Shown: positions 1-64,000 of the stretch, piece by piece | How positions within the stretch are numbered: position 1 is the first letter of the stretch | How the letters are laid out: each line of letters starts with the position of its first letter | Source: Roseococcus sp. SDR | GTDB taxonomy: Bacteria > Pseudomonadota > Alphaproteobacteria > Acetobacterales > Acetobacteraceae | Direction of reading: 5' to 3' | Length of the DNA stretch: 64,000 nt | Assembly (NCBI RefSeq): GCF_019083995.1 | Contig: NZ_JAHRCU010000003.1 | Location: forward strand, 248,001-312,000 | Position numbers and translations under genes: made by a program | The notes under the pieces: model-generated | Seen by the model: the letters and a program-made list of their open reading frames with translations, nothing else | Databases searched by the model: none | What the model was told of the DNA's origin: nothing

Positions 1-257
1 ACCCGGCGGCGCCGCGGAAGGCGCGCGAGGGGACCAAGCAGGAGACGGTGCTGGCGCTCCTCCGCCGCGCGGAGGGTGCCACCATCGCGCAGATCAGCGA
101 GGCCACTGGCTGGCAGCAGCACACCGTCCGCGGGTTCTTTGCGGGCCTCAAGAAGCGCCAGGGCATCGAGGTCCAGGTGCTGGAGCGGGTCCGCCAGGTC
201 GGACCGAACAAGGAGGGCGCGCGCGGCTCCTACAGCATCTACCGCATCGCCGACTGA
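1..257 (+). CDS. DUF3489 family protein (5' truncated by window edge)
   Basis: The frame is open from the window edge, so the true start lies outside; the first internal start codon is a GTG at 48. The visible residues (TKQETVLALLRRAEGATIAQ, then a helix-turn-helix-like stretch around ATGWQQHTVRGFFAG and a C-terminal YSIYRIAD) match the compact DUF3489 domain, a winged-helix-like unit. Family knowledge: DUF3489 genes in Alphaproteobacteria often sit beside DUF2924 proteins and site-specific recombinases in mobile DNA, so an integrase or recombinase may lie just left of this window. The molecular role is unknown. A strong hairpin terminator follows at 292-323 and separates it from the phage late genes. 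Confidence 0.8.
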   Translation, partial: PAAPRKAREGTKQETVLALLRRAEGATIAQISEATGWQQHTVRGFFAGLKKRQGIEVQVLERVRQVGPNKEGARGSYSIYRIAD

Positions 258-291
258 CGCGGCGCAGCCACAGCTCCGTACATCATCATGA

Positions 292-323
292 GCGCCGCGG
301 ATCATCAGCATCCGCGGCGCTTT
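292..323 (+). terminator. Rho-independent terminator after the DUF3489 gene
   Basis: Perfect 11-bp inverted repeat: GCGCCGCGGAT (292-302) and ATCCGCGGCGC (310-320) with a 7-nt loop, followed by TTTC. It lies 35 bp after the DUF3489 stop and probably insulates the phage late genes from upstream transcription. Confidence 0.75.
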
Positions 324-402
324 CTCGAGTTGGCTGTGCCGAACCACAGCGCGAAGCGTCCGTCACGCGCAGCCATCCCGCCGCGCAGCACGGAGACGGA
401 CG

Positions 403-603
403 ATGCACCAGACGGACACCATCACGCAGCTCAAGGGCCTCGCCGACCATGCCCGCCTGAGCCACGCGCACTGGCTGCGCAGCGCGCGGCAAGGCGGCAG
501 CGGGAGCTACGGCCCTGCCTACTGCATCGAAGGCGCGGGCAACTGGCGCCGCCGGCTTGGCGAGCTGCTGGAGCAGATCCGCCAAGCGGAACGGGCGCGA
601 TGA
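403..603 (+). CDS. Small phage protein of unknown function (66 aa)
   Basis: I do not recognise a family. The ATG at 403 has a good ribosome site (GGAGA at 391-395). The product is a small basic protein ending in an amphipathic helix (around WRRRLGELLEQIRQAERAR). Its stop overlaps the next start (ATGA at 600-603), so the two small genes are probably translationally coupled. Position directly before the terminase genes suggests a phage accessory or late protein; nothing more can be said from sequence. Confidence 0.6.
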   Translation: MHQTDTITQLKGLADHARLSHAHWLRSARQGGSGSYGPAYCIEGAGNWRRRLGELLEQIRQAERAR

Positions 604-887
604 GCGGCCGGGGGGAACGCCGCTGGATCGTGCTGGCTCAGGATGGCCGACACGTGAGCCTGGGGCGGGCGGCGCCCCCTACGGCCGAGGAGATCGCCAC
701 GGCGAGCGACGGCTTGGCGCGGCAGGGCCTCGCTGGCTGGATCGCCACGCTGGACGGAGCCTACTGGGGCCGTGCGCGCGTGACGCTCACGCCCGTGCGC
801 ACCATTGGCGCCGACACGACGCTGGACTGGCCGGCGGCCGTCGCTGCCTTCGAGCAAGCTCGCCAGCGCGCGCGGCGCGCTGCCTGA
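600..887 (+). CDS. Small phage protein of unknown function (95 aa)
   Basis: Starts at the ATG at 600, overlapping the previous stop by ATGA. The same frame stays open upstream to 288 but that part overlaps the preceding gene and has no ribosome site, so the short version is preferred. The sequence has a predicted alpha/beta composition (RRWIVLAQDGRHVSL near the N-terminus, helical C-terminus AVAAFEQARQRARR). No family recognised. It ends 34 bp before the small terminase gene and is probably in the same transcript. Confidence 0.6.
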   Translation: MSGRGERRWIVLAQDGRHVSLGRAAPPTAEEIATASDGLARQGLAGWIATLDGAYWGRARVTLTPVRTIGADTTLDWPAAVAAFEQARQRARRAA

Positions 888-921
888 CCCACACCCCGCG
901 CGCGGCGGGAGAGATGCCGCC

Positions 922-1449
922 GTGCCCGAACTGACCCCTTCCACCCGCGAGGCCGCACGTCGCATCGGCATCACCGAGACCGCACTGCGCAAGGCCGAGC
1001 AGACCAGTCGCATCGCCCGCGAGCCCGATGGCCAGTGGGACATCGACAAGACCCGTCGTCGCCTGGTGGAGACCGCCGATCCTGTGCGGTCCCCGCTGGT
1101 GCGCGGCGGCAGTGCGGGCAACGCTGGGGACGGCACGCCCTTCGCCCGCCTCAAGGTTGCGCAGCTCGCCTTCAAGGTGGAGGCGCAACGACTCGCGCTC
1201 GATGAGACCAAGCGCCGCCTGCTCGACGTCACCGAGGCCAACGGCGCGCTGGACGAGATCGGCAGCACGATGCGCGACGCGCTGCTGAACTGGCCGGCGC
1301 GTGTCTCCGGCCTGATCGCCGCCGAGATCAGCGTCGACCCGCATCTGCTGCAGACCATCCTCCAGGGGCACATCAACGACCTGCTGACGGAGGCCGCCGA
1401 TCGCTTCGATCCCGCAGGCCTCGGAGGGGATCGGCCTCCGCAGCCGTGA
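922..1449 (+). CDS. Phage terminase small subunit-like DNA-binding protein
   Basis: The GTG at 922 is chosen because GGGAGAG (907-913) provides a ribosome site; the frame has no better start. The 175-aa product begins with a helix-turn-helix (about residues 5-40, REAARRIGITETALRKAE), followed by a charged helical region containing DETKRRLLDVTEANGALDEI. This resembles Nu1/small terminase proteins that recognise the packaging site and load DNA onto the large subunit. Synteny, immediately upstream of a GpA-type large terminase, supports the call; sequence similarity to characterised Nu1 proteins is only architectural. Confidence 0.75.
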   Translation: MPELTPSTREAARRIGITETALRKAEQTSRIAREPDGQWDIDKTRRRLVETADPVRSPLVRGGSAGNAGDGTPFARLKVAQLAFKVEAQRLALDETKRRLLDVTEANGALDEIGSTMRDALLNWPARVSGLIAAEISVDPHLLQTILQGHINDLLTEAADRFDPAGLGGDRPPQP

Positions 1450-1453
1450 GCAT

Positions 1454-3373
1454 GTGCGCCGCCGCGTCGGCGCGATGCTCCGACCGCCGCCGCAGCTCAC
1501 AGTGTCGGAGTGGGCGGAGCGGCACCGCATGCTGGGCTCGCGGGCCTCGGCCGAGCCGGGCCCGTGGCGGACCAGCCGCACGCCCTACCTGAAGGACGTG
1601 ATGGACGCGCTGTCGGCGGTGCATCCGGCGCGCCGCGTCGTGTTCATGAAAGGGGCGCAGGTCGGCGCCACCGAGAGCGGGAACAACTGGCTCGGCTACA
1701 TTATGCACCATGTGCCAGCACCCGCGCTGGCGGTGCAGCCCACCGTGGAACTGGCCAAGCGCTTCTCACGCCAGCGCATCGACCCGCTGCTGGAGGAAAC
1801 ACCGGCGCTGCGAGAGCGCGTCGCACCGGCCCGAGCCCGCGACAGCGGCAACACCATGCTGTCGAAGGAGTTCCCCGGCGGCATCCTGGTGCTGACGGGC
1901 GCCAACAGCGCGGTCGGGCTGCGCTCGATGACGGCGCGTTTCCTGTTTTTGGACGAGGTGGATGCCTATCCCGGCGATGTCGCCGGCGAGGGTGATCCCA
2001 TCGCGCTCGCCGAGGCTCGCGCCCGCACCTTCGGCTGGCGCCGCAAGGCCTTCCTGGTCTCGACGCCCACAATCGCCGGGCGCAGCCGCATCGAGCGGGA
2101 GTATTTGGCCTCCGACCAGCGCCGGTTCTTCGTGCCGTGTCCCGAATGCGGCGAGATGCAGTGGCTGCGCTTCGAGCGGTTGCTCTGGGAGAAGGGTGCG
2201 CCGGAGACAGCGCGGTATCACTGCACGGCCTGCGACCACCCGATGGCCGAGCACGACAAGACCGCGATGCTGGCCGCGGGCGAATGGCGAGCCACCGCCG
2301 AGAGCCAGGATCCGTACACCATCGGCTTCCACATCTCGGCGCTGTACTCCCCGGTGGGCTGGCTCTCCTGGGCGCAGATCGCTCGCGATTGGGAGGCCGC
2401 ACAGGGCAAGCCCGAGGACATCAAGACCTTCAAGAACACGGTGCTCGGCGAGACCTGGCAGGAGCAGGGCGAGGCGCCGGATTGGGAGCGCCTGGTCGAG
2501 CGCCGCGAGGATTTCCGGATGGGCGTGGTGCCCGCCGGCGCGCTGGTGCTGACAGCCGGCGTGGACGTGCAGGACGACCGCCTGGAATGCGACGTCTGGG
2601 GTTGGGCGGAGGGGTTCTCGTCCTGGCTGGTCGATCACGTGGTGATCTCCGGCAATCCGCGCGAGCGGGAACCGTGGGACGCACTGGCAGCACTGCTGGC
2701 GCGGGACTGGCCTGGTGCAGGTGGCGGCAGCATTCGCATCGCCAAGGCCTGCGTCGACACCGGCGGCCGGGACACCGCAGCGGTCTACGGCCACCTCCGC
2801 CGGCTGCGGGACCCGCGCATCGCGCCCACCAAGGGCGTGGACGGCTGGAACCGGGCGCAGCCCGTGCAGGGCCCGACGCCTGTGGATGCGATGGTCGATG
2901 GCCGCAAGCTCCGCCGTGGCCTCAAGCTCTGGACCGTCTCGGTCTCCACCTGGAAGGCCGATCTCTATCGCCGGCTCTGGCTCGGCCGTGGCGATGCCGA
3001 GGAGTTCCCGCCCGGCTGGGTGCATCTGCCGCGCGGCGTCGAGGCCGAGTGGGTCAAGCAGCTGGTCGCCGAGCAGCTGCGTACCACCAAGGATCGTCGC
3101 GGCTTCGCGCGGCAGGAATGGGCCAAGCTGCGCGAACGCAATGAGGCGCTGGACTGCGCCGTGCTGGCCCGCGCGGCGCTCTGGCTCTTGGGCGCGGATC
3201 GCTACGGCGAGCGCTTCTGGGCGCAGCTGCGCGAGCAGATCGCCGATGCGCCGCTGGTGTCACCAGCGCCTGAGCCTGCAACCGCGGCGCCGCCACCATC
3301 ACCAGCATCTCCCGCGCCAACCACCACGCGCCCCACCACTTGGCTCGCCCCTCGCAGCAGCTGGCTGCGCTGA
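1454..3373 (+). CDS. terL: Phage terminase large subunit (GpA family)
   Basis: ATP-driven DNA packaging motor and nuclease that cuts concatemers and fills the prohead. The 639-aa protein has the GpA family layout: an adenine/Walker A-like segment FMKGAQVGATESGNN (about residues 57-71), a Walker B segment FLFLDEVDAYP (about 157-167), a Cys4 zinc-ribbon-like pair CPEC and CTAC (about 225-260), and a C-terminal RNase H-like nuclease beginning at AGVDVQDDRLE (about 371). Start is GTG 1454, four bases after the small-subunit stop; an in-frame ATG at 1475 (MLRPPPQLTV) is an equally plausible start. The last about 40 residues are Pro/Ala/Thr-rich and probably disordered. Identification is secure. 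Confidence 0.97.
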   Translation: MRRRVGAMLRPPPQLTVSEWAERHRMLGSRASAEPGPWRTSRTPYLKDVMDALSAVHPARRVVFMKGAQVGATESGNNWLGYIMHHVPAPALAVQPTVELAKRFSRQRIDPLLEETPALRERVAPARARDSGNTMLSKEFPGGILVLTGANSAVGLRSMTARFLFLDEVDAYPGDVAGEGDPIALAEARARTFGWRRKAFLVSTPTIAGRSRIEREYLASDQRRFFVPCPECGEMQWLRFERLLWEKGAPETARYHCTACDHPMAEHDKTAMLAAGEWRATAESQDPYTIGFHISALYSPVGWLSWAQIARDWEAAQGKPEDIKTFKNTVLGETWQEQGEAPDWERLVERREDFRMGVVPAGALVLTAGVDVQDDRLECDVWGWAEGFSSWLVDHVVISGNPREREPWDALAALLARDWPGAGGGSIRIAKACVDTGGRDTAAVYGHLRRLRDPRIAPTKGVDGWNRAQPVQGPTPVDAMVDGRKLRRGLKLWTVSVSTWKADLYRRLWLGRGDAEEFPPGWVHLPRGVEAEWVKQLVAEQLRTTKDRRGFARQEWAKLRERNEALDCAVLARAALWLLGADRYGERFWAQLREQIADAPLVSPAPEPATAAPPPSPASPAPTTTRPTTWLAPRSSWLR

Positions 3374-3382
3374 TCGCTTCAT

Positions 3383-3452
3383 CGCAGGCAGGCCCGGTGG
3401 CCGCGCCCGGCTCATTCCCGGGACCGGCGGGGTTCGACTCCCCGGCCTGCAC
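3383..3452 (+). other. tRNA-like cloverleaf (CAT anticodon, degenerate)
   Basis: In the short gap after terL the DNA can fold as a tRNA: acceptor arms CGCAGGC (3383-3389) and GCCTGCA (3445-3451) with only the first pair mismatched (C-A, as in initiator tRNA), anticodon arm CCCGG/CCGGG around loop CTCATTC (3411-3417, anticodon CAT), a 5-nt variable loop, and a T-arm CGGGG-TTCGACT-CCCCG (3428-3444) with a perfect B-box. Against a working tRNA: the D-arm region is about 3 nt short, position 37 is T instead of a purine, and the discriminator is C. It may be a decayed phage tRNA or tRNA mimic. Confidence 0.4.
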
Positions 3453-3471
3453 CCCTTCGCGGAGACCATGC

Positions 3472-4932
3472 ATGCTCATCACCGACCCCGACTGGTCTGC
3501 CCCGCCGGTGGCCTTCGCCGACGCCTTCCTCGACCCCGCCGGCCGCCTCAAGATCGCCCGCGCCCAGAATATCTACGACGTCGATTTCGAGTACGGCCAG
3601 CAATCCCTGCGCTGGGAGAATTTCACCGCCGGCACCGGCGCCATCACCCACATGCCCATGGAGGGCGGCGTGCGCCTGCGCGTCGCGGCCAACACGGACA
3701 TCGCCATCCGCCAGTCCAAGCCCTATTTCCGCTATCAGCCCTCCAAGGGCGTCGCCGCCTCCGCCGCCGTGCTGTTCGGCGCCCCCGCCACGGGCGTGAT
3801 CCGACGCGTCGGCCTGTTCGACGCCGACAATGGCGTGTTCTTCGAGCAGGACGCGACGGGCCTCTGGGCCGTGCGCCGCGCCAACACAGGAGCGGGCGTC
3901 GTCGACACCCGCGTCGCCCAGGCCGCCTGGTCCATCGATGCGCTGAATGGCCGCGGCCGGTCGGGGCGCGTGCTCGATCCAGCACGCATACAGATGGCGG
4001 TGCTGGACTACGCCTGGTATGGCGCCGGCCGCTGCCGGCTGGGCTTCGTGGTGGGCGGCAAGCTGCTCTGGTGCCATGCCTTCGACCATGCCAATGCCGC
4101 GGGGGCGGTGCTGCCCTGGGCGCGCACCGGCAATCTGCCCTGTCGCTACGAGCTGCGCCGCACCGGCTCGGGCACGGCCGACTTCTGGCATTGGGGCGTG
4201 TCCGTCGCCGTGGAGGGCGGGCTCGACGAGCAGCGGGGCTTCACCTTCCCGCACGCCAACACGGCGCGCGTCGCCGTGACCACGCGCCGTCCCATCCTCT
4301 CGGCGCGGGTGCGCCCGCTCGGCACCATCGCCTTCTCGGGGACGGCGACGGCGGGCGGCGCCAACAGCCTCTCGGTCGCGAGCGGTTGGATCGCAAACCA
4401 GTGGCGCGGGATGCATGTGCTGCTGACCGGCGGCACCGGCGCGGGGCAGCTCGCGCGGATCACCGGCAACACCACCACGACGTTGACGGTGGACGATCCG
4501 CGCACCCTCTCGGCGTCGCCCTTCGCGCCGGCGCCGGCAGCCGGCACCACCTTTCAGATCGGGCTGGTGAACCGCGGGCAGCTGGTGCCGCGCCAGCTCA
4601 TCGTCTCGTCCGATGCGGGCGCGACCTTCGAGCTGGTTCTGAACGGCGCGCTGACCGGCGTGGCCTGGTCGGATCTGGCGGCGAGCGGCTCGCCGAACAG
4701 CCTGAGCCAGACGGATGTGGCGGCCACGGCGATCACGGGCGGCGATCGCGTCTACGCGGCCTTCACGCCGGCGGGCGGGACGGGGGTGCTGACCTTCGAT
4801 CTGCGCGATGTGCAGCCGCTGGGGACAAACGTGCTCGGCAACACGCCCGATCTGCTGACGGTGGTGGCGACGTCGCTGTCGGGGACGGCGAATGTGGCGG
4901 CGTCGCTCTTGTTCCAGGAGGCGATGGCGTGA
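3472..4932 (+). CDS. Phage structural protein of unknown function (486 aa)
   Basis: Start ATG 3472 has a ribosome site GGAGA at 3461-3465; the frame is open further upstream but would run through the tRNA-like element. I recognise no named family. The protein is beta-rich (alternating hydrophobic segments such as GKLLWCHAFDHA and VAVEGGLDEQRGFTF) with many Gly/Ala/Thr and no signal peptide or membrane segment, consistent with a virion structural or decoration protein. It sits between the large terminase and gpW/portal genes, a slot that is not occupied in phage lambda, so it may be a head fiber, decoration or cargo protein. Function is open. Confidence 0.7.
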   Translation: MLITDPDWSAPPVAFADAFLDPAGRLKIARAQNIYDVDFEYGQQSLRWENFTAGTGAITHMPMEGGVRLRVAANTDIAIRQSKPYFRYQPSKGVAASAAVLFGAPATGVIRRVGLFDADNGVFFEQDATGLWAVRRANTGAGVVDTRVAQAAWSIDALNGRGRSGRVLDPARIQMAVLDYAWYGAGRCRLGFVVGGKLLWCHAFDHANAAGAVLPWARTGNLPCRYELRRTGSGTADFWHWGVSVAVEGGLDEQRGFTFPHANTARVAVTTRRPILSARVRPLGTIAFSGTATAGGANSLSVASGWIANQWRGMHVLLTGGTGAGQLARITGNTTTTLTVDDPRTLSASPFAPAPAAGTTFQIGLVNRGQLVPRQLIVSSDAGATFELVLNGALTGVAWSDLAASGSPNSLSQTDVAATAITGGDRVYAAFTPAGGTGVLTFDLRDVQPLGTNVLGNTPDLLTVVATSLSGTANVAASLLFQEAMA

Positions 4933-5168
4933 TGGACCCGGCGGTGCTGGCCTGGGCGCTGGCGCAGCCGGCCGGGAGCCGAGCGCAGGTGCTGGCGGCG
5001 GCCTACGCGGGCGGCACGACCCGCGTCTCCTTCGAGGGGCGGACGGTGGAGTATCGCAGCCTCGATGAGCTTGGACGGGCGCTGGCGGTGCTGCGCGGGG
5101 CGGAGGTGGCCCAATCCCGCCGCCCCTCCAGCACGCTGGCCAGCTTCTCGCGCGGGGGAACCGGGTGA
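4932..5168 (+). CDS. gpW-like head-tail joining protein
   Basis: A 78-aa protein whose start overlaps the previous stop (TGATG) and whose stop overlaps the portal start. Like lambda gpW it has an N-terminal helical region, a short beta hairpin (TRVSFEGRTVEYRS) and a second helix ending LGRALAVLRG, after which the tail is Ser/Arg-rich. gpW binds the portal after DNA packaging and prepares the head for tail attachment. The order W then portal (B) matches lambda exactly. Call rests on length, the fold pattern and synteny. Confidence 0.8.
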   Translation: MDPAVLAWALAQPAGSRAQVLAAAYAGGTTRVSFEGRTVEYRSLDELGRALAVLRGAEVAQSRRPSSTLASFSRGGTG

Positions 5169-6658
5169 TGCCGAACCTCTCTCAGCGCATCGTCGGCGCC
5201 TGGAACGTCATCCGCGGCTATGCCGCCGCGCAGGACACGCGCGCCTCCGCGGGCTGGGCGCCCTCGCGCGGGTCGGCCAATGCGGAGGTCGGTGCGGCCG
5301 CGGCCACCGTCGCCCGTCGTGCACGTGACGCCGTGCGCAACGACCCCTACGCCGCGCGCATCGTCGACCTCTGGACCGGCAACGCGGTCGGCGCGGGCAT
5401 CACCACGCGCTGGCCCGACGATGCGCATGGCCGTGCCTGGCAGCGTTGGGCAGAGAGCACGGCCTGCGACGCCGAGGGACGGCTCGATCTCTACGGCCTG
5501 CAGGCGCTGGTGATGCGCGCCGTGGTGGAGAGCGGGGAGTGCTTCGTGCGCTTCCTGCCGACGGCGCCATCGCCGTCCAACCCCATCGGCCTCCGGCTGC
5601 AGGTGCTGGAGAGCGACCACCTCGACACCGCGCCACAGGGCATGATGGAGGGCGTGCCGACGATCCAAGGCATCGCGCTCGGAGAGGCCGGTGAGCCGGT
5701 CGGCTACTGGCTGCACCGCGTCCACCCCGGCGCCTCCTGGCTGCTGCCGGGCGGCGCCACATGGCTGTCCAGTCAGCGCGTCCCGGCCGCCGACGTCCTG
5801 CACATCTACCGCAAGCGCCGCCCAGGCCAGCTGCGCGACGTCTCCTGGCTCGCGCCGGTGCTGCTCCGCCTGCGCGACCTCGGCGACTACGAGGCCGCGC
5901 TGCTCATGAAAGCCAAGATCGAGGCCTGCCTCGCCGCCGTCGTCACCGAGGAGGGCGACGAGGCCCTGACCGGCGCCGCCGCCGGTCTGCTGCGCGACGC
6001 GCAGGGCCGGACGGTCGAGAGCTTCGAGCCGGGCATGATCCTCTACCGCCGCGGCATGGGCAGCGTGGAGGTGGTGAATCCGAGCGGCGGCGGCTCGCAC
6101 ACGACCTTCGCGCGGCGCGCGCTGGAGGCGGCGTCGGTCGGCGCCGGCCTGACCTACGACCAGGTCTCCGGCGATCTGACCCAGGCGAACTATTCCAGCC
6201 TGCGCGCCGGCAAGATCGAGTTCCGGCGGCTCTGCGAGCAGGTGCAGTACGGCATGCTGATCCCGATGCTGGTCCGGCCCATCGCGGACCGCTTCCACCA
6301 ACAGGGCGCGCTGCTCGGGCTGTGGGGTGTCGACATGCCCGACGGCGTGTCGCACGTCCCGCCGGCGCACGAGATGATCGACCCGCTCAAGGACACGACG
6401 GCACTGATCGCGCAGGTGAGAGCAGGCTTTGTGCCGCAGCCCGAGGCCGCCGGTGCCTTCGGCTACGACTTCCGGGCTGCGGTGGAGATGATCCGCGAGG
6501 CCAACGCGCTGCTCGACGACGCGGGGCTGTCGCTCGACACCGATCCGCGCCGTGTCGCGAAGTCCGGCGCCGCGCAGGACGCCGCCCAGATGGCCGCCGT
6601 GGAGATCGCCGCCACCGGCGCGGCATCGCCTCCCAGAGACACCGCACCCCAGGGCTGA
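5168..6658 (+). CDS. Phage portal protein (lambda gpB family)
   Basis: Dodecameric portal through which DNA enters and leaves the head. The 496-aa product has the lambda-family signature VRNDPYAARIVDLWTGNAVG near residues 56-75, the acidic EATACDAEGRLDLYGLQ-type region, and the C-terminal YSSLRAGKIEFRRLCEQ segment followed by the Pro-rich clip/crown helices. I use ATG 5168, which overlaps the previous TGA (5166-5168); a GTG at 5165 directly precedes it. Length is typical of the family. It is followed after 2 bp by the protease-capsid gene. Confidence 0.95.
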   Translation: MPNLSQRIVGAWNVIRGYAAAQDTRASAGWAPSRGSANAEVGAAAATVARRARDAVRNDPYAARIVDLWTGNAVGAGITTRWPDDAHGRAWQRWAESTACDAEGRLDLYGLQALVMRAVVESGECFVRFLPTAPSPSNPIGLRLQVLESDHLDTAPQGMMEGVPTIQGIALGEAGEPVGYWLHRVHPGASWLLPGGATWLSSQRVPAADVLHIYRKRRPGQLRDVSWLAPVLLRLRDLGDYEAALLMKAKIEACLAAVVTEEGDEALTGAAAGLLRDAQGRTVESFEPGMILYRRGMGSVEVVNPSGGGSHTTFARRALEAASVGAGLTYDQVSGDLTQANYSSLRAGKIEFRRLCEQVQYGMLIPMLVRPIADRFHQQGALLGLWGVDMPDGVSHVPPAHEMIDPLKDTTALIAQVRAGFVPQPEAAGAFGYDFRAAVEMIREANALLDDAGLSLDTDPRRVAKSGAAQDAAQMAAVEIAATGAASPPRDTAPQG

Positions 6659-6660
6659 CC

Positions 6661-8787
6661 ATGACCGAGACCACCGAACCGGGCGGCAGCGATGCCGCGC
6701 CGGTGATCACCGCTGCGCGCCCGCTTCCGGAGGTGCCACCGCTTGGCGTGCATGTGGCGCAGCGCGCGCTCACCGCCCCGGCCACCGTCGACCGCGAGGC
6801 CCGCACCGTCGAGGTGGTGTGGTCCACCGGCGCCCGTGCCCGCAACTTTGTCCCGGGCCTTGGCCTCATCACCGAGGAGCTGGAGATGTCGCCGAACGCG
6901 GTGCGCATGGACGCGCTGCGCTCTGGGCAAGCTCCGGTGCTGAACACCCACCGCCGTGGCGACGCGCGCGATGTGCTCGGCCGCGTCACCGCTGCCCGCC
7001 TCGAGCGCGGTCGCGGCTACGCCACGCTGCTGTTCTCCGCCGCTGCGGACGTCGAGCCGGTCTGGCAGCGCATCGCCGACGGCACGCTGCGCGCCGTCAG
7101 CGTCGGCTATCGCGTCCACCGCTACGAGCCGCGGCCCGACGCCGCCACCGGCACCACCGTCCATCGCGCGGTGGATTGGGAGCCCTTCGAGATCTCCGTC
7201 GTGCCGGTCCCCGTCGACCGCGATGCGGCCGTCAGGGCGGAGGGCGATCAGGGCGCCCTCACACCCGCCGTCGAACCCGCCCTGCCCAACGAGGACCCCA
7301 CCATGCCCGAGACGACGCCGGAGACCCCGGCTGCCCCGACTGCGGCGCCGCCCTCCGGCGCGCCGTCCACCACCGCACCCCAGGAGACCACCGTGACCGA
7401 CACGCCCGCCAATTCCCCGCCCGCGCCCGCGGCGCCCGAGCCCACCCACGCCGCACCGCCCGATCTCGACGCCATCCGCGCCGAGGCCAGCCGCGCCGAG
7501 CGCGAGCGCATCAGCGGCATCGACAGCGCCGTCGACGCCGCCCGCGCCCTGGTCCCCGCCGACCGCACCACCACCCTCCGCGCCGAGGCCGTCGAGCGCG
7601 GCTGGTCCGCCGACCAGGTCCGGCGCGCGCTCTTTGACGCCATGGTCGCGGTGGCACCCAAGCCCTCCCGCCCGGCCCGACCCGAGACCGGCCCCGGCCA
7701 TGACGACCCCGCCGCCATCCGCGACGCCATGGCCGAGGCGCTCGCCGTGCGCTCCATGCCCGGCTACCAGCCGCCCGCGGGGGGCTCCGGCCGTCACGCC
7801 GAATTCCTGGGCTGGCGCCCCTCCGACATGATCGGCGAGCTGCTGCGCCTCAAGGGCGAGCGCCAGGTGCCGCGCAACCCCACGCTCCTCGCCGAGCGCG
7901 CCTTCCACACCACCTCCGACTTCCCGGCGCTGCTCTCGGCGGCGGCGAACAAGATGCTGCTCGCGGCCTACGCACCCGCGCAGCCGACCTACCGCCAGAT
8001 CTTCCTCCGGCGCGATTTTCGGGACTTCAAGCCGCACCGCCACCTGCGCGTGGGCGACTTCCCGACCCTGCTGCCGCTGATGGAGAACGGCGAGATCCAG
8101 GCCGGCACCATGTCCGAGAGCCAGGAGATCGTGCTGCTGCAGACCTTCGCGCGGCGCATCCGCGTGACGCGGCCCATGCTGGTGAACGACGACCTCGGCG
8201 CCTTCACCGACTTCGCCGCGGCGATCGGCCGCCGTGTCGCCGACTTCGAAAACGCCACCGCCTATGGCCTGCTGAACTCGGCCAATGGCGATGGCCCCAC
8301 GCTCACCAGCGGCAACGCGGCCGTGTTTGGGACCGCTGCCGCGCGTGCCAACAAGGCCTCGGCCGGCTCGGCGCTCGACCTCGGCTCGCTCGCCCAGGGG
8401 CGGGCCGCGGTGATGCGCCAGCGCACCCTGGACGGCCTGCCCATCGCCGTCGGCGCGCAGATGCGCCTGCTGGTCGGGCCGAGCCTGGAACTCCCCGCCC
8501 GCCAGCTCACCGTGCCGGTCGCCGCCAACCAGGTCACGCAGGAGAACGTGTTTGCGAGCTTCGTGCAGCCGGTGGTCGAGCCGCTGGTGCAGGCGAACCG
8601 CTGGTACCTGTTCGCGGAGCCGAGCGCCGCACCGGTCTACGTCTACGGCTACCTCAATGGCGCCGAGGGGCCGCAGGTCACCACCGGGCCCGTCCAGGGC
8701 GTGGATGGCATCGAGGTCAGCGTGATCTTTGATTTCGGTGTCGGCGCCATCGACTGGCGCGGCGGCTACTTCAATCCGGGGACGTGA
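6661..8787 (+). CDS. Fused prohead protease and major capsid protein
   Basis: A single 708-aa frame joins two head proteins that most phages encode separately. Residues about 25-200 are an HK97-type (U35) prohead protease with the expected His (H97 in LNTHRRGD) and Ser (S147 in RAVSVGYRVH). A Pro/Ala/Thr-rich linker (about 205-280) and a coiled-coil-like scaffold segment (about 285-350) lead into a Mu gpT-like major capsid domain (about 350-708; FPALLSAAANKMLLAAY, FARRIRVTRPMLVNDD). The start ATG 6661 follows the portal stop by 2 bp. Presumably the protease frees the capsid subunit after assembly on the scaffold segment. No stop or frameshift separates the parts. Domain identities are confident; the maturation order is inference. 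Confidence 0.9.
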   Translation: MTETTEPGGSDAAPVITAARPLPEVPPLGVHVAQRALTAPATVDREARTVEVVWSTGARARNFVPGLGLITEELEMSPNAVRMDALRSGQAPVLNTHRRGDARDVLGRVTAARLERGRGYATLLFSAAADVEPVWQRIADGTLRAVSVGYRVHRYEPRPDAATGTTVHRAVDWEPFEISVVPVPVDRDAAVRAEGDQGALTPAVEPALPNEDPTMPETTPETPAAPTAAPPSGAPSTTAPQETTVTDTPANSPPAPAAPEPTHAAPPDLDAIRAEASRAERERISGIDSAVDAARALVPADRTTTLRAEAVERGWSADQVRRALFDAMVAVAPKPSRPARPETGPGHDDPAAIRDAMAEALAVRSMPGYQPPAGGSGRHAEFLGWRPSDMIGELLRLKGERQVPRNPTLLAERAFHTTSDFPALLSAAANKMLLAAYAPAQPTYRQIFLRRDFRDFKPHRHLRVGDFPTLLPLMENGEIQAGTMSESQEIVLLQTFARRIRVTRPMLVNDDLGAFTDFAAAIGRRVADFENATAYGLLNSANGDGPTLTSGNAAVFGTAAARANKASAGSALDLGSLAQGRAAVMRQRTLDGLPIAVGAQMRLLVGPSLELPARQLTVPVAANQVTQENVFASFVQPVVEPLVQANRWYLFAEPSAAPVYVYGYLNGAEGPQVTTGPVQGVDGIEVSVIFDFGVGAIDWRGGYFNPGT

Positions 8788-8819
8788 TCCCCTTCCACCG
8801 TTCCTGATCATCTCGCGAG

Positions 8820-8848
8820 AGGCGCCACCGGAGTCCCGGGCGGCGCCT
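8820..8848 (+). terminator. Hairpin with T-run between capsid and decoration genes
   Basis: AGGCGCC (8820-8826) pairs perfectly with GGCGCCT (8842-8848), the latter running into TTT. Placed between the highly expressed capsid gene and the next gene, it could attenuate transcription or stabilise the upstream message rather than end it fully. Confidence 0.45.
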
Positions 8849-8873
8849 TTCGCGCATCTGGAGACCCATCCCC

Positions 8874-9221
8874 ATGCGCAACTACATCCAGCCCGGCGAC
8901 AGCCTGACCATCGCCGTCCCCTACGCCGGCGGCGTCACCTCCGGCCAGGGCGTGCTCGTCGGCGCGCTCTTCGGCGTCGCCGCCATCGACGGCGCGCAGA
9001 ACGCCATGATTGAGGCCGCCACCCAGGGCGTCTTCGATCTCACCAAAGAGCCCGCGCTCGCCATCACCGCTGGCGCGCGCGTGTTCTGGGACAACACCAA
9101 CCGCCGCATCACCACCACCGCCACCGGCAATTTCGCGGTGGGCATCGCCACCCAGGCCGCGCTGGCAGCCGACATCACCGCGCGCGTCTGGCTGAACCGC
9201 GTGCCGGCCTCGGGGGCGTGA
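8874..9221 (+). CDS. DUF2190 family capsid decoration protein
   Basis: The 115-aa product carries the DUF2190 pattern: MRNYIQPGDSLTIAVPYAGG at the N-terminus, a central small beta domain with VFDLTKEPALAITAGARVFW, and the repeating TATGNFAVGIATQAA close. DUF2190 proteins are trimeric or fibre-like cement proteins that bind capsomer edges and stabilise the expanded head. The start ATG 8874 has TGGAGA at 8860-8865. It directly follows the capsid gene, the usual location, and its stop overlaps the start of the broken endolysin gene. Confidence 0.88.
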   Translation: MRNYIQPGDSLTIAVPYAGGVTSGQGVLVGALFGVAAIDGAQNAMIEAATQGVFDLTKEPALAITAGARVFWDNTNRRITTTATGNFAVGIATQAALAADITARVWLNRVPASGA

Positions 9222-9748
9222 TGGCGAGGCCCGATCGCTTCATCCCCTGCGTGGCGGAGGTGCTGCGGCACGAGGGCGGCTACGTCGATCATCCCCGCGA
9301 TCCCGGCGGCTGCACCAATTTCGGCATCACGCGCCGCACCCTGGAGGGCTAGCGGCGCGAGCTAACCGCCTGCGACGCGGTGCGCGCGCTCGGGGTGGAC
9401 GAGGCGCGCGCCATCTACCGCGCGCACTACTGGAACGCCGTGCATGGCGACGAACTGCCGGCTGGCATCGATCTCGCGGTGTTCGACGCTGCCGTGAACA
9501 GCGGGCGACGTCGTGCGGCGCTGTGGCTGCAGGAGGCGCTGGGGGTCGCGGCCGACGGCGCCATCGGCCCCAAGACGCTGCGCGCGGCGCGCGCCACCAA
9601 TGATCGCGCGGCGCTCATCGGGCGCGTCTGCGACATCCGCTTGACCTTCCTGCGCGGCCTCGACACCTGGCCGGACTTCGGGCGCGGCTGGAGCCGGCGC
9701 GTGCGCAGCGTCCGCGCTGCATCGCTGGTGATGGCGGGGGCGCCTTGA
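9221..9748 (+). pseudogene. GH108-type phage endolysin interrupted by an amber codon
   Basis: Read through one stop, this 528-nt frame encodes a typical 175-aa glycoside hydrolase 108 N-acetylmuramidase with a C-terminal peptidoglycan-binding domain: catalytic Glu in LRHEGGYVDHPRDPGG (E18), TNFGIT, YRAHYWNAV and the binding-domain stretch ALGVAADGAIGPKTLRAA. A TAG at 9350-9352 replaces codon 44, at a place where homologues usually have Trp (TGG), giving a 43-aa fragment that keeps the catalytic Glu but not the rest. The downstream part is otherwise intact and ends overlapping the next start, so the lesion looks recent. Readthrough by an amber suppressor or a sequencing error are the alternatives. 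Confidence 0.88.
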
Positions 9749-10053
9749 GCGCCTTCGCCGCGGCCATGGCCGCGCTGGTGGCCGACCCGAACCTCGGCGT
9801 GGAGGCCGTCTATCGCCAAAGCGGAACCGGCAACCCATTCGCCCTGCGCGTGCTGCGCTCCTCGCCCGACCGCGTGGCCGATGCCTTCGCCACCGAGATC
9901 ATCGCCGCGACCGACATCCTCTCGGTGCCCATCGCGACGCTGCCCAACCTCGCGGCCGGCGACACCCTCACGATCGGTCCCGACCTCGTCACCGTCACCT
10001 CCGCCACCCGCGACGCCACTGGCACCGCCTGGCGCGTCCTCTGCCAGCGATAG
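9745..10053 (+). CDS. Phage head-tail connector (lambda gpFII-like)
   Basis: A 102-aa beta-rich protein; the start is TTG 9745 overlapping the endolysin stop (TTGA), with no better start before an ATG at 9763. The body (LPNLAAGDTLTIGPDLVTVTSATRDATG) resembles the small beta-barrel FII/ATP-binding sugar transporter-like family found at this place in lambdoid head modules, where the protein caps the portal-gpW complex and forms the tail docking site. Synteny supports this; sequence similarity is modest. Confidence 0.65.
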   Translation: MSAFAAAMAALVADPNLGVEAVYRQSGTGNPFALRVLRSSPDRVADAFATEIIAATDILSVPIATLPNLAAGDTLTIGPDLVTVTSATRDATGTAWRVLCQR

Positions 10054-10063
10054 GAGCCGCACG

Positions 10064-10240
10064 ATGGACCTTCCGCAAATCCTCCAGCTCGCCGAGAACG
10101 GTGCAGGCCTCATCGCCATCCTGCTGCTCGTCTGGCGCGTTGACGGACGCCTCGAGCAGGTGCGCGTGCTGCTGGAGCGGCTCTCCACCCTGATGGAGAC
10201 CGAGATCGGCCACCGCCGCTGCGACGATCGCGACACCTAA
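10064..10240 (+). CDS. Small single-span membrane protein, possible holin
   Basis: 58 aa with one hydrophobic span (about residues 13-24, GAGLIAILLLVW) followed by a charged amphipathic helix (RLEQVRVLLERLSTLMETE). This N-terminal span plus coiled-coil layout resembles BhlA/UviB-type holin-like proteins. A ribosome site GGAG (10053-10056) precedes ATG 10064. It lies close to the endolysin gene, so a lysis pair of endolysin and holin embedded between head and tail genes is plausible. The holin role is inference from architecture and position only. The stop overlaps the next start (TAATG). Confidence 0.6.
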   Translation: MDLPQILQLAENGAGLIAILLLVWRVDGRLEQVRVLLERLSTLMETEIGHRRCDDRDT

Positions 10241-10959
10241 TGCGCCTCGCCGCTACCATCATCGGCGACCTGCGCCAGGTCCTCGCCGCGGAGGTGCGCG
10301 CCGGCGAGCGCGCCGCCATGCAGGCGATCCGTGCCGAGACCGAGCAGGTCAAGGCGGAACTGCGCCGACAGGTCACGGACGCGCTGGGCGGCAACGCGCG
10401 CGGCATCGCCAATGCCTGGCGCTCGCAGGTGTTCCCCCGCTCGGGGCAGTCGCTGCGACCGGCAGGGCTGGTCTGGACCAAGGTGCCCAACGTCATCGAC
10501 GCCTTCGAGCGTGGGGCCGTCATTCGCGCCAAGCGTGGGCGGAAGTTCCTCGCGATCCCGACCAGTCTCAACCGGCAGGGTGGGCGCCGCGGTGCCAAGC
10601 CGCGCGTCACGCCCGCGCAGATGGTGGCGTCGGGTCAGGCCTTCCTGCGGCCCTTCAAGTCCGGGCGTGGCTTCGTGTGGTGCCTGCCGCTGCACCAGGG
10701 CGAGCAGACCGGGCGCCGCCGCCGCACGCGCCTCGTCGCCGGCGGCCTGACCGAGATCGGCACCGGCAACCGCAAGGGTCGCGAGGCCTGGGCGCGCGGC
10801 ATGCTGGAGCGTGGCCTGGTGCCGATGTTCCTGCTGCTGCCGCAGGTCGCACTGCGCAAGCGGCTCGACGTGAAGGGGGCGGCCGAGCGCGGGCTGCGCC
10901 GACTGCCGGGGCGCTTTGTGCAGGCCTGGGAGCGTGAGGCTGGGAGGCGCGCAGCGTGA
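10240..10959 (+). CDS. DUF6441-like minor tail/connector protein
   Basis: 239-aa basic, helix-rich protein (QAIRAETEQVKAELRRQV at about residues 27-45; Arg-rich core with GGRRGAKPRVTPAQMV; long C-terminal helix). The length, basic charge and location between the connector and tail terminator genes match the slot of lambda gpZ / DUF6441, which completes the head-proximal tail end. ATG 10240 overlaps the previous stop; its stop overlaps the next start (GTGA). I see no catalytic motif. Confidence 0.7.
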   Translation: MRLAATIIGDLRQVLAAEVRAGERAAMQAIRAETEQVKAELRRQVTDALGGNARGIANAWRSQVFPRSGQSLRPAGLVWTKVPNVIDAFERGAVIRAKRGRKFLAIPTSLNRQGGRRGAKPRVTPAQMVASGQAFLRPFKSGRGFVWCLPLHQGEQTGRRRRTRLVAGGLTEIGTGNRKGREAWARGMLERGLVPMFLLLPQVALRKRLDVKGAAERGLRRLPGRFVQAWEREAGRRAA

Positions 10960-11402
10960 GCATGCGCGAGAACGCGCTGGCCGCGCTGCACGCCCGGATC
11001 GGCGCGGCGCTGGCGGCCAGGAACCCGGCGCCAGTGGTGCTACGCGGTGAGACCGCGCCGCAGCGCATCCCGCCAGGTGGTCTCGTCGTCCTGCGCGACG
11101 GCGAGACGGTGGAGGAGACCGCCATCCTCTCCCCGCTGGCCTATGCCATCGAGCATCGCGCGGAGATCGAGGTGGCCGTTGCCGGCGCGACACCCGCCGC
11201 ACGCAACGCCCTCCTCGACGCGCTGCTCGTGGACATCGCCGCTGGCATCACCAGCAACCGGACCCTCGGCGGCGCGGTGGAATGGGCCGCGCCCGGTGCA
11301 CCGACCTTCGACGACGTCGAGTTCGAGGGCGCCGCGCCCGCCCGCGCCGCCTCCATTCCCGTCACGCTCTTCTACACGGTCGCCGGCTCGCCGCTGGCCT
11401 GA
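10956..11402 (+). CDS. Tail terminator-like protein (lambda gpU position)
   Basis: 148 aa. The start is GTG 10956 overlapping the previous TGA; an ATG at 10962 is possible. The N-terminal helix (RENALAALHARIGAALAA) and following beta strands with ILSPLAYAIEHRAEIEVAVAG fit the small alpha/beta fold of tail terminator proteins, which cap the growing tail tube and join it to the head. The call depends mainly on position directly before the tail tube gene and on length. Confidence 0.65.
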   Translation: MSMRENALAALHARIGAALAARNPAPVVLRGETAPQRIPPGGLVVLRDGETVEETAILSPLAYAIEHRAEIEVAVAGATPAARNALLDALLVDIAAGITSNRTLGGAVEWAAPGAPTFDDVEFEGAAPARAASIPVTLFYTVAGSPLA

Positions 11403-11417
11403 TCCCGGAGACATCCC

Positions 11418-12374
11418 ATGCCCCGTGCCATTGGCGCCAACTGCCGCCTGCTGACGCTGCCCGAAACCACCTACGGCACCGCGCCCGGCAGCAACTGGCG
11501 GCGCATGCCCTTCCTGTCCTGCGACCTCGGCGCGGAGCAACCGCTGCTGGATGCCGACGTCATCGGCGTGGGCAGCAACCGGGATCCGGCCGCGCCCTTC
11601 CTCGACACCGTGACTGTCCAGGGCCAGGCCGTGGTGCCGGTCGATCTCGTCAACATCGGCCATTGGCTGCGCCTGCTGCTCGGCGCGCCCACCACCACCG
11701 GCACCAACCCAAACTTCATCCACACCTTCGGATCCGGCGCGGCAGCGCTGCCGTCCAACAGCGTCGAGATCGGCTATCCCGATGTGCCGAACTTCGACGT
11801 CTGCACCGGCGTGCGCGCCGACACGCTGGAGATCGACATCTCGCCGTCAGGCCCCGCCACCGCCACCTTCGGGTTGATGGGACAGGGCTCGCTGCGCGGT
11901 GGCGCATCCTCCGGCGGCACGCCCACCAGCGCGGCCTACACCGCCTTCAACAAGGCACAGGGTTCCATCACCCGCGCCGGCTCGGCCCTCGCCCAGGTCA
12001 CCGGCGCGCGCATGACCTACAGCAATGGCATGGAGATGGTCCGCACCATCCGCGCCGACCGCCGTATCGAGGGCGTGGATCCGGGTGTGGCCCGCTGCAC
12101 CGGCCAGGTCACGGTGCGCTTCGAGAACACAACCCTGCTCGCCCAGGCACAGAACGGCAGCGCCGCCGAGTTCGCATTCGCTTACACGATCGATGCGAAC
12201 CGAAGCCTCACAGTGACGCTGCACGAGGTGTATCTGGCGCTGGCCAAGACCCCGATCGAGGGACCTGCTGGGGTGGAGGCGAGCTTCAATTTCAGGGCAG
12301 CGTTCAACGCGACTGCCACGCGCATGATGACGGTGGCGCTGCGGAACCAGCAGGCGGCGGTGGATTACGCCTGA
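11418..12374 (+). CDS. Phage tail tube (major tail) protein
   Basis: 318-aa beta-rich protein beginning MPRAIGANCRLLTLPETTYG, a sequence style typical of siphovirus tail tube proteins (N-terminal strand, then ETTYGT, later ANIGHWLRLLLG and GQGS segments). It polymerises as hexameric rings around the tape measure. A ribosome site CGGAGA (11406-11411) precedes ATG 11418. The longer than usual length suggests an added surface domain. It is followed not by the chaperone gene but by an antisense toxin-antitoxin pair whose toxin overlaps its last 10 bases. Confidence 0.82.
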   Translation: MPRAIGANCRLLTLPETTYGTAPGSNWRRMPFLSCDLGAEQPLLDADVIGVGSNRDPAAPFLDTVTVQGQAVVPVDLVNIGHWLRLLLGAPTTTGTNPNFIHTFGSGAAALPSNSVEIGYPDVPNFDVCTGVRADTLEIDISPSGPATATFGLMGQGSLRGGASSGGTPTSAAYTAFNKAQGSITRAGSALAQVTGARMTYSNGMEMVRTIRADRRIEGVDPGVARCTGQVTVRFENTTLLAQAQNGSAAEFAFAYTIDANRSLTVTLHEVYLALAKTPIEGPAGVEASFNFRAAFNATATRMMTVALRNQQAAVDYA

Positions 12375-12712
12375 CGCGTGGTGCTGCGCAGAGCCGTCAG
12401 CGCATCGGGAAGGTCCATCGCGCCGTGGAGCACGCGCAGGATCACCGGGACCCCAGCCGCCCGCGTTTCGTACACCAGGACATAGCGGTAGCGCGGCAGC
12501 GGCACGAACCGGATCGTGGGTGGCGCAAGGTCTCGGCGGACAACCCCGTGTTCCGGATGCCGCGCGATGCGCTGCGCTGCCAGCACGACCGCATCGCGCA
12601 ACCCTCGTGCCGCCGCTGGCTCCTCGCGGGCGATCCAGCGGACGGCTTCGGCCAGTTCACGCCGCGCCTGTGCGGTGAGCCTCGCCGAGGGTTCCGGCGT
12701 CGTTCCGCTCAG
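12365..12712 (-). CDS. parE: ParE/RelE-type toxin of a type II toxin-antitoxin pair
   Basis: The 115-aa frame carries the ParE pattern RRELAEAVRWIAREEPAAAR, then IARHPEHGVVRRDL, and the terminal strand YRYVLVYETRAAGVPVILRVLHG. No ATG/GTG exists in the coding stretch; the preferred start is CTG 12712, whose last bases overlap the antitoxin stop (CTGA), the usual coupling in ParDE operons; a TTG at 12601 would cut off the conserved N-terminal helix. ParE toxins poison DNA gyrase; RelE relatives cleave mRNA, and sequence alone does not settle which applies. It lies antisense to phage late transcription and its end overlaps the tail tube gene by 10 bp. Confidence 0.82.
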   Translation of the reverse strand: MSGTTPEPSARLTAQARRELAEAVRWIAREEPAAARGLRDAVVLAAQRIARHPEHGVVRRDLAPPTIRFVPLPRYRYVLVYETRAAGVPVILRVLHGAMDLPDALTALRSTTRQA

Positions 12713-12978
12713 CGGGCGCCGGCGCCCTGTCGCGCCTCTGCCTCGGCGATGATGGCGTCGAGCTCGGCTGCCACCTGGTCCATCTCGAAATAGCCGGTCT
12801 CGTCGGACTCACGCCGTGCATCATCGAGGGACTGGAGAAAGGCTGCGCGCTGCGCGTTGCGCGCCTGCAGGAGCTTCAGCGCGGCGTCGATCACGTCTTG
12901 CGGGCCAGCGAATTCGCCCGTCGCCATCGCCGCCCGGGCGATCGCCTCCTGCTCCTTCGTCAGCTGCACCACCGTCAT
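12709..12978 (-). CDS. parD: ParD-type ribbon-helix-helix antitoxin
   Basis: The 89-aa product starts MTVVQLTKEQEAIARAAMAT with a short strand and two helices (to about residue 50; DVIDAALKLLQ), the ribbon-helix-helix DNA-binding fold of ParD, and ends in a flexible acidic tail (FEMDQVAAELDAIIAEAE) that would cover the toxin. Start ATG at 12978 has an ideal ribosome site GAGGAGG about 7 nt upstream; a longer frame to 13023 would include that site and is rejected. It is expected to neutralise the ParE toxin and repress the pair from the short gap before the tail chaperone gene. Confidence 0.88.
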   Translation of the reverse strand: MTVVQLTKEQEAIARAAMATGEFAGPQDVIDAALKLLQARNAQRAAFLQSLDDARRESDETGYFEMDQVAAELDAIIAEAEARQGAGAR

Positions 12979-13052
12979 CTGAACCTCCTCACCCGCAACG
13001 CCTGGCGCCGCCGCCGGGTGCACAACCGCGTCATCACGGAGCGCACCATAGC

Positions 13053-13430
13053 ATGCTCACCCTCGACCTTCCCACCGAAGCCGTCTGGCTGGACCTCCCG
13101 CGCGGCGTGCGCGTGGAGGTGCTGCCCGTCACCACCGCTCTGATGGCCGCAGCCCAGGCCGCCGCCGCGCGCCGTCTCGGGGCGGTGCGCGCGGCCAACC
13201 CGGACCTGGACCCCGACCTCGCGCGCGGCCTGGCCTTCGCCTTCCTCGTCAAGGCGCTGGCCCGCCATGCCGTCACGGCCTGGGAGGGCGTCGGCGATGC
13301 GACAGGCAAGCCTCTCCCGCTGTCCGGTGAGGCGGTCGAGCGCCTGATGGACCTCGACGACATCGCCGCCGCCTTCTGGGACCGTGCCACCACCCCCGTC
13401 ACCGCCGTGGCCCTGGAGGGAAACGGCTAA
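13053..13430 (+). CDS. Tail assembly chaperone (lambda gpG-like)
   Basis: 125-aa protein (LTLDLPTEAVWLDLPRGVRV at the N-terminus, helical centre, ending VALEGNG) in the slot before the tape measure gene. Tail chaperones coat the tape measure protein before tube assembly. The GGGAAAC heptamer at 13418-13424, two codons before the stop, allows a -1 shift giving a longer second product, as in lambda gpG/gpGT. The start ATG 13053 follows a weak ribosome site (GGAGCG at 13038-13043). Confidence 0.8.
   Translation: MLTLDLPTEAVWLDLPRGVRVEVLPVTTALMAAAQAAAARRLGAVRAANPDLDPDLARGLAFAFLVKALARHAVTAWEGVGDATGKPLPLSGEAVERLMDLDDIAAAFWDRATTPVTAVALEGNG
13418..13424 (+). other. Programmed -1 ribosomal frameshift site (GGGAAAC)
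   Basis: In the zero frame of the chaperone gene the bases read G-GGA-AAC, a canonical X-XXY-YYZ slippery heptamer differing from lambda's GGGAAAG by one base. A -1 slip enters a frame open from here to a TAG at 13766, which has no start codon of its own. Position, two codons ahead of the zero-frame stop at 13428-13430, matches phage chaperone frameshift sites. Confidence 0.88.
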
Positions 13431-13768
13431 GGGCCCGCGCCGCGTGGCACTTCGGCCAGGGCCCCGACTACTGCCGCGGCTGTGCCGCGCTCGACCGCGA
13501 CTGCGGCCTGACCTGCCCCTACGCCCTGCACGCGCCAACGAGCGCCCAGGGCGCCGCCCTGTGGGCTGCGGGCACGGCCTGCGTCTCGGCCGGTATGGCG
13601 GGCCTGGAACTCGACACCGCCGGCACCCTGGCCCTGGCGCGCGAGATGGGCGTGCAGGGCTGGGCCGCCGCCGAACTGCTGACGGCGCTGCGCATGGGCC
13701 TCGCCGCCGGTGCAGCAGCGTGCCGTTCTGCCACCCATGACGCCGGAGGGTCGCCCCATGGCGGATAG
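13424..13768 (+). CDS. Frameshift extension of tail chaperone (gpT-like part of gpGT)
   Basis: This frame is reached by a -1 shift at 13418-13424; the fused product, spanning 13053-13424 and then 13424-13768, would be 238 aa. The extension begins RLRARAAWHFGQGPDYCRGC and contains a four-Cys cluster (YCRGCAALDRDCGLTCPY) that could bind metal, followed by two helices. It ends 8 bases inside the tape measure gene. In lambda the T part recruits tail tube subunits to the tape measure-chaperone complex; that role is assumed here. The Cys cluster is not a feature I know from lambda gpT. Confidence 0.78.
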   Translation, partial: RLRARAAWHFGQGPDYCRGCAALDRDCGLTCPYALHAPTSAQGAALWAAGTACVSAGMAGLELDTAGTLALAREMGVQGWAAAELLTALRMGLAAGAAACRSATHDAGGSPHGG

Positions 13769-15914
13769 CACCCGCCGCGTCTCCGTCCGCCTGTCACTGG
13801 ACGACGCCGCGCGCGTGAAGTCGGAACTGCGCGAGGTCGGCGAGACCGGGCAGCGCAGCCTGGACCGCATCCAGGATGGTGCGGACCGTGCCTCGCGGGC
13901 CCTGTCCCTCATGGACGTCGCCGTCCGCGGCATCCAGCTCGCCGGTGTCGCCGCCGGACTGCGCGCCCTCGTCATGGCGGGCGACGCTCTCAGCCAATCC
14001 ATGGGCCGCCTCACCACCGCCGTGGGCGGCGTGGAGCGCGCCGCCGAGGTCTACGAGGCGCTGTATCGCGACGCGCTGCAGACCGGTGTCGCGGTGCGCG
14101 AGAGCGTCGACGCCTTCCAGCGCTTCTCGATCGCCGCCCGCGAGATCGGCGCCACGTCGGACGAAGTGCTGCGCCTGGTCGCCGGCCTGCAACGCGTCGC
14201 CATCTCGTCCGGCGCCAGCACCGCAGAGATCCAGGGCAGCACCCAGCAGCTCGCCCAGGCCCTGGCCTCGGGCGTGCTGCAGGGCGACGAGCTGCGGAGC
14301 ATCCTGGAGGGGCTGCCGACGCTCGCGCAGGCGCTGGCCGGCGAGCTCGGCGTCTCCATCGGCGAGCTCCGCAAGCTGGGCTCCGAGGGCAAGCTCACCG
14401 CCGACACGGTGTTCCCGGCGCTGCTGCGGGCCGTGGAGCGGGTGAATGGCGAATTCGAGCGCGCGCCGCTCTCGGTCGGCCGCGCGTTCGGGCAGCTGAC
14501 GGCGGCCGCCGACCAATTCCTCGCCCGGCTCGACCAGGCCATCGGCCTGTCCAACACCCTGGCGCGAGCCCTGTCGGGTGCGGCCCGGGTGCTGGACGGC
14601 GTGCGCCGCGGCGCCGGTCTCCTCACCGAGGGCGAGCGTCTGGCCGACCAGCGCGCCACCCGCGACGCGCTGGCCGCCGAGATCGCCAGGCTGGAGCAGG
14701 AGATCACTGGTGGTGGTGAGGGTCGGACGCCACGCCGCGGCAGCATCCGCTCAGGCCTCGTCGGCACCGCCGAGGGTCAGGCCGGCGTGGATCGCGCCCG
14801 CCGCCTCGAGGAGCTCCGCACCCAGCATCGCGAAATGGTCGAGGAGGTCGCCCGCGGCGAGCGCGAGGCCGCCGAGCGCGGTGAGGCCGAACGCCGCGAC
14901 GCCGACGCCCGTGCCGCCGAGGCCCGCCGTCGCCGCGGCGCCGAACAGGCCGAGGAACTCCGCCGCCAACTCGACGACCGCTTTCGCATCAACAGCGAGC
15001 ACGAGGACCGCGTCCGTCGCCTCCGCGAGGCCGAGGCGTCGGGCGCCATCGACGCCGCCGAGCGCCAGCGCCTCGAGACGCTGGCCACCCGCGAGCGCGA
15101 CGAGGCCCTGCGCCGCCTCGAAGGTTCCGTCCGCCGCGTCACCGCTGCCCAGCGCGACAACCGCGACGCCGAGCGCGAGGCCAACGAGGTGCTGCGCGAG
15201 CGCGAGGCGCTCATCCGCCAGAACGAGAACGCCTATGAGCGCTACGCCCGCCGCCTCTCCAACCTCGGCACGCTGGTCGAGCGCGCCGAGCGCATCGGCC
15301 AACCCATCCCCGACGAGACCATCTCGCGGGAGGCCCAGGCGGCGCTGGAGGAGCTGGAGCGCGGCAGCGAGCGCGTGCAGCGCGCCACCGAACGCGCCTC
15401 CGAGACCGCGCGCGAACTGGGCCTGACCTTCTCCTCCGCCTTCGAGGACGCGGTGATCCGCGGCGAGAGCCTGTCCAAGGTGCTGCAGGGCATCGGGCAG
15501 GACATCGCCCGCATCATCGCGCGACGCACCATCACCGAGCCGCTCGGCAATGCGCTCACCGGCGCGCTGTCGGGTTTCTCCTTCGGTGGCATCTTCGACG
15601 GGGTCGGGTCCTGGCTCAGCGGGCTGTTCCGCGCCGAGGGCGGACCGGTCACGGCCGGCCAGCCTTACATCGTGGGCGAGCGCGGGCCGGAATGGTTCGT
15701 GCCCCAGCAGTCGGGGACGGTGCTGCCCAACGGCACAGCGCCAGCCGGCGGTCCCACCATCCACACGACGCTGAACATCGACGCGCGCGGGGCGGACGCC
15801 GGCGTGGAGGCGCGGCTGCGGCTGATGGGCCAGCAGATTGCGCGCCAGGCCACCGCGATGACGCTGGATGCCATCCGCCGCGGTGGCACCGCCTACGACA
15901 CAGTGCGCCGCTGA
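13758..15914 (+). CDS. Phage tail tape measure protein
   Basis: Sets tail length and helps eject DNA. 718 aa: the N-terminal region contains the tape-measure domain (about residues 75-260: VYEALYRDALQTGVAVRESV, SSGASTAEIQGSTQQLAQAL, SGVLQGDELRSILEGLPTLA), a long highly charged coiled coil (about 300-560, rich in Glu/Arg/Ala), and a Gly-rich C-terminus (FGGIFDGVGSWLSGLFRAEGG) with the terminal motif GERGPEWFVPQQSGTVLPNG seen in lambdoid tape measures. Start ATG 13758 has GGAGGG at 13745-13750 and avoids a longer frame from 13710. By the lambda ratio the length predicts a fairly short tail, near 100 nm. Confidence 0.93.
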   Translation: MADSTRRVSVRLSLDDAARVKSELREVGETGQRSLDRIQDGADRASRALSLMDVAVRGIQLAGVAAGLRALVMAGDALSQSMGRLTTAVGGVERAAEVYEALYRDALQTGVAVRESVDAFQRFSIAAREIGATSDEVLRLVAGLQRVAISSGASTAEIQGSTQQLAQALASGVLQGDELRSILEGLPTLAQALAGELGVSIGELRKLGSEGKLTADTVFPALLRAVERVNGEFERAPLSVGRAFGQLTAAADQFLARLDQAIGLSNTLARALSGAARVLDGVRRGAGLLTEGERLADQRATRDALAAEIARLEQEITGGGEGRTPRRGSIRSGLVGTAEGQAGVDRARRLEELRTQHREMVEEVARGEREAAERGEAERRDADARAAEARRRRGAEQAEELRRQLDDRFRINSEHEDRVRRLREAEASGAIDAAERQRLETLATRERDEALRRLEGSVRRVTAAQRDNRDAEREANEVLREREALIRQNENAYERYARRLSNLGTLVERAERIGQPIPDETISREAQAALEELERGSERVQRATERASETARELGLTFSSAFEDAVIRGESLSKVLQGIGQDIARIIARRTITEPLGNALTGALSGFSFGGIFDGVGSWLSGLFRAEGGPVTAGQPYIVGERGPEWFVPQQSGTVLPNGTAPAGGPTIHTTLNIDARGADAGVEARLRLMGQQIARQATAMTLDAIRRGGTAYDTVRR

Positions 15915-15935
15915 ATTGGGAGAGGAGGTAAGGCC

Positions 15936-16622
15936 ATGACGGAATACGCCTGGCCGCCAGAGCTGCGCCCCTCCCGGCAGGTCTTCTACCTCCAGCCCAA
16001 CACGCTGCGCTTTGTCTCGCCGCTCACCCGCCAGACGCAGGTGCTGCGCCGAGAGGGCGCGCGCTGGATGGCGGAGATGACCTTCGACCCGCTGAACCCG
16101 CGCCTGGCCGGTGTGCTGGAAGGCCTGGTGGCCGCACTCGCCGGCTCGGTGAACACGGTCCGCCTGCGTGATTTTCGGCGCGAGTTCCGCTCGGGGGATC
16201 CACGCTCCCAGGGCGACGTGCCGACCGGGCCCTACAGCTTCAACGACGCCACCATCTTCACGGACGGGACCGGCATGGTGGTGGGCTCGGGCAATCCGGC
16301 GCTCGCGGCCGGGGCGCCACGCGGGGCGCTGTCGCTGGCCACCCAGGGCTGGTGGCCGAACGCGCTGGCCGTCGGCGCCGGCGACCACATCGGCCTGGGC
16401 GGGCGGCTCTACATGGCCACCGCGCGCGTCATGGCGTCGGGCACCGGCACGGCCTCCATCCCCATCGCACCCCCGCTGCGCGCCGCCGCGCCGGTCGGCG
16501 AGGCGCTGTTCTTCTCGAACGTGTCCACGCCCATGCGCCTGGTCTCCGACGACGAGGGCATCAACCCAACCCGGCCGGGACGCTTCACCAGCATCACCTG
16601 CCGCTTTGAGGAGGCGCTCTGA
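15936..16622 (+). CDS. Distal tail / tail tip protein (RcGTA gp12 position)
   Basis: 228 aa, preceded by a strong AGGAGG (15923-15928). Beta-rich, with an N-terminal part (PPELRPSRQVFYLQPNTLRF) followed by a domain containing the pattern VRLRDFRREFR and ending SITCRFEEAL. It follows the tape measure and begins a four-gene block (this gene, hub-like protein, NlpC/P60-like protein, large host-specificity protein) in the same order as the tail tip of gene transfer agent RcGTA and related siphoviruses. It probably forms the ring between tube and hub. Sequence family not recognised with certainty. Confidence 0.7.
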   Translation: MTEYAWPPELRPSRQVFYLQPNTLRFVSPLTRQTQVLRREGARWMAEMTFDPLNPRLAGVLEGLVAALAGSVNTVRLRDFRREFRSGDPRSQGDVPTGPYSFNDATIFTDGTGMVVGSGNPALAAGAPRGALSLATQGWWPNALAVGAGDHIGLGGRLYMATARVMASGTGTASIPIAPPLRAAAPVGEALFFSNVSTPMRLVSDDEGINPTRPGRFTSITCRFEEAL

Positions 16623-17200
16623 TGGACGCCGCCATCCGCGCGACGCCGCGCCTCTCCGTTCAGGCCGCGGCCGCCGCCACCGCGCCGGTCGTCGCGCCCG
16701 TCATCCTCTGCGAGCTCGACTTCGCGACCGGCGCCTTTCGGGTGTGGTCGGGCCTCGGCACGCTGAACTGGGCTGGCCGCAGCTTCGAGGGCATCGGCGA
16801 CATCGGTGCCATGGGCGAGGTGGAGGAGACGGTCGAGCTGCGCGCCGTGCGCCTCACGCTGGCCCTCTCGCCCGTGCCGCAGGAGGTCATCGACATCGCG
16901 CTGTCGGAGCGCTCCTATCGCCTGCGTCCGGCGCGGCTGTGGCTCGCGCTGCTGGATGAGGACGGGGCATTTGTCGCGGACCCCTTCCCGCTCTGGGCGG
17001 GCATCATGGACACCATGGAGGTGGTGGACGGCGCCGAGCCACGGGTGACGCTGGCCTGCGAAAGCCGGCTCGTGGACCTCGAGCGCGCCGAGGTGCGGCG
17101 CTACACCGACGCCGACCAGCAGGCCGAGTTCCCGGGCGACCGGTTCTTCGAGTTCGTGCCGGCGCTGCAGGACGCCGAGATTCGGCTGCCCGCGCGATAA
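16622..17200 (+). CDS. Tail tip hub protein (DUF2163-like)
   Basis: 192 aa; ATG 16622 overlaps the previous TGA. The sequence (LCELDFATGAFRVWSGLGTL, then NWAGRSFEGIGDIGAMGEVE, ITVTLACESRLVDLERAEVR-like region, and a C-terminal YTDADQQAEFPGDRFFEFV) has the pattern of lambda gpL/DUF2163-type hub proteins, which join the tail tube to the baseplate and may bind an iron-sulfur cluster; here only one Cys-containing stretch is seen in that region, so cluster binding is doubtful. Neighbours support the assignment. Confidence 0.7.
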   Translation: MDAAIRATPRLSVQAAAAATAPVVAPVILCELDFATGAFRVWSGLGTLNWAGRSFEGIGDIGAMGEVEETVELRAVRLTLALSPVPQEVIDIALSERSYRLRPARLWLALLDEDGAFVADPFPLWAGIMDTMEVVDGAEPRVTLACESRLVDLERAEVRRYTDADQQAEFPGDRFFEFVPALQDAEIRLPAR

Positions 17201-17550
17201 TGCGCCATCCCGGTTGGGTCGCGCGGCTCGCAGCTCTGCTCCGGGAGGCGGAGACGCGCGCCTTTCATCCGCGGCATTGGAACTGCGCGATGTTCGCGCT
17301 GGCCGCCGTGGAGGCCGTCACCGGCCGCTGCCCCCGCGTGCACGTGCAGCCCGATCTTGCCGCCTCGGCCGACAGCGCGGGCTTTCCGCGCGTGGCGCCG
17401 CTGCTCGCGCGGACGGGCGATGTTGCGCTGGCCTCGGCACCCGATCGTCTCGGCGTGGTGCTGGACGCCGGCCGCGTTGCCTTCGTCGGGCCGCGCGGCC
17501 TGATCCGCGCTCCCATCACCGACTGCACCATCGCATGGAGGATTGGCTGA
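17200..17550 (+). CDS. Tail-associated NlpC/P60-like protein (DUF6950-like)
   Basis: 116 aa starting at ATG 17200 (overlapping TAATG). It contains a Cys in HWNCAMFALAAVEAVTG (Cys at about residue 29), the usual place of the catalytic Cys of NlpC/P60-type tail peptidases that open peptidoglycan during DNA entry, followed by strands such as GDVALASAPDRLGVVLDAGR. The normal catalytic His is not clearly present in the second half, so peptidase activity is uncertain. DUF6950 proteins of this size occupy this place in many alphaproteobacterial phages. Confidence 0.72.
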   Translation: MRHPGWVARLAALLREAETRAFHPRHWNCAMFALAAVEAVTGRCPRVHVQPDLAASADSAGFPRVAPLLARTGDVALASAPDRLGVVLDAGRVAFVGPRGLIRAPITDCTIAWRIG

Positions 17551-17553
17551 CAG

Positions 17554-19566
17554 ATGCCGGCTGCGATCCCCATCATCGCTGTGGTCGCCGGCGCGGTCGG
17601 CTCCGCCGCTGTGGGCGGCGGCGTCATCGGCGCCCTGGTCGGCGCGGGTGCCGCCATCGCCGTCTCCTTCATCGGCAGCCAGGTCTTCCCCCAGAACACC
17701 GCCACCGCCCGCGGCAGCAGCGCCAGTTTCAACGACAGCGGCGCGGGCGGCACCACCACCACCGCCGTCGAGGCCCAGGCCCGCACCCAATCCTTCCGCC
17801 AGGCCATTACCGAGCACGCCCTGGTCTTCGGGCGGTGCAAGGTCTCGGGGCCCATCGTGTTCGTGCACAGCAGCACTGACGACGAGGGCCGTGCCGATGG
17901 CTACTTCCACGCCGTCGTGGTGCTCGCCGCCCATCGCGTCCGCACCATCGGCGAGGTCTGGCTTGGCGATGCGCTCGCCACCGACCCGAAGTTCTCCGGC
18001 CTGGTCCGCATCGACCGCCACCTCGGCGACCCCGGCCAGGCGGCCAATGCCAACCTCATCGCCGAGACCGGCGGCAAATGGACCGCGGCCCATCGCGGCG
18101 CCGGGCGCGCCTACATGGCGCTGCGCCTCAAGATCACGCCCGAGGCCTTCCCCTCCGGGCCGCCCAACATGGCCGCCCTGGTCGAGGGCGCGGACACCAT
18201 CCGCGATCCCCGCTCCGGCGCCATCGGCTGGTCCGACAATCCGGCCCTCTGCCTCGCCTGGTACCTCACCGCGCCTTTCGGCTGGCGGGCATCCTGGGAC
18301 GAGATCGACATGCCCGCCCTCATCGCCGCGGCCAACATCTGCGACGAGATCATGGGCCGGCGCGACGGCACCGCCGAGCGCCGCTACACCGTCAACGGCC
18401 GCGTCTCCCTCGGCGAGGGCAAGATCGCCATCACCCGCAAGCTGCTCGCCGCCATGGCGGGCACCATGGTGGTCTCGGGCGGGCGCTTCGTGATCCATGC
18501 CGGCGCGCCCGCGCTGCCGGCCGCCACCCTCACCGCCGCCGATCTGCGTGGCGACGTCTCGGTCATGGGCTCGCGTCTGCGGCGGGATCTCTTCAACGGG
18601 GTGCGGGCCGTCTACGTGGATCCCGGCAAGAACTGGCAGCCGACCGACGCGCCGCCGCTGCTCGCCAGCAACTACGTCACCGAGGATGGCGGCGAGGCGA
18701 TCTATCGCGACCTCGACTTCCCGCTCACCACCTCCGCCGCCACCGTCCAGCGCCTCATGAAGGTCGAGCTGGAGCGCAACCGCCGCCAGCGCGCGGTGGT
18801 GGTGCAGGCGAACCTCTCGGCGCTGCGGCTGCGCCCCTGGGACGGAGTGATGGTCGCCATCGACCGCATCGAGCCCTTCCCGGCCCGCATCACCGGCTGG
18901 CGCTTTGCACCGGAGGGCGGGATCGACCTGACGCTCGCCGAGGAGGACGCAGCCGTTTGGGACTGGAACCCCGCCGTGGACGAGCGCGCCACTGGCGACA
19001 GCCCTTCCGTCATCCTGCCCCGGCCGGGCAGCATCGCCACGCCGGCCTCCATCCGCGTGGGCACGCCCTCCACGGCGACCTTTGCGGCGCTGGGTGTGGA
19101 CTGGGCCGCGGTGCCCTCGGCCTACCTCGCCGGCTACGAGGTCGAGGCCAGGCCCGCCTCCGTGGCGAACTGGCTGGCCGTGGCGGCCGGCACGGGGGCG
19201 CTCTTCGCGGTGTTCCCCACCACGGAGCCCACCGCCTTTCGCGTCCGCGCACGGGCGAGGAGCGGGGCGGTGTCGGGCTGGCAGGAGGCCGCGATCCCGG
19301 CCGCCCCCTCGGGCCTTGCCGCTGTGGGTGTGGTGGGCGGGATCCAGATCACCGGCGCCTATCCCGCCGGCGCCACGGCGCTGCAGGTCTTCGAGGCCAC
19401 CAGCAACAGCCTCGCTGCCGCGGTCTTGCAAGCGACGATCACGACGCTGCCCTGGACGCGCACCGGCCTCGCCACCGGACAGGCGCGCTGGCTCTGGCTG
19501 CGCAGCGTCTCCCCCGAGGGCAACGTCTCCGCCCTCGTCGGCCCCGTCACCGCCACCGCCCTCTGA
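17554..19566 (+). CDS. Central tail tip / host specificity protein (gpJ-like)
   Basis: 670 aa. The N-terminus has Gly/Ala-rich hydrophobic helices (AVVAGAVGSAAVGGGVIGAL; residues about 5-50) as in lambda gpI/gpJ-type tip proteins, then a long region with VFGRCKVSGPIVFVHSS, WYLTAPFGWRASWDEIDMPA and RITGWRFAPEGGIDLTLAEE typical of the DNA-ejection tip, and C-terminal fibronectin-like repeats (about 480-670; PSAYLAGYEVEARPA, ATALQVFEATSNS). It probably forms the tail spike base and helps contact the receptor. It is shorter than lambda gpJ (1132 aa). ATG 17554 is 4 nt after the previous stop. Confidence 0.85.
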   Translation: MPAAIPIIAVVAGAVGSAAVGGGVIGALVGAGAAIAVSFIGSQVFPQNTATARGSSASFNDSGAGGTTTTAVEAQARTQSFRQAITEHALVFGRCKVSGPIVFVHSSTDDEGRADGYFHAVVVLAAHRVRTIGEVWLGDALATDPKFSGLVRIDRHLGDPGQAANANLIAETGGKWTAAHRGAGRAYMALRLKITPEAFPSGPPNMAALVEGADTIRDPRSGAIGWSDNPALCLAWYLTAPFGWRASWDEIDMPALIAAANICDEIMGRRDGTAERRYTVNGRVSLGEGKIAITRKLLAAMAGTMVVSGGRFVIHAGAPALPAATLTAADLRGDVSVMGSRLRRDLFNGVRAVYVDPGKNWQPTDAPPLLASNYVTEDGGEAIYRDLDFPLTTSAATVQRLMKVELERNRRQRAVVVQANLSALRLRPWDGVMVAIDRIEPFPARITGWRFAPEGGIDLTLAEEDAAVWDWNPAVDERATGDSPSVILPRPGSIATPASIRVGTPSTATFAALGVDWAAVPSAYLAGYEVEARPASVANWLAVAAGTGALFAVFPTTEPTAFRVRARARSGAVSGWQEAAIPAAPSGLAAVGVVGGIQITGAYPAGATALQVFEATSNSLAAAVLQATITTLPWTRTGLATGQARWLWLRSVSPEGNVSALVGPVTATAL

Positions 19567-19584
19567 CCGACGGGAGGACCCCAC

Positions 19585-21414
19585 ATGCCCGCCCGCATCG
19601 ACGACCTGCTGGTGCTGAACACCCCGGTCAGCAAGACCGACCTGGCCAAGTACCTGCGCGACCGCGAGGCCGTGCTGCCCTCCGACTTCGGCGGGCTGGG
19701 CGAAGGCGTGGCCGATGACCGCGTGGCCATCCAGGCCGCCTTCGACCGCGCCGGCACCGACCAGAAAATGGCGATCATCCCGCCCGGCACCTGGAACGTC
19801 TCCGGCACCGTCACCCTGCCGGGCGCCGCCCGCGGTCTCATCATGCAGGGGACCATCCGCTACACCGGCACCGCGCCCACCTCCGTACTGGTGCTTGGCG
19901 ATGGCGGCACCGTCCGCAACGGCGAGAAGCTCTACTCCGGCCTGAACGTCATCCGGCAGACCATCTCCGACTGGTCCTCCGAGGCCGATATCGGCATCAC
20001 CGTGCGCAACGTCGATGCGTCGCAGGTCGAGCTGCGGCGCGTCGAGGGCTTCACCATCGGCATGCGCACGCTGGGCGACGGGCGCGGTGTGGAGGACAGC
20101 ACCTTCACGCTGGGGCGCATCGTCAATTGTCGCATCGGCCTCGACATCTGGTGCGCCACCGCCACCGCCTGGAACACCTCCATCCGCTACTATGGCGGGC
20201 ACTTCGCCTGCGCCACCGGGATCAACGCCACGCTCGACAGGTTTGGCGTGCGCTTCGGGAACGAGCCGGGCGCCTACACCAATCACAACCGGCACATCTT
20301 CGACGGGCCGAACTTCGAGCTGCGCCAGGCGGGCTCCAACCTCGCCATCCCGTTTCTGAACCAGACGTCGGGCTCGGCCATCGTCGCGCGCAACATGCGC
20401 ATGGAGGCCTGCTCGCCAATCGCGGCGCGGCACACGGCCGGCGCCCAGGATTGCGAGTACGATGTCGCCTGGACCAACACCTACCTGGTCGGCATCGACT
20501 ACACGGCCACGGCGAACCGCTGCGGCAACGCCGTCATCAACCGCCACCGCGCGCCGGCGTCGCGGTTCCAGCGGTACCTCGCGGGCGTGGAGAACGTCCG
20601 CGCGAAGGCATTCCGGCAGTCGGCCACCGAGATTGGCGTGGAGGGGCTCTGCACCATCGCCACCTCCACCACCACGGCCACCTACATCTCCGACTTCTGC
20701 TTCAACGGGCTGGCGGGGCTGACGCCGACCGGGCGCGGGGTGCAGCTTGCTGCGAACCGCGGGCTGGGCTGGGTCATCGACACCACGCAGGCGAAGGAGT
20801 TCGCGCTGGCGCATGCGCTGGTGTTCGGCGTGGCGGGCGGCAGGCTGTTCGTGCGGTGCTTCGACGGGGCGGGCAACATCCGCGAGAACATCGCGGGTGA
20901 CGTGCTGGCCTCCATCACCACCATGCAGTGGAACGGGCCGGCGAAGGGGTGGAACGCCGGCGCGCCGATGGACGACGCCAACCTCAACCGGAGGCAGACG
21001 CTGCGCATGGGGGCGGGCGTGGCTTTCGCGCAGGTGGGGATCGTGGGCTTTGACGGGGTGATCGAGCTTGAGGCGCTCAGGCTCTACGGGCTGCCGGAGG
21101 TGGCGCCCGGCATCCTCAACGGCACGCCGACGCTGCCGGAATCGGGGCAGCGCGAGTACGCCGCGGAGGACAGTTGGGACCTGCCGAGCCTCGCCGCAGG
21201 GGCAACCAGCCTGCGGGACATCACCGTGGCGGGTGCCAGGCCGGGGGACATCGCCAGCGCGTCACTCGCGACCAGCAGCCGGTTCTTTGAACTCGACGCG
21301 CATGTGTGGAGCAACAACACCGTGCGCGTCATGGCGCGGAACGTCTCCAACACCACGATCGATCTCGGGCCGGCGACGCTGGCGGTGGAGGTCAGGAAGC
21401 GAAGGGTGGCATAA
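19585..21414 (+). CDS. Tailspike with pectate lyase-like beta-helix
   Basis: 609 aa with CGGGAGGA (19570-19577) before ATG 19585. The N-terminal part contains FGGLGEGVADDRVAIQAAFD, the signature with which many right-handed beta-helix (pectate lyase superfamily) phage tailspikes begin, followed by repeated short strands rich in Gly, Asn and Thr (NVSGTVTLPGAARGLIMQGT; VFGVAGGRLFVRCFDGAGN) and a C-terminal small domain (NNTVRVMARNVSNTTIDLG). Such spikes bind and often cleave surface polysaccharide. The carboxylate pair of the active site cannot be pinned down by eye. It is the last recognisable phage gene; the prophage right end must lie between here and the ZIP gene or further right. Confidence 0.85.
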   Translation: MPARIDDLLVLNTPVSKTDLAKYLRDREAVLPSDFGGLGEGVADDRVAIQAAFDRAGTDQKMAIIPPGTWNVSGTVTLPGAARGLIMQGTIRYTGTAPTSVLVLGDGGTVRNGEKLYSGLNVIRQTISDWSSEADIGITVRNVDASQVELRRVEGFTIGMRTLGDGRGVEDSTFTLGRIVNCRIGLDIWCATATAWNTSIRYYGGHFACATGINATLDRFGVRFGNEPGAYTNHNRHIFDGPNFELRQAGSNLAIPFLNQTSGSAIVARNMRMEACSPIAARHTAGAQDCEYDVAWTNTYLVGIDYTATANRCGNAVINRHRAPASRFQRYLAGVENVRAKAFRQSATEIGVEGLCTIATSTTTATYISDFCFNGLAGLTPTGRGVQLAANRGLGWVIDTTQAKEFALAHALVFGVAGGRLFVRCFDGAGNIRENIAGDVLASITTMQWNGPAKGWNAGAPMDDANLNRRQTLRMGAGVAFAQVGIVGFDGVIELEALRLYGLPEVAPGILNGTPTLPESGQREYAAEDSWDLPSLAAGATSLRDITVAGARPGDIASASLATSSRFFELDAHVWSNNTVRVMARNVSNTTIDLGPATLAVEVRKRRVA

Positions 21415-21464
21415 CCGAAAGCAGCACTCCTGGACGCCCTTCCAGTCAGGTCATACACGCAGAC

Positions 21465-22256
21465 ATGCCTGAGTTTTCTCCCGCCGTTCTGGTTGCTCTC
21501 GGCGTTACCCTCGCCGCCGGGTTGTCGACGGTCCTTGGCGCCGCCTTTGTCGTACGCGCGGACCAGGCGAGGCCGCGGCTGCTGCCGCTTGCCTTGGCCT
21601 TTGCGGGAGGGGCCATGGTGTATGTGTCTCTAGTGGAAATCCTCCCCAAGGCCGCGCTCTCGCTGTCGGACGCGCATGGCGACCGGGGCGGCTACGCGCT
21701 GGCCACGCTCGCCTTCTTCGCCGGTGTCGCACTCCTCGTCCTACTCGATCGGCTGGTCCCAAACCCGCACCCGGATACGCACCCGCACTCGGATGCTGAG
21801 CGGGAGCACCTCGCGCGGCTCAGCCTGCTGACGGCCGCAGCCATCACCGCCCACAACCTGCCCGAGGGCCTCGCCACCTTCTTCGCCACGCTGGAAAGCC
21901 CAACGCTTGGCGCGCCGCTCGCGGTCGCCATCGCGCTGCACAACATCCCCGAGGGCGTTTCTATCGCGGTGCCCGTCTTCTACGCCACCGGCAGCCGCGG
22001 CAAGGCGGTGGGGGCCGCCCTTCTCTCGGGCCTGGCCGAGCCGCTGGGCGCTCTGCTCGGCTATCTCGTGCTCGGCCCCTTTCTCTCGCCCAGCCTCTTC
22101 GGCGTGGTGTTCGGCGTCATTGCTGGCGCCATGGTCTATCTGGCGCTCGACGAGCTGCTTCCCGCGGCGCAGCGCCACGCCAAAGGCCACGATACCGCCT
22201 ACGCCATGGTGGCCGGAATGGCGATGCTCGCTGCCAGCCTCGTGCTGTTCCGCTAA
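21465..22256 (+). CDS. zupT: ZIP family metal transporter (ZupT-like)
   Basis: 263-aa inner membrane protein with about eight hydrophobic spans. The two transport-site helices carry the ZIP signatures HNLPEG (in AAAITAHNLPEGLATFFATL) and HNIPEG (in ALHNIPEGVSIAVPVFYATG), and the loop before them is His-rich (NPHPDTHPHSD). ZIP proteins move Zn and other divalent metals into the cytoplasm. The frame is open upstream into the tailspike gene; ATG 21465 is chosen because MPEFSPAVLVALGVTLAAG begins the first span. It follows the prophage by 50 bp and stops 3 bp before the MerR gene end. An importer next to efflux genes is unusual. Confidence 0.93.
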   Translation: MPEFSPAVLVALGVTLAAGLSTVLGAAFVVRADQARPRLLPLALAFAGGAMVYVSLVEILPKAALSLSDAHGDRGGYALATLAFFAGVALLVLLDRLVPNPHPDTHPHSDAEREHLARLSLLTAAAITAHNLPEGLATFFATLESPTLGAPLAVAIALHNIPEGVSIAVPVFYATGSRGKAVGAALLSGLAEPLGALLGYLVLGPFLSPSLFGVVFGVIAGAMVYLALDELLPAAQRHAKGHDTAYAMVAGMAMLAASLVLFR

Positions 22257-22259
22257 GCT

Positions 22260-22697
22260 TCAGCGCCCGTGGTTCTTGTCGGCGCAGTGGCCGTGGCGGT
22301 GGTCCGCCAGGGTCTCAATGATGAGGCAATCCGACACGCGCCCGCCGGCGCAGGCCTTCGCCAGCCGCGCCAGTTCGGCGCGCAGCGCCTTCAACTGGCG
22401 AAGCTTGGCGTCGATCGCCGCCATCTGCTCGGTCGCCGCCGCATGCGCCGCGGCGCAGTCCCGCTCGGGTTCCGCCGCCAGATCGAGCAGCGAGCGGATG
22501 GTCGGCATGGCGAAGCCCAGCTCCCGCGCGTGCCGGATGAAGCCCAGCCGCTCCAGATGCGCGCGCCCATAGGCCCGCTGCCCGCCCGGGGTGCGGCTCG
22601 GCGCGGGCATCAGCCCCTCCGACTCATACCAGCGGATCGTGGTCGCCTTCACGCCGGTTTCGCGCGCGAGATCGCCAATGGAATAGCTGCCCTTCAT
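22260..22697 (-). CDS. MerR family metal-responsive regulator (ZntR/CadR/PbrR type)
   Basis: 145 aa. N-terminal winged helix (residues 4-42: YSIGDLARETGVKATTIRWY, then GGQRAYG), a dimerising helix (about 75-110), and a C-terminal metal loop with Cys at the expected places (CAGGRVSDC, about 115-123) plus Cys in ERDCAAAHAA and a His/Cys-rich tail (HRHGHCADKNHG). This is the layout of Zn/Cd/Pb-responsive ZntR/CadR/PbrR. It is divergent from the P-type ATPase, with a MerR-type operator between them; the regulator is expected to twist that promoter and switch on the ATPase when metal is bound. The start is ATG at 22697. Confidence 0.93.
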   Translation of the reverse strand: MKGSYSIGDLARETGVKATTIRWYESEGLMPAPSRTPGGQRAYGRAHLERLGFIRHARELGFAMPTIRSLLDLAAEPERDCAAAHAAATEQMAAIDAKLRQLKALRAELARLAKACAGGRVSDCLIIETLADHRHGHCADKNHGR

Positions 22698-22714
22698 GTC
22701 CCATAGATGGGGGC

Positions 22715-22745
22715 TTGAACCTCCAGCCGCTAGAGGTTGCATATC
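22715..22745 (+). promoter_or_regulatory. MerR-type promoter/operator of the P-type ATPase gene
   Basis: A -35 TTGAAC (22715-22720) and a -10-like CATATC (22740-22745) are separated by 19 bp, the long spacer typical of MerR-controlled promoters. Inside the spacer lies the dyad ACCTC (22719-22723) ... GAGGT (22733-22737). It faces rightward into the ATPase gene and lies just upstream of the divergent regulator. Confidence 0.85.
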
Positions 22746-22776
22746 CCCGCCGCAGCGGAACAACGGGAGCGGTGCC

Positions 22777-24983
<2,207 letters not shown>

Positions 24984-24987
<4 letters not shown>

Positions 24988-25577
24988 TGGCCCCTCCGGC
25001 CTGGCTGCCGCTGCTTCCCGCCTTCGCCGCTGCGGCCGCCTTCGCGCTCGGCAACCGCCGCGTCCAGCGGGTCATCGGGCGCTCGCCCGACGTCTTCGGA
25101 CGTGGCGGGGATGATGCGCTCAACTTCCTCGGCCGGGCGCACCGCGGCGCCGCCGCAGCCTGCGCGGCGGGACTGCTGCTCGGCGCGGCTGGCGAAGGTC
25201 CCGCGGCAGTGACCGGCTGGGCGGGCGTGATCGCCATGGCAGCGGGCGCCGGGCTGCTGGCCTGGGCGCAGCGCGCCATGGGGAAATCCTGGCGGGTCGG
25301 GATCGATGCGGCCCCGACCGGCCTTGTGACCAGTGGCCCCTTCGCCCTGTCTCGCAATCCGACCTTCCTGGGTTTCCTGCTGCTCTTCGCCGGGGCGGCG
25401 CTGGCGGCGCCGGGCCCGCTGACGGCCGTGGCGCTGGGTGCCGCGCTGGTGAGCTTCCCCGCGCAGGTCCGCCTCGAGGAGGCGCATCTCGCGGCGCTGC
25501 ACGGGGACGCCTGGCGCGCCTACGCGGCAAGAATCCGGCGATGGTTCGGCCGGGTCCAACGAAGGGTGACGGCTTGA
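24984..25577 (+). CDS. Isoprenylcysteine carboxyl methyltransferase-like membrane protein
   Basis: 197 aa, about four to five hydrophobic spans, with the ICMT/PEMT-type C-terminal methyltransferase motif: TGLVTSGPFALSRNPTFLGF (SAM-binding R-P/N-x region), then EEAHLAALHGDAWRAYAARI. Such proteins are frequent next to CPx ATPases in metal resistance loci, and their substrate there is unknown; isoprenylated proteins are not expected in this bacterium, so a lipid or small-thiol substrate is more likely. Start ATG 24984 overlaps the ATPase stop (24985-24987), so the two are cotranscribed. Confidence 0.85.
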
Positions 25578-25623
25578 CCACCGTCCCCCCCACCATCAGC
25601 GACTCTCAAGGATGCACCAAGGC

Positions 25624-26232
25624 ATGATGCGACGCGCCTTCTTCCATGCTGGTCTAGTCACCTTCGTGGCCGCCTCTCCACCCGCGACCGCACAACCCGC
25701 GCCGCCCGGGGAGCGCACGATCGGCCGCGCCGACGCGCCCGTGACTGTGGTCGAATTCCACTCGCTCACCTGCGGGAACTGCGCGCGCTTTCACAACGAC
25801 ATCTTCCCGCGGATCAAGGCCGAGTTCGTGGACACCGGCCTGGTGCGCTTCATCCTGCGTGACTTCCCGCTTGACCGCGTGGCGCTCGACGCCGCGGTCA
25901 TGGTGCATTGCGCCGGCCCCGATCGCTTCGAGCCTCTGGTCGCGCTGGTCTATGCGCAGAAGGAAAACTGGGCGCATTCGCCCGATCCGCGCGCCGCGCT
26001 GCGGCGCTATGCGGGACTCGCTGGCGTCGGCGTCGCGCAGCTCGATGCCTGCTGGTCGGATGCGGGCTTTGCCCGCGCGGTTGTGCAGATGCGCCTGGAG
26101 GCGGAGCGGGATCATGGAGTGAGCGCGACGCCCTCCTTCCTGATCGGCGGCCGGCTGCACCGTGGCGTGCTGAGCTTTGATCAGTTCGCGAGCCTGGTTC
26201 GGCCGCTGCTGCCGGCGGGGGCACGCCGGTGA
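25624..26232 (+). CDS. DsbA-like thioredoxin-fold disulfide oxidoreductase
   Basis: Secreted 202-aa protein: signal peptide MMRRAFFHAGLVTFVAASPP to about residue 24, then a thioredoxin fold with the active site CGNC (in SLTCGNCARFHNDIFP), the inserted helical domain (about 90-150) and the cis-Pro loop VSATPSFLIGG. It resembles DsbA/DsbG-like periplasmic proteins of the BdbD type. I use ATG 25624 because its signal peptide is well formed; an in-frame ATG at 25612 exists. It overlaps the SCO1-like gene by TGATG. With SCO1 and CcdA downstream it probably handles Cys redox state of a periplasmic metalloprotein. Confidence 0.88.
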   Translation: MMRRAFFHAGLVTFVAASPPATAQPAPPGERTIGRADAPVTVVEFHSLTCGNCARFHNDIFPRIKAEFVDTGLVRFILRDFPLDRVALDAAVMVHCAGPDRFEPLVALVYAQKENWAHSPDPRAALRRYAGLAGVGVAQLDACWSDAGFARAVVQMRLEAERDHGVSATPSFLIGGRLHRGVLSFDQFASLVRPLLPAGARR

Positions 26233-26861
26233 TGTCGGTGCTGCGGGTGGTCCGGCGCACGCTGTGGGCTGCGGTGGGCTTTGTCGCGCTGGCGACCGTC
26301 ACGGGCTGGGCTCTGGTGGATGGGCCGCTGGCACCGGCGCGCCCCGAGGTCGCGACCGGCCCCGCCTCGCTGAACATCGGCGGCCCCTTCGCGCTCACCG
26401 ATCACCGCGGCCGCGCGGTGACCGAGCGCGACTTTGCCGGCCGCCCCGTGGCGGTCTTCTTCGGCTTCACCCACTGCCCGGACATCTGCCCGACCACGCT
26501 CGGCGAATTCGCCGACTACATGGCCGCTCTCGGCCCAGATGCCGACCGCATGCACTGGCTGTTCGTGACGGTGGACCCGGAGCGCGACACCACGGCGCAT
26601 CTCGCCCGCTACCTGGAGCTGTTCGATCCTCGCGTGGTCGGCCTCACCGGCACCGAGGCGCAGGTGGCCGAGGCCGCGCGCCGCTTCCGCGTGTCCTACC
26701 GCCGCGTCCCGCTCGAAGGCGGGGGCTACACGATGGACCACACCGCGAGCGTCTTCCTGCTCAACGCCGCGGGCCGCTTCGCCGGAACCATCGACTTCCA
26801 CGAGCCGGATGGGATCGCCATTGAGAAGCTTCGCGCGTTGCTGCGACGCCCGGGCAGCTGA
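26232..26861 (+). CDS. SCO1/SenC family copper chaperone
   Basis: 209 aa with an N-terminal membrane anchor (WAAVGFVALATVTGWALV, about residues 11-28) and a periplasmic thioredoxin-like domain. The copper site is intact: CPDIC (in GFTHCPDICPTTLGEF) and the distal His in MDHTASVFLL. SCO proteins deliver Cu to cytochrome oxidase CuA or act as copper-dependent thiol reductases. ATG 26232 overlaps the previous stop; a GTG at 26229 precedes it. The stop overlaps the CcdA start (TGATG). Its place in a metal resistance operon rather than beside oxidase genes suggests a role in periplasmic copper tolerance. Confidence 0.93.
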   Translation: MSVLRVVRRTLWAAVGFVALATVTGWALVDGPLAPARPEVATGPASLNIGGPFALTDHRGRAVTERDFAGRPVAVFFGFTHCPDICPTTLGEFADYMAALGPDADRMHWLFVTVDPERDTTAHLARYLELFDPRVVGLTGTEAQVAEAARRFRVSYRRVPLEGGGYTMDHTASVFLLNAAGRFAGTIDFHEPDGIAIEKLRALLRRPGS

Positions 26862-27580
26862 TGCTGGAACTGTCCGCCTTCGGGCTGCTCGTCGCCTTTG
26901 CCGGCGGCATGGTGTCCTTCCTCTCGCCCTGCGTCCTGCCGCTGGTGCCGGGCTACGTCGCGTGGGTGGCGGGCACCGACCTCGCCACGGCCCGCGCCGA
27001 GCGTTGGCGGGCGCTCAGGCTCTCGCTGTTCTTCGTGGCCGGCTTCTCGCTCGTTTTTGTGCTCCTGGGACTGGGCGCGACCGCGCTCGGCGGGCTGTTG
27101 CGCCGCTGGTCGCACGAGCTGACGGTCGCCTCGGGCCTGTTGATCATGCTCATGGGCGTTGTGCAGATGGGGCTGCTGCGGGCTGCGCCGCTGATGCGCG
27201 ATCTCCGTTTCCGCCCGCCGGCCGAGGGTGGCGGGCCAGGCTCCGCCGTGCTGATCGGTGCCGCCTTCGGGTTCGGCTGGACACCCTGCATCGGGCCGGT
27301 CCTGGCCGGGGTTCTGGCGGCCGCGGCGCTGACGCCGGGTGCGGGCGCGGGGCTTCTCGCGGCCTATGCGCTGGGTCTGGGGGTGCCGTTCCTGCTGGCG
27401 GCCTTCTACCTCCCGGCGGCCATGGCAAGGCTGCGCGGCCTCGGGCGGCTTGGGCGGGCGCTGCAACTTGCCTCCGGCGCCGCGATAGTTCTCTTCGGCC
27501 TGGCCATCGCCACGGGCGAACTGACACGCTTCGCCATCTGGTTCATGGCCACCTTCCCATGGCTTGCGAGCCTCGGATGA
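26861..27580 (+). CDS. ccdA: CcdA/DsbD-type transmembrane thiol transporter
   Basis: 239 aa with six hydrophobic spans. The two redox Cys of the family are present in the first span region (SFLSPCVLPLVPGY) and the fourth (FGFGWTPCIGPVLAG). CcdA passes electrons from cytoplasmic thioredoxin to periplasmic thiol proteins, here plausibly the neighbouring SCO1-like or DsbA-like proteins. Start and stop overlap neighbours, so it is in the same operon. Confidence 0.93.
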   Translation: MLELSAFGLLVAFAGGMVSFLSPCVLPLVPGYVAWVAGTDLATARAERWRALRLSLFFVAGFSLVFVLLGLGATALGGLLRRWSHELTVASGLLIMLMGVVQMGLLRAAPLMRDLRFRPPAEGGGPGSAVLIGAAFGFGWTPCIGPVLAGVLAAAALTPGAGAGLLAAYALGLGVPFLLAAFYLPAAMARLRGLGRLGRALQLASGAAIVLFGLAIATGELTRFAIWFMATFPWLASLG

Positions 27581-28068
27581 CACGCCGCAGCACGCGCCTC
27601 CTCATCGCCGGCGCTGCCGCCCTGCTGGCGTTTCTCGTTGATCAGGCCACCAAGCTCTGGGCGCTGGAGGCACTCTGGCCGCCTTATCAGGTGGTGGTTG
27701 AGGTGCTGCCGGTCTGGAATCTGCGCCTCGGCTTCAACACCGGCGTCACCTTCGGGATGTTCCGCGACAGCGCCGCCGGCGCGGTCTGGGCGCTGGTGCT
27801 GGTGAAGCTCGGCGTCGTTGCCGTGCTGCTGCGATGGCTGTGGCGCGGCGAGAGGCGACTGGAGGCCTTTGCGCTCGGCCTCGTGATCGGCGGCGCGCTC
27901 GGCAATGTGCTCGACCGCGTGCGGATCGGCGCGGTGGTGGACTTCCTCGACTGGCATTACCGCGGCTGGCACTGGCCCACTTTCAACATGGCCGATGTCG
28001 CCATCGTCTGCGGCGTGGCGCTGCTGCTGTTCGCCAGCTTGCGCGGCACCACGCCACGGACGCCCTGA
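27577..28068 (+). CDS. lspA: Lipoprotein signal peptidase (signal peptidase II)
   Basis: 163-aa inner membrane aspartyl protease that cleaves prolipoproteins. Four spans and the family motifs are visible: FLVDQATKLWALEAL, LGFNTGVTFGMF, GGALGNVLDRVRIGAVVDFL (first catalytic Asp in GNVLDR) and FNMADVAIVCG (second catalytic Asp). ATG 27577 overlaps the ccdA stop (ATGA). Extra lspA copies are common in metal resistance islands next to CPx ATPases; whether a second housekeeping copy exists in this genome cannot be seen here. Confidence 0.95.
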   Translation: MTRRSTRLLIAGAAALLAFLVDQATKLWALEALWPPYQVVVEVLPVWNLRLGFNTGVTFGMFRDSAAGAVWALVLVKLGVVAVLLRWLWRGERRLEAFALGLVIGGALGNVLDRVRIGAVVDFLDWHYRGWHWPTFNMADVAIVCGVALLLFASLRGTTPRTP

Positions 28069-28083
28069 CCGCGTCGCGCCATC

Positions 28084-28119
28084 GCCTAAGGGAGCGCGCG
28101 GAACCGCTGGCCCTAAGGC
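28084..28119. terminator. Imperfect hairpin between convergent lspA and DUF2933-like gene
   Basis: GCCTAAGGG (28084-28092) and CCCTAAGGC (28111-28119) can pair with one mismatch across an 18-nt loop. It lies between the convergent ends of lspA and the minus-strand mini-gene, so it may act as a bidirectional terminator. No clear T-run. Confidence 0.35.
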
Positions 28120-28214
28120 TCGCGCAGCCTCAAAAAAGCCGTCACCAGCAGAAAGCCGATCACTGCCACGCCAAAGGGCGTGCGCCACCAGGTGGTGCGG
28201 GCTCCGTTCTTCAT
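28113..28214 (-). CDS. Mini membrane protein, DUF2933-like (33 aa)
   Basis: Reading leftward from ATG 28214 the product is MKNGARTTWWRTPFGVAVIG followed by FLLVTAFLRLREP and a stop. The pattern of a polar start, WW-RTP-x-G and a single hydrophobic span matches DUF2933 proteins, small membrane proteins found in copper and heavy-metal loci, but it is shorter than usual. AGG lies about 7 nt upstream of the start. It ends a probable minus-strand operon with the DUF411 and DUF305 genes. Confidence 0.65.
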   Translation of the reverse strand: MKNGARTTWWRTPFGVAVIGFLLVTAFLRLREP

Positions 28215-28233
28215 GATCCTCGGCTTGGTTTTC

Positions 28234-28698
28234 TCACACTGGCAGGGCGCCGCGCATGCGCAGCCAGGGGGCGCGGCTGCCATCGGCGCGCCAGGCGATC
28301 ACGTCGTAGGTGTCAGGCGCGCGCCCCGGTACCTCCATCCCCGGCGTGCCGATCGGCATCTCGGGCACCGCCAGGCCGACGATCCCGGCAGGCCGCTCGG
28401 CAAGGGCCCGGCGGATCGCCATTCCTGGGACGTGCCCCTCGATGGCGAGCCAGCCGGCCGCGCGCGCCGCGTGGCAGGAGAGCAAGTCGGCGGGCGTGCC
28501 AAGCATTCGTCTGAACGGCGCCACCGACGGGACCACGCGGTCGGTCACTGCGAAACCCTCGGCGCGGAGGTGATCCACCCAGCCGCCGCAGCAGCCGCAG
28601 TACGGGTCGCGCCAGACTTCCGCCAGCTCGCGCCGCTGCGCGATCGCAGACGACGCGAGCGCAGAGCACGCCACGACGAGTTTGAAGCGACGCTGCAT
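28234..28698 (-). CDS. DUF411 family periplasmic metal-binding protein
   Basis: 154 aa: signal peptide (MQRRFKLVVACSALASSAIA, about 20 residues) followed by a domain opening with VWRDPYCGCCGGWVDHLRAE, whose clustered Cys (CGCC) is the DUF411 hallmark, and closing with PGMEVPGRAPDTYDVIAWRA. DUF411 proteins (for example CopG of copper resistance loci) bind copper through this Cys cluster and may reduce or pass it on in the periplasm. The second half contains a further Cys (LLSCHAARAAGWLAIEGHVP) expected to complete the site. Divergent from nothing; lies 4 bp after the DUF305 gene. Confidence 0.92.
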   Translation of the reverse strand: MQRRFKLVVACSALASSAIAQRRELAEVWRDPYCGCCGGWVDHLRAEGFAVTDRVVPSVAPFRRMLGTPADLLSCHAARAAGWLAIEGHVPGMAIRRALAERPAGIVGLAVPEMPIGTPGMEVPGRAPDTYDVIAWRADGSRAPWLRMRGALPV

Positions 28699-28702
28699 TG
28701 CG

Positions 28703-29119
28703 TCACCGCGCCGGCAGGCGGACCAGGATCGCCCGCATCTGGGCGATCTCGCGCTCCTGGTCGCGGATGATGGATTCGGCCAGCGCCCGCACCTCAGGGT
28801 CTCGGCCGTGCTCCAGGACCACGCGCGCCATATCGATGGCCCCCTGGTGGTGCGGGATCATGCCGGCCACGAAGTCGCGGTCCGCAAGGCCGCTGAAGGC
28901 GATGTTCATGTCCCGGTGCATCTTCTCGTTGGCCGCGATGAAGGCGCGGGTGGAGGGGGAGGCGCTCGCGGGCGCCTGCGTGTGATTTTGGCCACCACGC
29001 CCCTGCATCATGCCGCCGCCGTGCCCAGGGCCGTTGTGGGGTTGCGCCTGTGCGAACATGTATGCTCCGACGCCGGCGAGACCCACAGCGGCGAAGGCGA
29101 TCAAAGCAAAACGGCGCAT
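28703..29119 (-). CDS. DUF305 family periplasmic protein
   Basis: 138 aa: N-terminal signal peptide or anchor ([20 protein letters not shown]), a Gly/His/Met-rich stretch ([18 protein letters not shown], about 32-48) and a ferritin-like helical DUF305 domain with the conserved [20 protein letters not shown] and the final helix [16 protein letters not shown]305 proteins are common in copper tolerance loci; His/Met residues at MIPHHQ probably bind metal. First gene of the minus-strand group with DUF411 and DUF2933. Confidence 0.92.
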
Positions 29120-29430
29120 GCTGCGCTCTCCTTTTTCAATGCAGCGTGACCCTGCCCCACGCGACGCGACAAAGCTTCTTTGTCCTGTGACAAATCATGT
29201 CGGGGCCCTGCGGCGTGCGGTCTCTTCGAGCGCGCGCGCCCTGAAACCCGCCCAGCCGTAGCGACCTACCCGACGCTGACAACAAATGCGCCATGATTCG
29301 GTCTGCCCCCCGCAGCGGCCCGCCGTAACCACCATGTCATCATTTGTTATGCTCCTGACGCCATGTGACAGCGGCTTCTGGGCATACCCACTGCACGGCA
29401 ATTCGCCGGACAGAAGAGGAAAGCCAGACC
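29120..29430. promoter_or_regulatory. Divergent regulatory region with palindromes
   Basis: This 311-bp gene-free stretch separates the DUF305 gene (leftward) from a secreted-protein gene (rightward) and is AT-richer than its surroundings. It holds a perfect palindrome GACAAAG-CTT-CTTTGTC (29168-29184) and a perfect 8-bp inverted pair AACAAATG (29281-29288) and CATTTGTT (29341-29348), plus TGACAAAT near 29188. These are candidate operator sites; the regulator is unknown, the copper-type two-component regulator at 31776-32528 being one candidate. Confidence 0.45.
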
Positions 29431-29751
29431 ATGTTCCGCAGCTTGATCGTCGCCGCCACGCTCGTCTCCGGGGCCGCCCTGGCGCAACCCGCCTACGACA
29501 TCCGCTCGATCCCCGGCGGCGTCCAGGGCAATGCGCCCGCCCATGTACATGAGTCGGAAGACGGCACGCCGGTCATTCATCGCCCCGAGACCCCGGCGAA
29601 CCGCGCCGTGACGGCCGGTCCCGGCAGCCTCCAGGGCGGCGGGGATGATGCGTCCGTGACCCGCACCGGCCCCGGCCGCGGCACGTTCGGCGGTGACCGC
29701 GCCGCGATCGTCATCGGCAATGAGGATGGCGGGCCCGTCATCATCCGCTGA
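29431..29751 (+). CDS. Secreted protein of unknown function (106 aa)
   Basis: MFRSLIVAATLVSGAALAQ is a clear signal peptide with cleavage after AQ. The mature part is Gly/Pro/Asp-rich (YDIRSIPGGVQGNAPAHVHE, then RPETPANRAVTAGPGSLQGG) without Cys and is probably disordered in part. No family recognised. AGAGGAAAG (29413-29421) serves as the ribosome site. It is followed by a hairpin (29764-29789), and its neighbours are metal-response genes, so a periplasmic metal-binding or envelope stress role is possible but unsupported by motif. Confidence 0.7.
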   Translation: MFRSLIVAATLVSGAALAQPAYDIRSIPGGVQGNAPAHVHESEDGTPVIHRPETPANRAVTAGPGSLQGGGDDASVTRTGPGRGTFGGDRAAIVIGNEDGGPVIIR

Positions 29752-29763
29752 GCCGATCGTCTC

Positions 29764-29789
29764 CCGCGGCAGGCATCGGCCTGCCGTGG
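29764..29789 (+). terminator. Hairpin after the 106-aa secreted protein gene
   Basis: CGGCAGGC (29767-29774) and GCCTGCCG (29779-29786) pair perfectly around loop ATCG; the stem extends to 11 bp with one G-T pair. It follows the gene stop by about 12 bp. There is no T-run, so termination strength is uncertain. Confidence 0.5.
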
Positions 29790-29856
29790 CGGGGCGCGGC
29801 GGACGCAGCAGGCCGCGCCTCATCACCACGCTGCAAATCGGTCATAGGAGCGTTCA

Positions 29857-30468
29857 ATGATCCGAGGAATCCTTCTGGCCGCTACCGCCGTCGCGGCGAT
29901 CGGCGCCACGCCACAGGCACAAGCGCAATCCGGCGACGCGACCTGGCAGTTCCGCTGCCCGGCCGCCGGCACCGCCGTCGAGCAGTCGAGCGGCACCACG
30001 CTGCGCTTCCGTGGCCCGGCATCCACCAACCCGGGCGAATGCATAATGGCGGGCAACCAGCGCCGCTTCATGGGCTACTGGCGGGTGGACGAGGGCTTCT
30101 ACAACGCGGCGGGGCCACGCCTTGCCTCGGCGTTCGCCAATGGCATCAACCTCGCCAACGTCCAGCCGCTGGAATTCACCTATTTCGGCATCAATCGTTC
30201 GAATGACAGCATCCAGATCATGGAGCGCTGGACTGCGGCGGCTGGAGGCGCCGTCACGACGCCGGCCAGCACCTTCGACACGGTCCGGGTGGACCGGTAT
30301 TTCAACGTCGTCGGTTCATCCTTCCAGTACACCCAGTCGGTGTGGTTCGATCGCGCGACCAATGTGCCGGTCCGGGCCAACATCGAGCACCGGAACTTCG
30401 TTCAGGCACCGACGCTGGTGAACTGGGTGGCCTTCGACGTGACGCGCCCGCAAACCCCTTCACGTTGA
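29857..30468 (+). CDS. Secreted protein of unknown function (203 aa)
   Basis: Signal peptide MIRGILLAATAVAAIGATPQ to about residue 24 (cleavage near AQAQ), preceded by AGGAG at 29847-29851. The mature protein is beta-rich with two Cys (FRCPAAGTAVEQ and GECIMAGNQRR) that could form a disulfide, and repeated aromatic strands (FMGYWRVDEGFYNAAG, LEFTYFGINRSNDSI, VWFDRATNVPVRANIEHRNF), suggesting a lipocalin-like or beta-sandwich fold. I recognise no family. It ends at a strong bidirectional hairpin facing the sensor kinase gene. Confidence 0.72.
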   Translation: MIRGILLAATAVAAIGATPQAQAQSGDATWQFRCPAAGTAVEQSSGTTLRFRGPASTNPGECIMAGNQRRFMGYWRVDEGFYNAAGPRLASAFANGINLANVQPLEFTYFGINRSNDSIQIMERWTAAAGGAVTTPASTFDTVRVDRYFNVVGSSFQYTQSVWFDRATNVPVRANIEHRNFVQAPTLVNWVAFDVTRPQTPSR

Positions 30469-30476
30469 GTGCAACC

Positions 30477-30503
30477 GGCGCGCGGGCCATTCATCCGCGC
30501 GCC
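30477..30503. terminator. Bidirectional terminator between convergent genes
   Basis: GGCGCGCGG (30477-30485) pairs perfectly with CCGCGCGCC (30495-30503) around a 9-nt loop, with TTC on the right. It sits between the end of the rightward secreted-protein gene and the end of the leftward kinase gene. Confidence 0.7.
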
Positions 30504-30504
30504 T

Positions 30505-31779
30505 TCATCCCCGCAGCTTCACCCGCACCAGCAGCCCGCCGGCCGGCGCCTGCGCCAAGGTGAGGGAGCCGCCCTCGCCCGCGGCGAAGCGCTGCGCGAT
30601 GGTCAGGCCCAGGCCCACGCCGCTGCCGCCGCGCGCGGCGTCGAGACGCACGAAGGGCGAGACCGCGCGCTCGAACTCGGTCGGGGGAATGCCGGTTCCG
30701 GCATCGGCGATGTCCGTCACCCAGCCATCCGCCGTGGCGGTCAGCGTGATCGTCACGGGCGGCGCGCCATGCTGGAACGCGTTGTTCAGCAGGTTGCTGA
30801 AGGCCCGCTTCGCCGCAAGGCGCCGCAACGGCAGCACGGCCTGCGCGGGGCCGTGATAGGTCACGTCATGCCCAGCATCGGCGGCGTCATCGGCCAAGGT
30901 TTGGAGGATGGCAGCAAGGTTCGTCGGCACCGTCGGTTCGGCGTCACGGCCTTCGCGGAAGTACTCCAGCGTGCGGCTGACCATGGCCTCCATTTCCGTG
31001 ATGTCGGCCTCCATCCGCGTGCGTTCCTCGCCCTCATCCAGGAAGCTGGCCCGCAGCTTGAGCCGCGCTAGCGGCGTGCGCAGATCGTGACTGAGCGAGG
31101 CCAGTGCCTCCGTCCGGTCCTCGATCAGCCGCGCGATACGCCCCTGCATGGCATTGAAGGCGATAGCGGCATGTTGGACTTCCACCGGGCCGTCGGTGGC
31201 CAGCATCACGGGTCGCGGGTCCCGCCCCACGCGGTCCGCCGCCTCGGCCAGGCGGCGCAGCGGCCTTGTCATCCAGCGCACGACAGGCACAGCGACAAGG
31301 CCGATGCCGATGGCCATCGCCAGCATCGAGAACAGGCCGCCATTGTCGACCGCAAGGCGAGGGTGCTCATGCGGCGTGAGGGAGAACACGATCCAGCCGC
31401 CGCCACTGGCCGGAACAGCACCCAGAGCGACATCCCCCGCCTGGCCGGCCCGTGCCCCTTCACCCAGCCGTGCTACCAGCTCGGCGAGGGTCGCCTGCGG
31501 TGCTTCCGCAGCCGGAGGTGCCTGCTGGACCCAATGCAGTTGCAATCCAGGCAATGACAAGCCATGGACGGCCGCGTCGCGCTCTCGCCCGTCGCGCTCA
31601 ACCGCCAACGCGCGCGCGGCCTGGATGCGTTCGGCGTGGCGCGCATCGACTGCGGCCATCTCGACGCCATGCAGGGCGTGTTCATGAATGACAACGCTGC
31701 CGACATGCAGCATCGTCAGGCCACCCAGCATCACCAAGAGAGTGCGGCCCGCCAGGCTCGCCGGCCAGAGCCGCCTCAC
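30505..31779 (-). CDS. Sensor histidine kinase (EnvZ/CusS-like)
   Basis: 424 aa inner membrane kinase: first span (SLAGRTLLVMLGGLTMLHVG, about residues 7-27), periplasmic sensor region (about 30-155), second span (MLAMAIGIGLVAVPVV, about 152-167), HAMP, HisKA with LSHDLRTPLARLKLR (phosphorylated His at about 239), and HATPase with N-box FSNLLNNAFQHG, G1 DAGTGIPP and G2 GSGVGLGLTIA. Its start overlaps the stop of the response regulator gene (ATGA), making a cognate pair at the end of the metal efflux operon. The short sensor domain lacks an obvious metal motif, though it has His-containing stretches (PHEHPRL). Confidence 0.93.
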   Translation of the reverse strand: MRRLWPASLAGRTLLVMLGGLTMLHVGSVVIHEHALHGVEMAAVDARHAERIQAARALAVERDGRERDAAVHGLSLPGLQLHWVQQAPPAAEAPQATLAELVARLGEGARAGQAGDVALGAVPASGGGWIVFSLTPHEHPRLAVDNGGLFSMLAMAIGIGLVAVPVVRWMTRPLRRLAEAADRVGRDPRPVMLATDGPVEVQHAAIAFNAMQGRIARLIEDRTEALASLSHDLRTPLARLKLRASFLDEGEERTRMEADITEMEAMVSRTLEYFREGRDAEPTVPTNLAAILQTLADDAADAGHDVTYHGPAQAVLPLRRLAAKRAFSNLLNNAFQHGAPPVTITLTATADGWVTDIADAGTGIPPTEFERAVSPFVRLDAARGGSGVGLGLTIAQRFAAGEGGSLTLAQAPAGGLLVRVKLRG

Positions 31780-32528
31780 TCGCGCGTCACCGGCGGCACA
31801 AAGACATAGCCGCTGCCGCGCACCGTCTTGATGATGGCTGGGCTCGTCTCATCCGGCTCGATCTTGCGGCGCAGGCGGCTGACCTGAACGTCGACGGCGC
31901 GATCGGAAGTGTCCACGCTCATGCGGCGCTTGGCCACCTCCATCAGTTGCTCCCGACTGAGCACTCGCTGCGGATGCTCCAGGAAAGCCAGGAGCAAGTC
32001 GTGCTCGGCGCCGGAGAGATCGACGATCACCCCGGCTGGCGAAGTGAGTTCACGCGCCTTGAGATCAAGCGACCATCCCGCGAAGATCAGCCGTCGTGCC
32101 TTCGCCACGCTGTCCCCGGGGTCCATCATCGTGCGGCGCAGCAAGGCGCGCACACGAGCGACGAATTCGCGCGGCGCGAACGGCTTTGCCACGTAATCAT
32201 CGGCCCCGATCTCCAGACCCACCACGCGGTCCGTCTCATCGGCCCGCGCCGTCAGCATGATGATCGGGACCTGGCTCTGCGCGCGAAGCCGGCGGCAGAG
32301 GTCGAAGCCGGAGACGCCGGGCAGCATCACGTCCAACACCACCAGGTCCGGCGGCGTGATCGCGTCGTTAATCACCTCGAACATTTCCCGACCGTCCCTT
32401 GCGGTGGAGACGCGGAAACCGGCTTCGCGCAGCAGGCGCGCGACCAGGGCGCGCATCTCGCCATCATCCTCGACGATGAGGAGGTGCGCCTCCGGGTCGA
32501 GCAAGCGCTGGTCGCGCTCCTGAATCAC
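31776..32528 (-). CDS. OmpR-family response regulator (metal efflux operon)
   Basis: 250 aa. Receiver (about residues 14-130) with intact acidic pair EDDGE, phosphoacceptor Asp in LVVLDVMLPGVSG, T in MLTARADE and Lys in YVAKPFAPRE; C-terminal winged helix (about 155-248) with SGAEHDLLLAFLEHPQRVLS and VDVQVSRLRRKIE. It is the cognate regulator of the kinase that follows by ATGA overlap, and its start overlaps the stop of the periplasmic protein gene. Probably controls the tolC-adaptor-RND operon of which it is part, in the manner of CusR or CzcR. Confidence 0.94.
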   Translation of the reverse strand: MIQERDQRLLDPEAHLLIVEDDGEMRALVARLLREAGFRVSTARDGREMFEVINDAITPPDLVVLDVMLPGVSGFDLCRRLRAQSQVPIIMLTARADETDRVVGLEIGADDYVAKPFAPREFVARVRALLRRTMMDPGDSVAKARRLIFAGWSLDLKARELTSPAGVIVDLSGAEHDLLLAFLEHPQRVLSREQLMEVAKRRMSVDTSDRAVDVQVSRLRRKIEPDETSPAIIKTVRGSGYVFVPPVTRE

Positions 32529-32920
32529 GGGATCGCCGCGAAACGCACCGAACGCTGGGGCTGGCCGGGCAGTGTCAACGTTGCCACCACGCGCAGACCA
32601 CGGGCGGGGATGTCGCCCCGACCCACCAGGTAGGCGTCACCGGCGCCAGGTTCCAGCCGCACCGTCTGCTGCCGTCCCTGCGCCTGCACGACGACGCTGC
32701 CAGTGGCGCCACGCGCGCTAGTCGGGCGGTCCTGCTCGTCGAGCACATAGATGCGGAGCTCGCCCGCCTGCACCACCAGCTCGACATGGCGGGTGCCGAC
32801 CTCCCCGATGGTCCCGCCATTCGGGCCGGGCGCGTGGGTGTGCGCGTGGGGTTGGCCTTGTGCCAGGGCGGCGCCCGGCAGAGCGAGAAGACCTGTGATG
32901 ATGAGGGTGCGTCGGTTCAT
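32525..32920 (-). CDS. Periplasmic His-rich protein of unknown function (metal locus)
   Basis: 131 aa: signal peptide MNRRTLIITGLLALPGAALA, then a His-rich start (QGQPHAHTHAPGPNGGTIGE) and a beta-rich domain (HVELVVQAGELRIYVLDEQD, AYLVGRGDIPARGLRVVATL). The H-x-H-x-H stretch followed by PNGG is often seen in periplasmic proteins of CzcCBA-type loci, where a metal-buffering role is likely. Ribosome site GGAGGA lies upstream of the start. It lies between the RND pump and the response regulator in the same transcript. Confidence 0.78.
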   Translation of the reverse strand: MNRRTLIITGLLALPGAALAQGQPHAHTHAPGPNGGTIGEVGTRHVELVVQAGELRIYVLDEQDRPTSARGATGSVVVQAQGRQQTVRLEPGAGDAYLVGRGDIPARGLRVVATLTLPGQPQRSVRFAAIP

Positions 32921-32938
32921 GAGATGATCCTCCAGGGT

Positions 32939-35900
32939 TCAAAAGGTTTCGGGAACGGCGCCAGCCGGGGCGGCGTGGCGCGCCGCCTCCGCCTCCGCCC
33001 GCAGCCGCTCCAGTGCCGGGCGGCCGAAGCGGTGGAACAGGATGGGCGTGACGAAAGTGTCCAGCAGGGTGGCACTGACCAGCCCGCCCAGGATGGTGAC
33101 GGCGACGGGATGCAGGATTTCCTTCCCCGGCGCGTCGGCACCGATGGTGAGCGGGATCAGCGCCAGCCCGGCGGACAACGCCGTCATCAGCACCGGCGTG
33201 AGCCGTTCGGCCGAGCCGCGCAGCACCAGCGCCAAGCCCCATTTCTCGCCCTCATGCAGGGCAAGATTAAGGTAGTGGCTGATCTTGAGGATGCCGTTGC
33301 GCGCGGCGATGCCGGTCAGTGTCACGAAGCCCACCAGCGTCGCCACCGAGAGCGGCTGCCCGGCGATCCAGATCGCCACCACCGCGCCGATCAGCGCCAG
33401 CGGCACGTTGCCCATGATGATGAGCGCCAGCGTCGCCGAGCGGTAGCGCGAATACAGCACGGTGAAGATCATCGCCATCGAGAGCAGCCCCAGCAGGCCG
33501 ATGGTCTGCATCGCTTCCTCCTGCGCCTGGAAGGTGCCCTCCAGGCTGGTGGAATAGCCGGGCGGCAGCTCGATGCGCGCCAGCTCGGCGCGGATGCCGG
33601 CCACGGCCTGCGCCATGTCCACCCGGCCGTCGGTGTTGGCCTGCACCACGATGCGGCGACGCGCGCCCTCGCGCAGCACCTGGTTGGGGCCGTCCGCATC
33701 CTCGACGCGGGCCAGCATGCGCAGCGGCACACGGCCGCCGGGCGTCTCGATCAGCGCGTCGGCGAGCCGGTCCGTCGTGCGGTCGGTGTCGGCGAGGCGC
33801 ATCACCAGGTCATAGCGGCGCGAGCCTTCGAGGATCTGACTCACCACCACGCCGCCTGTCAGCGCCTGCATCTTCTCCAGGATCGCCGCAGTCGAAACCC
33901 CGTAGAGCGAGGCGCGCTCGTGGTCGATGGCGATGCGCAGTTGCGGCACCCGCACCTGACGCTCCAGTTGCAGGTCCACAAGGCCCGGGACATTGGCGGC
34001 CAGGCGGACGCGGATGGTCTCGGCCAGGGCACGCAGCGTGTCGAGGTCGTCGCCGAACACCTTGAGCGCGATCTGCGCCTGCACGCCGGAGAGCATATGC
34101 TCCAACCGGTGGCTGATCGGCTGTCCGATGGAGACGGCGCCGGGCAGCACCGCTAGGCGGTCGCGCAGGTCGCCCAGCACCTCGGCGCGGGAGCGCGCGC
34201 TGGGGGCGAGGTCCACATCGAGTTCCGAGCGGTGCACGCCCTCGGCATGCTCATCCAGCTCGGCGCGGCCGGTGCGGCGGCCCACACCGCGCACCTCCGG
34301 CACCTGCCGCACGATGTTCTCCGCCGCGCGGCCGAGTTCGCTGGACTGGTTGAGCGAGATGCCGGGCTGGAAGGTCAGCGAGATGAGCACGGTGCCCTCG
34401 TTAAAGGGCGGCAGGAAGAGGCGCGGCAGGAAGGGCACCGAGGCCGCAGCCGCCAGAACCGCGGCGCCCGCCACGCCCAGTACCGCCCCGCGCCGCGCGA
34501 AGGCCCAGCGCAGCAGCCGGTCGTTCAGCGCCTTCAGCTTGCGCACAAGCCAGCCCTCATGCTGGCCCAGGTTCTTCATGCGCGGCAGCAGGAAGTAGCA
34601 CAGTACGGGGGTGACGGTGATGGACACGATCAGCGACGCCAGGATCGCCACGATGTAGGCGATGCCGAGCGGAGCGAAGAGCCGCCCCTCGATGCCCGTC
34701 AGGGCAAACAGCGGCAGGAACACCAGGATGATGATGGCCGTGGCGTAGACGATGCCCGAGCGGACCTCCATGCTCGCCGCGGCGATCACCTGCAGGATGG
34801 GTGCAGGCTTTTCGGCGTGCCGGTTCTCGCCGAGCCTGCGAAACACGTTCTCCACATCCACCACCGCGTCATCCACCAATTCACCCACGGCGATGGCAAT
34901 CCCGCCCAGCGTCATCGTGTTGATGGAGATGCCGATCCAAGAGAACACGATCACCGAGAGCAGGATGGAAAGCGGGATCGCCAACAGCGAGATCGCCGTG
35001 GTCCGCACATTCAGCAGGAAGGCAAACAGCACGATGGCGACGACCACTGCGGCCTCGGCCAGCACGACCTGGAGGTTGCGGATCGAGGTCTCGATGAAGT
35101 TGGCCTGGCGGAACTTCACCCGGTCCGCCCGCACGCCGCGCGGCATGGCGGATTGCAGGTCCGCCAGCGCCGCCTCGACCGCCCGGGTCAGACGAATGGT
35201 GTCGGCGCCGGGCTGCTTCTGGATGCCCAGGATGACGGCATTGCCGCCATCCACGCCGGCATCGCCACGGCGGAAGCGGGCGCCGAAATCCACCTCCGCC
35301 ACCTGGCGAAGAAGGATGGCCTGCCCTTCGCGGAAGCCCACGGGCGCATTGCGCAAATCCTCCAGCGAGGTGGTGCGGCCCAGATTGCGGATCAGGAATT
35401 CGCGTCCCGACTGGTCCACGTACCCACCGCCGGCATTCGTACCGAACTGCCGCAGCGCCGCCTGCAGCGCCTCGAAGTCGATGTTGAGCGCGTTGAGCCT
35501 ATGCAGGTCCGGCATCACGCGGAACTGCCGCACCTCGCCGCCGATCGGGATCACCTGGGAAACGCCGGCGATGGTCAGCAGCCGCGGTCGCATCACCCAA
35601 TCGGCCAGCGTGCGCAATTCCATCGCGGAGACCGAGCCATCCGCCGGCGCGGTCATCGCCACCAGCATGATCTCGCCCATGATGGAGGAGACGGGCGCCA
35701 TCACCGGCTGCACCCGCGGCGGCAATTGTCCGGCGATCTGCCCCAGGCGCTCATTCACCTGCTGGCGGGCGCGCCAGATATCCGCACCCCAGTCGAATTC
35801 GACGAACACGATGGACAGGCCGACCGAGGAGACAGAGCGCACGCGCGTGACGCCCGGCAGTCCGTTCACCGCCGTTTCGATGGGGAAGGAGACGAGCTGT

Positions 35901-36088
35901 TCCGCCTCCTCCGGCGCCATGCCCTCGGCCTCCGTCATCAGCACGACGGTGGGCTTGTTCAGATCGGGGAAGACATCCACCGGCATGCGCGTGAGCGTCC
36001 AGGCGCCGTAGACCGTGACGAGCATTGCCGCAACCAGCACGAAGAGCCGGTTGCGGAGCGAGAAGGTGACGAGGGTGTTGAACAACAT
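32939..36088 (-). CDS. Heavy-metal efflux RND pump (CzcA/CusA family)
   Basis: 1049-aa inner membrane proton antiporter that drives metal export through a tripartite complex. Typical features: first span near residues 12-30; MPVDVFPDLNKPTVVLMTEA; VTRVRSVSSVGLSIVFVEFD; the TM4 region GGIAIAVGELVDDAVVDVEN with Asp pairs for proton transfer; the repeat half with LLGLLSMAMIFTVLYSRYRS and GFVTLTGIAARNGILKISHY; C-terminal ATLLDTFVTPILFHRFGR. The exact metal cannot be read: the TM4 motif departs from the classic CzcA and CusA forms. It follows the adaptor gene by 3 bp. Confidence 0.95.
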   Translation of the reverse strand: MLFNTLVTFSLRNRLFVLVAAMLVTVYGAWTLTRMPVDVFPDLNKPTVVLMTEAEGMAPEEAEQLVSFPIETAVNGLPGVTRVRSVSSVGLSIVFVEFDWGADIWRARQQVNERLGQIAGQLPPRVQPVMAPVSSIMGEIMLVAMTAPADGSVSAMELRTLADWVMRPRLLTIAGVSQVIPIGGEVRQFRVMPDLHRLNALNIDFEALQAALRQFGTNAGGGYVDQSGREFLIRNLGRTTSLEDLRNAPVGFREGQAILLRQVAEVDFGARFRRGDAGVDGGNAVILGIQKQPGADTIRLTRAVEAALADLQSAMPRGVRADRVKFRQANFIETSIRNLQVVLAEAAVVVAIVLFAFLLNVRTTAISLLAIPLSILLSVIVFSWIGISINTMTLGGIAIAVGELVDDAVVDVENVFRRLGENRHAEKPAPILQVIAAASMEVRSGIVYATAIIILVFLPLFALTGIEGRLFAPLGIAYIVAILASLIVSITVTPVLCYFLLPRMKNLGQHEGWLVRKLKALNDRLLRWAFARRGAVLGVAGAAVLAAAASVPFLPRLFLPPFNEGTVLISLTFQPGISLNQSSELGRAAENIVRQVPEVRGVGRRTGRAELDEHAEGVHRSELDVDLAPSARSRAEVLGDLRDRLAVLPGAVSIGQPISHRLEHMLSGVQAQIALKVFGDDLDTLRALAETIRVRLAANVPGLVDLQLERQVRVPQLRIAIDHERASLYGVSTAAILEKMQALTGGVVVSQILEGSRRYDLVMRLADTDRTTDRLADALIETPGGRVPLRMLARVEDADGPNQVLREGARRRIVVQANTDGRVDMAQAVAGIRAELARIELPPGYSTSLEGTFQAQEEAMQTIGLLGLLSMAMIFTVLYSRYRSATLALIIMGNVPLALIGAVVAIWIAGQPLSVATLVGFVTLTGIAARNGILKISHYLNLALHEGEKWGLALVLRGSAERLTPVLMTALSAGLALIPLTIGADAPGKEILHPVAVTILGGLVSATLLDTFVTPILFHRFGRPALERLRAEAEAARHAAPAGAVPETF

Positions 36089-36091
36089 GGC

Positions 36092-37759
36092 TCAGCGAAC
36101 CTGGGCGATGAGGCCGGCACCCTGCGTCACCACCCGCCGCCCCGGCTCGATGCCGGCCGTGATGACGACACGCGCGCCATCCAGCGGCAGCACGCGCACC
36201 GGGCGCGGCGCGAAGCGCTCGGCGCCAGTGTGCTCGAACACCACGGGCGGCCCTTCGGCCGAGCGCACCACCGCCTCGGCCGGGACGACGATGCCCTGCA
36301 CGTTGCGGCGGTTGCGCACCAGCACCACCACGGGCGCCCCGACCGCCACATCGGCCGGCGGGTTCACCACGCGGAAGTTGAGTGGGACGGCCTGCTGCCG
36401 CACGGTCAGGCCGCGCCCGGCGAATTCCAGTTCCACGCTGCGGCCATCTCCCAGCACCGCGCTGGCACCGGCGATGTTGTCGAGACTGGTGCGGTCGAAG
36501 GCCAGCGCTTCCACCCACATGCGCGCCGGGTCCACGATCTCGAAGACGGCCTGGGTGTTGTCCACCAGCTGGCCCAGCGCCGCACGCACCACCGACACCA
36601 CGCCGGAGACCGGCGCGACCAGCGGCTCGCGGCCCGAGAGCGCTGGTTGGATCGCGGCGCGGCGTTGCCTTGCACCGCCCAACTCGGCCTGCGCCTCGGA
36701 AATCTCGCGCTCGGACACGCTGCCGCGCAGCGCCGTCAGACGGTTCACCCGGGCGGCGAGGATGGTGATCTGCGCGTCCAGCTCGGCCGCATTCTGCACC
36801 AGCGTGCCGCGCTCGGCCGCTGTGTAGCTGGGAGTCACGAAGGCCAGCACCTGGCCCCGTTCCACACGCTGCCCAAGGGTGGGCAGGCCACGCTCGCCCG
36901 GTTCAAGCCGGCCGGACTGGCTGGGCTGTACCCGGCCCGAGGCGTTGGGGTCGGGCACCAGCGTGCCGACGATCTGCGTGGTGGCCAGCGCCTCGCCCGC
37001 CGCCGTTACCTCGGTGCGGATGGTGAGAAGGCGCTGGGAGGGCTTGGGCATGAACACGGTGCCGTCATCCATGCGGCGCGGCGGCTCGGCCACGGTGGTC
37101 TGCGCCATGGCGGGCAGGGCCAGCAGCAGCATGGCCACAGACGCGGCAACCTTGGCGGGGCTCGTCACCCGCGCGACCGCGGGCTCCGGGGGCGCGATCG
37201 CCAGTTCCGGCTCTACCATCGCAGGCAGTGGGCGGGGTGCTGAAAGCCGGCCGATGACCAGACCAAGCACCAGCAAGCCCAGGCCGCCCGCCAGCAGCAT
37301 CGGCGCCTCGCGCAGCGCCTCCATCCAGCCATGCCGCTCGGCCGCGGCGTTTACGGGTTCGGGGATGTCGAGATGGCCGGTCAGCAGGTCCATCTCCTCA
37401 CCGGCGGTGATCGAGAAGATCAGGTCCACGCTGCCAGGCTGAGCGAGGCGGGGATGCCTCAGTGAGAACAGGCCGATCCCTTGGCGCTCGGCCTGGATCT
37501 CCTGGTCACCCACGGTGACGGTGACAGCGCCATCCACCGGCTCGTTGCCGACCCAGCGGTCGAGATACAGCAGCAGGACACCGCCGGGCTGCAGGATGCC
37601 GACGAGCTCGAAGCTCTCGCTGTCGGCGACGATGCGGGGAAGTGCTGCGCTTGCGGCGGCGGGCTCGTCGCCATGGTCATGGCCAGGCCCGGCCAGCGCG
37701 GGGGCGGTCAACATGGCAAGGCTGAGGACGAACGCGGTGAGGATGCGTCGCAGGATCAC
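36092..37759 (-). CDS. RND efflux periplasmic adaptor with extra N-terminal domain
   Basis: 555 aa. After a signal peptide (MILRRILTAFVLSLAMLTAP) and a His-rich stub (GPGHDHGDEP) comes an additional beta domain (about 35-140; SFELVGILQPGGVLLLYLDR, SVDLIFSITAGEEMDLLTGH), then a membrane span (MLLAGGLGLLVLGLVIGRLS, about 165-185), and only then the usual CzcB/CusB adaptor: lipoyl/hairpin region with SQSGRLEPGERGLPTLGQRV, coiled-coil helices, and C-terminal GARVVITAGIEPGRRVVTQG. The extra domain and internal span make it longer than typical adaptors (about 400 aa). It overlaps the tolC-family gene end by ATGA. Confidence 0.92.
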   Translation of the reverse strand: MILRRILTAFVLSLAMLTAPALAGPGHDHGDEPAAASAALPRIVADSESFELVGILQPGGVLLLYLDRWVGNEPVDGAVTVTVGDQEIQAERQGIGLFSLRHPRLAQPGSVDLIFSITAGEEMDLLTGHLDIPEPVNAAAERHGWMEALREAPMLLAGGLGLLVLGLVIGRLSAPRPLPAMVEPELAIAPPEPAVARVTSPAKVAASVAMLLLALPAMAQTTVAEPPRRMDDGTVFMPKPSQRLLTIRTEVTAAGEALATTQIVGTLVPDPNASGRVQPSQSGRLEPGERGLPTLGQRVERGQVLAFVTPSYTAAERGTLVQNAAELDAQITILAARVNRLTALRGSVSEREISEAQAELGGARQRRAAIQPALSGREPLVAPVSGVVSVVRAALGQLVDNTQAVFEIVDPARMWVEALAFDRTSLDNIAGASAVLGDGRSVELEFAGRGLTVRQQAVPLNFRVVNPPADVAVGAPVVVLVRNRRNVQGIVVPAEAVVRSAEGPPVVFEHTGAERFAPRPVRVLPLDGARVVITAGIEPGRRVVTQGAGLIAQVR

Positions 37760-38958
37760 GGTTCGACTCCCAGAATCTGGTTGATGGTGGAGGCGGCGCG
37801 ATCACGCTCCACCCGCGTGCGGCGGCGCGTGGCATCGGATTGCGCGAGCTGGGCACGGACGCGCGCCACCTCGATGAACGGCAAATTGCCGGCGCGGAAC
37901 GCGGTCTCGATCAGTCCAGCCTGCTCGGCCAGCGCGCGGTGCCGCTGCTCGGTGATGGTGGTCAGCGCCTCGGCATCCGCGCGCTGCGCGCGGGCGCGGC
38001 GCTCGGCGGTCTCAAAGCCCCGGGCGATGGCCGCCAACTGGGCTTCGGCCGCTATGGCTTCGGCGCGCGCGGTCGCCACGCGTTCCTCGACCTGGGGGCC
38101 ATAGGAGAAGGGGATGCGGATGCCGATCTGCGGACGATCCACCCAGCGCTCGCCGAAGGCGTCGCGCTCGCGCCGCCATCCCGCGAAGATCGTGGGACTC
38201 GCGCGGTCACGCACCTGGGCGAGCCGCTCCTCGGCGCGGGCAAGCAGCAGGCTGGTGGACGCAACGGCCGCCTGAGGCAGGTCGCGCAAGGCGGCGCCAG
38301 GGACGCTCGAGCGGGCAACGGGTTCGGCGGCAACCACGGTTGGATCCCGCCCGGTGAGGGCGCGGAAGGCCAGCGCCGCATCCCTCACTTGGCCCTCCGC
38401 GATCCGCAGCGCTCCCTCGGCGTCACGTGCTTCGGATTGCGCAACCAGAAGATCCGTGCGGGGCGCATTACCACCGGCCGTCTGCCGGGCCATATCTCGT
38501 TCCAGAACGCGCGCCGCGTTGAGCCGTGCGCGCGACGCCTCGCGCTCCGCCAAGGCCAGCGCCCAACCCCAGTAGGCATCGCGGACCTCGCCGGCAACAA
38601 CAATGCGGGCTTGCCGGAGCCGTGCCTCCAACTGCTGTTCCTGAGCCGTCACGGTGCCACGAAGGGCGCGCGATTCTCCGGGGAGCCAAATCGGCGCGTC
38701 CAGGCCCAATTCGAACTCCTGGTAGCCCGTGCGCTGCGGATTGACCTGCGTACGCCAAGAAGGGGCGAACGTCGGCGCGCCGGGCAGCAGCGCCTCGGAG
38801 CCCCGCCGGCGCGCGGCGATCACGTCCCGTTGTGCGGTCAGCGCACGAATCTCAGCGTTAAGTTCGATGGCAGCGGTGAAGCCCGCACGCAAATCCGCGG
38901 CCTGGAGCGGTATCGGCACCAACAGAATTGCTGAAAGTGCAAATAGCAGCCTGCGCAT
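37756..38958 (-). CDS. TolC-family outer membrane efflux protein (CzcC/CusC-like)
   Basis: 400 aa, first gene of the efflux operon. Signal peptide MRRLLFALSAILLVPIPLQA, then the duplicated coiled-coil/beta-barrel pattern of outer membrane efflux proteins (LNAEIRALTAQRDVIAARRR; YQEFELGLDAPIWLPGESRA; AERRARAQRADAEALTTITE). ATG 38958 is chosen because AGGAG lies about 9-14 nt upstream and the signal peptide begins there; an ATG at 38976 would place the ribosome site inside the gene. The protein forms the outer membrane duct for the pump. Confidence 0.92.
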   Translation of the reverse strand: MRRLLFALSAILLVPIPLQAADLRAGFTAAIELNAEIRALTAQRDVIAARRRGSEALLPGAPTFAPSWRTQVNPQRTGYQEFELGLDAPIWLPGESRALRGTVTAQEQQLEARLRQARIVVAGEVRDAYWGWALALAEREASRARLNAARVLERDMARQTAGGNAPRTDLLVAQSEARDAEGALRIAEGQVRDAALAFRALTGRDPTVVAAEPVARSSVPGAALRDLPQAAVASTSLLLARAEERLAQVRDRASPTIFAGWRRERDAFGERWVDRPQIGIRIPFSYGPQVEERVATARAEAIAAEAQLAAIARGFETAERRARAQRADAEALTTITEQRHRALAEQAGLIETAFRAGNLPFIEVARVRAQLAQSDATRRRTRVERDRAASTINQILGVEP

Positions 38959-39466
38959 GCCCACGTTCTCCTGCATGCACGGCTCGTGGCACGACGTTCA
39001 TGTCGGTTGGCTGCAAGTTTGTGACAAAACATTGCAGCGATCCCGTTCTGGACCAGAGAAGGTTGGATTCCGGTTCCCACCGCTGCTCCAGTATCTCCCC
39101 GAACAACCATTCACCACGTATCAGACGGCGCCGTGAACCGCAGGTTTCCTGGCGTTTTGCAGCGACGGGTTGAGGGTTGGAGAACGCAACGAACCCGGAA
39201 AACTCTCTCCGGAGGCGCGAAAATCTCCGAAGCTTGGGGGTAGCCTGATTTAAGCCTCAAGCTTTAATCTGCTGAAAAGGCACAGCTTTGGCCTGATGTA
39301 TCGGCGCTGCGTTCAGCCTGCGCATCTCCCACCGGACGCAGCTGGGGACCGAATCACGCGCGTATCCGTCAACCCCTTGAGGCGCCGCACGCGGCCATCC
39401 TCGGCCACCGTTATGCTCTCTTGTTTTGCCCAGGCTATGTCTTCGGGAAACGGCACACCCATATCG
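38959..39466. other. Gene-free stretch upstream of the efflux operon
   Basis: About 500 bp with no convincing gene on either strand, less GC-rich than the neighbours. It should hold the leftward promoter of the tolC-adaptor-RND operon. An imperfect palindrome GATTTAAG (39247-39254) / CTTTAATC (39262-39269) is the clearest signal and could be a regulator site. Its right end is cut by the IS3-family element. Confidence 0.5.
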
Positions 39467-39497
39467 TCAGCCCCCATCGAGTGATCCAGGCGGAATT

Positions 39498-40373
39498 TTA
39501 GTGGGCCATCGCCGCCGCGCCTGCTCCTAAGCTGCTCTGCGACCTGGCCATTGGCAGCGTCTCCGGAGCGGGCGGGCGGTACCCGAGCGACGAGTGTGGC
39601 CGGACCCGATTGTAGTGCCGCCGCCACTCCTCGATCAGCACCTGCGCCTCGCAGAGCGTGTTGAACACCTCACCGTTCAGCAGTTCGTCCCGCAGCTTGC
39701 CGTTGAAGCTCTCGACGTACCCGTTCTCCCACGGGCTCGCCTTCTCGATGTACGCCGTCCTCGCCCCGACGCCGGCGACCCAGCCCTTCACCGCCTCAGC
39801 CACGAACTCCGGTCCCTGGTCCGAGCGGATGTGCGTCGGCGTCCCATGCTTCAGGAACAGGTCGGCAAGCACGTCGATCACGTCCGACGACGTCAGCCTC
39901 CGCGCCACCCGGATCGCCAGCGCCTCGCGCGTGTACTCGTCCACCACGCACAGCATCCGGATCTTCCGACCCTCCCGCGTCCGATCCTCGACGAATTCAT
40001 ACGCCCAGACGTGGTTGGCGTGTTCAGGCCGCAGCCCGCAGGAGCCGTTCGCCAGCCACAGCCTCCCACGCTTCGGCTGCCGCTGCGGCACCTTCAGCCC
40101 CTCGCAGCGCCAGATCCGCTCCACCCGCTTGCGGTTTACCGCCCAGCCCGCGGCCCGCAGCAGCGCCGCGATCCGCCGGTAGCCATACCGCCCATAGCGC
40201 TTCGCCAGATCGACGATGTCCGCCGTCAGCGCGGTCTCGTCGTCGGCACCCCGTGGCGCCTTCCGCTGCGTCGATCTGTGCTGCCCCAGCACCGCGCAGG
40301 CCTTCCGCTCCGACACGCCGAACTCGCGCACGACGTGCTCGACGCAGGCCCGCCGCCGCGCAGGGCTCACCAC
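39498..40373 (-). CDS. IS3-family transposase OrfB (DDE integrase domain)
   Basis: 291 aa with an N-terminal HTH_21 region (AKRYGRYGYRRIAALLRAAG) and an rve integrase core containing the DDE triad: Asp in HVWAYEFVEDRT, Asp in HIRSDQGPEF, Glu in SPWENGYVESFNGKLRDELL. The end (HYNRVRPHSSLGYRPPAPET) is typical of IS3. The start is GTG 40373, with CAGGGAAA directly upstream, so it can be translated on its own rather than only by frameshift from OrfA. Function: cleaves and joins IS ends. Confidence 0.95.
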   Translation of the reverse strand: MVSPARRRACVEHVVREFGVSERKACAVLGQHRSTQRKAPRGADDETALTADIVDLAKRYGRYGYRRIAALLRAAGWAVNRKRVERIWRCEGLKVPQRQPKRGRLWLANGSCGLRPEHANHVWAYEFVEDRTREGRKIRMLCVVDEYTREALAIRVARRLTSSDVIDVLADLFLKHGTPTHIRSDQGPEFVAEAVKGWVAGVGARTAYIEKASPWENGYVESFNGKLRDELLNGEVFNTLCEAQVLIEEWRRHYNRVRPHSSLGYRPPAPETLPMARSQSSLGAGAAAMAH

Positions 40374-40385
40374 TTTCCCTGTGCG

Positions 40386-40664
40386 TCAGACGCAGTGCGT
40401 CTGACCCTTCAAGATCACCTTCTCGAGCGTCAGGTCCGACACCGCCTTCCGCAGACGCGCGTTCTCCCGCTCCAACTCCTTCAGCCGCTTCACCTGGTCC
40501 AGCTTCAGACCGCCGAACTCGCTACGCCACCGGTAGTACGTCGGCTCCGTGACCCCGATCGCCCGCACTGCCTCAGCCACCGACTTGCCCTGGCCAACCA
40601 GCACCTCGACCTGTCGGAGCTTCGCCACGATCTCCTCAGGCCTGTGCGCCTTGCCCATCGCCAT
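40386..40664 (-). CDS. IS3-family transposase OrfA (helix-turn-helix)
   Basis: 92 aa: helix-turn-helix (RPEEIVAKLRQVEVLVGQGK, AEAVRAIGVTEPTYYRWRSE) followed by a leucine zipper (LKELERENARLRKAVSDLTL) as in IS407-group OrfA. It ends LKGQTHCV at a 10-bp-armed palindrome at the OrfA/OrfB junction. OrfA binds the IS ends and partners OrfB. No classic A6G slippery run is present at the junction. Confidence 0.93.
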   Translation of the reverse strand: MAMGKAHRPEEIVAKLRQVEVLVGQGKSVAEAVRAIGVTEPTYYRWRSEFGGLKLDQVKRLKELERENARLRKAVSDLTLEKVILKGQTHCV

Positions 40665-40781
40665 CCCAGATACCCCTTTGCTGCCGCCGGACTACATGAC
40701 CGACGGATCGCTTCCGGGGGGTCAGGTCACTATCGCTGCTCTGTCTGCGCTCTCTCTCTCATGAAGCGCCTGAGCCTCCGC

Positions 40782-41798
40782 TCAGCCGCGTCGCGTTGAG
40801 CCTCGTGGGATCAGACGGCCACGCAAGATGATCGCTTCATCAGGCAAAGCCGGCTCGGCGATACGGTCCACCAACAAATCAAGTCCTCGCCGCACCATCG
40901 CAACAATCGGCTGCTCAAAGCTTGTGATGTCATAGGCAGCGCGCGCTGCCTCGGGAATGCTGTCGAACCCGGCGACGGAGATATCGGTTGGAACGGTGAG
41001 GCCCGCCTTCCGGAGTGCGTCGACCACTCCCATGGCAATAACGTCGCTTACCGCGAACACACAATCGGGCCGCCGCTCTGGCGCCATCGCGGCGATCTCG
41101 TAGCCCGCAGCATGGCCGCCCTCATAGACGGAGCGGCCATCAAAGGTCGAGGTGATGCAGCCACCTGCAGTGACGAAACGCTCGATAAAGCCGCGCTCTC
41201 GGTCAATGCCGTTGGAACTTGCACCACCGGTGTGGATGACTGCAGCGCGGCGATGTCCACTCTCAAGGAGGTGCTGCGCGATGCTGGCGCCGCCCTCAGC
41301 GTTGTCGCAGGAGACAGAACTGGCGTGCAACCGCGGCACACGGTTGATCATCACGACGGGCACGCCGTTCGCCGCGCAGATCTCGGCCGCACGTGAAGAC
41401 ATGTCGGCAGAAGTGATGAGGCAGCCATCCATCTGGTACTGCAATAGCGCCTCAGTGGTGCGGTCCTCGATCGGGCCGGAGCCGGCATGCAGGATGAGGA
41501 AGCGCAGCCCCCGCTCAGCGCTTTGCGCCACCACCTCCTCCAGCAGCATGGCGTAGAAGGGGTTGCTGCTCGGACCTAACACCAAGCCGAGCAGGCCACT
41601 GCGCCCGGAGGATAGGGTCCGCGCCAGCGCATTGGGCATGTAGCCGGCATCCACCGCCAGACGGGCAATGCGCTCCCGCACGGAAAGGGAGATGCGCGGA
41701 TCGCCTTTCAGCGCGCGAGAGACGGTGGAGGCCGAGACGCCCGCCTGCTGCGAGAGGGTGACGATCGTGGTGCGCGGGCGGCTTGACCGAAGCTCCAT
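40782..41798 (-). CDS. LacI family transcriptional regulator
   Basis: 338 aa: N-terminal LacI helix-turn-helix and hinge (residues about 10-60; TLSQQAGVSASTVSRALKGD, GYMPNALARTLSS), then a periplasmic-binding-protein-like effector domain (LGLVLGPSSNPFYAMLLEEV, CVFAVSDVIAMGVVDALRKA, DISVAGFDSIPEAARAAYDI). It is divergent from the LLM monooxygenase operon, with an 18-bp palindrome of the LacI/PurR type between them (41899-41916), so it probably represses that operon and itself. The effector is unknown, perhaps the substrate bound by the operon's Bug receptor. Confidence 0.94.
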   Translation of the reverse strand: MELRSSRPRTTIVTLSQQAGVSASTVSRALKGDPRISLSVRERIARLAVDAGYMPNALARTLSSGRSGLLGLVLGPSSNPFYAMLLEEVVAQSAERGLRFLILHAGSGPIEDRTTEALLQYQMDGCLITSADMSSRAAEICAANGVPVVMINRVPRLHASSVSCDNAEGGASIAQHLLESGHRRAAVIHTGGASSNGIDRERGFIERFVTAGGCITSTFDGRSVYEGGHAAGYEIAAMAPERRPDCVFAVSDVIAMGVVDALRKAGLTVPTDISVAGFDSIPEAARAAYDITSFEQPIVAMVRRGLDLLVDRIAEPALPDEAIILRGRLIPRGSTRRG

Positions 41799-41898
41799 CC
41801 CGTCAAGCTAGCATGGACGCCGCCCCAGGTCATCCGAGATTGTGACGGCTGCCAGCGAACATGAACGTCTAACCTACTGCATAAATTAACAAAAAAAC

Positions 41899-41916
41899 TG
41901 CGCAATCGTTTGCGCA
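41899..41916. promoter_or_regulatory. LacI-family operator between divergent genes
   Basis: TGCGCAA-TCGT-TTGCGCA is an 18-bp palindrome with perfect 7-bp arms. The core GCAATCGTTTGC is close to the PurR-type consensus GCAAACGTTTGC with a central CG typical of LacI-family sites. It lies 100 bp upstream of the LacI-gene start and 70 bp upstream of the monooxygenase start, in an AT-rich stretch. Confidence 0.85.
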
Positions 41917-41986
41917 ATTTGTCTGGACAAGAAGCCAAGTCTCTCATAGCCTCAACGACAACAATGCTCCGAGGAAACCGACCCGA

Positions 41987-43345
41987 ATGACTGAGATGCC
42001 ACGCCAGATGGCCATGGTGGGCTTTATGCAAGCCCAGAACTGCTCGATCGCTCCGGGTTCGTGGCGCCACCCCGCGAATGCACTGGACTTCCTCACGCCT
42101 GACTATTTCCAGCGCATCGGCCGTGTACTGGAGGATGGCAAGTTCCACCTAGCGTTCTTCGACGACCGGCTGGCCATGCCGGATATCTACGGCCATGACC
42201 ACCGCGAGGCAGTGGAGAACGGTATCCGCGTGGTCAAGATGGACCCGATTTCCATCCTGACGGCCATCGGCTGTGCCACGAAAAATCTCGGCCTCGGCGC
42301 AACCTATTCTACCACCTATTACGAGCCCTTCCACGTGGCGCGCCTCTTCGCCACGCTGGACCTGATGACGCGCGGGCGTTCCGCCTGGAACATCGTCACC
42401 TCGCTCAACGATTCCGAAGCGGCGAATTTCGGCCGCTCGGAGCATCTGGAGCACGATCTCCGCTATGATCGCGCCGATGAATTCGTCGAGTGCGTGATGG
42501 GCCACTGGGATAGCTGGGAGGAGGGCGCCATCATCGCCGACAAGGCGAGCGGCCGCTTCGCCGATGGCGCGCGCGTGCATGCGCTGAACTATGAGGGGAA
42601 GTATTTCCGCTCCAAGGGCCCGCTCTCAGTGCCACGCTCGCCACAGGGGCATCCGGTACTTATCCAGGCGGGGCAATCCGGCCGCGGCCGCCGCTTCGCC
42701 GGGCGCTGGGGCGAGTTGATCTTCGTGGTCTATCCGAACATCGAAGCGGGCCGGAAGCAGTATGCCGACCTCAAGGCGGCCGTGGCTGAAGCGGGGCGCG
42801 ACCCTGAGAGGGTCTTCGTGGCGCCAGCCTGCTATGTCTGTGTAGGCGAGACGCGCGCCATCGCGGAAGCCAAGCGCGAGGCGATCCTGGAACTCTCCAG
42901 GCCGGTGGATGGCTTGGTGCTGCTCTCCGAGGTTACGAATTTCGACTTCGCCAGCAAGGACCTGGACAGCGAGTTCACGGACGAGGAACTCCAGAAAATG
43001 TCCTGGACGGGCTTCAAGGACCGCGTGGTCATGCTGAGCGGCAAGCCCAACCCCACCGTGCGGGACTTCGTGCATTTCTCCGGCCGCGGCACGATCAAGG
43101 AGTTCCCGAACTTCGTCGGCACACCAAAGGACGTGGCCGACCAGATGGAGGAATGGTTTACCACGCGCGCCTGCGACGGCTTCGTGCTGGCCGCGACCCA
43201 CACGCCTGGCGCCTTTGAGGATTTTACGCGCTTCGTGGTGCCGGAACTCCAGCGGCGCGGCCTCTATCACAAGGACTACACTGGCCCGACGCTGCGGGAA
43301 AACCTGGGCCTGAAGCGCCCGAATGCGCGCGACTGGCGCATCTGA
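41987..43345 (+). CDS. LLM-class flavin monooxygenase (NtaA/SnaA/DszA family)
   Basis: 452-aa FMN-dependent monooxygenase, TIM-barrel bacterial luciferase family. Matches the NtaA/SnaA/DszA subgroup in length and motifs: HLAFFDDRLAMPDIYGHD, LGLGATYSTTYYEPFHVARL, SGRSAWNIVTSLN-like (RGRSAWNIVTSLNDSEAANF), LIQAGQSGRGRRFAGRWGE and VGTPKDVADQMEEWFTTRAC. Such enzymes oxidise S- or N-containing compounds with FMNH2 from a partner reductase, none of which is seen nearby. Ribosome site GAGGAAA (41970-41976) precedes ATG 41987. First gene of an operon with Bug, AtuA and DUF4387 genes under the LacI regulator. Confidence 0.93.
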   Translation: MTEMPRQMAMVGFMQAQNCSIAPGSWRHPANALDFLTPDYFQRIGRVLEDGKFHLAFFDDRLAMPDIYGHDHREAVENGIRVVKMDPISILTAIGCATKNLGLGATYSTTYYEPFHVARLFATLDLMTRGRSAWNIVTSLNDSEAANFGRSEHLEHDLRYDRADEFVECVMGHWDSWEEGAIIADKASGRFADGARVHALNYEGKYFRSKGPLSVPRSPQGHPVLIQAGQSGRGRRFAGRWGELIFVVYPNIEAGRKQYADLKAAVAEAGRDPERVFVAPACYVCVGETRAIAEAKREAILELSRPVDGLVLLSEVTNFDFASKDLDSEFTDEELQKMSWTGFKDRVVMLSGKPNPTVRDFVHFSGRGTIKEFPNFVGTPKDVADQMEEWFTTRACDGFVLAATHTPGAFEDFTRFVVPELQRRGLYHKDYTGPTLRENLGLKRPNARDWRI

Positions 43346-43361
43346 AGCAGGGAGGAACGAC

Positions 43362-44324
43362 ATGACGAAGCTCACCCGCCGCGCCGCCCTCGGCGCATCG
43401 CTCGCCCTGCCCACGCTCGCGCGCGCGCAGGATGTCTGGCCCTCGCGCAGCGTGCGCATCATCGTGCCCTATGCGGCCGGCGGCGGCACGGATGTGACGA
43501 CGCGCGCCATCGCCGAGCAACTCACCGCCCGCTTCGGGCGCAGCTTCGTGGTGGAGAACAGGCCCGGCGCCAATGGCATCGTCGGTACCGAGGCCGTTGC
43601 CCGCAGCGCGCCGGATGGCTACACGCTGGGGGCGCAGACCAGCACGCATATCATGGCGCGGCAGTTGGGGCCCCTGCCCTATGACCCGGTGACCGACTTC
43701 ACCCTGCTCTCCATCACTGCGCGCTATCCGATGGTGATGATGGCGAGCATGCGCGCACCCTTCCAGGATGTCGGCGGCCTCATCCGCGCCGCGCGCGCGC
43801 AGCCGGGTGGGGTGCCGCAGGGCACCTCTGACGCACAATCCTCCTTCGCCGCGCGGCAATTCGCGCTGCGCGCCGGGATCGAACTGAACGAGGTGCCCTA
43901 TCGTGGCAGCGGCGCCTATCTGGCCGATCTCACGGCGGGGCATCTCCCGGTGGCCTGGGGCAGCCCGGCCACCGCGGCGGCGCTGGTCGCCTCCGGCCAG
44001 GTGCGCGTCATTGGCGTCACATCGCCGCAGCGTTCGCCCTACCTGCCGGACGTGCCCACGCTGACCGAGGCTGGGGTACCGCAGACGGACTTCGTGGGCT
44101 GGTTCGCCATCCTCGCGCCCGCCCGCCTGCCGACGACCATCGCCATGCAGCTCAACACGGCGATCAACGAGATCATCGCCACACCCGCCATGCGCGCTCG
44201 CTACGCCACGCTCGGCAACGAAGCGGCACCGATGGACCTCGAACAACTCGCGGCGCTGATGCGCGCGGATGACGCGAAATGGGAGCAGGCGACGCGGGAC
44301 GGGCTGATCCGGCGCACGCCATGA
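43362..44324 (+). CDS. Bug-type tripartite tricarboxylate transporter receptor
   Basis: 320-aa periplasmic binding protein. N-terminal signal with twin-arginine-like start (MTKLTRRAALGASLALPTLA), then the Bug/TctC family pattern: WPSRSVRIIVPYAAGGGTDV, FVVENRPGANGIVGTEAVAR, VPYRGSGAYLADLTAGHLPV and YLPDVPTLTEAGVPQTDFVG. No TctA/TctB membrane genes are adjacent, so it is an orphan receptor. GGAGGA (43351-43356) precedes ATG 43362. Probably captures the operon's carboxylate substrate. Confidence 0.95.
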   Translation: MTKLTRRAALGASLALPTLARAQDVWPSRSVRIIVPYAAGGGTDVTTRAIAEQLTARFGRSFVVENRPGANGIVGTEAVARSAPDGYTLGAQTSTHIMARQLGPLPYDPVTDFTLLSITARYPMVMMASMRAPFQDVGGLIRAARAQPGGVPQGTSDAQSSFAARQFALRAGIELNEVPYRGSGAYLADLTAGHLPVAWGSPATAAALVASGQVRVIGVTSPQRSPYLPDVPTLTEAGVPQTDFVGWFAILAPARLPTTIAMQLNTAINEIIATPAMRARYATLGNEAAPMDLEQLAALMRADDAKWEQATRDGLIRRTP

Positions 44325-45682
44325 CCGAGCTCCGGATGCTCTCGACCAGCGGCATCCTCGGCTATGGCTATGCCGAGGAGTCGCTGCGCATCGGCATGGC
44401 GCGGGAGCCGCATGTGATCGGCGCCGATGGCGGCAGCACCGATCCCGGCCCGCATTACCTGGGTGCCGGCACCTCCTTCACCTCGCGCCTCTCGGTGAAG
44501 CGCGACCTGAAACTGATGCTGCTCGCCGCCATGGCGGCCAGGATCCCCTGCATCATCGGCACCGCCGGCGGCGCGGGGGGCGAGCCGCATCTGCAGGCCA
44601 CGGCCGAGCTGGTGCGCGAGATCGCGCGCGAGGAGAAGCTCTCCTTCCGCATGGCGCTGATCCATGCCGAGCCCGAGCGCGCCATGCTGCGCGAGGCCGT
44701 CTCGGCCGGCCGGGTGAAGGCGCTGGCGAAGCTGCCGCCGCTCGATGCCGCCACGATCGACCGCGCCGAGCGGATCGTTGCCATGATGGGGCCCGAGCCG
44801 ATCGCGAAGGCCCTGGATGGCGGCGCGCAGGTCATCCTCTGCGGCCGCAGCAGCGACCCCGCGCAATGGGCCGCCGTCGCGCTCCGGCACGGCATCCCGC
44901 CCGCCGTCGGTTGGTATGCCGGCAAGATGCTGGAATGCGGCGCCGAACCCGCCGTGCCCAAGGAGCCCGACTGCCTGCTGGTGACGCTCCGCGAGGACCA
45001 TCTGGTCTGCGAGCCGCCCAACCCGATCCGCCGCTGCACGCCGCTCTCCGTGGCCAATTTCGCCCTGCATGAGAATGCAAGCCCGATCCACCACACCGAG
45101 CCGGGCGGGATGCTCGACACCTCCGACGTGACCTTCGAGCCGGTGAGCGACCGGGCGGTGAAGGTCAGCGGCATGCGCTGGGTGCCGGCCGCGCAATACA
45201 CCGTGAAGCTGGAGGGCGTGGAGCGCGACGGCTACCGCGCCATCACCCTCTGCGGCACACGCGACCCGGTGCTGATCGGCCAGATCGACGAGTATCTCGC
45301 CACGCACCGCGCCAAGGTCGCGGCCAAGGCTGCGGCCTTCGGCGTGCCCCCCACGGCCTGGCGCATGGCCGTGCGGGTCTATGGCAAGGATGGCGTGATG
45401 GCGGGCTGGGAACCAACACCCGCCGTCACCGGCCATGAGCTGGGCTTCGTGATCGAGGTGGTGGCGGAGACGCAGGATGTGGCGGATGCGGTGCTCGCCA
45501 TGGCGCGCACCTCGCTGCTGCACGCCGATTTCCCGGGGCGGCTCTGCAAGGAGGGGAACATGGCCTTCCCCTTCTCGCCCTCCGACATCGCACTCGGCCC
45601 GCTCTACCGCTTCAGCATCTTCCACACGCTGGCGCTGGAAGATCCCTGCGCGATCTTCCCCATCGAATACGAGAGCGTCTGA
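44321..45682 (+). CDS. AtuA-family (acyclic terpene utilisation) protein
   Basis: 453 aa; ATG 44321 overlaps the receptor stop (ATGA). The family pattern is visible: GYGYAEESLRIGMAREPHVI, ADGGSTDPGPHYLGAGTSFT, CIIGTAGGAGGEPHLQAT, ILCGRSSDPAQWAAVALRHG and a C-terminal FCKEGN-like segment (GRLCKEGNMAFPFSPSDIAL). AtuA takes part in citronellol/geraniol breakdown in Pseudomonas but its reaction is unclear, and the family is broader. Followed after 1 bp by DUF4387, its frequent partner; in some genomes the two are fused. Confidence 0.92.
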   Translation: MTELRMLSTSGILGYGYAEESLRIGMAREPHVIGADGGSTDPGPHYLGAGTSFTSRLSVKRDLKLMLLAAMAARIPCIIGTAGGAGGEPHLQATAELVREIAREEKLSFRMALIHAEPERAMLREAVSAGRVKALAKLPPLDAATIDRAERIVAMMGPEPIAKALDGGAQVILCGRSSDPAQWAAVALRHGIPPAVGWYAGKMLECGAEPAVPKEPDCLLVTLREDHLVCEPPNPIRRCTPLSVANFALHENASPIHHTEPGGMLDTSDVTFEPVSDRAVKVSGMRWVPAAQYTVKLEGVERDGYRAITLCGTRDPVLIGQIDEYLATHRAKVAAKAAAFGVPPTAWRMAVRVYGKDGVMAGWEPTPAVTGHELGFVIEVVAETQDVADAVLAMARTSLLHADFPGRLCKEGNMAFPFSPSDIALGPLYRFSIFHTLALEDPCAIFPIEYESV

Positions 45683-45683
45683 C

Positions 45684-46007
45684 ATGCCCCGCATCCGCGA
45701 CATCGCGCAGGTCTGCAAGAGCAAGAATGCCGGGCCCTTCGTCGTCACGATCGACGTACTCTTCGAGGACCACGCGCTCTACCGCCGCGTGAAGGCGACG
45801 GGCGTGCTGAACGCGGCCCTCTTCGCGAAGCTCTACGGCGTGGCGGAGGAGGATGTGCTCTTCACCGCCTATGATGCGGCGGCCGCCTTCAAGGCGAGCC
45901 TGCCGCGCCTCGTGCCCGCCGGCGGCTTCGGCGACACGGATGTCTATGGGGCGCAGCAGCACGCGCCGCTGCTCGATGTCGAGATTCCGCTGAACGACGC
46001 GGCCTGA
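45684..46007 (+). CDS. DUF4387 family protein
   Basis: 107-aa single-domain protein: IRDIAQVCKSKNAGPFVVTI, VLFEDHALYRRVKATGVLNA, ALFAKLYGVAEEDVLFTAYD, then HAPLLDVEIPL. It matches DUF4387, found beside or fused to AtuA-type proteins, and probably forms a complex with the preceding product. Last gene of the LacI-controlled operon; it runs toward the convergent SDR gene. Confidence 0.92.
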   Translation: MPRIRDIAQVCKSKNAGPFVVTIDVLFEDHALYRRVKATGVLNAALFAKLYGVAEEDVLFTAYDAAAAFKASLPRLVPAGGFGDTDVYGAQQHAPLLDVEIPLNDAA

Positions 46008-46062
46008 GCATGATCCGCCGCGCTGGTATCGCCCCGGCGGCCAATCACCTTCTCGACAGCCC

Positions 46063-46734
46063 CTAAAGCGAGCTGCCGCCGCACATCATGATCTGCTGCC
46101 CGGTGATGGCTCCACCTTGCGGGCCGAGCAGGAAACCCACCAGCGCCGCCACCTCGCCCGGCTCGATGTAGCGGCCGATGGGCGGCACCTTGGGAACGTC
46201 GCCCGCGCGCGCCGGGTCGCGCAACATGGGCGTGTCGGTGGAGGCGGGAGCGACGACATTCACCATGATGCGCCGGCCGATCAGCTCGCCCGCCCAGGCC
46301 CGCGCCATGGCCACCAGCGCCGCCTTGCCTGCCGCATACTGGCTGCGGCCGGCCACGCCCATCGCCGCACGGCTGCCCAGCAGCACGATGCGGCCGCCAT
46401 CGGGCATGCGCGGCGCGAGGCGATCGGCCAGTTGGAAGGCCACCTCCACATGCAGGCGCCACAGCGTCTCCCCCACCGCAGCATCGAGCTGACCGAGCGG
46501 GGCCGCGCGCATCAGCCCCGCCGCATGCACGAGCGCGAAGGGGGCGAGGCCGTCGAGCGCCGCTTCGGTCGCGGCAGGGTCCAGCAGGTCCACCGCGCGG
46601 TGGCTGTAGCCCTCCGGCAGGGTCGCGGGTGCGGTGCGGCTGAGGCCGGTGACCTGCCACCCCTCGCGCAGCAGATGCGCGGTGATGGCAGCGCCGATGC
46701 CGGAGGTGGCGCCGGTCACGACGGCATGGGGCAT
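46063..46734 (-). CDS. SDR family oxidoreductase
   Basis: 223-aa short-chain dehydrogenase. Rossmann start MPHAVVTGATSGIGAAITAH with TGxxxGIG, the structural AAG motif (VHAAGLMR replacing NAAG), the catalytic Ser in IVLLGSRAAMG, and YAAGK (YxxxK) in SQYAAGKAALVAMARAWAGE; C-terminal end GGAITGQQIMMCGGSSL. It is divergent from the IclR regulator with an array of GAAC/GTTC half sites between them, so it probably belongs to the same regulon. ATG 46734 has GGAG about 10 nt upstream. Substrate unknown. Confidence 0.93.
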   Translation of the reverse strand: MPHAVVTGATSGIGAAITAHLLREGWQVTGLSRTAPATLPEGYSHRAVDLLDPAATEAALDGLAPFALVHAAGLMRAAPLGQLDAAVGETLWRLHVEVAFQLADRLAPRMPDGGRIVLLGSRAAMGVAGRSQYAAGKAALVAMARAWAGELIGRRIMVNVVAPASTDTPMLRDPARAGDVPKVPPIGRYIEPGEVAALVGFLLGPQGGAITGQQIMMCGGSSL

Positions 46735-46803
46735 TTCGGGGTCTCCTCGGGGCTTCGCGTTTGACAGGCGGTTGGCCAACGGGTTATCAACTTTGGCATC
46801 AAC

Positions 46804-46835
46804 GAACAAGTGTTCGCATTCCGAACATTTCGTTC
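46804..46835. promoter_or_regulatory. IclR-type operator array between SDR and iclR
   Basis: Alternating half sites: GAACA (46804-46808) / TGTTC (46811-46815); TGTTCG (46811-46816) / CGAACA (46822-46827), a perfect palindrome TGTTCGCATTCCGAACA; then GAAC (46823-46826) / GTTC (46832-46835). All are overlapping perfect inverted repeats in the divergent intergenic region, the expected site for the IclR protein encoded at 46867. Confidence 0.78.
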
Positions 46836-46866
46836 TCAGCAAACGCTTCCCAAGGGGGCATGAAGG

Positions 46867-47709
46867 GTGGACGGCGCCGCGCCGCCCGGGCGCGAGGAAC
46901 GCCCCGGCGACAATCCGAAGAACCAGGTCCAGTCGGTGGCGAAAGCCTTCGCCGTGCTGCAGGCCTTCTCGCCCGGCATCGCCGAGCTGACCGTGGCCGA
47001 GGTCGCGGCTCGGGCGGGGCTGGATCGCGGCACCGCGTTCCGGCTGATCCACACCCTGCTGGGCCTCGGCTATCTCCGCCAGGCCGAAGGCCGCCGCTTC
47101 CGCCTGGCGCTGAAATGCCTGCAGCTCGGCCATGCTGCGCTGGCCGGGCATGGGCTGGGCGATCACGCGCTGCCCTTGCTGCAGGGGCTGGTCCCGCAGA
47201 TCGCCGATGCCGGATCGCTCGGCGCGCTGGAGGCCGGCGAGGTCATCTATCTGGCGCGGGTCGAGGCGGGGCTGGATCGCTACGGCGTCGCGCGGCCGCC
47301 GGGCACGCGCGTCGGAGCCTATGCCACGGCGCTGGGCCAGGCGATCCTGGCCTGGCTGCCGCGCGAAGAGCAGGTTGCGCAGCTCGAGGCTGTGCCACGC
47401 ATCAAGCTATCCGAACGGACGCTGACAGAGCTCGATGCGCTGCTGGAGCGGCTCGCGGCGGTGCGCGCGCAGGGCTATGCGCTGTCGGATGGCGAGAATG
47501 CCTATGGGCTCTGCACCGTGGCGGCCCCCGTGCTGGGGCCAGAGGGCACGCCGCTGGCCGGCGTCAGCCTGACCATCCGCGGTGGCCGCTTGCCGGCCGA
47601 GGCGTTCGCGGCGCTCGCCGCGCCGCGCGTGCAGACAGTGGCGACGGAGCTGGCCGCGGCAATACGCCTGTCGCAGGGCGCAATTGGCGTCGCGCGGGGC
47701 GCCCGATGA
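46867..47709 (+). CDS. IclR family transcriptional regulator
   Basis: 280 aa: winged helix-turn-helix (about residues 22-80; VQSVAKAFAVLQAFSPGIAE, VAARAGLDRGTAFRLIHTLL, GYLRQAEGRRFRL) and the GAF-like IclR effector domain (SLGALEAGEVIYLARVEAGL, VGAYATALGQAILAWLPREE, RAQGYALSDGENAYGLCTVA). GTG 46867 follows AAGGGGG at 46854-46860. It heads a six-gene catabolic operon coupled by ATGA-type overlaps and is divergent from an SDR gene. Likely ligand: the substrate of that pathway. Confidence 0.94.
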   Translation: MDGAAPPGREERPGDNPKNQVQSVAKAFAVLQAFSPGIAELTVAEVAARAGLDRGTAFRLIHTLLGLGYLRQAEGRRFRLALKCLQLGHAALAGHGLGDHALPLLQGLVPQIADAGSLGALEAGEVIYLARVEAGLDRYGVARPPGTRVGAYATALGQAILAWLPREEQVAQLEAVPRIKLSERTLTELDALLERLAAVRAQGYALSDGENAYGLCTVAAPVLGPEGTPLAGVSLTIRGGRLPAEAFAALAAPRVQTVATELAAAIRLSQGAIGVARGAR

Positions 47710-48800
47710 GCAAACCCATGCTGCGCCTGCTGGCCGACGACCTGACCGGCGCGCTCGACACCGCGGCCGAATTCTCGGCGCTGTGCGGGCCCGTGCCGGT
47801 GCGCTGGGACGCCGCGCCCGCCACCGGCAGCCTCGCGCTCTGCTCCGACACGCGGGAGGCGCCGCGGGCGGTGGGCATCGCTGCCGTGCAGGCCATGCTC
47901 CCGGCGCTGGCCGGCGCCGAGATCGCCTATCGCAAGCTGGACAGCCTGCTGCGCGGCCCGGTCGCCGCCGAGCTCGCCGCCTGCTGGGCCAGCGGGCATT
48001 GGCGCCATTGCGTGCTGGCCCCCGCCTTCCCCGCGCAGGGGCGCATCGCGCGCGGCGGCCGGGTGCTGGCGCGGCAGCCGGAGGGCGCCTGGGCGCCCAT
48101 CGCCATGCCGGACTGGGCGGCTGAGGGGCTGGAACTGCACCCCGGTGACCTGGGCGCGCCACTCGCGCCCGGCATCACCTGGTTCGACGCGGAGAGCGAT
48201 GCGGATCTCGCGCGCATCGCGGCCGTGGGGCGCCGCACGACGGGCCCGGTGCTCTGGGCCGGCAGCGGCGGGCTGGCGCGCGCCCTGGCGGGTGCGGCGC
48301 AGCTGCGCCGCGAAGCGCGGCTGGAAGGGCAAGTGCTCGGCCTCTTCGGCTCGGACCAGGCCGTGACGGCGCGGCAGCTCCTGGCCTGCGGCCCGGACTG
48401 GCTGTCTATCGCAGGCGCTGGCGAAGCGCCGCGCATCGCACGGCAGTTGGAGGCGCGCGGCGCGGCGCTGGTGAGCCTCGCGCTGCCGCCCGGGCTCGGC
48501 AGGGTTGAGGCCGCGCAACGCATCGCGGCGGAATTCGCCGCCCTGCTCCGCGCCCTGCCCCGCCCCGGCACGCTGCTGGTGGCCGGCGGAGAGACGCTGC
48601 GCAACGTCTGCTCGGCCCTCGGCGCTGAGGCGCTGCGGGCCGAAGGCTTGGTCACGCCCGGCGTGCCGCGCTCGCGCCTCATGGGCGGCATCTGGGACGG
48701 CCTCCTCGTCATCTCGAAATCCGGCGCCTTCGGCGGGGACGCGCTCTGGCGCGACCTGCTGGCGGCGCATCACCCCCTCACCGCGAAGAGCCCCGCATGA
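47706..48800 (+). CDS. Four-carbon acid sugar kinase family protein (OtnK/DUF1537)
   Basis: 364-aa ATP-dependent kinase. N-terminal substrate domain starts LRLLADDLTGALDTAAEFSA (D-LTGA-D motif); C-terminal nucleotide domain has LLVAGGETLRNVCSALGAEA and MGGIWDGLLVISKSGAFGGD (SKSG-FG motif). Family members phosphorylate threonate, erythronate or related acids before oxidation by PdxA-type or other dehydrogenases. The adjacent PdxA-like gene matches the known kinase + PdxA2 pathway for threonate/erythronate. The sequence is shorter than the usual about 420 aa. ATG 47706 overlaps the iclR stop. Confidence 0.9.
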   Translation: MSKPMLRLLADDLTGALDTAAEFSALCGPVPVRWDAAPATGSLALCSDTREAPRAVGIAAVQAMLPALAGAEIAYRKLDSLLRGPVAAELAACWASGHWRHCVLAPAFPAQGRIARGGRVLARQPEGAWAPIAMPDWAAEGLELHPGDLGAPLAPGITWFDAESDADLARIAAVGRRTTGPVLWAGSGGLARALAGAAQLRREARLEGQVLGLFGSDQAVTARQLLACGPDWLSIAGAGEAPRIARQLEARGAALVSLALPPGLGRVEAAQRIAAEFAALLRALPRPGTLLVAGGETLRNVCSALGAEALRAEGLVTPGVPRSRLMGGIWDGLLVISKSGAFGGDALWRDLLAAHHPLTAKSPA

Positions 48801-49825
48801 CAGCGCACCTCGCCATCACCATGGGCGATCCCGCCGGGATCGGTCCCGAGATCATCGTGAAGGCCTGCCGGGCCCTCGCGCCGCGCCTGGCGCGCGGCAC
48901 GCTGAAGCTGCTCATCATCGGCCATGGCGGCGCGCTCGATCAGGCGCGCGCCGATTTCGCGCCGGACCTCTTCATCCCCCGCGTCAGCGCGGAGGACGAC
49001 TGGCCCGTCCTCGCCTTCCTGCCGGCCGGGGAGGAGCGCGCGCCGATCACCACGGGCCAACTCTCGGCGGAGGCCGGCCGCTTCGCCTATCTCGCGATCG
49101 AGCAGGGCGTGCGCTTGGCTGAGGCGGGGCGGGTCGCCGCCCTCGTCACCGCGCCGCTGAACAAGGAGGCGCTCAACGACGCTGGCTACCATTACGCCGG
49201 CCACACCGAGATGCTCGCGGCGCTGACCGGCCGCAAGGGCAGCGTGATGATGCTGGCGCACGGCAATATGCGCGTCAGCCACGTCACCACCCATGTGGCG
49301 CTGGAGGATGTGCCGAAGCGCGTCACCCCCGAGCGCATCCGCCTCGTACTCGACCTGACGCAGGATGCGCTGCGCCGCATGGGCATCGCGCGACCGCACA
49401 TCGCGGTCGCCGCCCTCAACCCGCATGCCGGTGAGGGCGGGCTCTTCGGCCGGCAGGATATCGAGGTGGTGACGCCGACCATCGCCGCCGCCGTGGCCGA
49501 TGGGATGCACGTGACGGGCCCCGTGCCGGGCGACACCGTCTTCGTGAAGCTGCGCGCCGGGCAATTCGATGCCGTGGTCGCGATGTATCACGACCAGGGC
49601 CATATCCCGGTCAAGCTGCTGGGCTTCCACGTGAACCCCGAGACGGGGAAGTGGGATGCGCTCTCGGGCGTGAACATCACGCTCGGCCTGCCGGTGATCC
49701 GCACCTCGGTGGACCATGGCACCGCCTTCGACATCGCCGGCCAGGGCATCGCGAGCGAGCGCAGCCTGATCGAGGCGATCGAACTCGCCGAGCAGCTCGC
49801 CGGCCAACGGGAGACCGCCGCATGA
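48797..49825 (+). CDS. PdxA-family 4-phospho-acid dehydrogenase (PdxA2-like)
   Basis: 342 aa. The PdxA pattern is complete: AITMGDPAGIGPEIIVKACR, LVTAPLNKEALNDAGYHYAG HTEMLAA region (metal His), SHVTTHVALEDVP, VAALNPHAGEGGLFGRQD (metal His) and VAMYHDQGHIPVKLLGF (metal His). In this setting, directly after an OtnK-type kinase, it is more likely a catabolic PdxA2 (oxidising 4-phospho-threonate or -erythronate with decarboxylation) than the pyridoxal synthesis enzyme. ATGA overlap with the kinase. Confidence 0.92.
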   Translation: MTAHLAITMGDPAGIGPEIIVKACRALAPRLARGTLKLLIIGHGGALDQARADFAPDLFIPRVSAEDDWPVLAFLPAGEERAPITTGQLSAEAGRFAYLAIEQGVRLAEAGRVAALVTAPLNKEALNDAGYHYAGHTEMLAALTGRKGSVMMLAHGNMRVSHVTTHVALEDVPKRVTPERIRLVLDLTQDALRRMGIARPHIAVAALNPHAGEGGLFGRQDIEVVTPTIAAAVADGMHVTGPVPGDTVFVKLRAGQFDAVVAMYHDQGHIPVKLLGFHVNPETGKWDALSGVNITLGLPVIRTSVDHGTAFDIAGQGIASERSLIEAIELAEQLAGQRETAA

Positions 49826-50937
49826 GCGCCCTTCTGCACCCCATCGAGATCGCCCGCCCCGCGCGGCTGGAATTCGGCGCGGGCCTCGCCCGCCGCCTCG
49901 GCGCCTGGGCGCGCGAGCAGGGCATCACGCGCACCCTCGTCGTCAGCGGCCGCAGCAATGCGGCGCGGGTGGACCTGCTGGAACTGCCGGGCCGCGTCGA
50001 GGTCTTCGCCCAGGTGAAGCCCGAGCCGGACATCCCCAACCTCAAGGCCGCGCTGGCCATGGCCGAGGCGGTGGGGGCCGAGCTGGTGGTCGGCTTTGGC
50101 GGCGGGAGTGCGATGGACCTCGCCAAGCTCGTCGCCGTGCTGCCGAGCAGCGGGCAGACCATCCATGAGGTGGTGGGACCCGAGAAGGTGCTGGGCCGCC
50201 GCGTGAAGCTCGCCCAGGTGGCGACCACGGCGGGCACGGGCAGCGAGGCCGGCACGCGCGCTCTCGTCACCGACCCCGCGACGCAGAACAAGCTCGCCGT
50301 GCAGAGCCGCCACATGATGGCCGACATTGCCATCGTGGACCCGGAGCTGATGCTGAGCGTGCCGCCGGATGTGACGGCGGCGACGGGTGTGGATGCGCTG
50401 GCGCATTGCGCCGAGGCCTTCACCAGCAAGAAGGCGCATCCGCTGATCGACCTCTATGTGTTGGAGGGCATCCGCCTGGTCGGCCGCTATCTGCCGCGCG
50501 CGGTGCGCGATGGCGGCGACCTGGAGGCGCGGGCGGGCCTGGCGCTGGCCTCGCTCTATGGAGGCTATGGCCTGGGCCCGGTGAACACCACGGCCGGGCA
50601 TGCGGTGGCCTATCCGCTTGGCACGCGGCACCATGTCGCCCATGGCCTGGCCTGCGCGGTGATCTTCCCGCACACGCTGGCCTTCAACGCGCCCGCCGTG
50701 CCGGAGAAGACGGCGCTGGTGCTGGAGGCGCTGGGCGTGCGGGGCGCGGCGCTGGAGGCCGCCCATGGCTGGTGCGCGGCCCTCGGCATCGAGATGCGCC
50801 TCGGCCAGCTCGGCGTGCCGCGCGACGACCTGCCCCGCATGGCGACCGAGGCGCATGCCATCCGCCGCCTGCTCGACAACAATCCGCGCGACCTCCCGCG
50901 TGAGGAAATCCTGGCCATGTACGAGGCAGCCTTCTGA
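49822..50937 (+). CDS. Iron-containing alcohol dehydrogenase
   Basis: 371-aa group III metal-dependent dehydrogenase. NAD-binding motif VVGFGGGSAMDLAKLVAVLP, then LAQVATTAGTGSEAGTRALV and metal ligands in TGVDALAHCAEAFTSKKAHP and the GHAVAYPLGTRHHVAHGLAC His region. Substrate is not readable; in context it could reduce an aldehyde or keto product such as that from the PdxA or aldolase step. It overlaps genes on both sides by 4 or 1 bases. Confidence 0.93.
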   Translation: MSALLHPIEIARPARLEFGAGLARRLGAWAREQGITRTLVVSGRSNAARVDLLELPGRVEVFAQVKPEPDIPNLKAALAMAEAVGAELVVGFGGGSAMDLAKLVAVLPSSGQTIHEVVGPEKVLGRRVKLAQVATTAGTGSEAGTRALVTDPATQNKLAVQSRHMMADIAIVDPELMLSVPPDVTAATGVDALAHCAEAFTSKKAHPLIDLYVLEGIRLVGRYLPRAVRDGGDLEARAGLALASLYGGYGLGPVNTTAGHAVAYPLGTRHHVAHGLACAVIFPHTLAFNAPAVPEKTALVLEALGVRGAALEAAHGWCAALGIEMRLGQLGVPRDDLPRMATEAHAIRRLLDNNPRDLPREEILAMYEAAF

Positions 50938-52109
50938 TGGACGGCACCATCGCGAAACCCGCCGAACTCGCCCCCGCCGTGGGCGATCCGGCCCGGCTCG
51001 AATGCTTCATCCCCACGCCCTGCGTGCAGAACCACGCGGCCTTCATCGCGCCCCTGCCCGGCGGCGATCTCGGCTGCGTCTGGTTCGGCGGCACGCAGGA
51101 GGGAATCCCGGACATCTCCGTCCATTTCTCCCGCCTCCCGGCCGGCGCCACGCGCTGGACGGAGGCGGAAAAGCTCTCGGACGACCCGACGCGCTCCGAG
51201 CAGAACCCGCTGCTCTTCACCACGCCGCGTGGCGCGCTCTGGCTGCTCTGGACGGCGCAGACTGGTGGCAACCAGGACACGGCGCTGATCCGCCGCCGAA
51301 TCTCGCTGGATGGTGGGAAGAGCTGGGGCCCGATCGAGACGCTGATCCCGGAGAAGCCGGGCTTCGGCACCTTCATCCGCAGCCGCATCCATGTAAACGG
51401 CAGGGGGGATTGGCTGCTGCCCATCTGGCGCTGCACCAAGCCGCCCTCCGGCGCCTGGACCGGCGACCTCGACACCTCCTCCGTCCTCATCTCGCGCGAT
51501 GAGGGCATGACCTGGGAGGAGAGCGCGGTGCCGGAGAGCACCGGCTGCTGCCACATGTCCATCGTGCCCGGGCCCGCCGGCACGCTGCTCGCCTTCTACC
51601 GCAGCCGCTGGGCGGATCACGTCTATCGCAGCGTCTCGACCGATGATGGCGAGAGCTGGAGCGCGCCGCAGCCCTCCGTGCTGCCCAACAACAACAGCTC
51701 CGTCATGGCGCTGACGCTGACAGGTGGCGCCATCGCCCTCTGCTACAATGAAAGCAGCGCGGCGGATGCCACGGGGCGCCGCACCTCCCTCTACGACGAT
51801 ATCGGCGGCGAGGAGCCGGCGGCTTCCCCAAGCGCGGGCCGTGCCGCCTTCTGGGGGGCGCCGCGCGCGCCGCTGCGCCTCGCCCTCTCCGAGGATGGCG
51901 GCCTCACCTGGCCGCATCGCCGCAACCTCGAAGTCGGCGATGGCTACTGCATGACCAACAACTCGAAGGACCGGCTGAACCGGGAATTCTCCTACCCCTC
52001 GCTCTGCCAGACGGCCGATGGGACCATCCACCTCGCCTACACCTATTGGCGACAGGCCATCAAATATGTCCGCGTGGACGAGGCCTGGATCCGGAGCCGC
52101 GACGCATGA
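50937..52109 (+). CDS. Cytoplasmic BNR-repeat sialidase-like protein
   Basis: 390 aa beta-propeller with at least four Asp-box motifs (SxDxGxxW): SLDGGKSWGP, SRDEGMTWEE, STDDGESWSAP and SEDGGLTWPH. It aligns with the exo-alpha-sialidase/neuraminidase-like family (opening AAFIAPLPGGDLGCVWFGGT, EQNPLLFTTPRGALWLLWTA). No signal peptide is present, which is odd for a sialidase acting on polymers, so it more likely acts on an imported small glycoside or as a non-sialidase lyase. Its start overlaps the dehydrogenase stop (TGATG). Confidence 0.88.
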   Translation: MDGTIAKPAELAPAVGDPARLECFIPTPCVQNHAAFIAPLPGGDLGCVWFGGTQEGIPDISVHFSRLPAGATRWTEAEKLSDDPTRSEQNPLLFTTPRGALWLLWTAQTGGNQDTALIRRRISLDGGKSWGPIETLIPEKPGFGTFIRSRIHVNGRGDWLLPIWRCTKPPSGAWTGDLDTSSVLISRDEGMTWEESAVPESTGCCHMSIVPGPAGTLLAFYRSRWADHVYRSVSTDDGESWSAPQPSVLPNNNSSVMALTLTGGAIALCYNESSAADATGRRTSLYDDIGGEEPAASPSAGRAAFWGAPRAPLRLALSEDGGLTWPHRRNLEVGDGYCMTNNSKDRLNREFSYPSLCQTADGTIHLAYTYWRQAIKYVRVDEAWIRSRDA

Positions 52110-52996
52110 CCGAGCTTCACCCCCGCGGCGTCTTCTCCGCCGCGCTCACGCCGCTCGACGAAAACCTGCTGCCCGATCACGCGCGCTTCGTGGCGCATTG
52201 CCACCGGCTGCTGGCCGAGGGCTGCGACGGCATTGCCATGCTGGGCACGACGGGCGAGGCCAACAGCTTCTCCTCGGAGGAGCGCCGCGCCCTGCTGGAG
52301 GCCGCCATCGCGGGCGGCGTGGCGCCGGAGCGCCTGCTGCCCGGCACGGGTGTCGCGGCTCTGATGGAGACGGTGGCGCTGACGCGCCATGCGCTGGCCT
52401 GTGGCGTCACCACCGTCGTGATGCTGCCGCCCTTCTACTACAAAGGCGTCAGCGAGGACGGGCTCTTCGCCAGCTACGCCGAGGTGATCGAGCGCGTGGG
52501 CGACGCGCGGCTGCGCGTGGTGCTCTACCACATCCCGCAGATGTCGGCCGTGCCCATCCCCTTCCCGGTCATCGCCCGGCTGCGCGCGCGCTTCCCGGGC
52601 GTCTTCACCGGCATCAAGGATTCCGCGGGGGACCTCGCGCATATGACGGCGCTGGTGCGGGAATTCCCGGGCCTCGCGGTGCTGGCCGGCGCCGACCCGC
52701 TGATGCTGCCGCTGCTGCGCGAAGGGGGTGCCGGCTGCATCACCGCCACCTCGAACCTGGTCGCGGCCGAGCTCGCCTTCGTCTTCCGCCATTTCGCCGA
52801 TGCCGGCCGCGCGGCGGAGGTGGAGGCGGCGCAGGCGCGCATCGTGGCCGCCCGCAACCAGGCCTCGCGCTTCGCCCAGATGGCCTCGCTCAAGACCATG
52901 CTGGGCGCCAGGCTGAAGGATGACGGCTGGCGCCGCATGCGCCCGCCCTTGCTGCCCCTGACGGCGGAAGAAACCGCCGCATTGCTGAACACCTGA
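52106..52996 (+). CDS. DapA/NanA-family lyase (class I aldolase)
   Basis: 296 aa TIM-barrel Schiff-base lyase/hydratase. Motifs: GVFSAALTPLDENLLPDHAR, GIAMLGTTGEANSFSSEERR, catalytic Tyr in VVLYHIPQMSAVPI and Schiff-base Lys in VFTGIKDSAGDLAHMTALV. The family includes dihydrodipicolinate synthase, N-acetylneuraminate lyase and ketodeoxy acid aldolases. In this operon a catabolic aldolase or dehydratase on a sugar acid is likelier than lysine synthesis. ATG 52106 overlaps the previous stop. Confidence 0.9.
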   Translation: MTELHPRGVFSAALTPLDENLLPDHARFVAHCHRLLAEGCDGIAMLGTTGEANSFSSEERRALLEAAIAGGVAPERLLPGTGVAALMETVALTRHALACGVTTVVMLPPFYYKGVSEDGLFASYAEVIERVGDARLRVVLYHIPQMSAVPIPFPVIARLRARFPGVFTGIKDSAGDLAHMTALVREFPGLAVLAGADPLMLPLLREGGAGCITATSNLVAAELAFVFRHFADAGRAAEVEAAQARIVAARNQASRFAQMASLKTMLGARLKDDGWRRMRPPLLPLTAEETAALLNT

Positions 52997-53012
52997 GAGG
53001 AGGAAACCCGCC

Positions 53013-53990
53013 ATGTTCCGTCGCACCCTGCTGGGCAGCAGCCTCGGCCTGCTCGCCGCCCCCGCCGTGCTGGCGCAGGAGGCCTGGCCGCAGCCCGGCC
53101 GCACGCTGCGCGTCATCTGCCCCTGGCCGCCCGGCGCCGCGAATGACGCGCTGGCCCGCCTCACCGCGCAGAAGCTGAACGAGAAGCTTGGCGCCCAGGC
53201 CGTGGTGGAGAACCGCACCGGCGGCGCCGGGCTGATCGGCACCAATGCCGTGCTGCAGGCCCCGCCCGACGGCTATACGCTGCTCGCCTCCGCCTTCAAC
53301 ACGGCGGTCATGCCCCTCGTGCTGCGCAATGCGACCTTCGATCCGCAGCGCGACCTGGAGGTGATGGCGCGCACGGCGCAGGCGCCGCTGGTGATGGTGA
53401 TCTCGGCCAGCCGGCCGGAGCGCACGCTGGCCGATGTCATCGCCTCGGCCCGCGCGCGGCCGCGCGAATGGAGCATCGCCATCTCCTCGCTCGGTGCGGC
53501 CAGCCACCTCGCCACCATCGAGTTCAACCGCCGCACCGGGCTGAACCTCGAGATGGTGAGCTATCGCGGCACGCAGCCCGCGCTGACCGACCTGATGGCA
53601 GGCAATGTGCCGCTGCTGATCGACAACAGCTTTGCGCTGCTGCCGGCCACGGCCGGCGCCGAGGCCCGCGCTCGCGCGCTCGGCATCGCGACCGCCCAGC
53701 GCTCCACCCTGGCGCCGAGCGTGCCCACCATGGGCGAGGCCGGATTGCCCGGTTTCGAGTTCCAGTCCTGGTATGGCGTCTGGGCGCCCCGCGGCACGCC
53801 GGCCGCGATCAACGAGCGGGTGAATGCGCTGATGCAGGAGACGATGCGCGACCCCGCCATCGTGCAGCGCCTGACCAGCCAGGTGCTGGAGCCGGTGACC
53901 GAGAGCATCGCCGAGACGCGCCGCTTCATCGCGGCCGAGATCGCGCGCGCCACAGAGTTATTGCGCAGCGTAAACTATCAACCGGAATAG
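53013..53990 (+). CDS. Bug-type tripartite tricarboxylate transporter receptor
   Basis: 325-aa periplasmic receptor: signal peptide MFRRTLLGSSLGLLAAPAVL (to about AQ), then the family pattern WPQPGRTLRVICPWPPGAAN, AVVENRTGGAGLIGTNAVLQ, EMVSYRGTQPALTDLMAGNV and LAPSVPTMGEAGLPGFEFQS. AGGAGGA (52996-53002) gives a strong ribosome site. Last gene of the IclR-headed operon, presumably supplying its substrate; no membrane transporter genes are adjacent. Confidence 0.94.
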   Translation: MFRRTLLGSSLGLLAAPAVLAQEAWPQPGRTLRVICPWPPGAANDALARLTAQKLNEKLGAQAVVENRTGGAGLIGTNAVLQAPPDGYTLLASAFNTAVMPLVLRNATFDPQRDLEVMARTAQAPLVMVISASRPERTLADVIASARARPREWSIAISSLGAASHLATIEFNRRTGLNLEMVSYRGTQPALTDLMAGNVPLLIDNSFALLPATAGAEARARALGIATAQRSTLAPSVPTMGEAGLPGFEFQSWYGVWAPRGTPAAINERVNALMQETMRDPAIVQRLTSQVLEPVTESIAETRRFIAAEIARATELLRSVNYQPE

Positions 53991-54268
53991 GCGGGAGGAC
54001 GACCGAGGTCATTACGCTGCCGGATGTCCGCGGGCGCCCGGCACGTAACAATCAGGCAGACATCGGCGGCCTGCCGCTGACTGGTGGGAGCCTGCCTCCC
54101 GACACGTGCGCCCCCATGGCATTCGACCGATCAGCGTCGCGCAAAGGCGCGGCCGCGCGCGCAGGAAGCTTTCCGCGCACGCCGCGGAAACGGTGGGGCC
54201 CACACTCAGCCAGACCCGACAGAGTGAGGACGACCCAATGCCCGAAAACTCCGTTTGACCTCGAAGAA
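53991..54268. other. Gene-free stretch upstream of lexA
   Basis: With the SOS box and leader this leaves 364 bp without a gene between the Bug receptor stop and lexA. I see no convincing coding frame or RNA gene. A promoter-like TTGACC (54255-54260) with TATAGA (54276-54281) lies at its right end, overlapping the LexA box. Confidence 0.5.
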
Positions 54269-54283
54269 GAACCTTTATAGAAC
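54269..54283 (+). promoter_or_regulatory. LexA-binding SOS box (alphaproteobacterial type)
   Basis: GAAC-CTTTATA-GAAC is a perfect match to the alphaproteobacterial LexA box GAAC-N7-GAAC (reverse GTTC-N7-GTTC). It overlaps the presumed -10 TATAGA and lies 71 bp upstream of the lexA start, so lexA is almost certainly autoregulated. Confidence 0.93.
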
Positions 54284-54354
54284 ATAGGCGGTGTTTATGG
54301 TTTGTACCATCAGCCGGCACCGCCGCGCTGCCAACGCATGAAAGTTTTCATAGC

Positions 54355-55041
54355 ATGCTTACCCGCAAGCAGCACGAGTTGCTCATGTTCATCCATCACC
54401 ATCTCGAGACGACGGGCTTCTCGCCGTCTTTCGATGAGATGAAAGATGGCCTCGATCTGAGGTCTAAATCTGGGGTACATCGCCTCATTACCGCTCTTGA
54501 GGAGCGAGGCTTTCTGCGTCGACGCGCACATCGTGCCCGAGCACTTGAAGTTGTTCGACTGCCGCCACAGAAAATGAGCAGCGATATACCTCACAATTCG
54601 GGCCATTCACTCCGAAGCGTCAATTCTTTATCAGAACCCTTTGCTGATAGTCTGTCCCGCAAAGTTCCGCTCCTTGGGAATATTGCTGCGGGCCATCCAA
54701 AGGAGGCCATTGGGGAGACGACATCTTACATCGACGTCCCTACGGATATCCTGCACTCGGGGCCACACTACGCTGTAAAGGTCAGTGGCGACTCGATGTC
54801 CGATGCTGGGATCCTGGACGGCGACATTGCCATCATTCGTTTGGGATCTACTTTCGACAACGGGGATATCGTTGTTGCCTTGGTCGATAAGGCTGAAGCC
54901 ACATTGAAAAAAATCAGGAAGAGGGGCAACTCGATCGCCCTTGAGCCCTGCAACCCTCTCTATGAGACAAAGATCTTCGGCGCGGACCGCGTTGAGGTAC
55001 AGGGTACTCTTTCAGGTTTGATTCGCTCCTACAGGAAATGA
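54355..55041 (+). CDS. lexA: LexA SOS repressor
   Basis: 228 aa. N-terminal winged helix (residues 1-70; MLTRKQHELLMFIHHHLETT, SKSGVHRLITALEERGFLRR) and C-terminal S24 self-cleavage domain: cleavage site Ala112-Gly113 (in GNIAAGHP), catalytic Ser147 (in KVSGDSMSDAGI) and Lys185 (in EATLKKIRK). Represses DNA repair genes until RecA* triggers self-cleavage. A perfect SOS box lies upstream. GC content is about 50% in a sampled 60-bp stretch while neighbouring genes are near 70%, with A/T-ending codons, which suggests acquisition from elsewhere or an unusual constraint. The gene is standalone. Confidence 0.96.
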   Translation: MLTRKQHELLMFIHHHLETTGFSPSFDEMKDGLDLRSKSGVHRLITALEERGFLRRRAHRARALEVVRLPPQKMSSDIPHNSGHSLRSVNSLSEPFADSLSRKVPLLGNIAAGHPKEAIGETTSYIDVPTDILHSGPHYAVKVSGDSMSDAGILDGDIAIIRLGSTFDNGDIVVALVDKAEATLKKIRKRGNSIALEPCNPLYETKIFGADRVEVQGTLSGLIRSYRK

Positions 55042-55756
55042 GTTGATGTCGCGCTCCCCCGAAGTCGGAGGGGGGTGTTCGAAGAGCGCGCCAGACGCGG
55101 TGTATGGAGCTTACGTGCGGGCCTCCCTTTGTCGCTTTGCCCTTGACCGTTGTTTGCTTGCAGTCCCTGGGCGTTGGGCTTTCCAACCGAGGCGCGTATT
55201 GCCCACCGGCATTTGGATTCAGTCGGGCAGCAGCTCAAGGGAAAGCCGGATGTTGAGTTGGACACTGAACGTCGATCGGGAGCGGTCGTCGCATAGAGGC
55301 TCACGAACTGGGCTGGGGTTACTGCAGGGCGACACACCGGCATTGTCGACCCCTGCGCCAAGACTGGCTGCATAGCGTGGCCATGTCCCGTTCGATGCGG
55401 TCAACACCGCCGACTGCCAGGGTGAACGGAGCGCGATTCGATACCGATCCCAGCGCTGGACATGCGTGCTCGCCATGACGGCGCTTGCCAGCGTCACCTG
55501 CCAGGCGTGGCAGTTCCCGTCGCAGCGCTAACGTTCGATGTCGCCGAGCCGACGGACACCAGCGCCAAAGTGCATGAGACTGCCATCGGCGAGCTGCCTG
55601 AAGATCAGCATGGACCCGCCGGCGCAGGCGCCGCTGCGCGTTTGAAGCGGGCGAGAGGCTCCTGGCCCGGCCGCTCGGCAAAGTCGGGCACAACACCCGA
55701 TAACAAAACTCAACATTTCGCATCCGGGCTGCGCTGGCAACTCTTGGTTGAGAATG
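55042..55756. other. Gene-free or decayed region before the dctP operon
   Basis: About 700 bp without a gene I can support. Open frames exist on both strands (for example 55043-55375 rightward, 55319-55762 leftward) but none shows a protein family, good ribosome site or consistent codon bias. It may be a decayed gene. Near the right end is AACAAAACTCAAC (55702-55714), which recurs with one change before the GH8 gene (60647-60659). Confidence 0.5.
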
Positions 55757-55787
55757 ATACAACCATGCCGTGTTAACTCTTCATTAA
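55757..55787 (+). promoter_or_regulatory. Shared regulatory element, copy 1 (dctP operon)
   Basis: Blocks ATACAAC (55757-55763), AT (55765-55766), TGTTAA (55771-55776) and TTAA (55784-55787) recur with identical spacing at 60686-60716. The TTAA units are 11 bp apart, the spacing of tandem OmpR/PhoB-family half sites. The element ends 22 nt before the dctP start codon; copy 2 ends 22 nt before the GH8 start. Confidence 0.75.
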
Positions 55788-55808
55788 TACAATCCGAGAT
55801 GGCAACGC

Positions 55809-56930
55809 ATGACTGTCGAACCCAGGCGCAGGGGCGCATCGTTGCGGTGGAACCGGCTAGGCCAAGCTGGCCTTAGCGCCCTCGTGGGCCTTGGGGTGGT
55901 GTGTTTGCTCTGGGGTGCCGCGTTTGTACCCGCGCAGGCACAGCCGGCGCCGATCCAACTGAAGATCGTCGGCGGTCTCGCAGGTGTCGCCCAGTTCGAC
56001 CGCTATGAAGTGCCCTTCTGGCTGGAGCGCGTCCCTCGTCTGACGGGCGGCCGCGTTCAAGCTGAGATTGCAGCCTTCGACCGCAGCGGCATCCGCGGCA
56101 ATGAGTTCATCCATCTGATGCGCGTCGGCGTCGTCCCCTTCGGCACCCTGATCCTCACGGTCGCCGGGGCTGACGAGCCTGAGTTGACGGCCTCGGATCT
56201 GGCCGCCCTCAACCCCGACATGGCCCATCTGCGCCGCAATGTGGAGGCGTTCCGGCCTGTCCTGACCCGGATCCTCCGCCAGAACCATCACCTCGAAGTC
56301 CTCGCGGTCTATGCCTATCCGGCTCAGGTGTTGTTCTGTACGAGGCCCTTTACCGGCCTGGGTGACATCGTGGGCCGCCGCGTCCGGACCTCCTCAGCCA
56401 CACAGGCCGATCTTATGGAAGCGGTCGGCGCCATCCCCGTGGTCATCCCCTTCGCCGACATCGTCAGTTCGATACGCCGTGGCGCGGTGGAATGCGCCGT
56501 GACCGGCACGCTGTCGGGAAACTCGATCGGCCTGCACGAGGTCACGAGCCATGTGCATGCGATGGCGCTGTCTTGGGGCGTCAGCGTCTTCGCGGCGCAT
56601 GGGGCGAGTTGGGCCGCGTTGCCGGACGAAGTGCGTACGCAGATCAGCACTGGCCTCGCGGCGCTTGAGGCGGAGATCTGGACCGCAGCGGAGCAGGACA
56701 CCTTACAGGGCCTACGTTGCAACGCAGGCCAAGCGGATTGTGTGGCGGGGCAGCGTGGTCGGATGCGCATTGTCCCGGTAAGCGCCGTCGATGAGGAGAT
56801 CCGGCGACGCCTCGTTCGTCAGACCGTTCTCCCGCGTTGGCTGGAGCGGTGCGGAGATGAGTGTGCGAGGACCTGGAACGAGACCCTGGGCATCAGCACC
56901 GGCATCGAGGCGGGGGTGCCGGCGCGATGA
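55809..56930 (+). CDS. DctP-type TRAP periplasmic solute-binding protein (signalling partner)
   Basis: 373 aa: signal peptide or anchor (LSALVGLGVVCLLWGAAFVP, cleavage near AQAQ, about residue 45) then the DctP fold (ERVPRLTGGRVQAEIAAFDR, VRTSSATQADLMEAVGAIPV VIPFADI, AVECAVTGTLSGNSIGLHEV). No TRAP membrane subunits follow; instead the gene overlaps a hybrid kinase gene by ATGA. Two Cys in the C-terminal part (GLRCNAGQADC) and two near the end (RCGDECARTW) may form disulfides. It is likely a ligand sensor for the kinase rather than a transporter part. Start ATG 55809 lies 22 nt after the shared element. Confidence 0.88.
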   Translation: MTVEPRRRGASLRWNRLGQAGLSALVGLGVVCLLWGAAFVPAQAQPAPIQLKIVGGLAGVAQFDRYEVPFWLERVPRLTGGRVQAEIAAFDRSGIRGNEFIHLMRVGVVPFGTLILTVAGADEPELTASDLAALNPDMAHLRRNVEAFRPVLTRILRQNHHLEVLAVYAYPAQVLFCTRPFTGLGDIVGRRVRTSSATQADLMEAVGAIPVVIPFADIVSSIRRGAVECAVTGTLSGNSIGLHEVTSHVHAMALSWGVSVFAAHGASWAALPDEVRTQISTGLAALEAEIWTAAEQDTLQGLRCNAGQADCVAGQRGRMRIVPVSAVDEEIRRRLVRQTVLPRWLERCGDECARTWNETLGISTGIEAGVPAR

Positions 56931-59818
56931 CCTATGGCCGCCCCCTTCGTATCGGCATCGCTATTTGCGGCGTCCTTCTGCTTCTCACCCAGGCGCTGGC
57001 CGTGGGCGCACTTCTCGACGCATCACGCAGAACTGCCATGGAGAGTGCGACCGGGCTGACCGAACGCGCCGGGCATGCAGTGCGCGACGCCATCAATCGC
57101 ACGCTCTTCCCGGTGGACGCGATGCTAGCGAGCCTGCCCGCCCTGCTCGCCCCTGTCCTTGGCAATCCAGCCGCTTCAGCGGCGGAGCGCGAACTGGAGG
57201 GGGTGAACAGCCAACTGCGCCACCTCAACAGCCAGAACTTTGCCGTCCGCGACATCCTGCTGGTCGATGGCGCGGGGCGCACCGTAGCCGCGGCGCTGCC
57301 GGCTTCGCGCCGCCGACCGCTCGTAGCGCCGATCGGACCGGGCTATGTCAGCGCGGGCCTGAGCGCAGGCGGACTCCTTGTCAGCGAGCCGGTCCGCAAC
57401 CCGGCCACGGGGGAATGGTCGGTATTTTTCGCGCGGCCGATGCAGCTTCCTGGGTTGGGGAACGTGCACGGCGTGGCCGAGGTGCAGGTCCAGATGCTTG
57501 CAAACCTCATGGCACCGGGGATCGAGACCCCGGGTTTGCGCATCTGGCTCGAACGCGCGGGGGGTACGATCCTGGCGGCCACCGCCCAGAACCACGGGCT
57601 TCGTCTGCAGCCCGGCCCCGCAGAGAACATGGGCCCAGCCATCCATCCCTCGCGAATGGACGGTCGCGATGTGATCGGCACCTCATGGCAGACGCTGTAT
57701 CCGGCACTGAGGTTGACAACCGAGATGGAGGTAGACGCGGCGCTCTCGGCCTGGCGAGTCAATCGCGACCGGACGGTGCTGATCTCTGCGGTTTTCGCCT
57801 TGCTGACGATAGCGCTCATGATCGCGCTGATCGTCTGGCTCACTCAGCGTGATCGTGCGGAAGCCGACCGCGTGGCGTGGCGGCGCCAGTTGGAAGATGC
57901 GTTGGACAGCATGACCGATGGCTTCGTCATGTTCGACGCGACAGACCGGCTGGTGGTGTCCAACCGCAGCTACCGCGACATGTATCGCATCTCGGCGCCC
58001 TTCATCAGGCCCGGCGCGCATTTCGACGACATCATCCGCGAGGGAGCCAGGCGTGGCCAGTATCCGCAGTTGCAGGGCGAACCGACCGACGCCGCAATCG
58101 AGGCCTTCCTGCAGGATCTCAAGCTGCGACGCCGCCGGGGCGAACTCCAGCAGTTCGAGCGTCTCCTTCCCGATGGTCGCTGGTTGCTGTTGACCGAACG
58201 CCCCATACCCGACGGCGGCGTGGTAGGCATCCGCACCGACATCACGGAACTCAAGCGCGCAATGGCAGAGCTCAGCGTTGCGCGTGACATGGCGCAGCGC
58301 GCTTCAGCTGCCAAGGGCATGTTCCTGGCCCGCATGTCGCACGAGCTTCGCACGCCGCTGAACGCCGTACTCGGCTTTGCGGAACTGCTCCTGCAGAACG
58401 CGGATCTCGGCACGGGGCAGCGCGAGCAGCTGGGCCTTGTCTACAACGCAGCCGCCCACCTGCGCGATGTGGTGAACACCCTGCTCGATCTCTCCAAGGC
58501 AGAAGCGCGGAGCCTGGACATGAAGCCCCGAGCCACAGCCCTTCGTCCCCTAGCGGAGGTCTGCGCCGCACTCGTCGCTCCAGAGGTAGAGCGCCGGCGC
58601 ATCGCCCTTGCGGTTGACGTTGACGCCGCGCTTCCGGCCACAGTCCTCGTGGATCCGCTTTGCCTCCGCCAGATCCTGCTGAACCTGCTCTCCAACGCGG
58701 TAAAGTTCACCCCGGCGGCAGGACGCGTTGTCATGCGGCTGAGCCAAAGCCGACCCGGCTGGGTGCGCATTGAGGTCGAAGACTCAGGAAGCGGCATTCC
58801 GGAGGAGAAGCGCACGCTGCTGTTTCGCGATTTCAGCCAGATCGGCGCGCCGGTCGAACCCGGGGCGCCTTCCACCGGGCTTGGCCTCGCCATCTCGGCG
58901 CAGCTTGTGGCTGCGATGAACGGCCAGATCGGCTGTGATTCCGCCCCCGTGCGTGGCGCCCTGTTCTGGGTCGAATTGCCGATGCCGGCGATGAGCGAAC
59001 CTGAGGTCGCCGAGGCAGTACCCGCCCCCGAGCCGCCTGCCCCGCCCGAACCCGAGACAGCGCGCCCGCTTCGGTTGCTGGTGGCGGACGATATCCTGGT
59101 CAATCGCAGCCTCGCCCGAGTCATGCTGGAAAAGGCCGGGCATGTCGTAGACTTGGTGGCGGACGGGATGGCGGCCGTGGAGGCAGTCCAACGCACCGCC
59201 TACGATGTCGTGCTGATGGACGTGCAGATGCCCGGTATGGACGGCCTGGAGGCGACGCGTCGCATCCGCGCGCTGGAGGGCCCGGCCGGCCAGGTCGTCA
59301 TCATCGCCCTAAGCGCCTCGGCCATGGTGGATCAGGTGCAGTCCTGCCTCGATGCCGGCATGGATGGGCATCTGGCCAAGCCAATCAATCGCGCACAGCT
59401 GCTTGAAAAGCTGGCGGATGTCACGCGCCGCCGGGGCGGACCGCCCGAGGTGCCGGCCGAGGTGCTCGCGCAGGGCGCCGCGCGGCTGCGTGCCCGTATG
59501 GGGGCCGCAGCCGAGCCTGTCATTCGTGGGCTCATGCAGGAGATTCGGACAGGGCTTGAGGTGGTCCCCGAACACGCCGCGCGCGGCGATATGACCAACC
59601 TCGCCGCAGCCGCTCGGCGACTCGCGCCCGTACTGCGCGAGTTGGATGCTGACGCGGCAGCCGAGGCGACGATGCGGCTGGGCCACGCTGCGACGAATGG
59701 CGGCGAGTTGTCAGGCGCGCTCGCGGACTGGCAGCAGATAACGGCTGGGCTTGCACGCGAACTTCGCGAAACGGACCATGCAGTGATGGAGGAGGGGCAT
59801 GCGCCGGGCGGACGGTGA
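56927..59818 (+). CDS. Hybrid sensor histidine kinase with degenerate HPt-like tail
   Basis: 963 aa. First span (about 9-30), periplasmic double-Cache-like sensor (about 31-280), second span (284-305), PAS (about 325-440; FVMFDATDRLVVSNRSYRDM), HisKA with His472 (in ARMSHELRTPLNAV), HATPase (NLLSNAVKF, DSGSGIPEE, STGLGLAIS), a Pro-rich linker (690-712), receiver with phosphoacceptor Asp765 (VVLMDVQMPGMDG) and Lys818, and a helical C-terminal segment (845-950) shaped like an HPt domain. Where HPt has AH-x-LKG the sequence reads AR-R-LAP (Arg897), so the phospho-His is missing. Operon overlap with DctP (ATGA) and with the next regulator. Kinase activity itself looks intact. Confidence 0.92.
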   Translation: MTYGRPLRIGIAICGVLLLLTQALAVGALLDASRRTAMESATGLTERAGHAVRDAINRTLFPVDAMLASLPALLAPVLGNPAASAAERELEGVNSQLRHLNSQNFAVRDILLVDGAGRTVAAALPASRRRPLVAPIGPGYVSAGLSAGGLLVSEPVRNPATGEWSVFFARPMQLPGLGNVHGVAEVQVQMLANLMAPGIETPGLRIWLERAGGTILAATAQNHGLRLQPGPAENMGPAIHPSRMDGRDVIGTSWQTLYPALRLTTEMEVDAALSAWRVNRDRTVLISAVFALLTIALMIALIVWLTQRDRAEADRVAWRRQLEDALDSMTDGFVMFDATDRLVVSNRSYRDMYRISAPFIRPGAHFDDIIREGARRGQYPQLQGEPTDAAIEAFLQDLKLRRRRGELQQFERLLPDGRWLLLTERPIPDGGVVGIRTDITELKRAMAELSVARDMAQRASAAKGMFLARMSHELRTPLNAVLGFAELLLQNADLGTGQREQLGLVYNAAAHLRDVVNTLLDLSKAEARSLDMKPRATALRPLAEVCAALVAPEVERRRIALAVDVDAALPATVLVDPLCLRQILLNLLSNAVKFTPAAGRVVMRLSQSRPGWVRIEVEDSGSGIPEEKRTLLFRDFSQIGAPVEPGAPSTGLGLAISAQLVAAMNGQIGCDSAPVRGALFWVELPMPAMSEPEVAEAVPAPEPPAPPEPETARPLRLLVADDILVNRSLARVMLEKAGHVVDLVADGMAAVEAVQRTAYDVVLMDVQMPGMDGLEATRRIRALEGPAGQVVIIALSASAMVDQVQSCLDAGMDGHLAKPINRAQLLEKLADVTRRRGGPPEVPAEVLAQGAARLRARMGAAAEPVIRGLMQEIRTGLEVVPEHAARGDMTNLAAAARRLAPVLRELDADAAAEATMRLGHAATNGGELSGALADWQQITAGLARELRETDHAVMEEGHAPGGR

Positions 59819-60632
59819 CGTGACCCTGGGTCGTCCGCGCCGGTCAGCCCCCTCATACCTGCCCTCCCTACCGGACGCATCGTCACAGGGCCAAAGGCCC
59901 ACAGCGGCTCCGAGCCGGCACGGCCGTGGCGAGGCCACCGCGCCGTCACGGGGCTTGGCTGAACGAATTCTCTTGTTGGACCAGGATGCGGAGCACCTGC
60001 GTCGCCTCACGCAGTATCTCACGGGGCACGGCTACCGGGTCACTGCCATACAGGGCGCGGATGAACTGCCAGTGCGGCTGCAGTTGGAGTCGCCCGATCT
60101 CATCTTGCTCGAACAGCGCCTTGGAGACGTCACGGGTACCGAGGTGCTGGGCCGCATTCGTGCGGTTTCAAGCGTGCCGGTCATCATCCTCACCGCGCAA
60201 TCGGATCCGGTGGATCGCATCATCAACCTCGAGATGGGCGCTGACGACCAGGTGCACAAATCCGTCCCGGAGCGGGAGATCATGGCGCGCATGCGCGCTG
60301 TGCTGCGCCGGATGCAAGGCTCTGCCTACCGCTCACAGCCTGCTTGGGTGCTCTCGGAAGGTCGGCGGGATGTGGTTCGCCCTGACGGCTCCGCCTGCGG
60401 CCTGACGACTGCCGAGTTCGGCGTGTTGCGTGCCCTCGCCTCGGCAGAAGGCCAAGCCGTCACGCGCGCTGAATTGTGCGAGAGAGTGCTCGGACGGCCG
60501 CTGCATCCTGGGGATCGGGCGGTAGACACAGTGATCTGCAAGCTTCGCCAGAAGCTTGCTCCAGGCGTCATCGTGACGGTGCGGCCCGCGGGTTACGCCT
60601 TCGCTGGCTTCCCGAGCCCAGCGGCTGGCTGA
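59799..60632 (+). CDS. OmpR-family response regulator with Asp-to-Glu phosphoacceptor
   Basis: 277 aa. A Pro/Arg/Ser-rich 52-aa N-terminal extension precedes a receiver (about 55-170) and an OmpR winged helix (about 180-270; CGLTTAEFGVLRALASAEGQ, RAVDTVICKLRQKL, VRPAGYAFAG). In the receiver the phosphoacceptor position reads LILLEQRLGD, Glu105 (codon GAA at 60111-60113) where LxLxDLxLP is expected; the acidic pair is Asp61/Asp63, and the KPF motif is KSV. This predicts a phospho-independent, possibly constitutively active regulator. ATG 59799 is backed by a strong GGAGGAGGGG directly upstream and lies inside the kinase gene end. Confidence 0.9.
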   Translation: MRRADGDVTLGRPRRSAPSYLPSLPDASSQGQRPTAAPSRHGRGEATAPSRGLAERILLLDQDAEHLRRLTQYLTGHGYRVTAIQGADELPVRLQLESPDLILLEQRLGDVTGTEVLGRIRAVSSVPVIILTAQSDPVDRIINLEMGADDQVHKSVPEREIMARMRAVLRRMQGSAYRSQPAWVLSEGRRDVVRPDGSACGLTTAEFGVLRALASAEGQAVTRAELCERVLGRPLHPGDRAVDTVICKLRQKLAPGVIVTVRPAGYAFAGFPSPAAG

Positions 60633-60685
60633 CGGCGGGGCCGATCAACACAACTCAACCATTCTCCACCTCGTTGCGACTTTGC

Positions 60686-60716
60686 ATACAACTATAGGTT
60701 GTTAATATCGAGTTAA
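60686..60716 (+). promoter_or_regulatory. Shared regulatory element, copy 2 (GH8 gene)
   Basis: ATACAAC (60686-60692), AT (60694-60695), TGTTAA (60700-60705) and TTAA (60713-60716), with the same spacing as copy 1 at 55757-55787. The two TTAA units are 11 bp apart. It ends 22 nt before the GH8 start codon, as copy 1 does before dctP. Also contains the palindrome ACAAC-TATAG-GTTGT (60689-60703). Confidence 0.75.
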
Positions 60717-60737
60717 CACTCCGCCGGAACCAGATGC

Positions 60738-61793
60738 ATGCCCGCTTCGCTTAACCGACGCGCCATCCTCTCGCTCCCAGCCCTCTCCCTCGGGCTGGCC
60801 CCGTTCGAAGCTGCGGCGGAGTTCTCCGCCTGGGGGCACTTTAAGCAACGCTTTGTCACTCCGTCGGGCCGAATTGTGGACAACGGCAACGGTGGGATCT
60901 CACACTCCGAAGGTCAGGCCTGGGGCATGCTCCTGGCAACTATCCATGACGACCGCGCAGCCTTCGAGCGCATCTTTCGATGGACCCGCTCCACCCTCGC
61001 CATCCGAGGCGACCGTCTCCTGGCTTGGCGGTTCCGCCCGATCGGTGGCGTGGATGACATCAACTCCGCGACGGATGCCGACATCTTCCACGCCTGGGCT
61101 CTGCTCCGCGCCGAGGAGCGCTGGCCTGGACAAGGCTACCGCCCCCTGGCAATCGCCATTGCGCAGGACATCCTGCGCGTATCATGCCGGCAGATCGGCG
61201 GACGAGTGGTGCTGATGCCGGGCGCCTGGGGCTTCGACCACGGGACGCATCTGGTGCTCAACCCCTCCTATTATGTTTTCCCAGCGCTCGAGGCGCTGGC
61301 CGCTGCGCATCCCCATCCCGCCTGGCCGGCCCTCATCGCGGAAGGTGACAGAATGCTGATGGAATCTCGCCATGGGCGCTGGTCGCTTCCGGCGGATTGG
61401 GTGGTGATGCGGCGGCCAGGCGCACCAGTCGAGCCAGAGCCCGTTCGCGGCGACCGCTTCGGTGACGACGCCGTGCGGCTGCCCATCTATCTGGCATGGT
61501 CAGGGCGCTGGCAGACGCCGCTGATGCAGCGAGTGGCCGGCTTCTGGGCCGACCCCAGGCATCCTTACCAGCCGGCATGGGTCACCCTGAGCGACAACCG
61601 GATTGCGCCCTTTGCCGCCAGTCGCGGCCATGCGGCCATCCGCCGCCTGGTGCAGCCGACGGCGCCGGAGGGGCTTGCGGATGCCGTCACGGACCTCGGC
61701 TATTACAGCAGCAGTCTCGCTTTGCTGGCGGAAGCCGCCGCGGCCGAAGCCCCCATGCGAGGCAGCGCGCGCGTCGCATCGCTCGCGCGCTGA
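60738..61793 (+). CDS. Secreted glycoside hydrolase family 8 (endoglucanase/BcsZ-like)
   Basis: 351 aa: signal peptide MPASLNRRAILSLPALSLGL (cleavage near AAA-EF, about residue 26), then an (alpha/alpha)6 GH8 domain. Proton donor Glu in GISHSEGQAWGMLL (about residue 58) and the catalytic-region Asp in NSATDADIFHAWAL (about 112) are present; later segments LNPSYYVFPALEALAAAHPH and DAVRLPIYLAWSGRW match BcsZ/CMCax enzymes that cut beta-1,4-glucans. No cellulose synthase genes are nearby. The upstream shared element suggests control by the preceding regulator. It ends at a bidirectional terminator. Confidence 0.92.
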   Translation: MPASLNRRAILSLPALSLGLAPFEAAAEFSAWGHFKQRFVTPSGRIVDNGNGGISHSEGQAWGMLLATIHDDRAAFERIFRWTRSTLAIRGDRLLAWRFRPIGGVDDINSATDADIFHAWALLRAEERWPGQGYRPLAIAIAQDILRVSCRQIGGRVVLMPGAWGFDHGTHLVLNPSYYVFPALEALAAAHPHPAWPALIAEGDRMLMESRHGRWSLPADWVVMRRPGAPVEPEPVRGDRFGDDAVRLPIYLAWSGRWQTPLMQRVAGFWADPRHPYQPAWVTLSDNRIAPFAASRGHAAIRRLVQPTAPEGLADAVTDLGYYSSSLALLAEAAAAEAPMRGSARVASLAR

Positions 61794-61801
61794 GATGGCC
61801 G

Positions 61802-61829
61802 CGCGGGGGCGGCACACCCCGCTCCCGCG
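61802..61829. terminator. Bidirectional terminator between GH8 and Bug receptor genes
   Basis: CGCGGGGGCGG (61802-61812) pairs with CCGCTCCCGCG (61819-61829), 11 bp with one G-T pair, around a 6-nt loop. It lies exactly between two convergent genes. Confidence 0.7.
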
Positions 61830-61832
61830 ACG

Positions 61833-62810
61833 TCAACCCTCTTCGAAGCGCAGGTTACGGGCCCGGATCAGCGCGCTCCACTTGGCGCCCTCGGTAGCCA
61901 CGAATTGCTGCGCTCGGTCAGCGCTCGTCCCCTCCGCCAGGAAGCCGAACTCCTGGATGCGCGCCTGCACATCCGCCTGGCCCAGCGCATGCAGCGCCAC
62001 TTGGTTGAGGCGGCGCACCGCGGCATCCGGCGTGCGGGCCGGCACCCACCAGCTCACGAAACTATAGGCCTCGAAGCCGGGCAGGATGGTATCGCCCATC
62101 ATCGGCACATCGGCGATGGCGGGCACGCGGCGGTTCGTCGTGACCGCCAGCGCGCGCAGCCCGCCCTGCCGGATCTGCCCCAGCGCGGCGGCGAGGTCGG
62201 CGAACATGAAATCGACCGTGCCGGCACGGATGTCGGTCAGCGCCGGCGCCGTGCCGCGATAGGGCACATGCGTGATCTGCGCGCCTGTGAGGTTGGCGTA
62301 GAGCTCAGCCGCCATCTGGTGCGGCGTGCCGATGCCGGCGGTCGCGTAGGTGAAACGGCCCGGATTGGCGCGCAGCGCGCGATCCCATTCCGCGACATTC
62401 TGCGCCGGGAAATTCTCCCGCACGACGAGGACGAGCGGTGTGACGGTGAGGATGGAGACGGGGCGGAAATCCTCGATGCGATAGCCCGGCTCGCGCGCCA
62501 TGAAGGGCGCCAGCACGGCCGAGATGGCTGCGAGGAACACGGCATGCCCGTCAGCCGGCTGCTGCGCGGCGTAGCGTGCCCCCACCATGCCGCCGGCGCC
62601 CGGGCGGTTCTCCACCACCATGGGCTGGCCAAGCATCTGCTGCACATGCGGCGCCATGGCGCGGGCCAGGATGTCCGGGCTGCCGCCGGGCGCGAAGGGG
62701 TTGATCAGCCGCACGGGCTGATGCGGCGTCCAATCCGGAGCCTGGGCCAGGGCCGGCGCGGCGAGGAGGGTCGGCGCCAGCAGGGCGGCGCGGCGGGGGA
62801 TCGGGCGCAT
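61833..62810 (-). CDS. Bug-type tripartite tricarboxylate transporter receptor
   Basis: 325 aa periplasmic binding protein of the TctC/Bug family: signal peptide (MRPIPRRAALLAPTLLAAPA, cleavage near LAQ), then HQPVRLINPFAPGGSPDILA, MVVENRPGAGGMVGARYAAQ, HVPYRGTAPALTDIRAGTVD and VPAIADVPMMGDTILPGFEA. The start is ATG at 62810, where the signal peptide begins; an in-frame ATG at 62828 is possible. It is divergent from the hydantoinase B gene, and may bind its substrate. Third orphan Bug receptor in the window. Confidence 0.92.
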   Translation of the reverse strand: MRPIPRRAALLAPTLLAAPALAQAPDWTPHQPVRLINPFAPGGSPDILARAMAPHVQQMLGQPMVVENRPGAGGMVGARYAAQQPADGHAVFLAAISAVLAPFMAREPGYRIEDFRPVSILTVTPLVLVVRENFPAQNVAEWDRALRANPGRFTYATAGIGTPHQMAAELYANLTGAQITHVPYRGTAPALTDIRAGTVDFMFADLAAALGQIRQGGLRALAVTTNRRVPAIADVPMMGDTILPGFEAYSFVSWWVPARTPDAAVRRLNQVALHALGQADVQARIQEFGFLAEGTSADRAQQFVATEGAKWSALIRARNLRFEEG

Positions 62811-62920
62811 TGATGGAGTCCATGTCATCTTACGACAGGTAGTGGGGCCAAGCCACGCAAGATGCAAGCAAGGTTTTTCGGGGGCTTGCGCCACGCCCCG
62901 CATCATGACAGTCCCGCCAC

Positions 62921-64000
62921 ATGATGACCTCGCCGGACCCCGTCACGCTCGCCATCCTGAAGGGGCGGCTCGAGCAGATCGCCGATGAGATGGACGCGAC
63001 GCTCTATCGCAGCGCCTTCAATCCCATCATCGCCGAGGCGCGGGACGCCTGCCACGGCATATACCACCCGACCAATGGCGACACGCTGGTCCAGGGCACG
63101 CAGGGCCTGCCCATCTTCGTGGGCGCCATGTCCTTCGCGGTTCGTGCCGTGATCGAGAAGGTGGCGCGGGACGGCGACCTCGACCCCGGCGACACCTTCC
63201 TCTTCAACGACCCCTATGCGGGCGGCACGCATCTGAACGACTTCCGCCTGGTGCGCCCCGTCTTCCATGAGGGCCGCCTTTTCTGCTGGCTGGCGAGCGT
63301 CGGCCATTGGCTCGACATCGGCGGCAATGTGCCGGGCAACTTCAACGCCCGGGCCACGGAGAGCCACCAGGAGGGCGTGCGGATTCCGCCCGTGAAGCTG
63401 ATCCGCGGGGGCCGGCTCGACCAGGACCTCCTCGACATCCTCGCCGCCAATTCCCGCGTGCCGCAATCCAATTGGGGCGACCTGAACGGCCAGCTCAACG
63501 CGCTCGACCTCGGCCAGCGGCGGCTGGATGCGCTGCTCGCCGAATATGGCGCGCCGGTGCTGGAAGGCGCCTGGTCGGCCCTGCTTGATCGTGCCGAGGC
63601 GCTGATGCGCGCCGAGATCGCATCCCTGCCCGACGGCACCTATGCCTTCGAGGATTTCCTCGACAATGACGGCATCACCGACGAACCGCTGCGGATTGCG
63701 CTCGACATGACGGTGGAGGGCGATGCGCTGCATCTGGACTTCTCCCGCAGTTCTGCAGCCTGCGCCGGGCCGCTCAACATCGCGCGCGCCACCGCCATCG
63801 CCTGCTGCTACGTGGCGCTCAAGCACGCCTTTCCGGAGGTTCCGGCCAATGCGGGCGTGCTGCGCGGCGTGCGCTTCACCCTGCCGCCAACCTCGCTCTT
63901 GAGCGCCGAGGCGCCGCGGCCCGTCGGCGGCTATACCGAGACCATCCTGCGCGTGATCGGCGTGGTCTTCGGCGCGCTCGCCAAGGCCGACCCCGCCCGC
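62921..64000 (+). CDS. Hydantoinase B/oxoprolinase family protein (3' end outside window)
   Basis: Open from ATG 62921 (second ATG at 62924) to the window edge without a stop, 360 codons of a family normally near 550-600 aa. The N-terminal HyuB pattern is clear: PVTLAILKGRLEQIADEMDA, LYRSAFNPIIAEARDACHGI, FLFNDPYAGGTHLNDFRLVR, WLDIGGNVPGNFNARATESH and EGVRIPPVKLIRGG. It acts with a HyuA subunit as an ATP-dependent hydantoinase, oxoprolinase or acetone carboxylase-like enzyme; the partner gene is expected just downstream, outside the window. Divergent from a Bug receptor gene. Confidence 0.93.
   Translation, partial: MMTSPDPVTLAILKGRLEQIADEMDATLYRSAFNPIIAEARDACHGIYHPTNGDTLVQGTQGLPIFVGAMSFAVRAVIEKVARDGDLDPGDTFLFNDPYAGGTHLNDFRLVRPVFHEGRLFCWLASVGHWLDIGGNVPGNFNARATESHQEGVRIPPVKLIRGGRLDQDLLDILAANSRVPQSNWGDLNGQLNALDLGQRRLDALLAEYGAPVLEGAWSALLDRAEALMRAEIASLPDGTYAFEDFLDNDGITDEPLRIALDMTVEGDALHLDFSRSSAACAGPLNIARATAIACCYVALKHAFPEVPANAGVLRGVRFTLPPTSLLSAEAPRPVGGYTETILRVIGVVFGALAKADPAR

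Follow-up and report, generated by a model that had tools for sequence, protein, structure and literature searches.

According to a passage in PMC11264516, TTAA-N7-TTAA is the consensus sequence of CtrA; the box is found at -35 in most CtrA-activated promoters of Caulobacter, and CtrA can also repress, via a half-site at -10. As to the proteins that read such boxes, a passage in a 2025 review (PMC12632262) defines pseudo-receivers as receivers in which a key phosphotransfer residue is missing, and calls their switching in bacteria a mystery. In a survey given in this review, 2.0% of receivers are without the Asp and 0.9% of Hpt domains are without the His; Glu is described there as a common replacement of Asp, phosphomimetic in many regulators, although this role has been disproved in some. 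The OmpR-type regulator considered here falls under this definition, having Glu in the place of the phospho-Asp. Its locus lies in a stretch of 64 kb, called the window; the genome of the window is G000. The features of the locus are as follows.

55702..55714, + strand: distal box of the dctP promoter, AACAAAACTCAAC (from the sequence; conserved with TACAA behind it in 7 dctP promoters of the genus)
55757..55787, + strand: 31-bp shared element before dctP, ATACAACCATGCCGTGTTAACTCTTCATTAA, with TACAAC core and TTAA-N7-TTAA (motif counts; footprint in 5 genomes)
55772..55788, no strand: GTTAA-N7-TTAA(T), CtrA-type box, imperfect dyad (from the sequence; consensus in a passage of PMC11264516)
55809..56930, + strand: dctP, TRAP-type solute-binding protein (Pfam DctP; NCBIfam TRAP_S1 above cut-off)
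56927..59818, + strand: hybrid histidine kinase (PAS, HisKA, HATPase, REC) with a C-terminal HPt-like remnant, His replaced by Arg (Pfam, alignment)
59799..60632, + strand: OmpR-type regulator with a pseudo-receiver, which has Glu for the phospho-Asp; recognition helix with CKLR (Pfam, alignment)
60647..60659, + strand: distal box of the GH8 promoter, AACACAACTCAAC (from the sequence; genus search)
60686..60716, + strand: 31-bp shared element before GH8, ATACAACTATAGGTTGTTAATATCGAGTTAA (motif counts, footprint)
60688..60702, no strand: 15-bp dyad ACAACTATAGGTTGT in the GH8 promoter (identical in G000, G015 and G014; one change in G005)
60701..60717, no strand: GTTAA-N7-TTAAC, CtrA-type box, perfect dyad arms (from the sequence; footprint)
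60738..61793, + strand: GH8 glycoside hydrolase, BcsZ-like (Pfam Glyco_hydro_8; NCBIfam BcsZ 149 bits, cut-off 299)

The stop codon of dctP overlaps the start of the kinase gene, and there is a second overlap, between the end of the kinase gene and the first start that is possible for the regulator gene. The N-terminus of the GH8 protein resembles, by eye, a signal peptide. A search for conserved RNA between 55000 and 61500 gave no Rfam match at gathering scores.

The element shared by the dctP and GH8 promoters

The original prediction was that the blocks ATACAAC, AT, TGTTAA and TTAA recur in register before dctP and before GH8, at an equal distance from the start codon. Both parts of it stand: the blocks are found at the predicted coordinates, and 21 nt separate the end of each element from the ATG (at 55809 and 60738, respectively), the last base of the element being 22 nt upstream of the A. 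The two 31-mers are identical at 19 of 31 positions; when the two 60-nt promoters were shuffled by mononucleotides 200,000 times and compared at one fixed offset, this level was reached 5 times. The shared pattern ATACAAC-N7-TGTTAA-N7-TTAA occurs in 2 copies in the window; with up to 3 mismatches allowed, the gapped motif still gives 2 matches, against a mean of 0.00 in 100 dinucleotide shuffles, and TTAA-N7-TTAA alone also gives 2 (55773-55787 and 60702-60716, both exact), against a mean of 0.01. The whole 5.0-Mb genome G000 contains 5 exact TTAA-N7-TTAA sites, 2 of them at this locus, and 2 sites of the control pattern read backwards.

The 11-bp spacing of the TTAA pair had been taken to indicate tandem binding by a protein of the OmpR/PhoB type. 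The 11-bp step is indeed there, but TTAA is self-complementary, so that the step alone does not show tandem direct repeats, and the flanks form the dyad GTTAA-N7-TTAAC. Eight sites taken together read as this dyad, the left G being present in 8 of 8 and the right C in 5 of 8 (the GH8 promoter of G005, where the pair has been lost, is left out of this table as well as of the GH8 identities given below). The second string that was said to be shared farther upstream is present at 55702-55714 and 60647-60659; its distance to the element, however, differs, being 42 nt at dctP and 26 nt at GH8.

Conservation of the promoter parts among relatives

The observation is sound, and it extends to relatives, in which the element has been retained before dctP as well as before GH8. 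Four genomes, G000, G015, G014 and G005, have their genes in the order dctP-kinase-regulator-GH8 (the fused operon), and the TTAA pair, with 0 or 1 mismatch, is present before dctP in all four and before GH8 in three, having been lost in G005. The dctP promoters of these genomes and of L057 align without gaps over ACAACC, GTTAA, N7 and TTAA; relative to G000, identity amounts to 93-100% at the box positions and to 36-50% in the spacers, and the silent (four-fold degenerate) sites of the same genes in G015, G014 and G005 are 44-48% identical. In the GH8 promoter, G015 keeps 100% of the box of G000 and G014 keeps 93%, with the N7 being 14% identical. The GH8 promoter of G005 has retained ATACAACTATAAGTTGT; there, two TTAA with a shorter gap lie upstream. 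The box of L057 has one mismatch, and its contig is without the regulator gene; L057 is located in genome G428, the best regulator matches of which share the coordinates and scores of those in G019, and G428 and G019 were counted as one. TTAA-N7-TTAA was found in none of the dctP promoters of G001, G007, G008 and G012.

These data bear on the view that the likeness arose by chance between two AT-rich promoters of a GC-rich genome. Such a view would be compatible with the mere two copies in the window and with the lack of enrichment of TTAA-N7-TTAA across the genus; however, the motif is not matched in the shuffles, the spacers drift while the box is kept, and the specificity extends across 21 genomes. 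Shuffles and conservation together rule out chance, the probability of which appears to us close to nil.

The distal box and TACAA are more widely kept than the TTAA pair. In 21 genomes of the genus, ACAMAACTCNAC-N15to45-TACAA has 10 matches, namely 7 dctP promoters (span 60-61) and 3 GH8 promoters (span 44), and none outside this locus; the reversed control has none either. Not caught by this search are the dctP copy of G012, which is degenerate, that of L057, which is without the distal box, and the GH8 copy of G005. In 397 genomes of the family, the pattern gives 8 matches, of which 6 belong to this locus and the other 2 lie outside it, in G311 and G298, as compared to 11 for the reversed control. 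The dctP promoters of G001, G007 and G008 keep the distal box and TACAA without having the TTAA pair. Among the wider dctP relatives, 5 have the distal box without mismatch, all of them in this genus (79 of 80 loci were scanned, L065 being without upstream sequence).

From the dctP promoters of G001, G007 and G008, it can be envisaged that the distal box, the TACAAC core and/or the dyads are the target of another factor, that the promoters resemble each other owing to the copying of one promoter, and that the TTAA pair is secondary. The retention of the second GH8 dyad, ACAACTATAGGTTGT, even where the TTAA pair has been lost (G005) would fit as well. However, the TTAA positions are kept while the spacers drift, and the gene for a helix-turn-helix (HTH) protein that stands beside dctP in four relatives, a candidate reader of the distal box, had to be dismissed: at E up to 1e-10, nothing close to it is encoded in G000, G015 and G014, and G005 has only a 37% match. 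We regard the involvement of another factor as rather unlikely.

Several observations on the distal box stand on their own. The HTH gene precedes dctP in G001, G007, G008 and G012 (L043:4875-4887, L041 near 6086, L042 near 12007 and L039 near 12096), and its promoter contains a conserved block with a second distal box and GCACAACC; the box is exact in G001 and has 1-2 mismatches in the others. The distal box alone (ACAMAACTCNACA) was rejected as a marker of further members: it has 11 exact matches in the 21 genomes, 7 here and 4 elsewhere, none of the latter with TACAA at the searched spacing and two without a clear gene start. At one of these matches, G015:C1:559413, a start codon follows roughly 100 nt behind. 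At L236 (G008:C12:30291-30303, minus strand), an open reading frame that resembles, by eye, a Ser/Thr kinase has its first possible start 17 nt behind an exact distal box; this may be chance.

Phosphotransfer residues and candidate binding proteins

The regulator consists of the Pfam receiver and Trans_reg_C domains. Its phospho-Asp is replaced by Glu in G000, G015, G014 and G005, and Asp is kept in six other copies. The HPt His of the kinase is Arg in G000, G015 and G014, whereas G005 has Glu there; in G012 the His is displaced, and L057 is without the domain; the His is kept in G001, G007 and G008 as well as in six other Acetobacteraceae (L058, L059, L060, L067, L073 and L081). Nine outside kinases were chosen from 80 loci, L092 and L095 being of another architecture and L057 being without HPt. 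In relatives, the counterpart of the kinase's C-terminus is an HPt domain: the Pfam Hpt model matched all 4 submitted relatives, 3 of them above cut-off, and left the kinase of the window unmatched; the kinase's own receiver Asp is intact. Thus, both sites, the HPt His and the receiver Asp, are lost in 4 of 4 fused-operon genomes, and HPt loss occurs also outside them (G012 and L057). Judging from these residues, the regulator probably takes no functional part in a phosphorelay.

The gene neighbourhoods were surveyed in the best 80 of 275 dctP relatives (L055-L134), the named ones being mostly Roseococcus, Roseomonas, Falsiroseomonas, Rubritepida and their kin. A kinase gene directly follows dctP in 61 of the 80 loci (58 of the 73 with more than 3.5 kb of room), in alpha- and betaproteobacteria alike. 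The two genes make up a widespread sensor pair, and, given that the kinase follows dctP, the TRAP-type binding protein probably serves the kinase as its sensor subunit. Within the same 80 loci, a regulator of at least 45% identity is found nearby in 6, all of this genus (L090 has a 31% match), and GH8 in 2, G014 and G005, to which G000 and G015 add two fused operons. We read the regulator and GH8 as later additions to the dctP-kinase pair. In other genera, regulators of this type (37-40% identical) adjoin GH8 at two loci of G035 (C64 and C54) and in G026 (C75), the three loci being L215, L216 and L217, an adjacency which supports a working link between the regulator and the enzyme.

Which protein, then, would bind the TTAA box? 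The recognition helix reads the bases, and among the 23 Trans_reg_C domains of G000, CKLR is found in this helix only in CtrA and in the local regulator. The second position of CKLR in the regulator is Lys in all 5 genomes with the TTAA pair before dctP (0 or 1 mismatch) and Asn in all 4 without it; the Fisher value is 0.008, which ignores kinship and refers to the dctP promoters only. G012, with an Asn regulator, has an exact TTAA-N7-TTAA before the HTH gene of the locus, and G007 a one-mismatch version there, which counts against a clean link between the box and the type of regulator. Literature searches found nothing relevant on the CtrA recognition helix and, judged by title and the start of the abstract, nothing relevant on Roseomonas with CtrA.

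The binder could also be CtrA itself, which would then control the sensor operon and GH8, with the local regulator acting elsewhere or at the distal box. CtrA is encoded in G000 (G000:C29): with NF045991, its best of 104 families, the protein scores 345 bits and narrowly misses the cut-off of 350, and its receiver matches CtrA in the PDB. The box is the exact published consensus (in the passage of PMC11264516 cited above). Furthermore, in G000, G015 and G017, TTAA-N7-TTAA lies some 24-27 nt before a small histidine-kinase-like gene with HATPase only (L159:5764-5778, that is, G000:C6:36763-36777; L158:3999-4013; L160:1029-1043), with GANTC beside the box, as is expected of a CtrA target; from its sequence, this looks like an ordinary CtrA-controlled promoter of the cell-cycle type. 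However, the left flank of the box is T at these kinase-gene sites, as opposed to G in 8 of 8 sites of our locus; GANTC is absent from 5 of the 9 dctP and GH8 promoters examined; and the exact motif is not enriched in the 21 genus genomes (48 sites versus 89 for the control pattern). Moreover, whereas activated Caulobacter promoters mostly carry the box at -35 (same passage of PMC11264516), here it ends 21 nt from the ATG, a distance that leaves little room for a transcription start farther downstream. CtrA is the foremost alternative to the local regulator, but on balance we deem its control of both promoters unlikely.

No sign of a wider polysaccharide regulon was seen: of the other 3 of the 5 TTAA-N7-TTAA sites in the 5.0 Mb of G000, one is located before the histidine-kinase-like gene, one precedes a DUF1194 gene by about 200 nt, and one has no clear gene behind it. 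Five sites in the genome speak for a local two-promoter unit instead. Protein annotation at further TTAA-N7-TTAA sites left out L161, L168 and L176 of ten and added L177. At L167:2045-2059 (G006:C1:312144-312158), the start of a DegT-family aminotransferase gene follows TTAACCGAAGGTTAA after a few nt, which may be chance. The claim that GH8 is tied to the neighbouring regulator is thus supported in part: both promoters have a conserved operator in common, but the unit is local, the regulator has no phosphorylatable Asp, and the box is also the CtrA consensus.

Taken together, the data suggest an autoregulated unit in which the operon's own OmpR-type regulator would act on both promoters without phosphorylation, a proposal that, in our estimate, has about an even chance of being correct. 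The box stands in the promoter of the regulator's own operon and in that of the gene that follows it; all 10 matches of the distal box with TACAA in the genus are at this locus; CKLR is confined to CtrA and the local regulator, with the Lys/Asn pattern described; Glu replaces Asp and the HPt His is lost in 4 of 4 fused-operon genomes; and such regulators adjoin GH8 in G035 and G026. Counting against the local regulator are the box of L057 on a contig without it, the loss of the GH8 pair in G005 even though the regulator there keeps Lys, the HPt loss in G012 and L057, the identity of the box with the CtrA consensus, and its shape, since OmpR-type proteins bind head to tail and a dyad is not typical of them.

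With the local regulator as the binder, the two elements would be copies of one composite control region made up of the distal box ACAMAACTCNAC, the TACAAC core and the GTTAA-N7-TTAAC box of CtrA type, the last being read by a winged-helix protein of the OmpR/CtrA type, most likely this regulator. Because Glu has replaced Asp in the receiver and the kinase has lost the HPt His, it would act without phosphorylation, and the outcome would be autoregulation of dctP-kinase-regulator with matched control of GH8. TACAAC may be a -10 sequence; by eye, no conserved -35 is seen for it. In that case, transcription would start at or near the TTAA box, as suits repression, and the centre of the distal box would be near -61 at dctP and -45 at GH8, as suits an activator; judging from position, the TTAA box is more likely to be repressive and the distal box to represent the activator side.

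More tentatively still, and with considerable doubt, one might envisage a transition from a phosphorelay to a phosphorylation-independent switch: the HPt His and the Asp would have been lost when the regulator and GH8 joined the DctP-kinase operon, control would depend on a CtrA-like operator in each of the two promoters, and the regulator would share the DNA code of CtrA and could compete with it.

Comparison with described systems

The locus combines a Glu-for-Asp regulator that has Asp-containing relatives in the same genus, a candidate operator with two sites, and a kinase without the HPt His, so that the change from phosphorylated to phosphorylation-independent control could be studied here by comparison; it also raises the possibility of a second regulator with the recognition code of CtrA.

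The box has the half-sites and spacing of the CtrA box of Alphaproteobacteria. It differs in its position 21 nt before the ATG, in the left G of 8 of 8 sites, in being surrounded by a distal box and a TACAAC core, and in having a second CKLR regulator beside it. The layout is that of TorT-TorS-TorR (periplasmic binding protein, hybrid kinase, OmpR-type regulator), and TorS and TorR are the best NCBIfam models for the kinase and the regulator; however, the kinase scores 302.6 bits against a TorS cut-off of 676.5 and the regulator 121.4 against 275 for TorR, the binding protein is of the DctP type, and the HPt His (with Arg in its place) and the receiver Asp are lost. With the atypical OmpR-family proteins ChxR and HP1043, according to the part of the literature that describes them as pseudo-receivers, the regulator shares an OmpR-type DNA-binding domain behind a receiver without the normal phosphorylation site; unlike them, it is still encoded with a hybrid kinase, and its relatives in the same genus keep the Asp. 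Finally, the enzyme has the GH8 domain of BcsZ-type endoglucanases, BcsZ being its sole NCBIfam match, but it scores below the BcsZ cut-off and is encoded beside a regulator, not within an operon for cellulose synthase.
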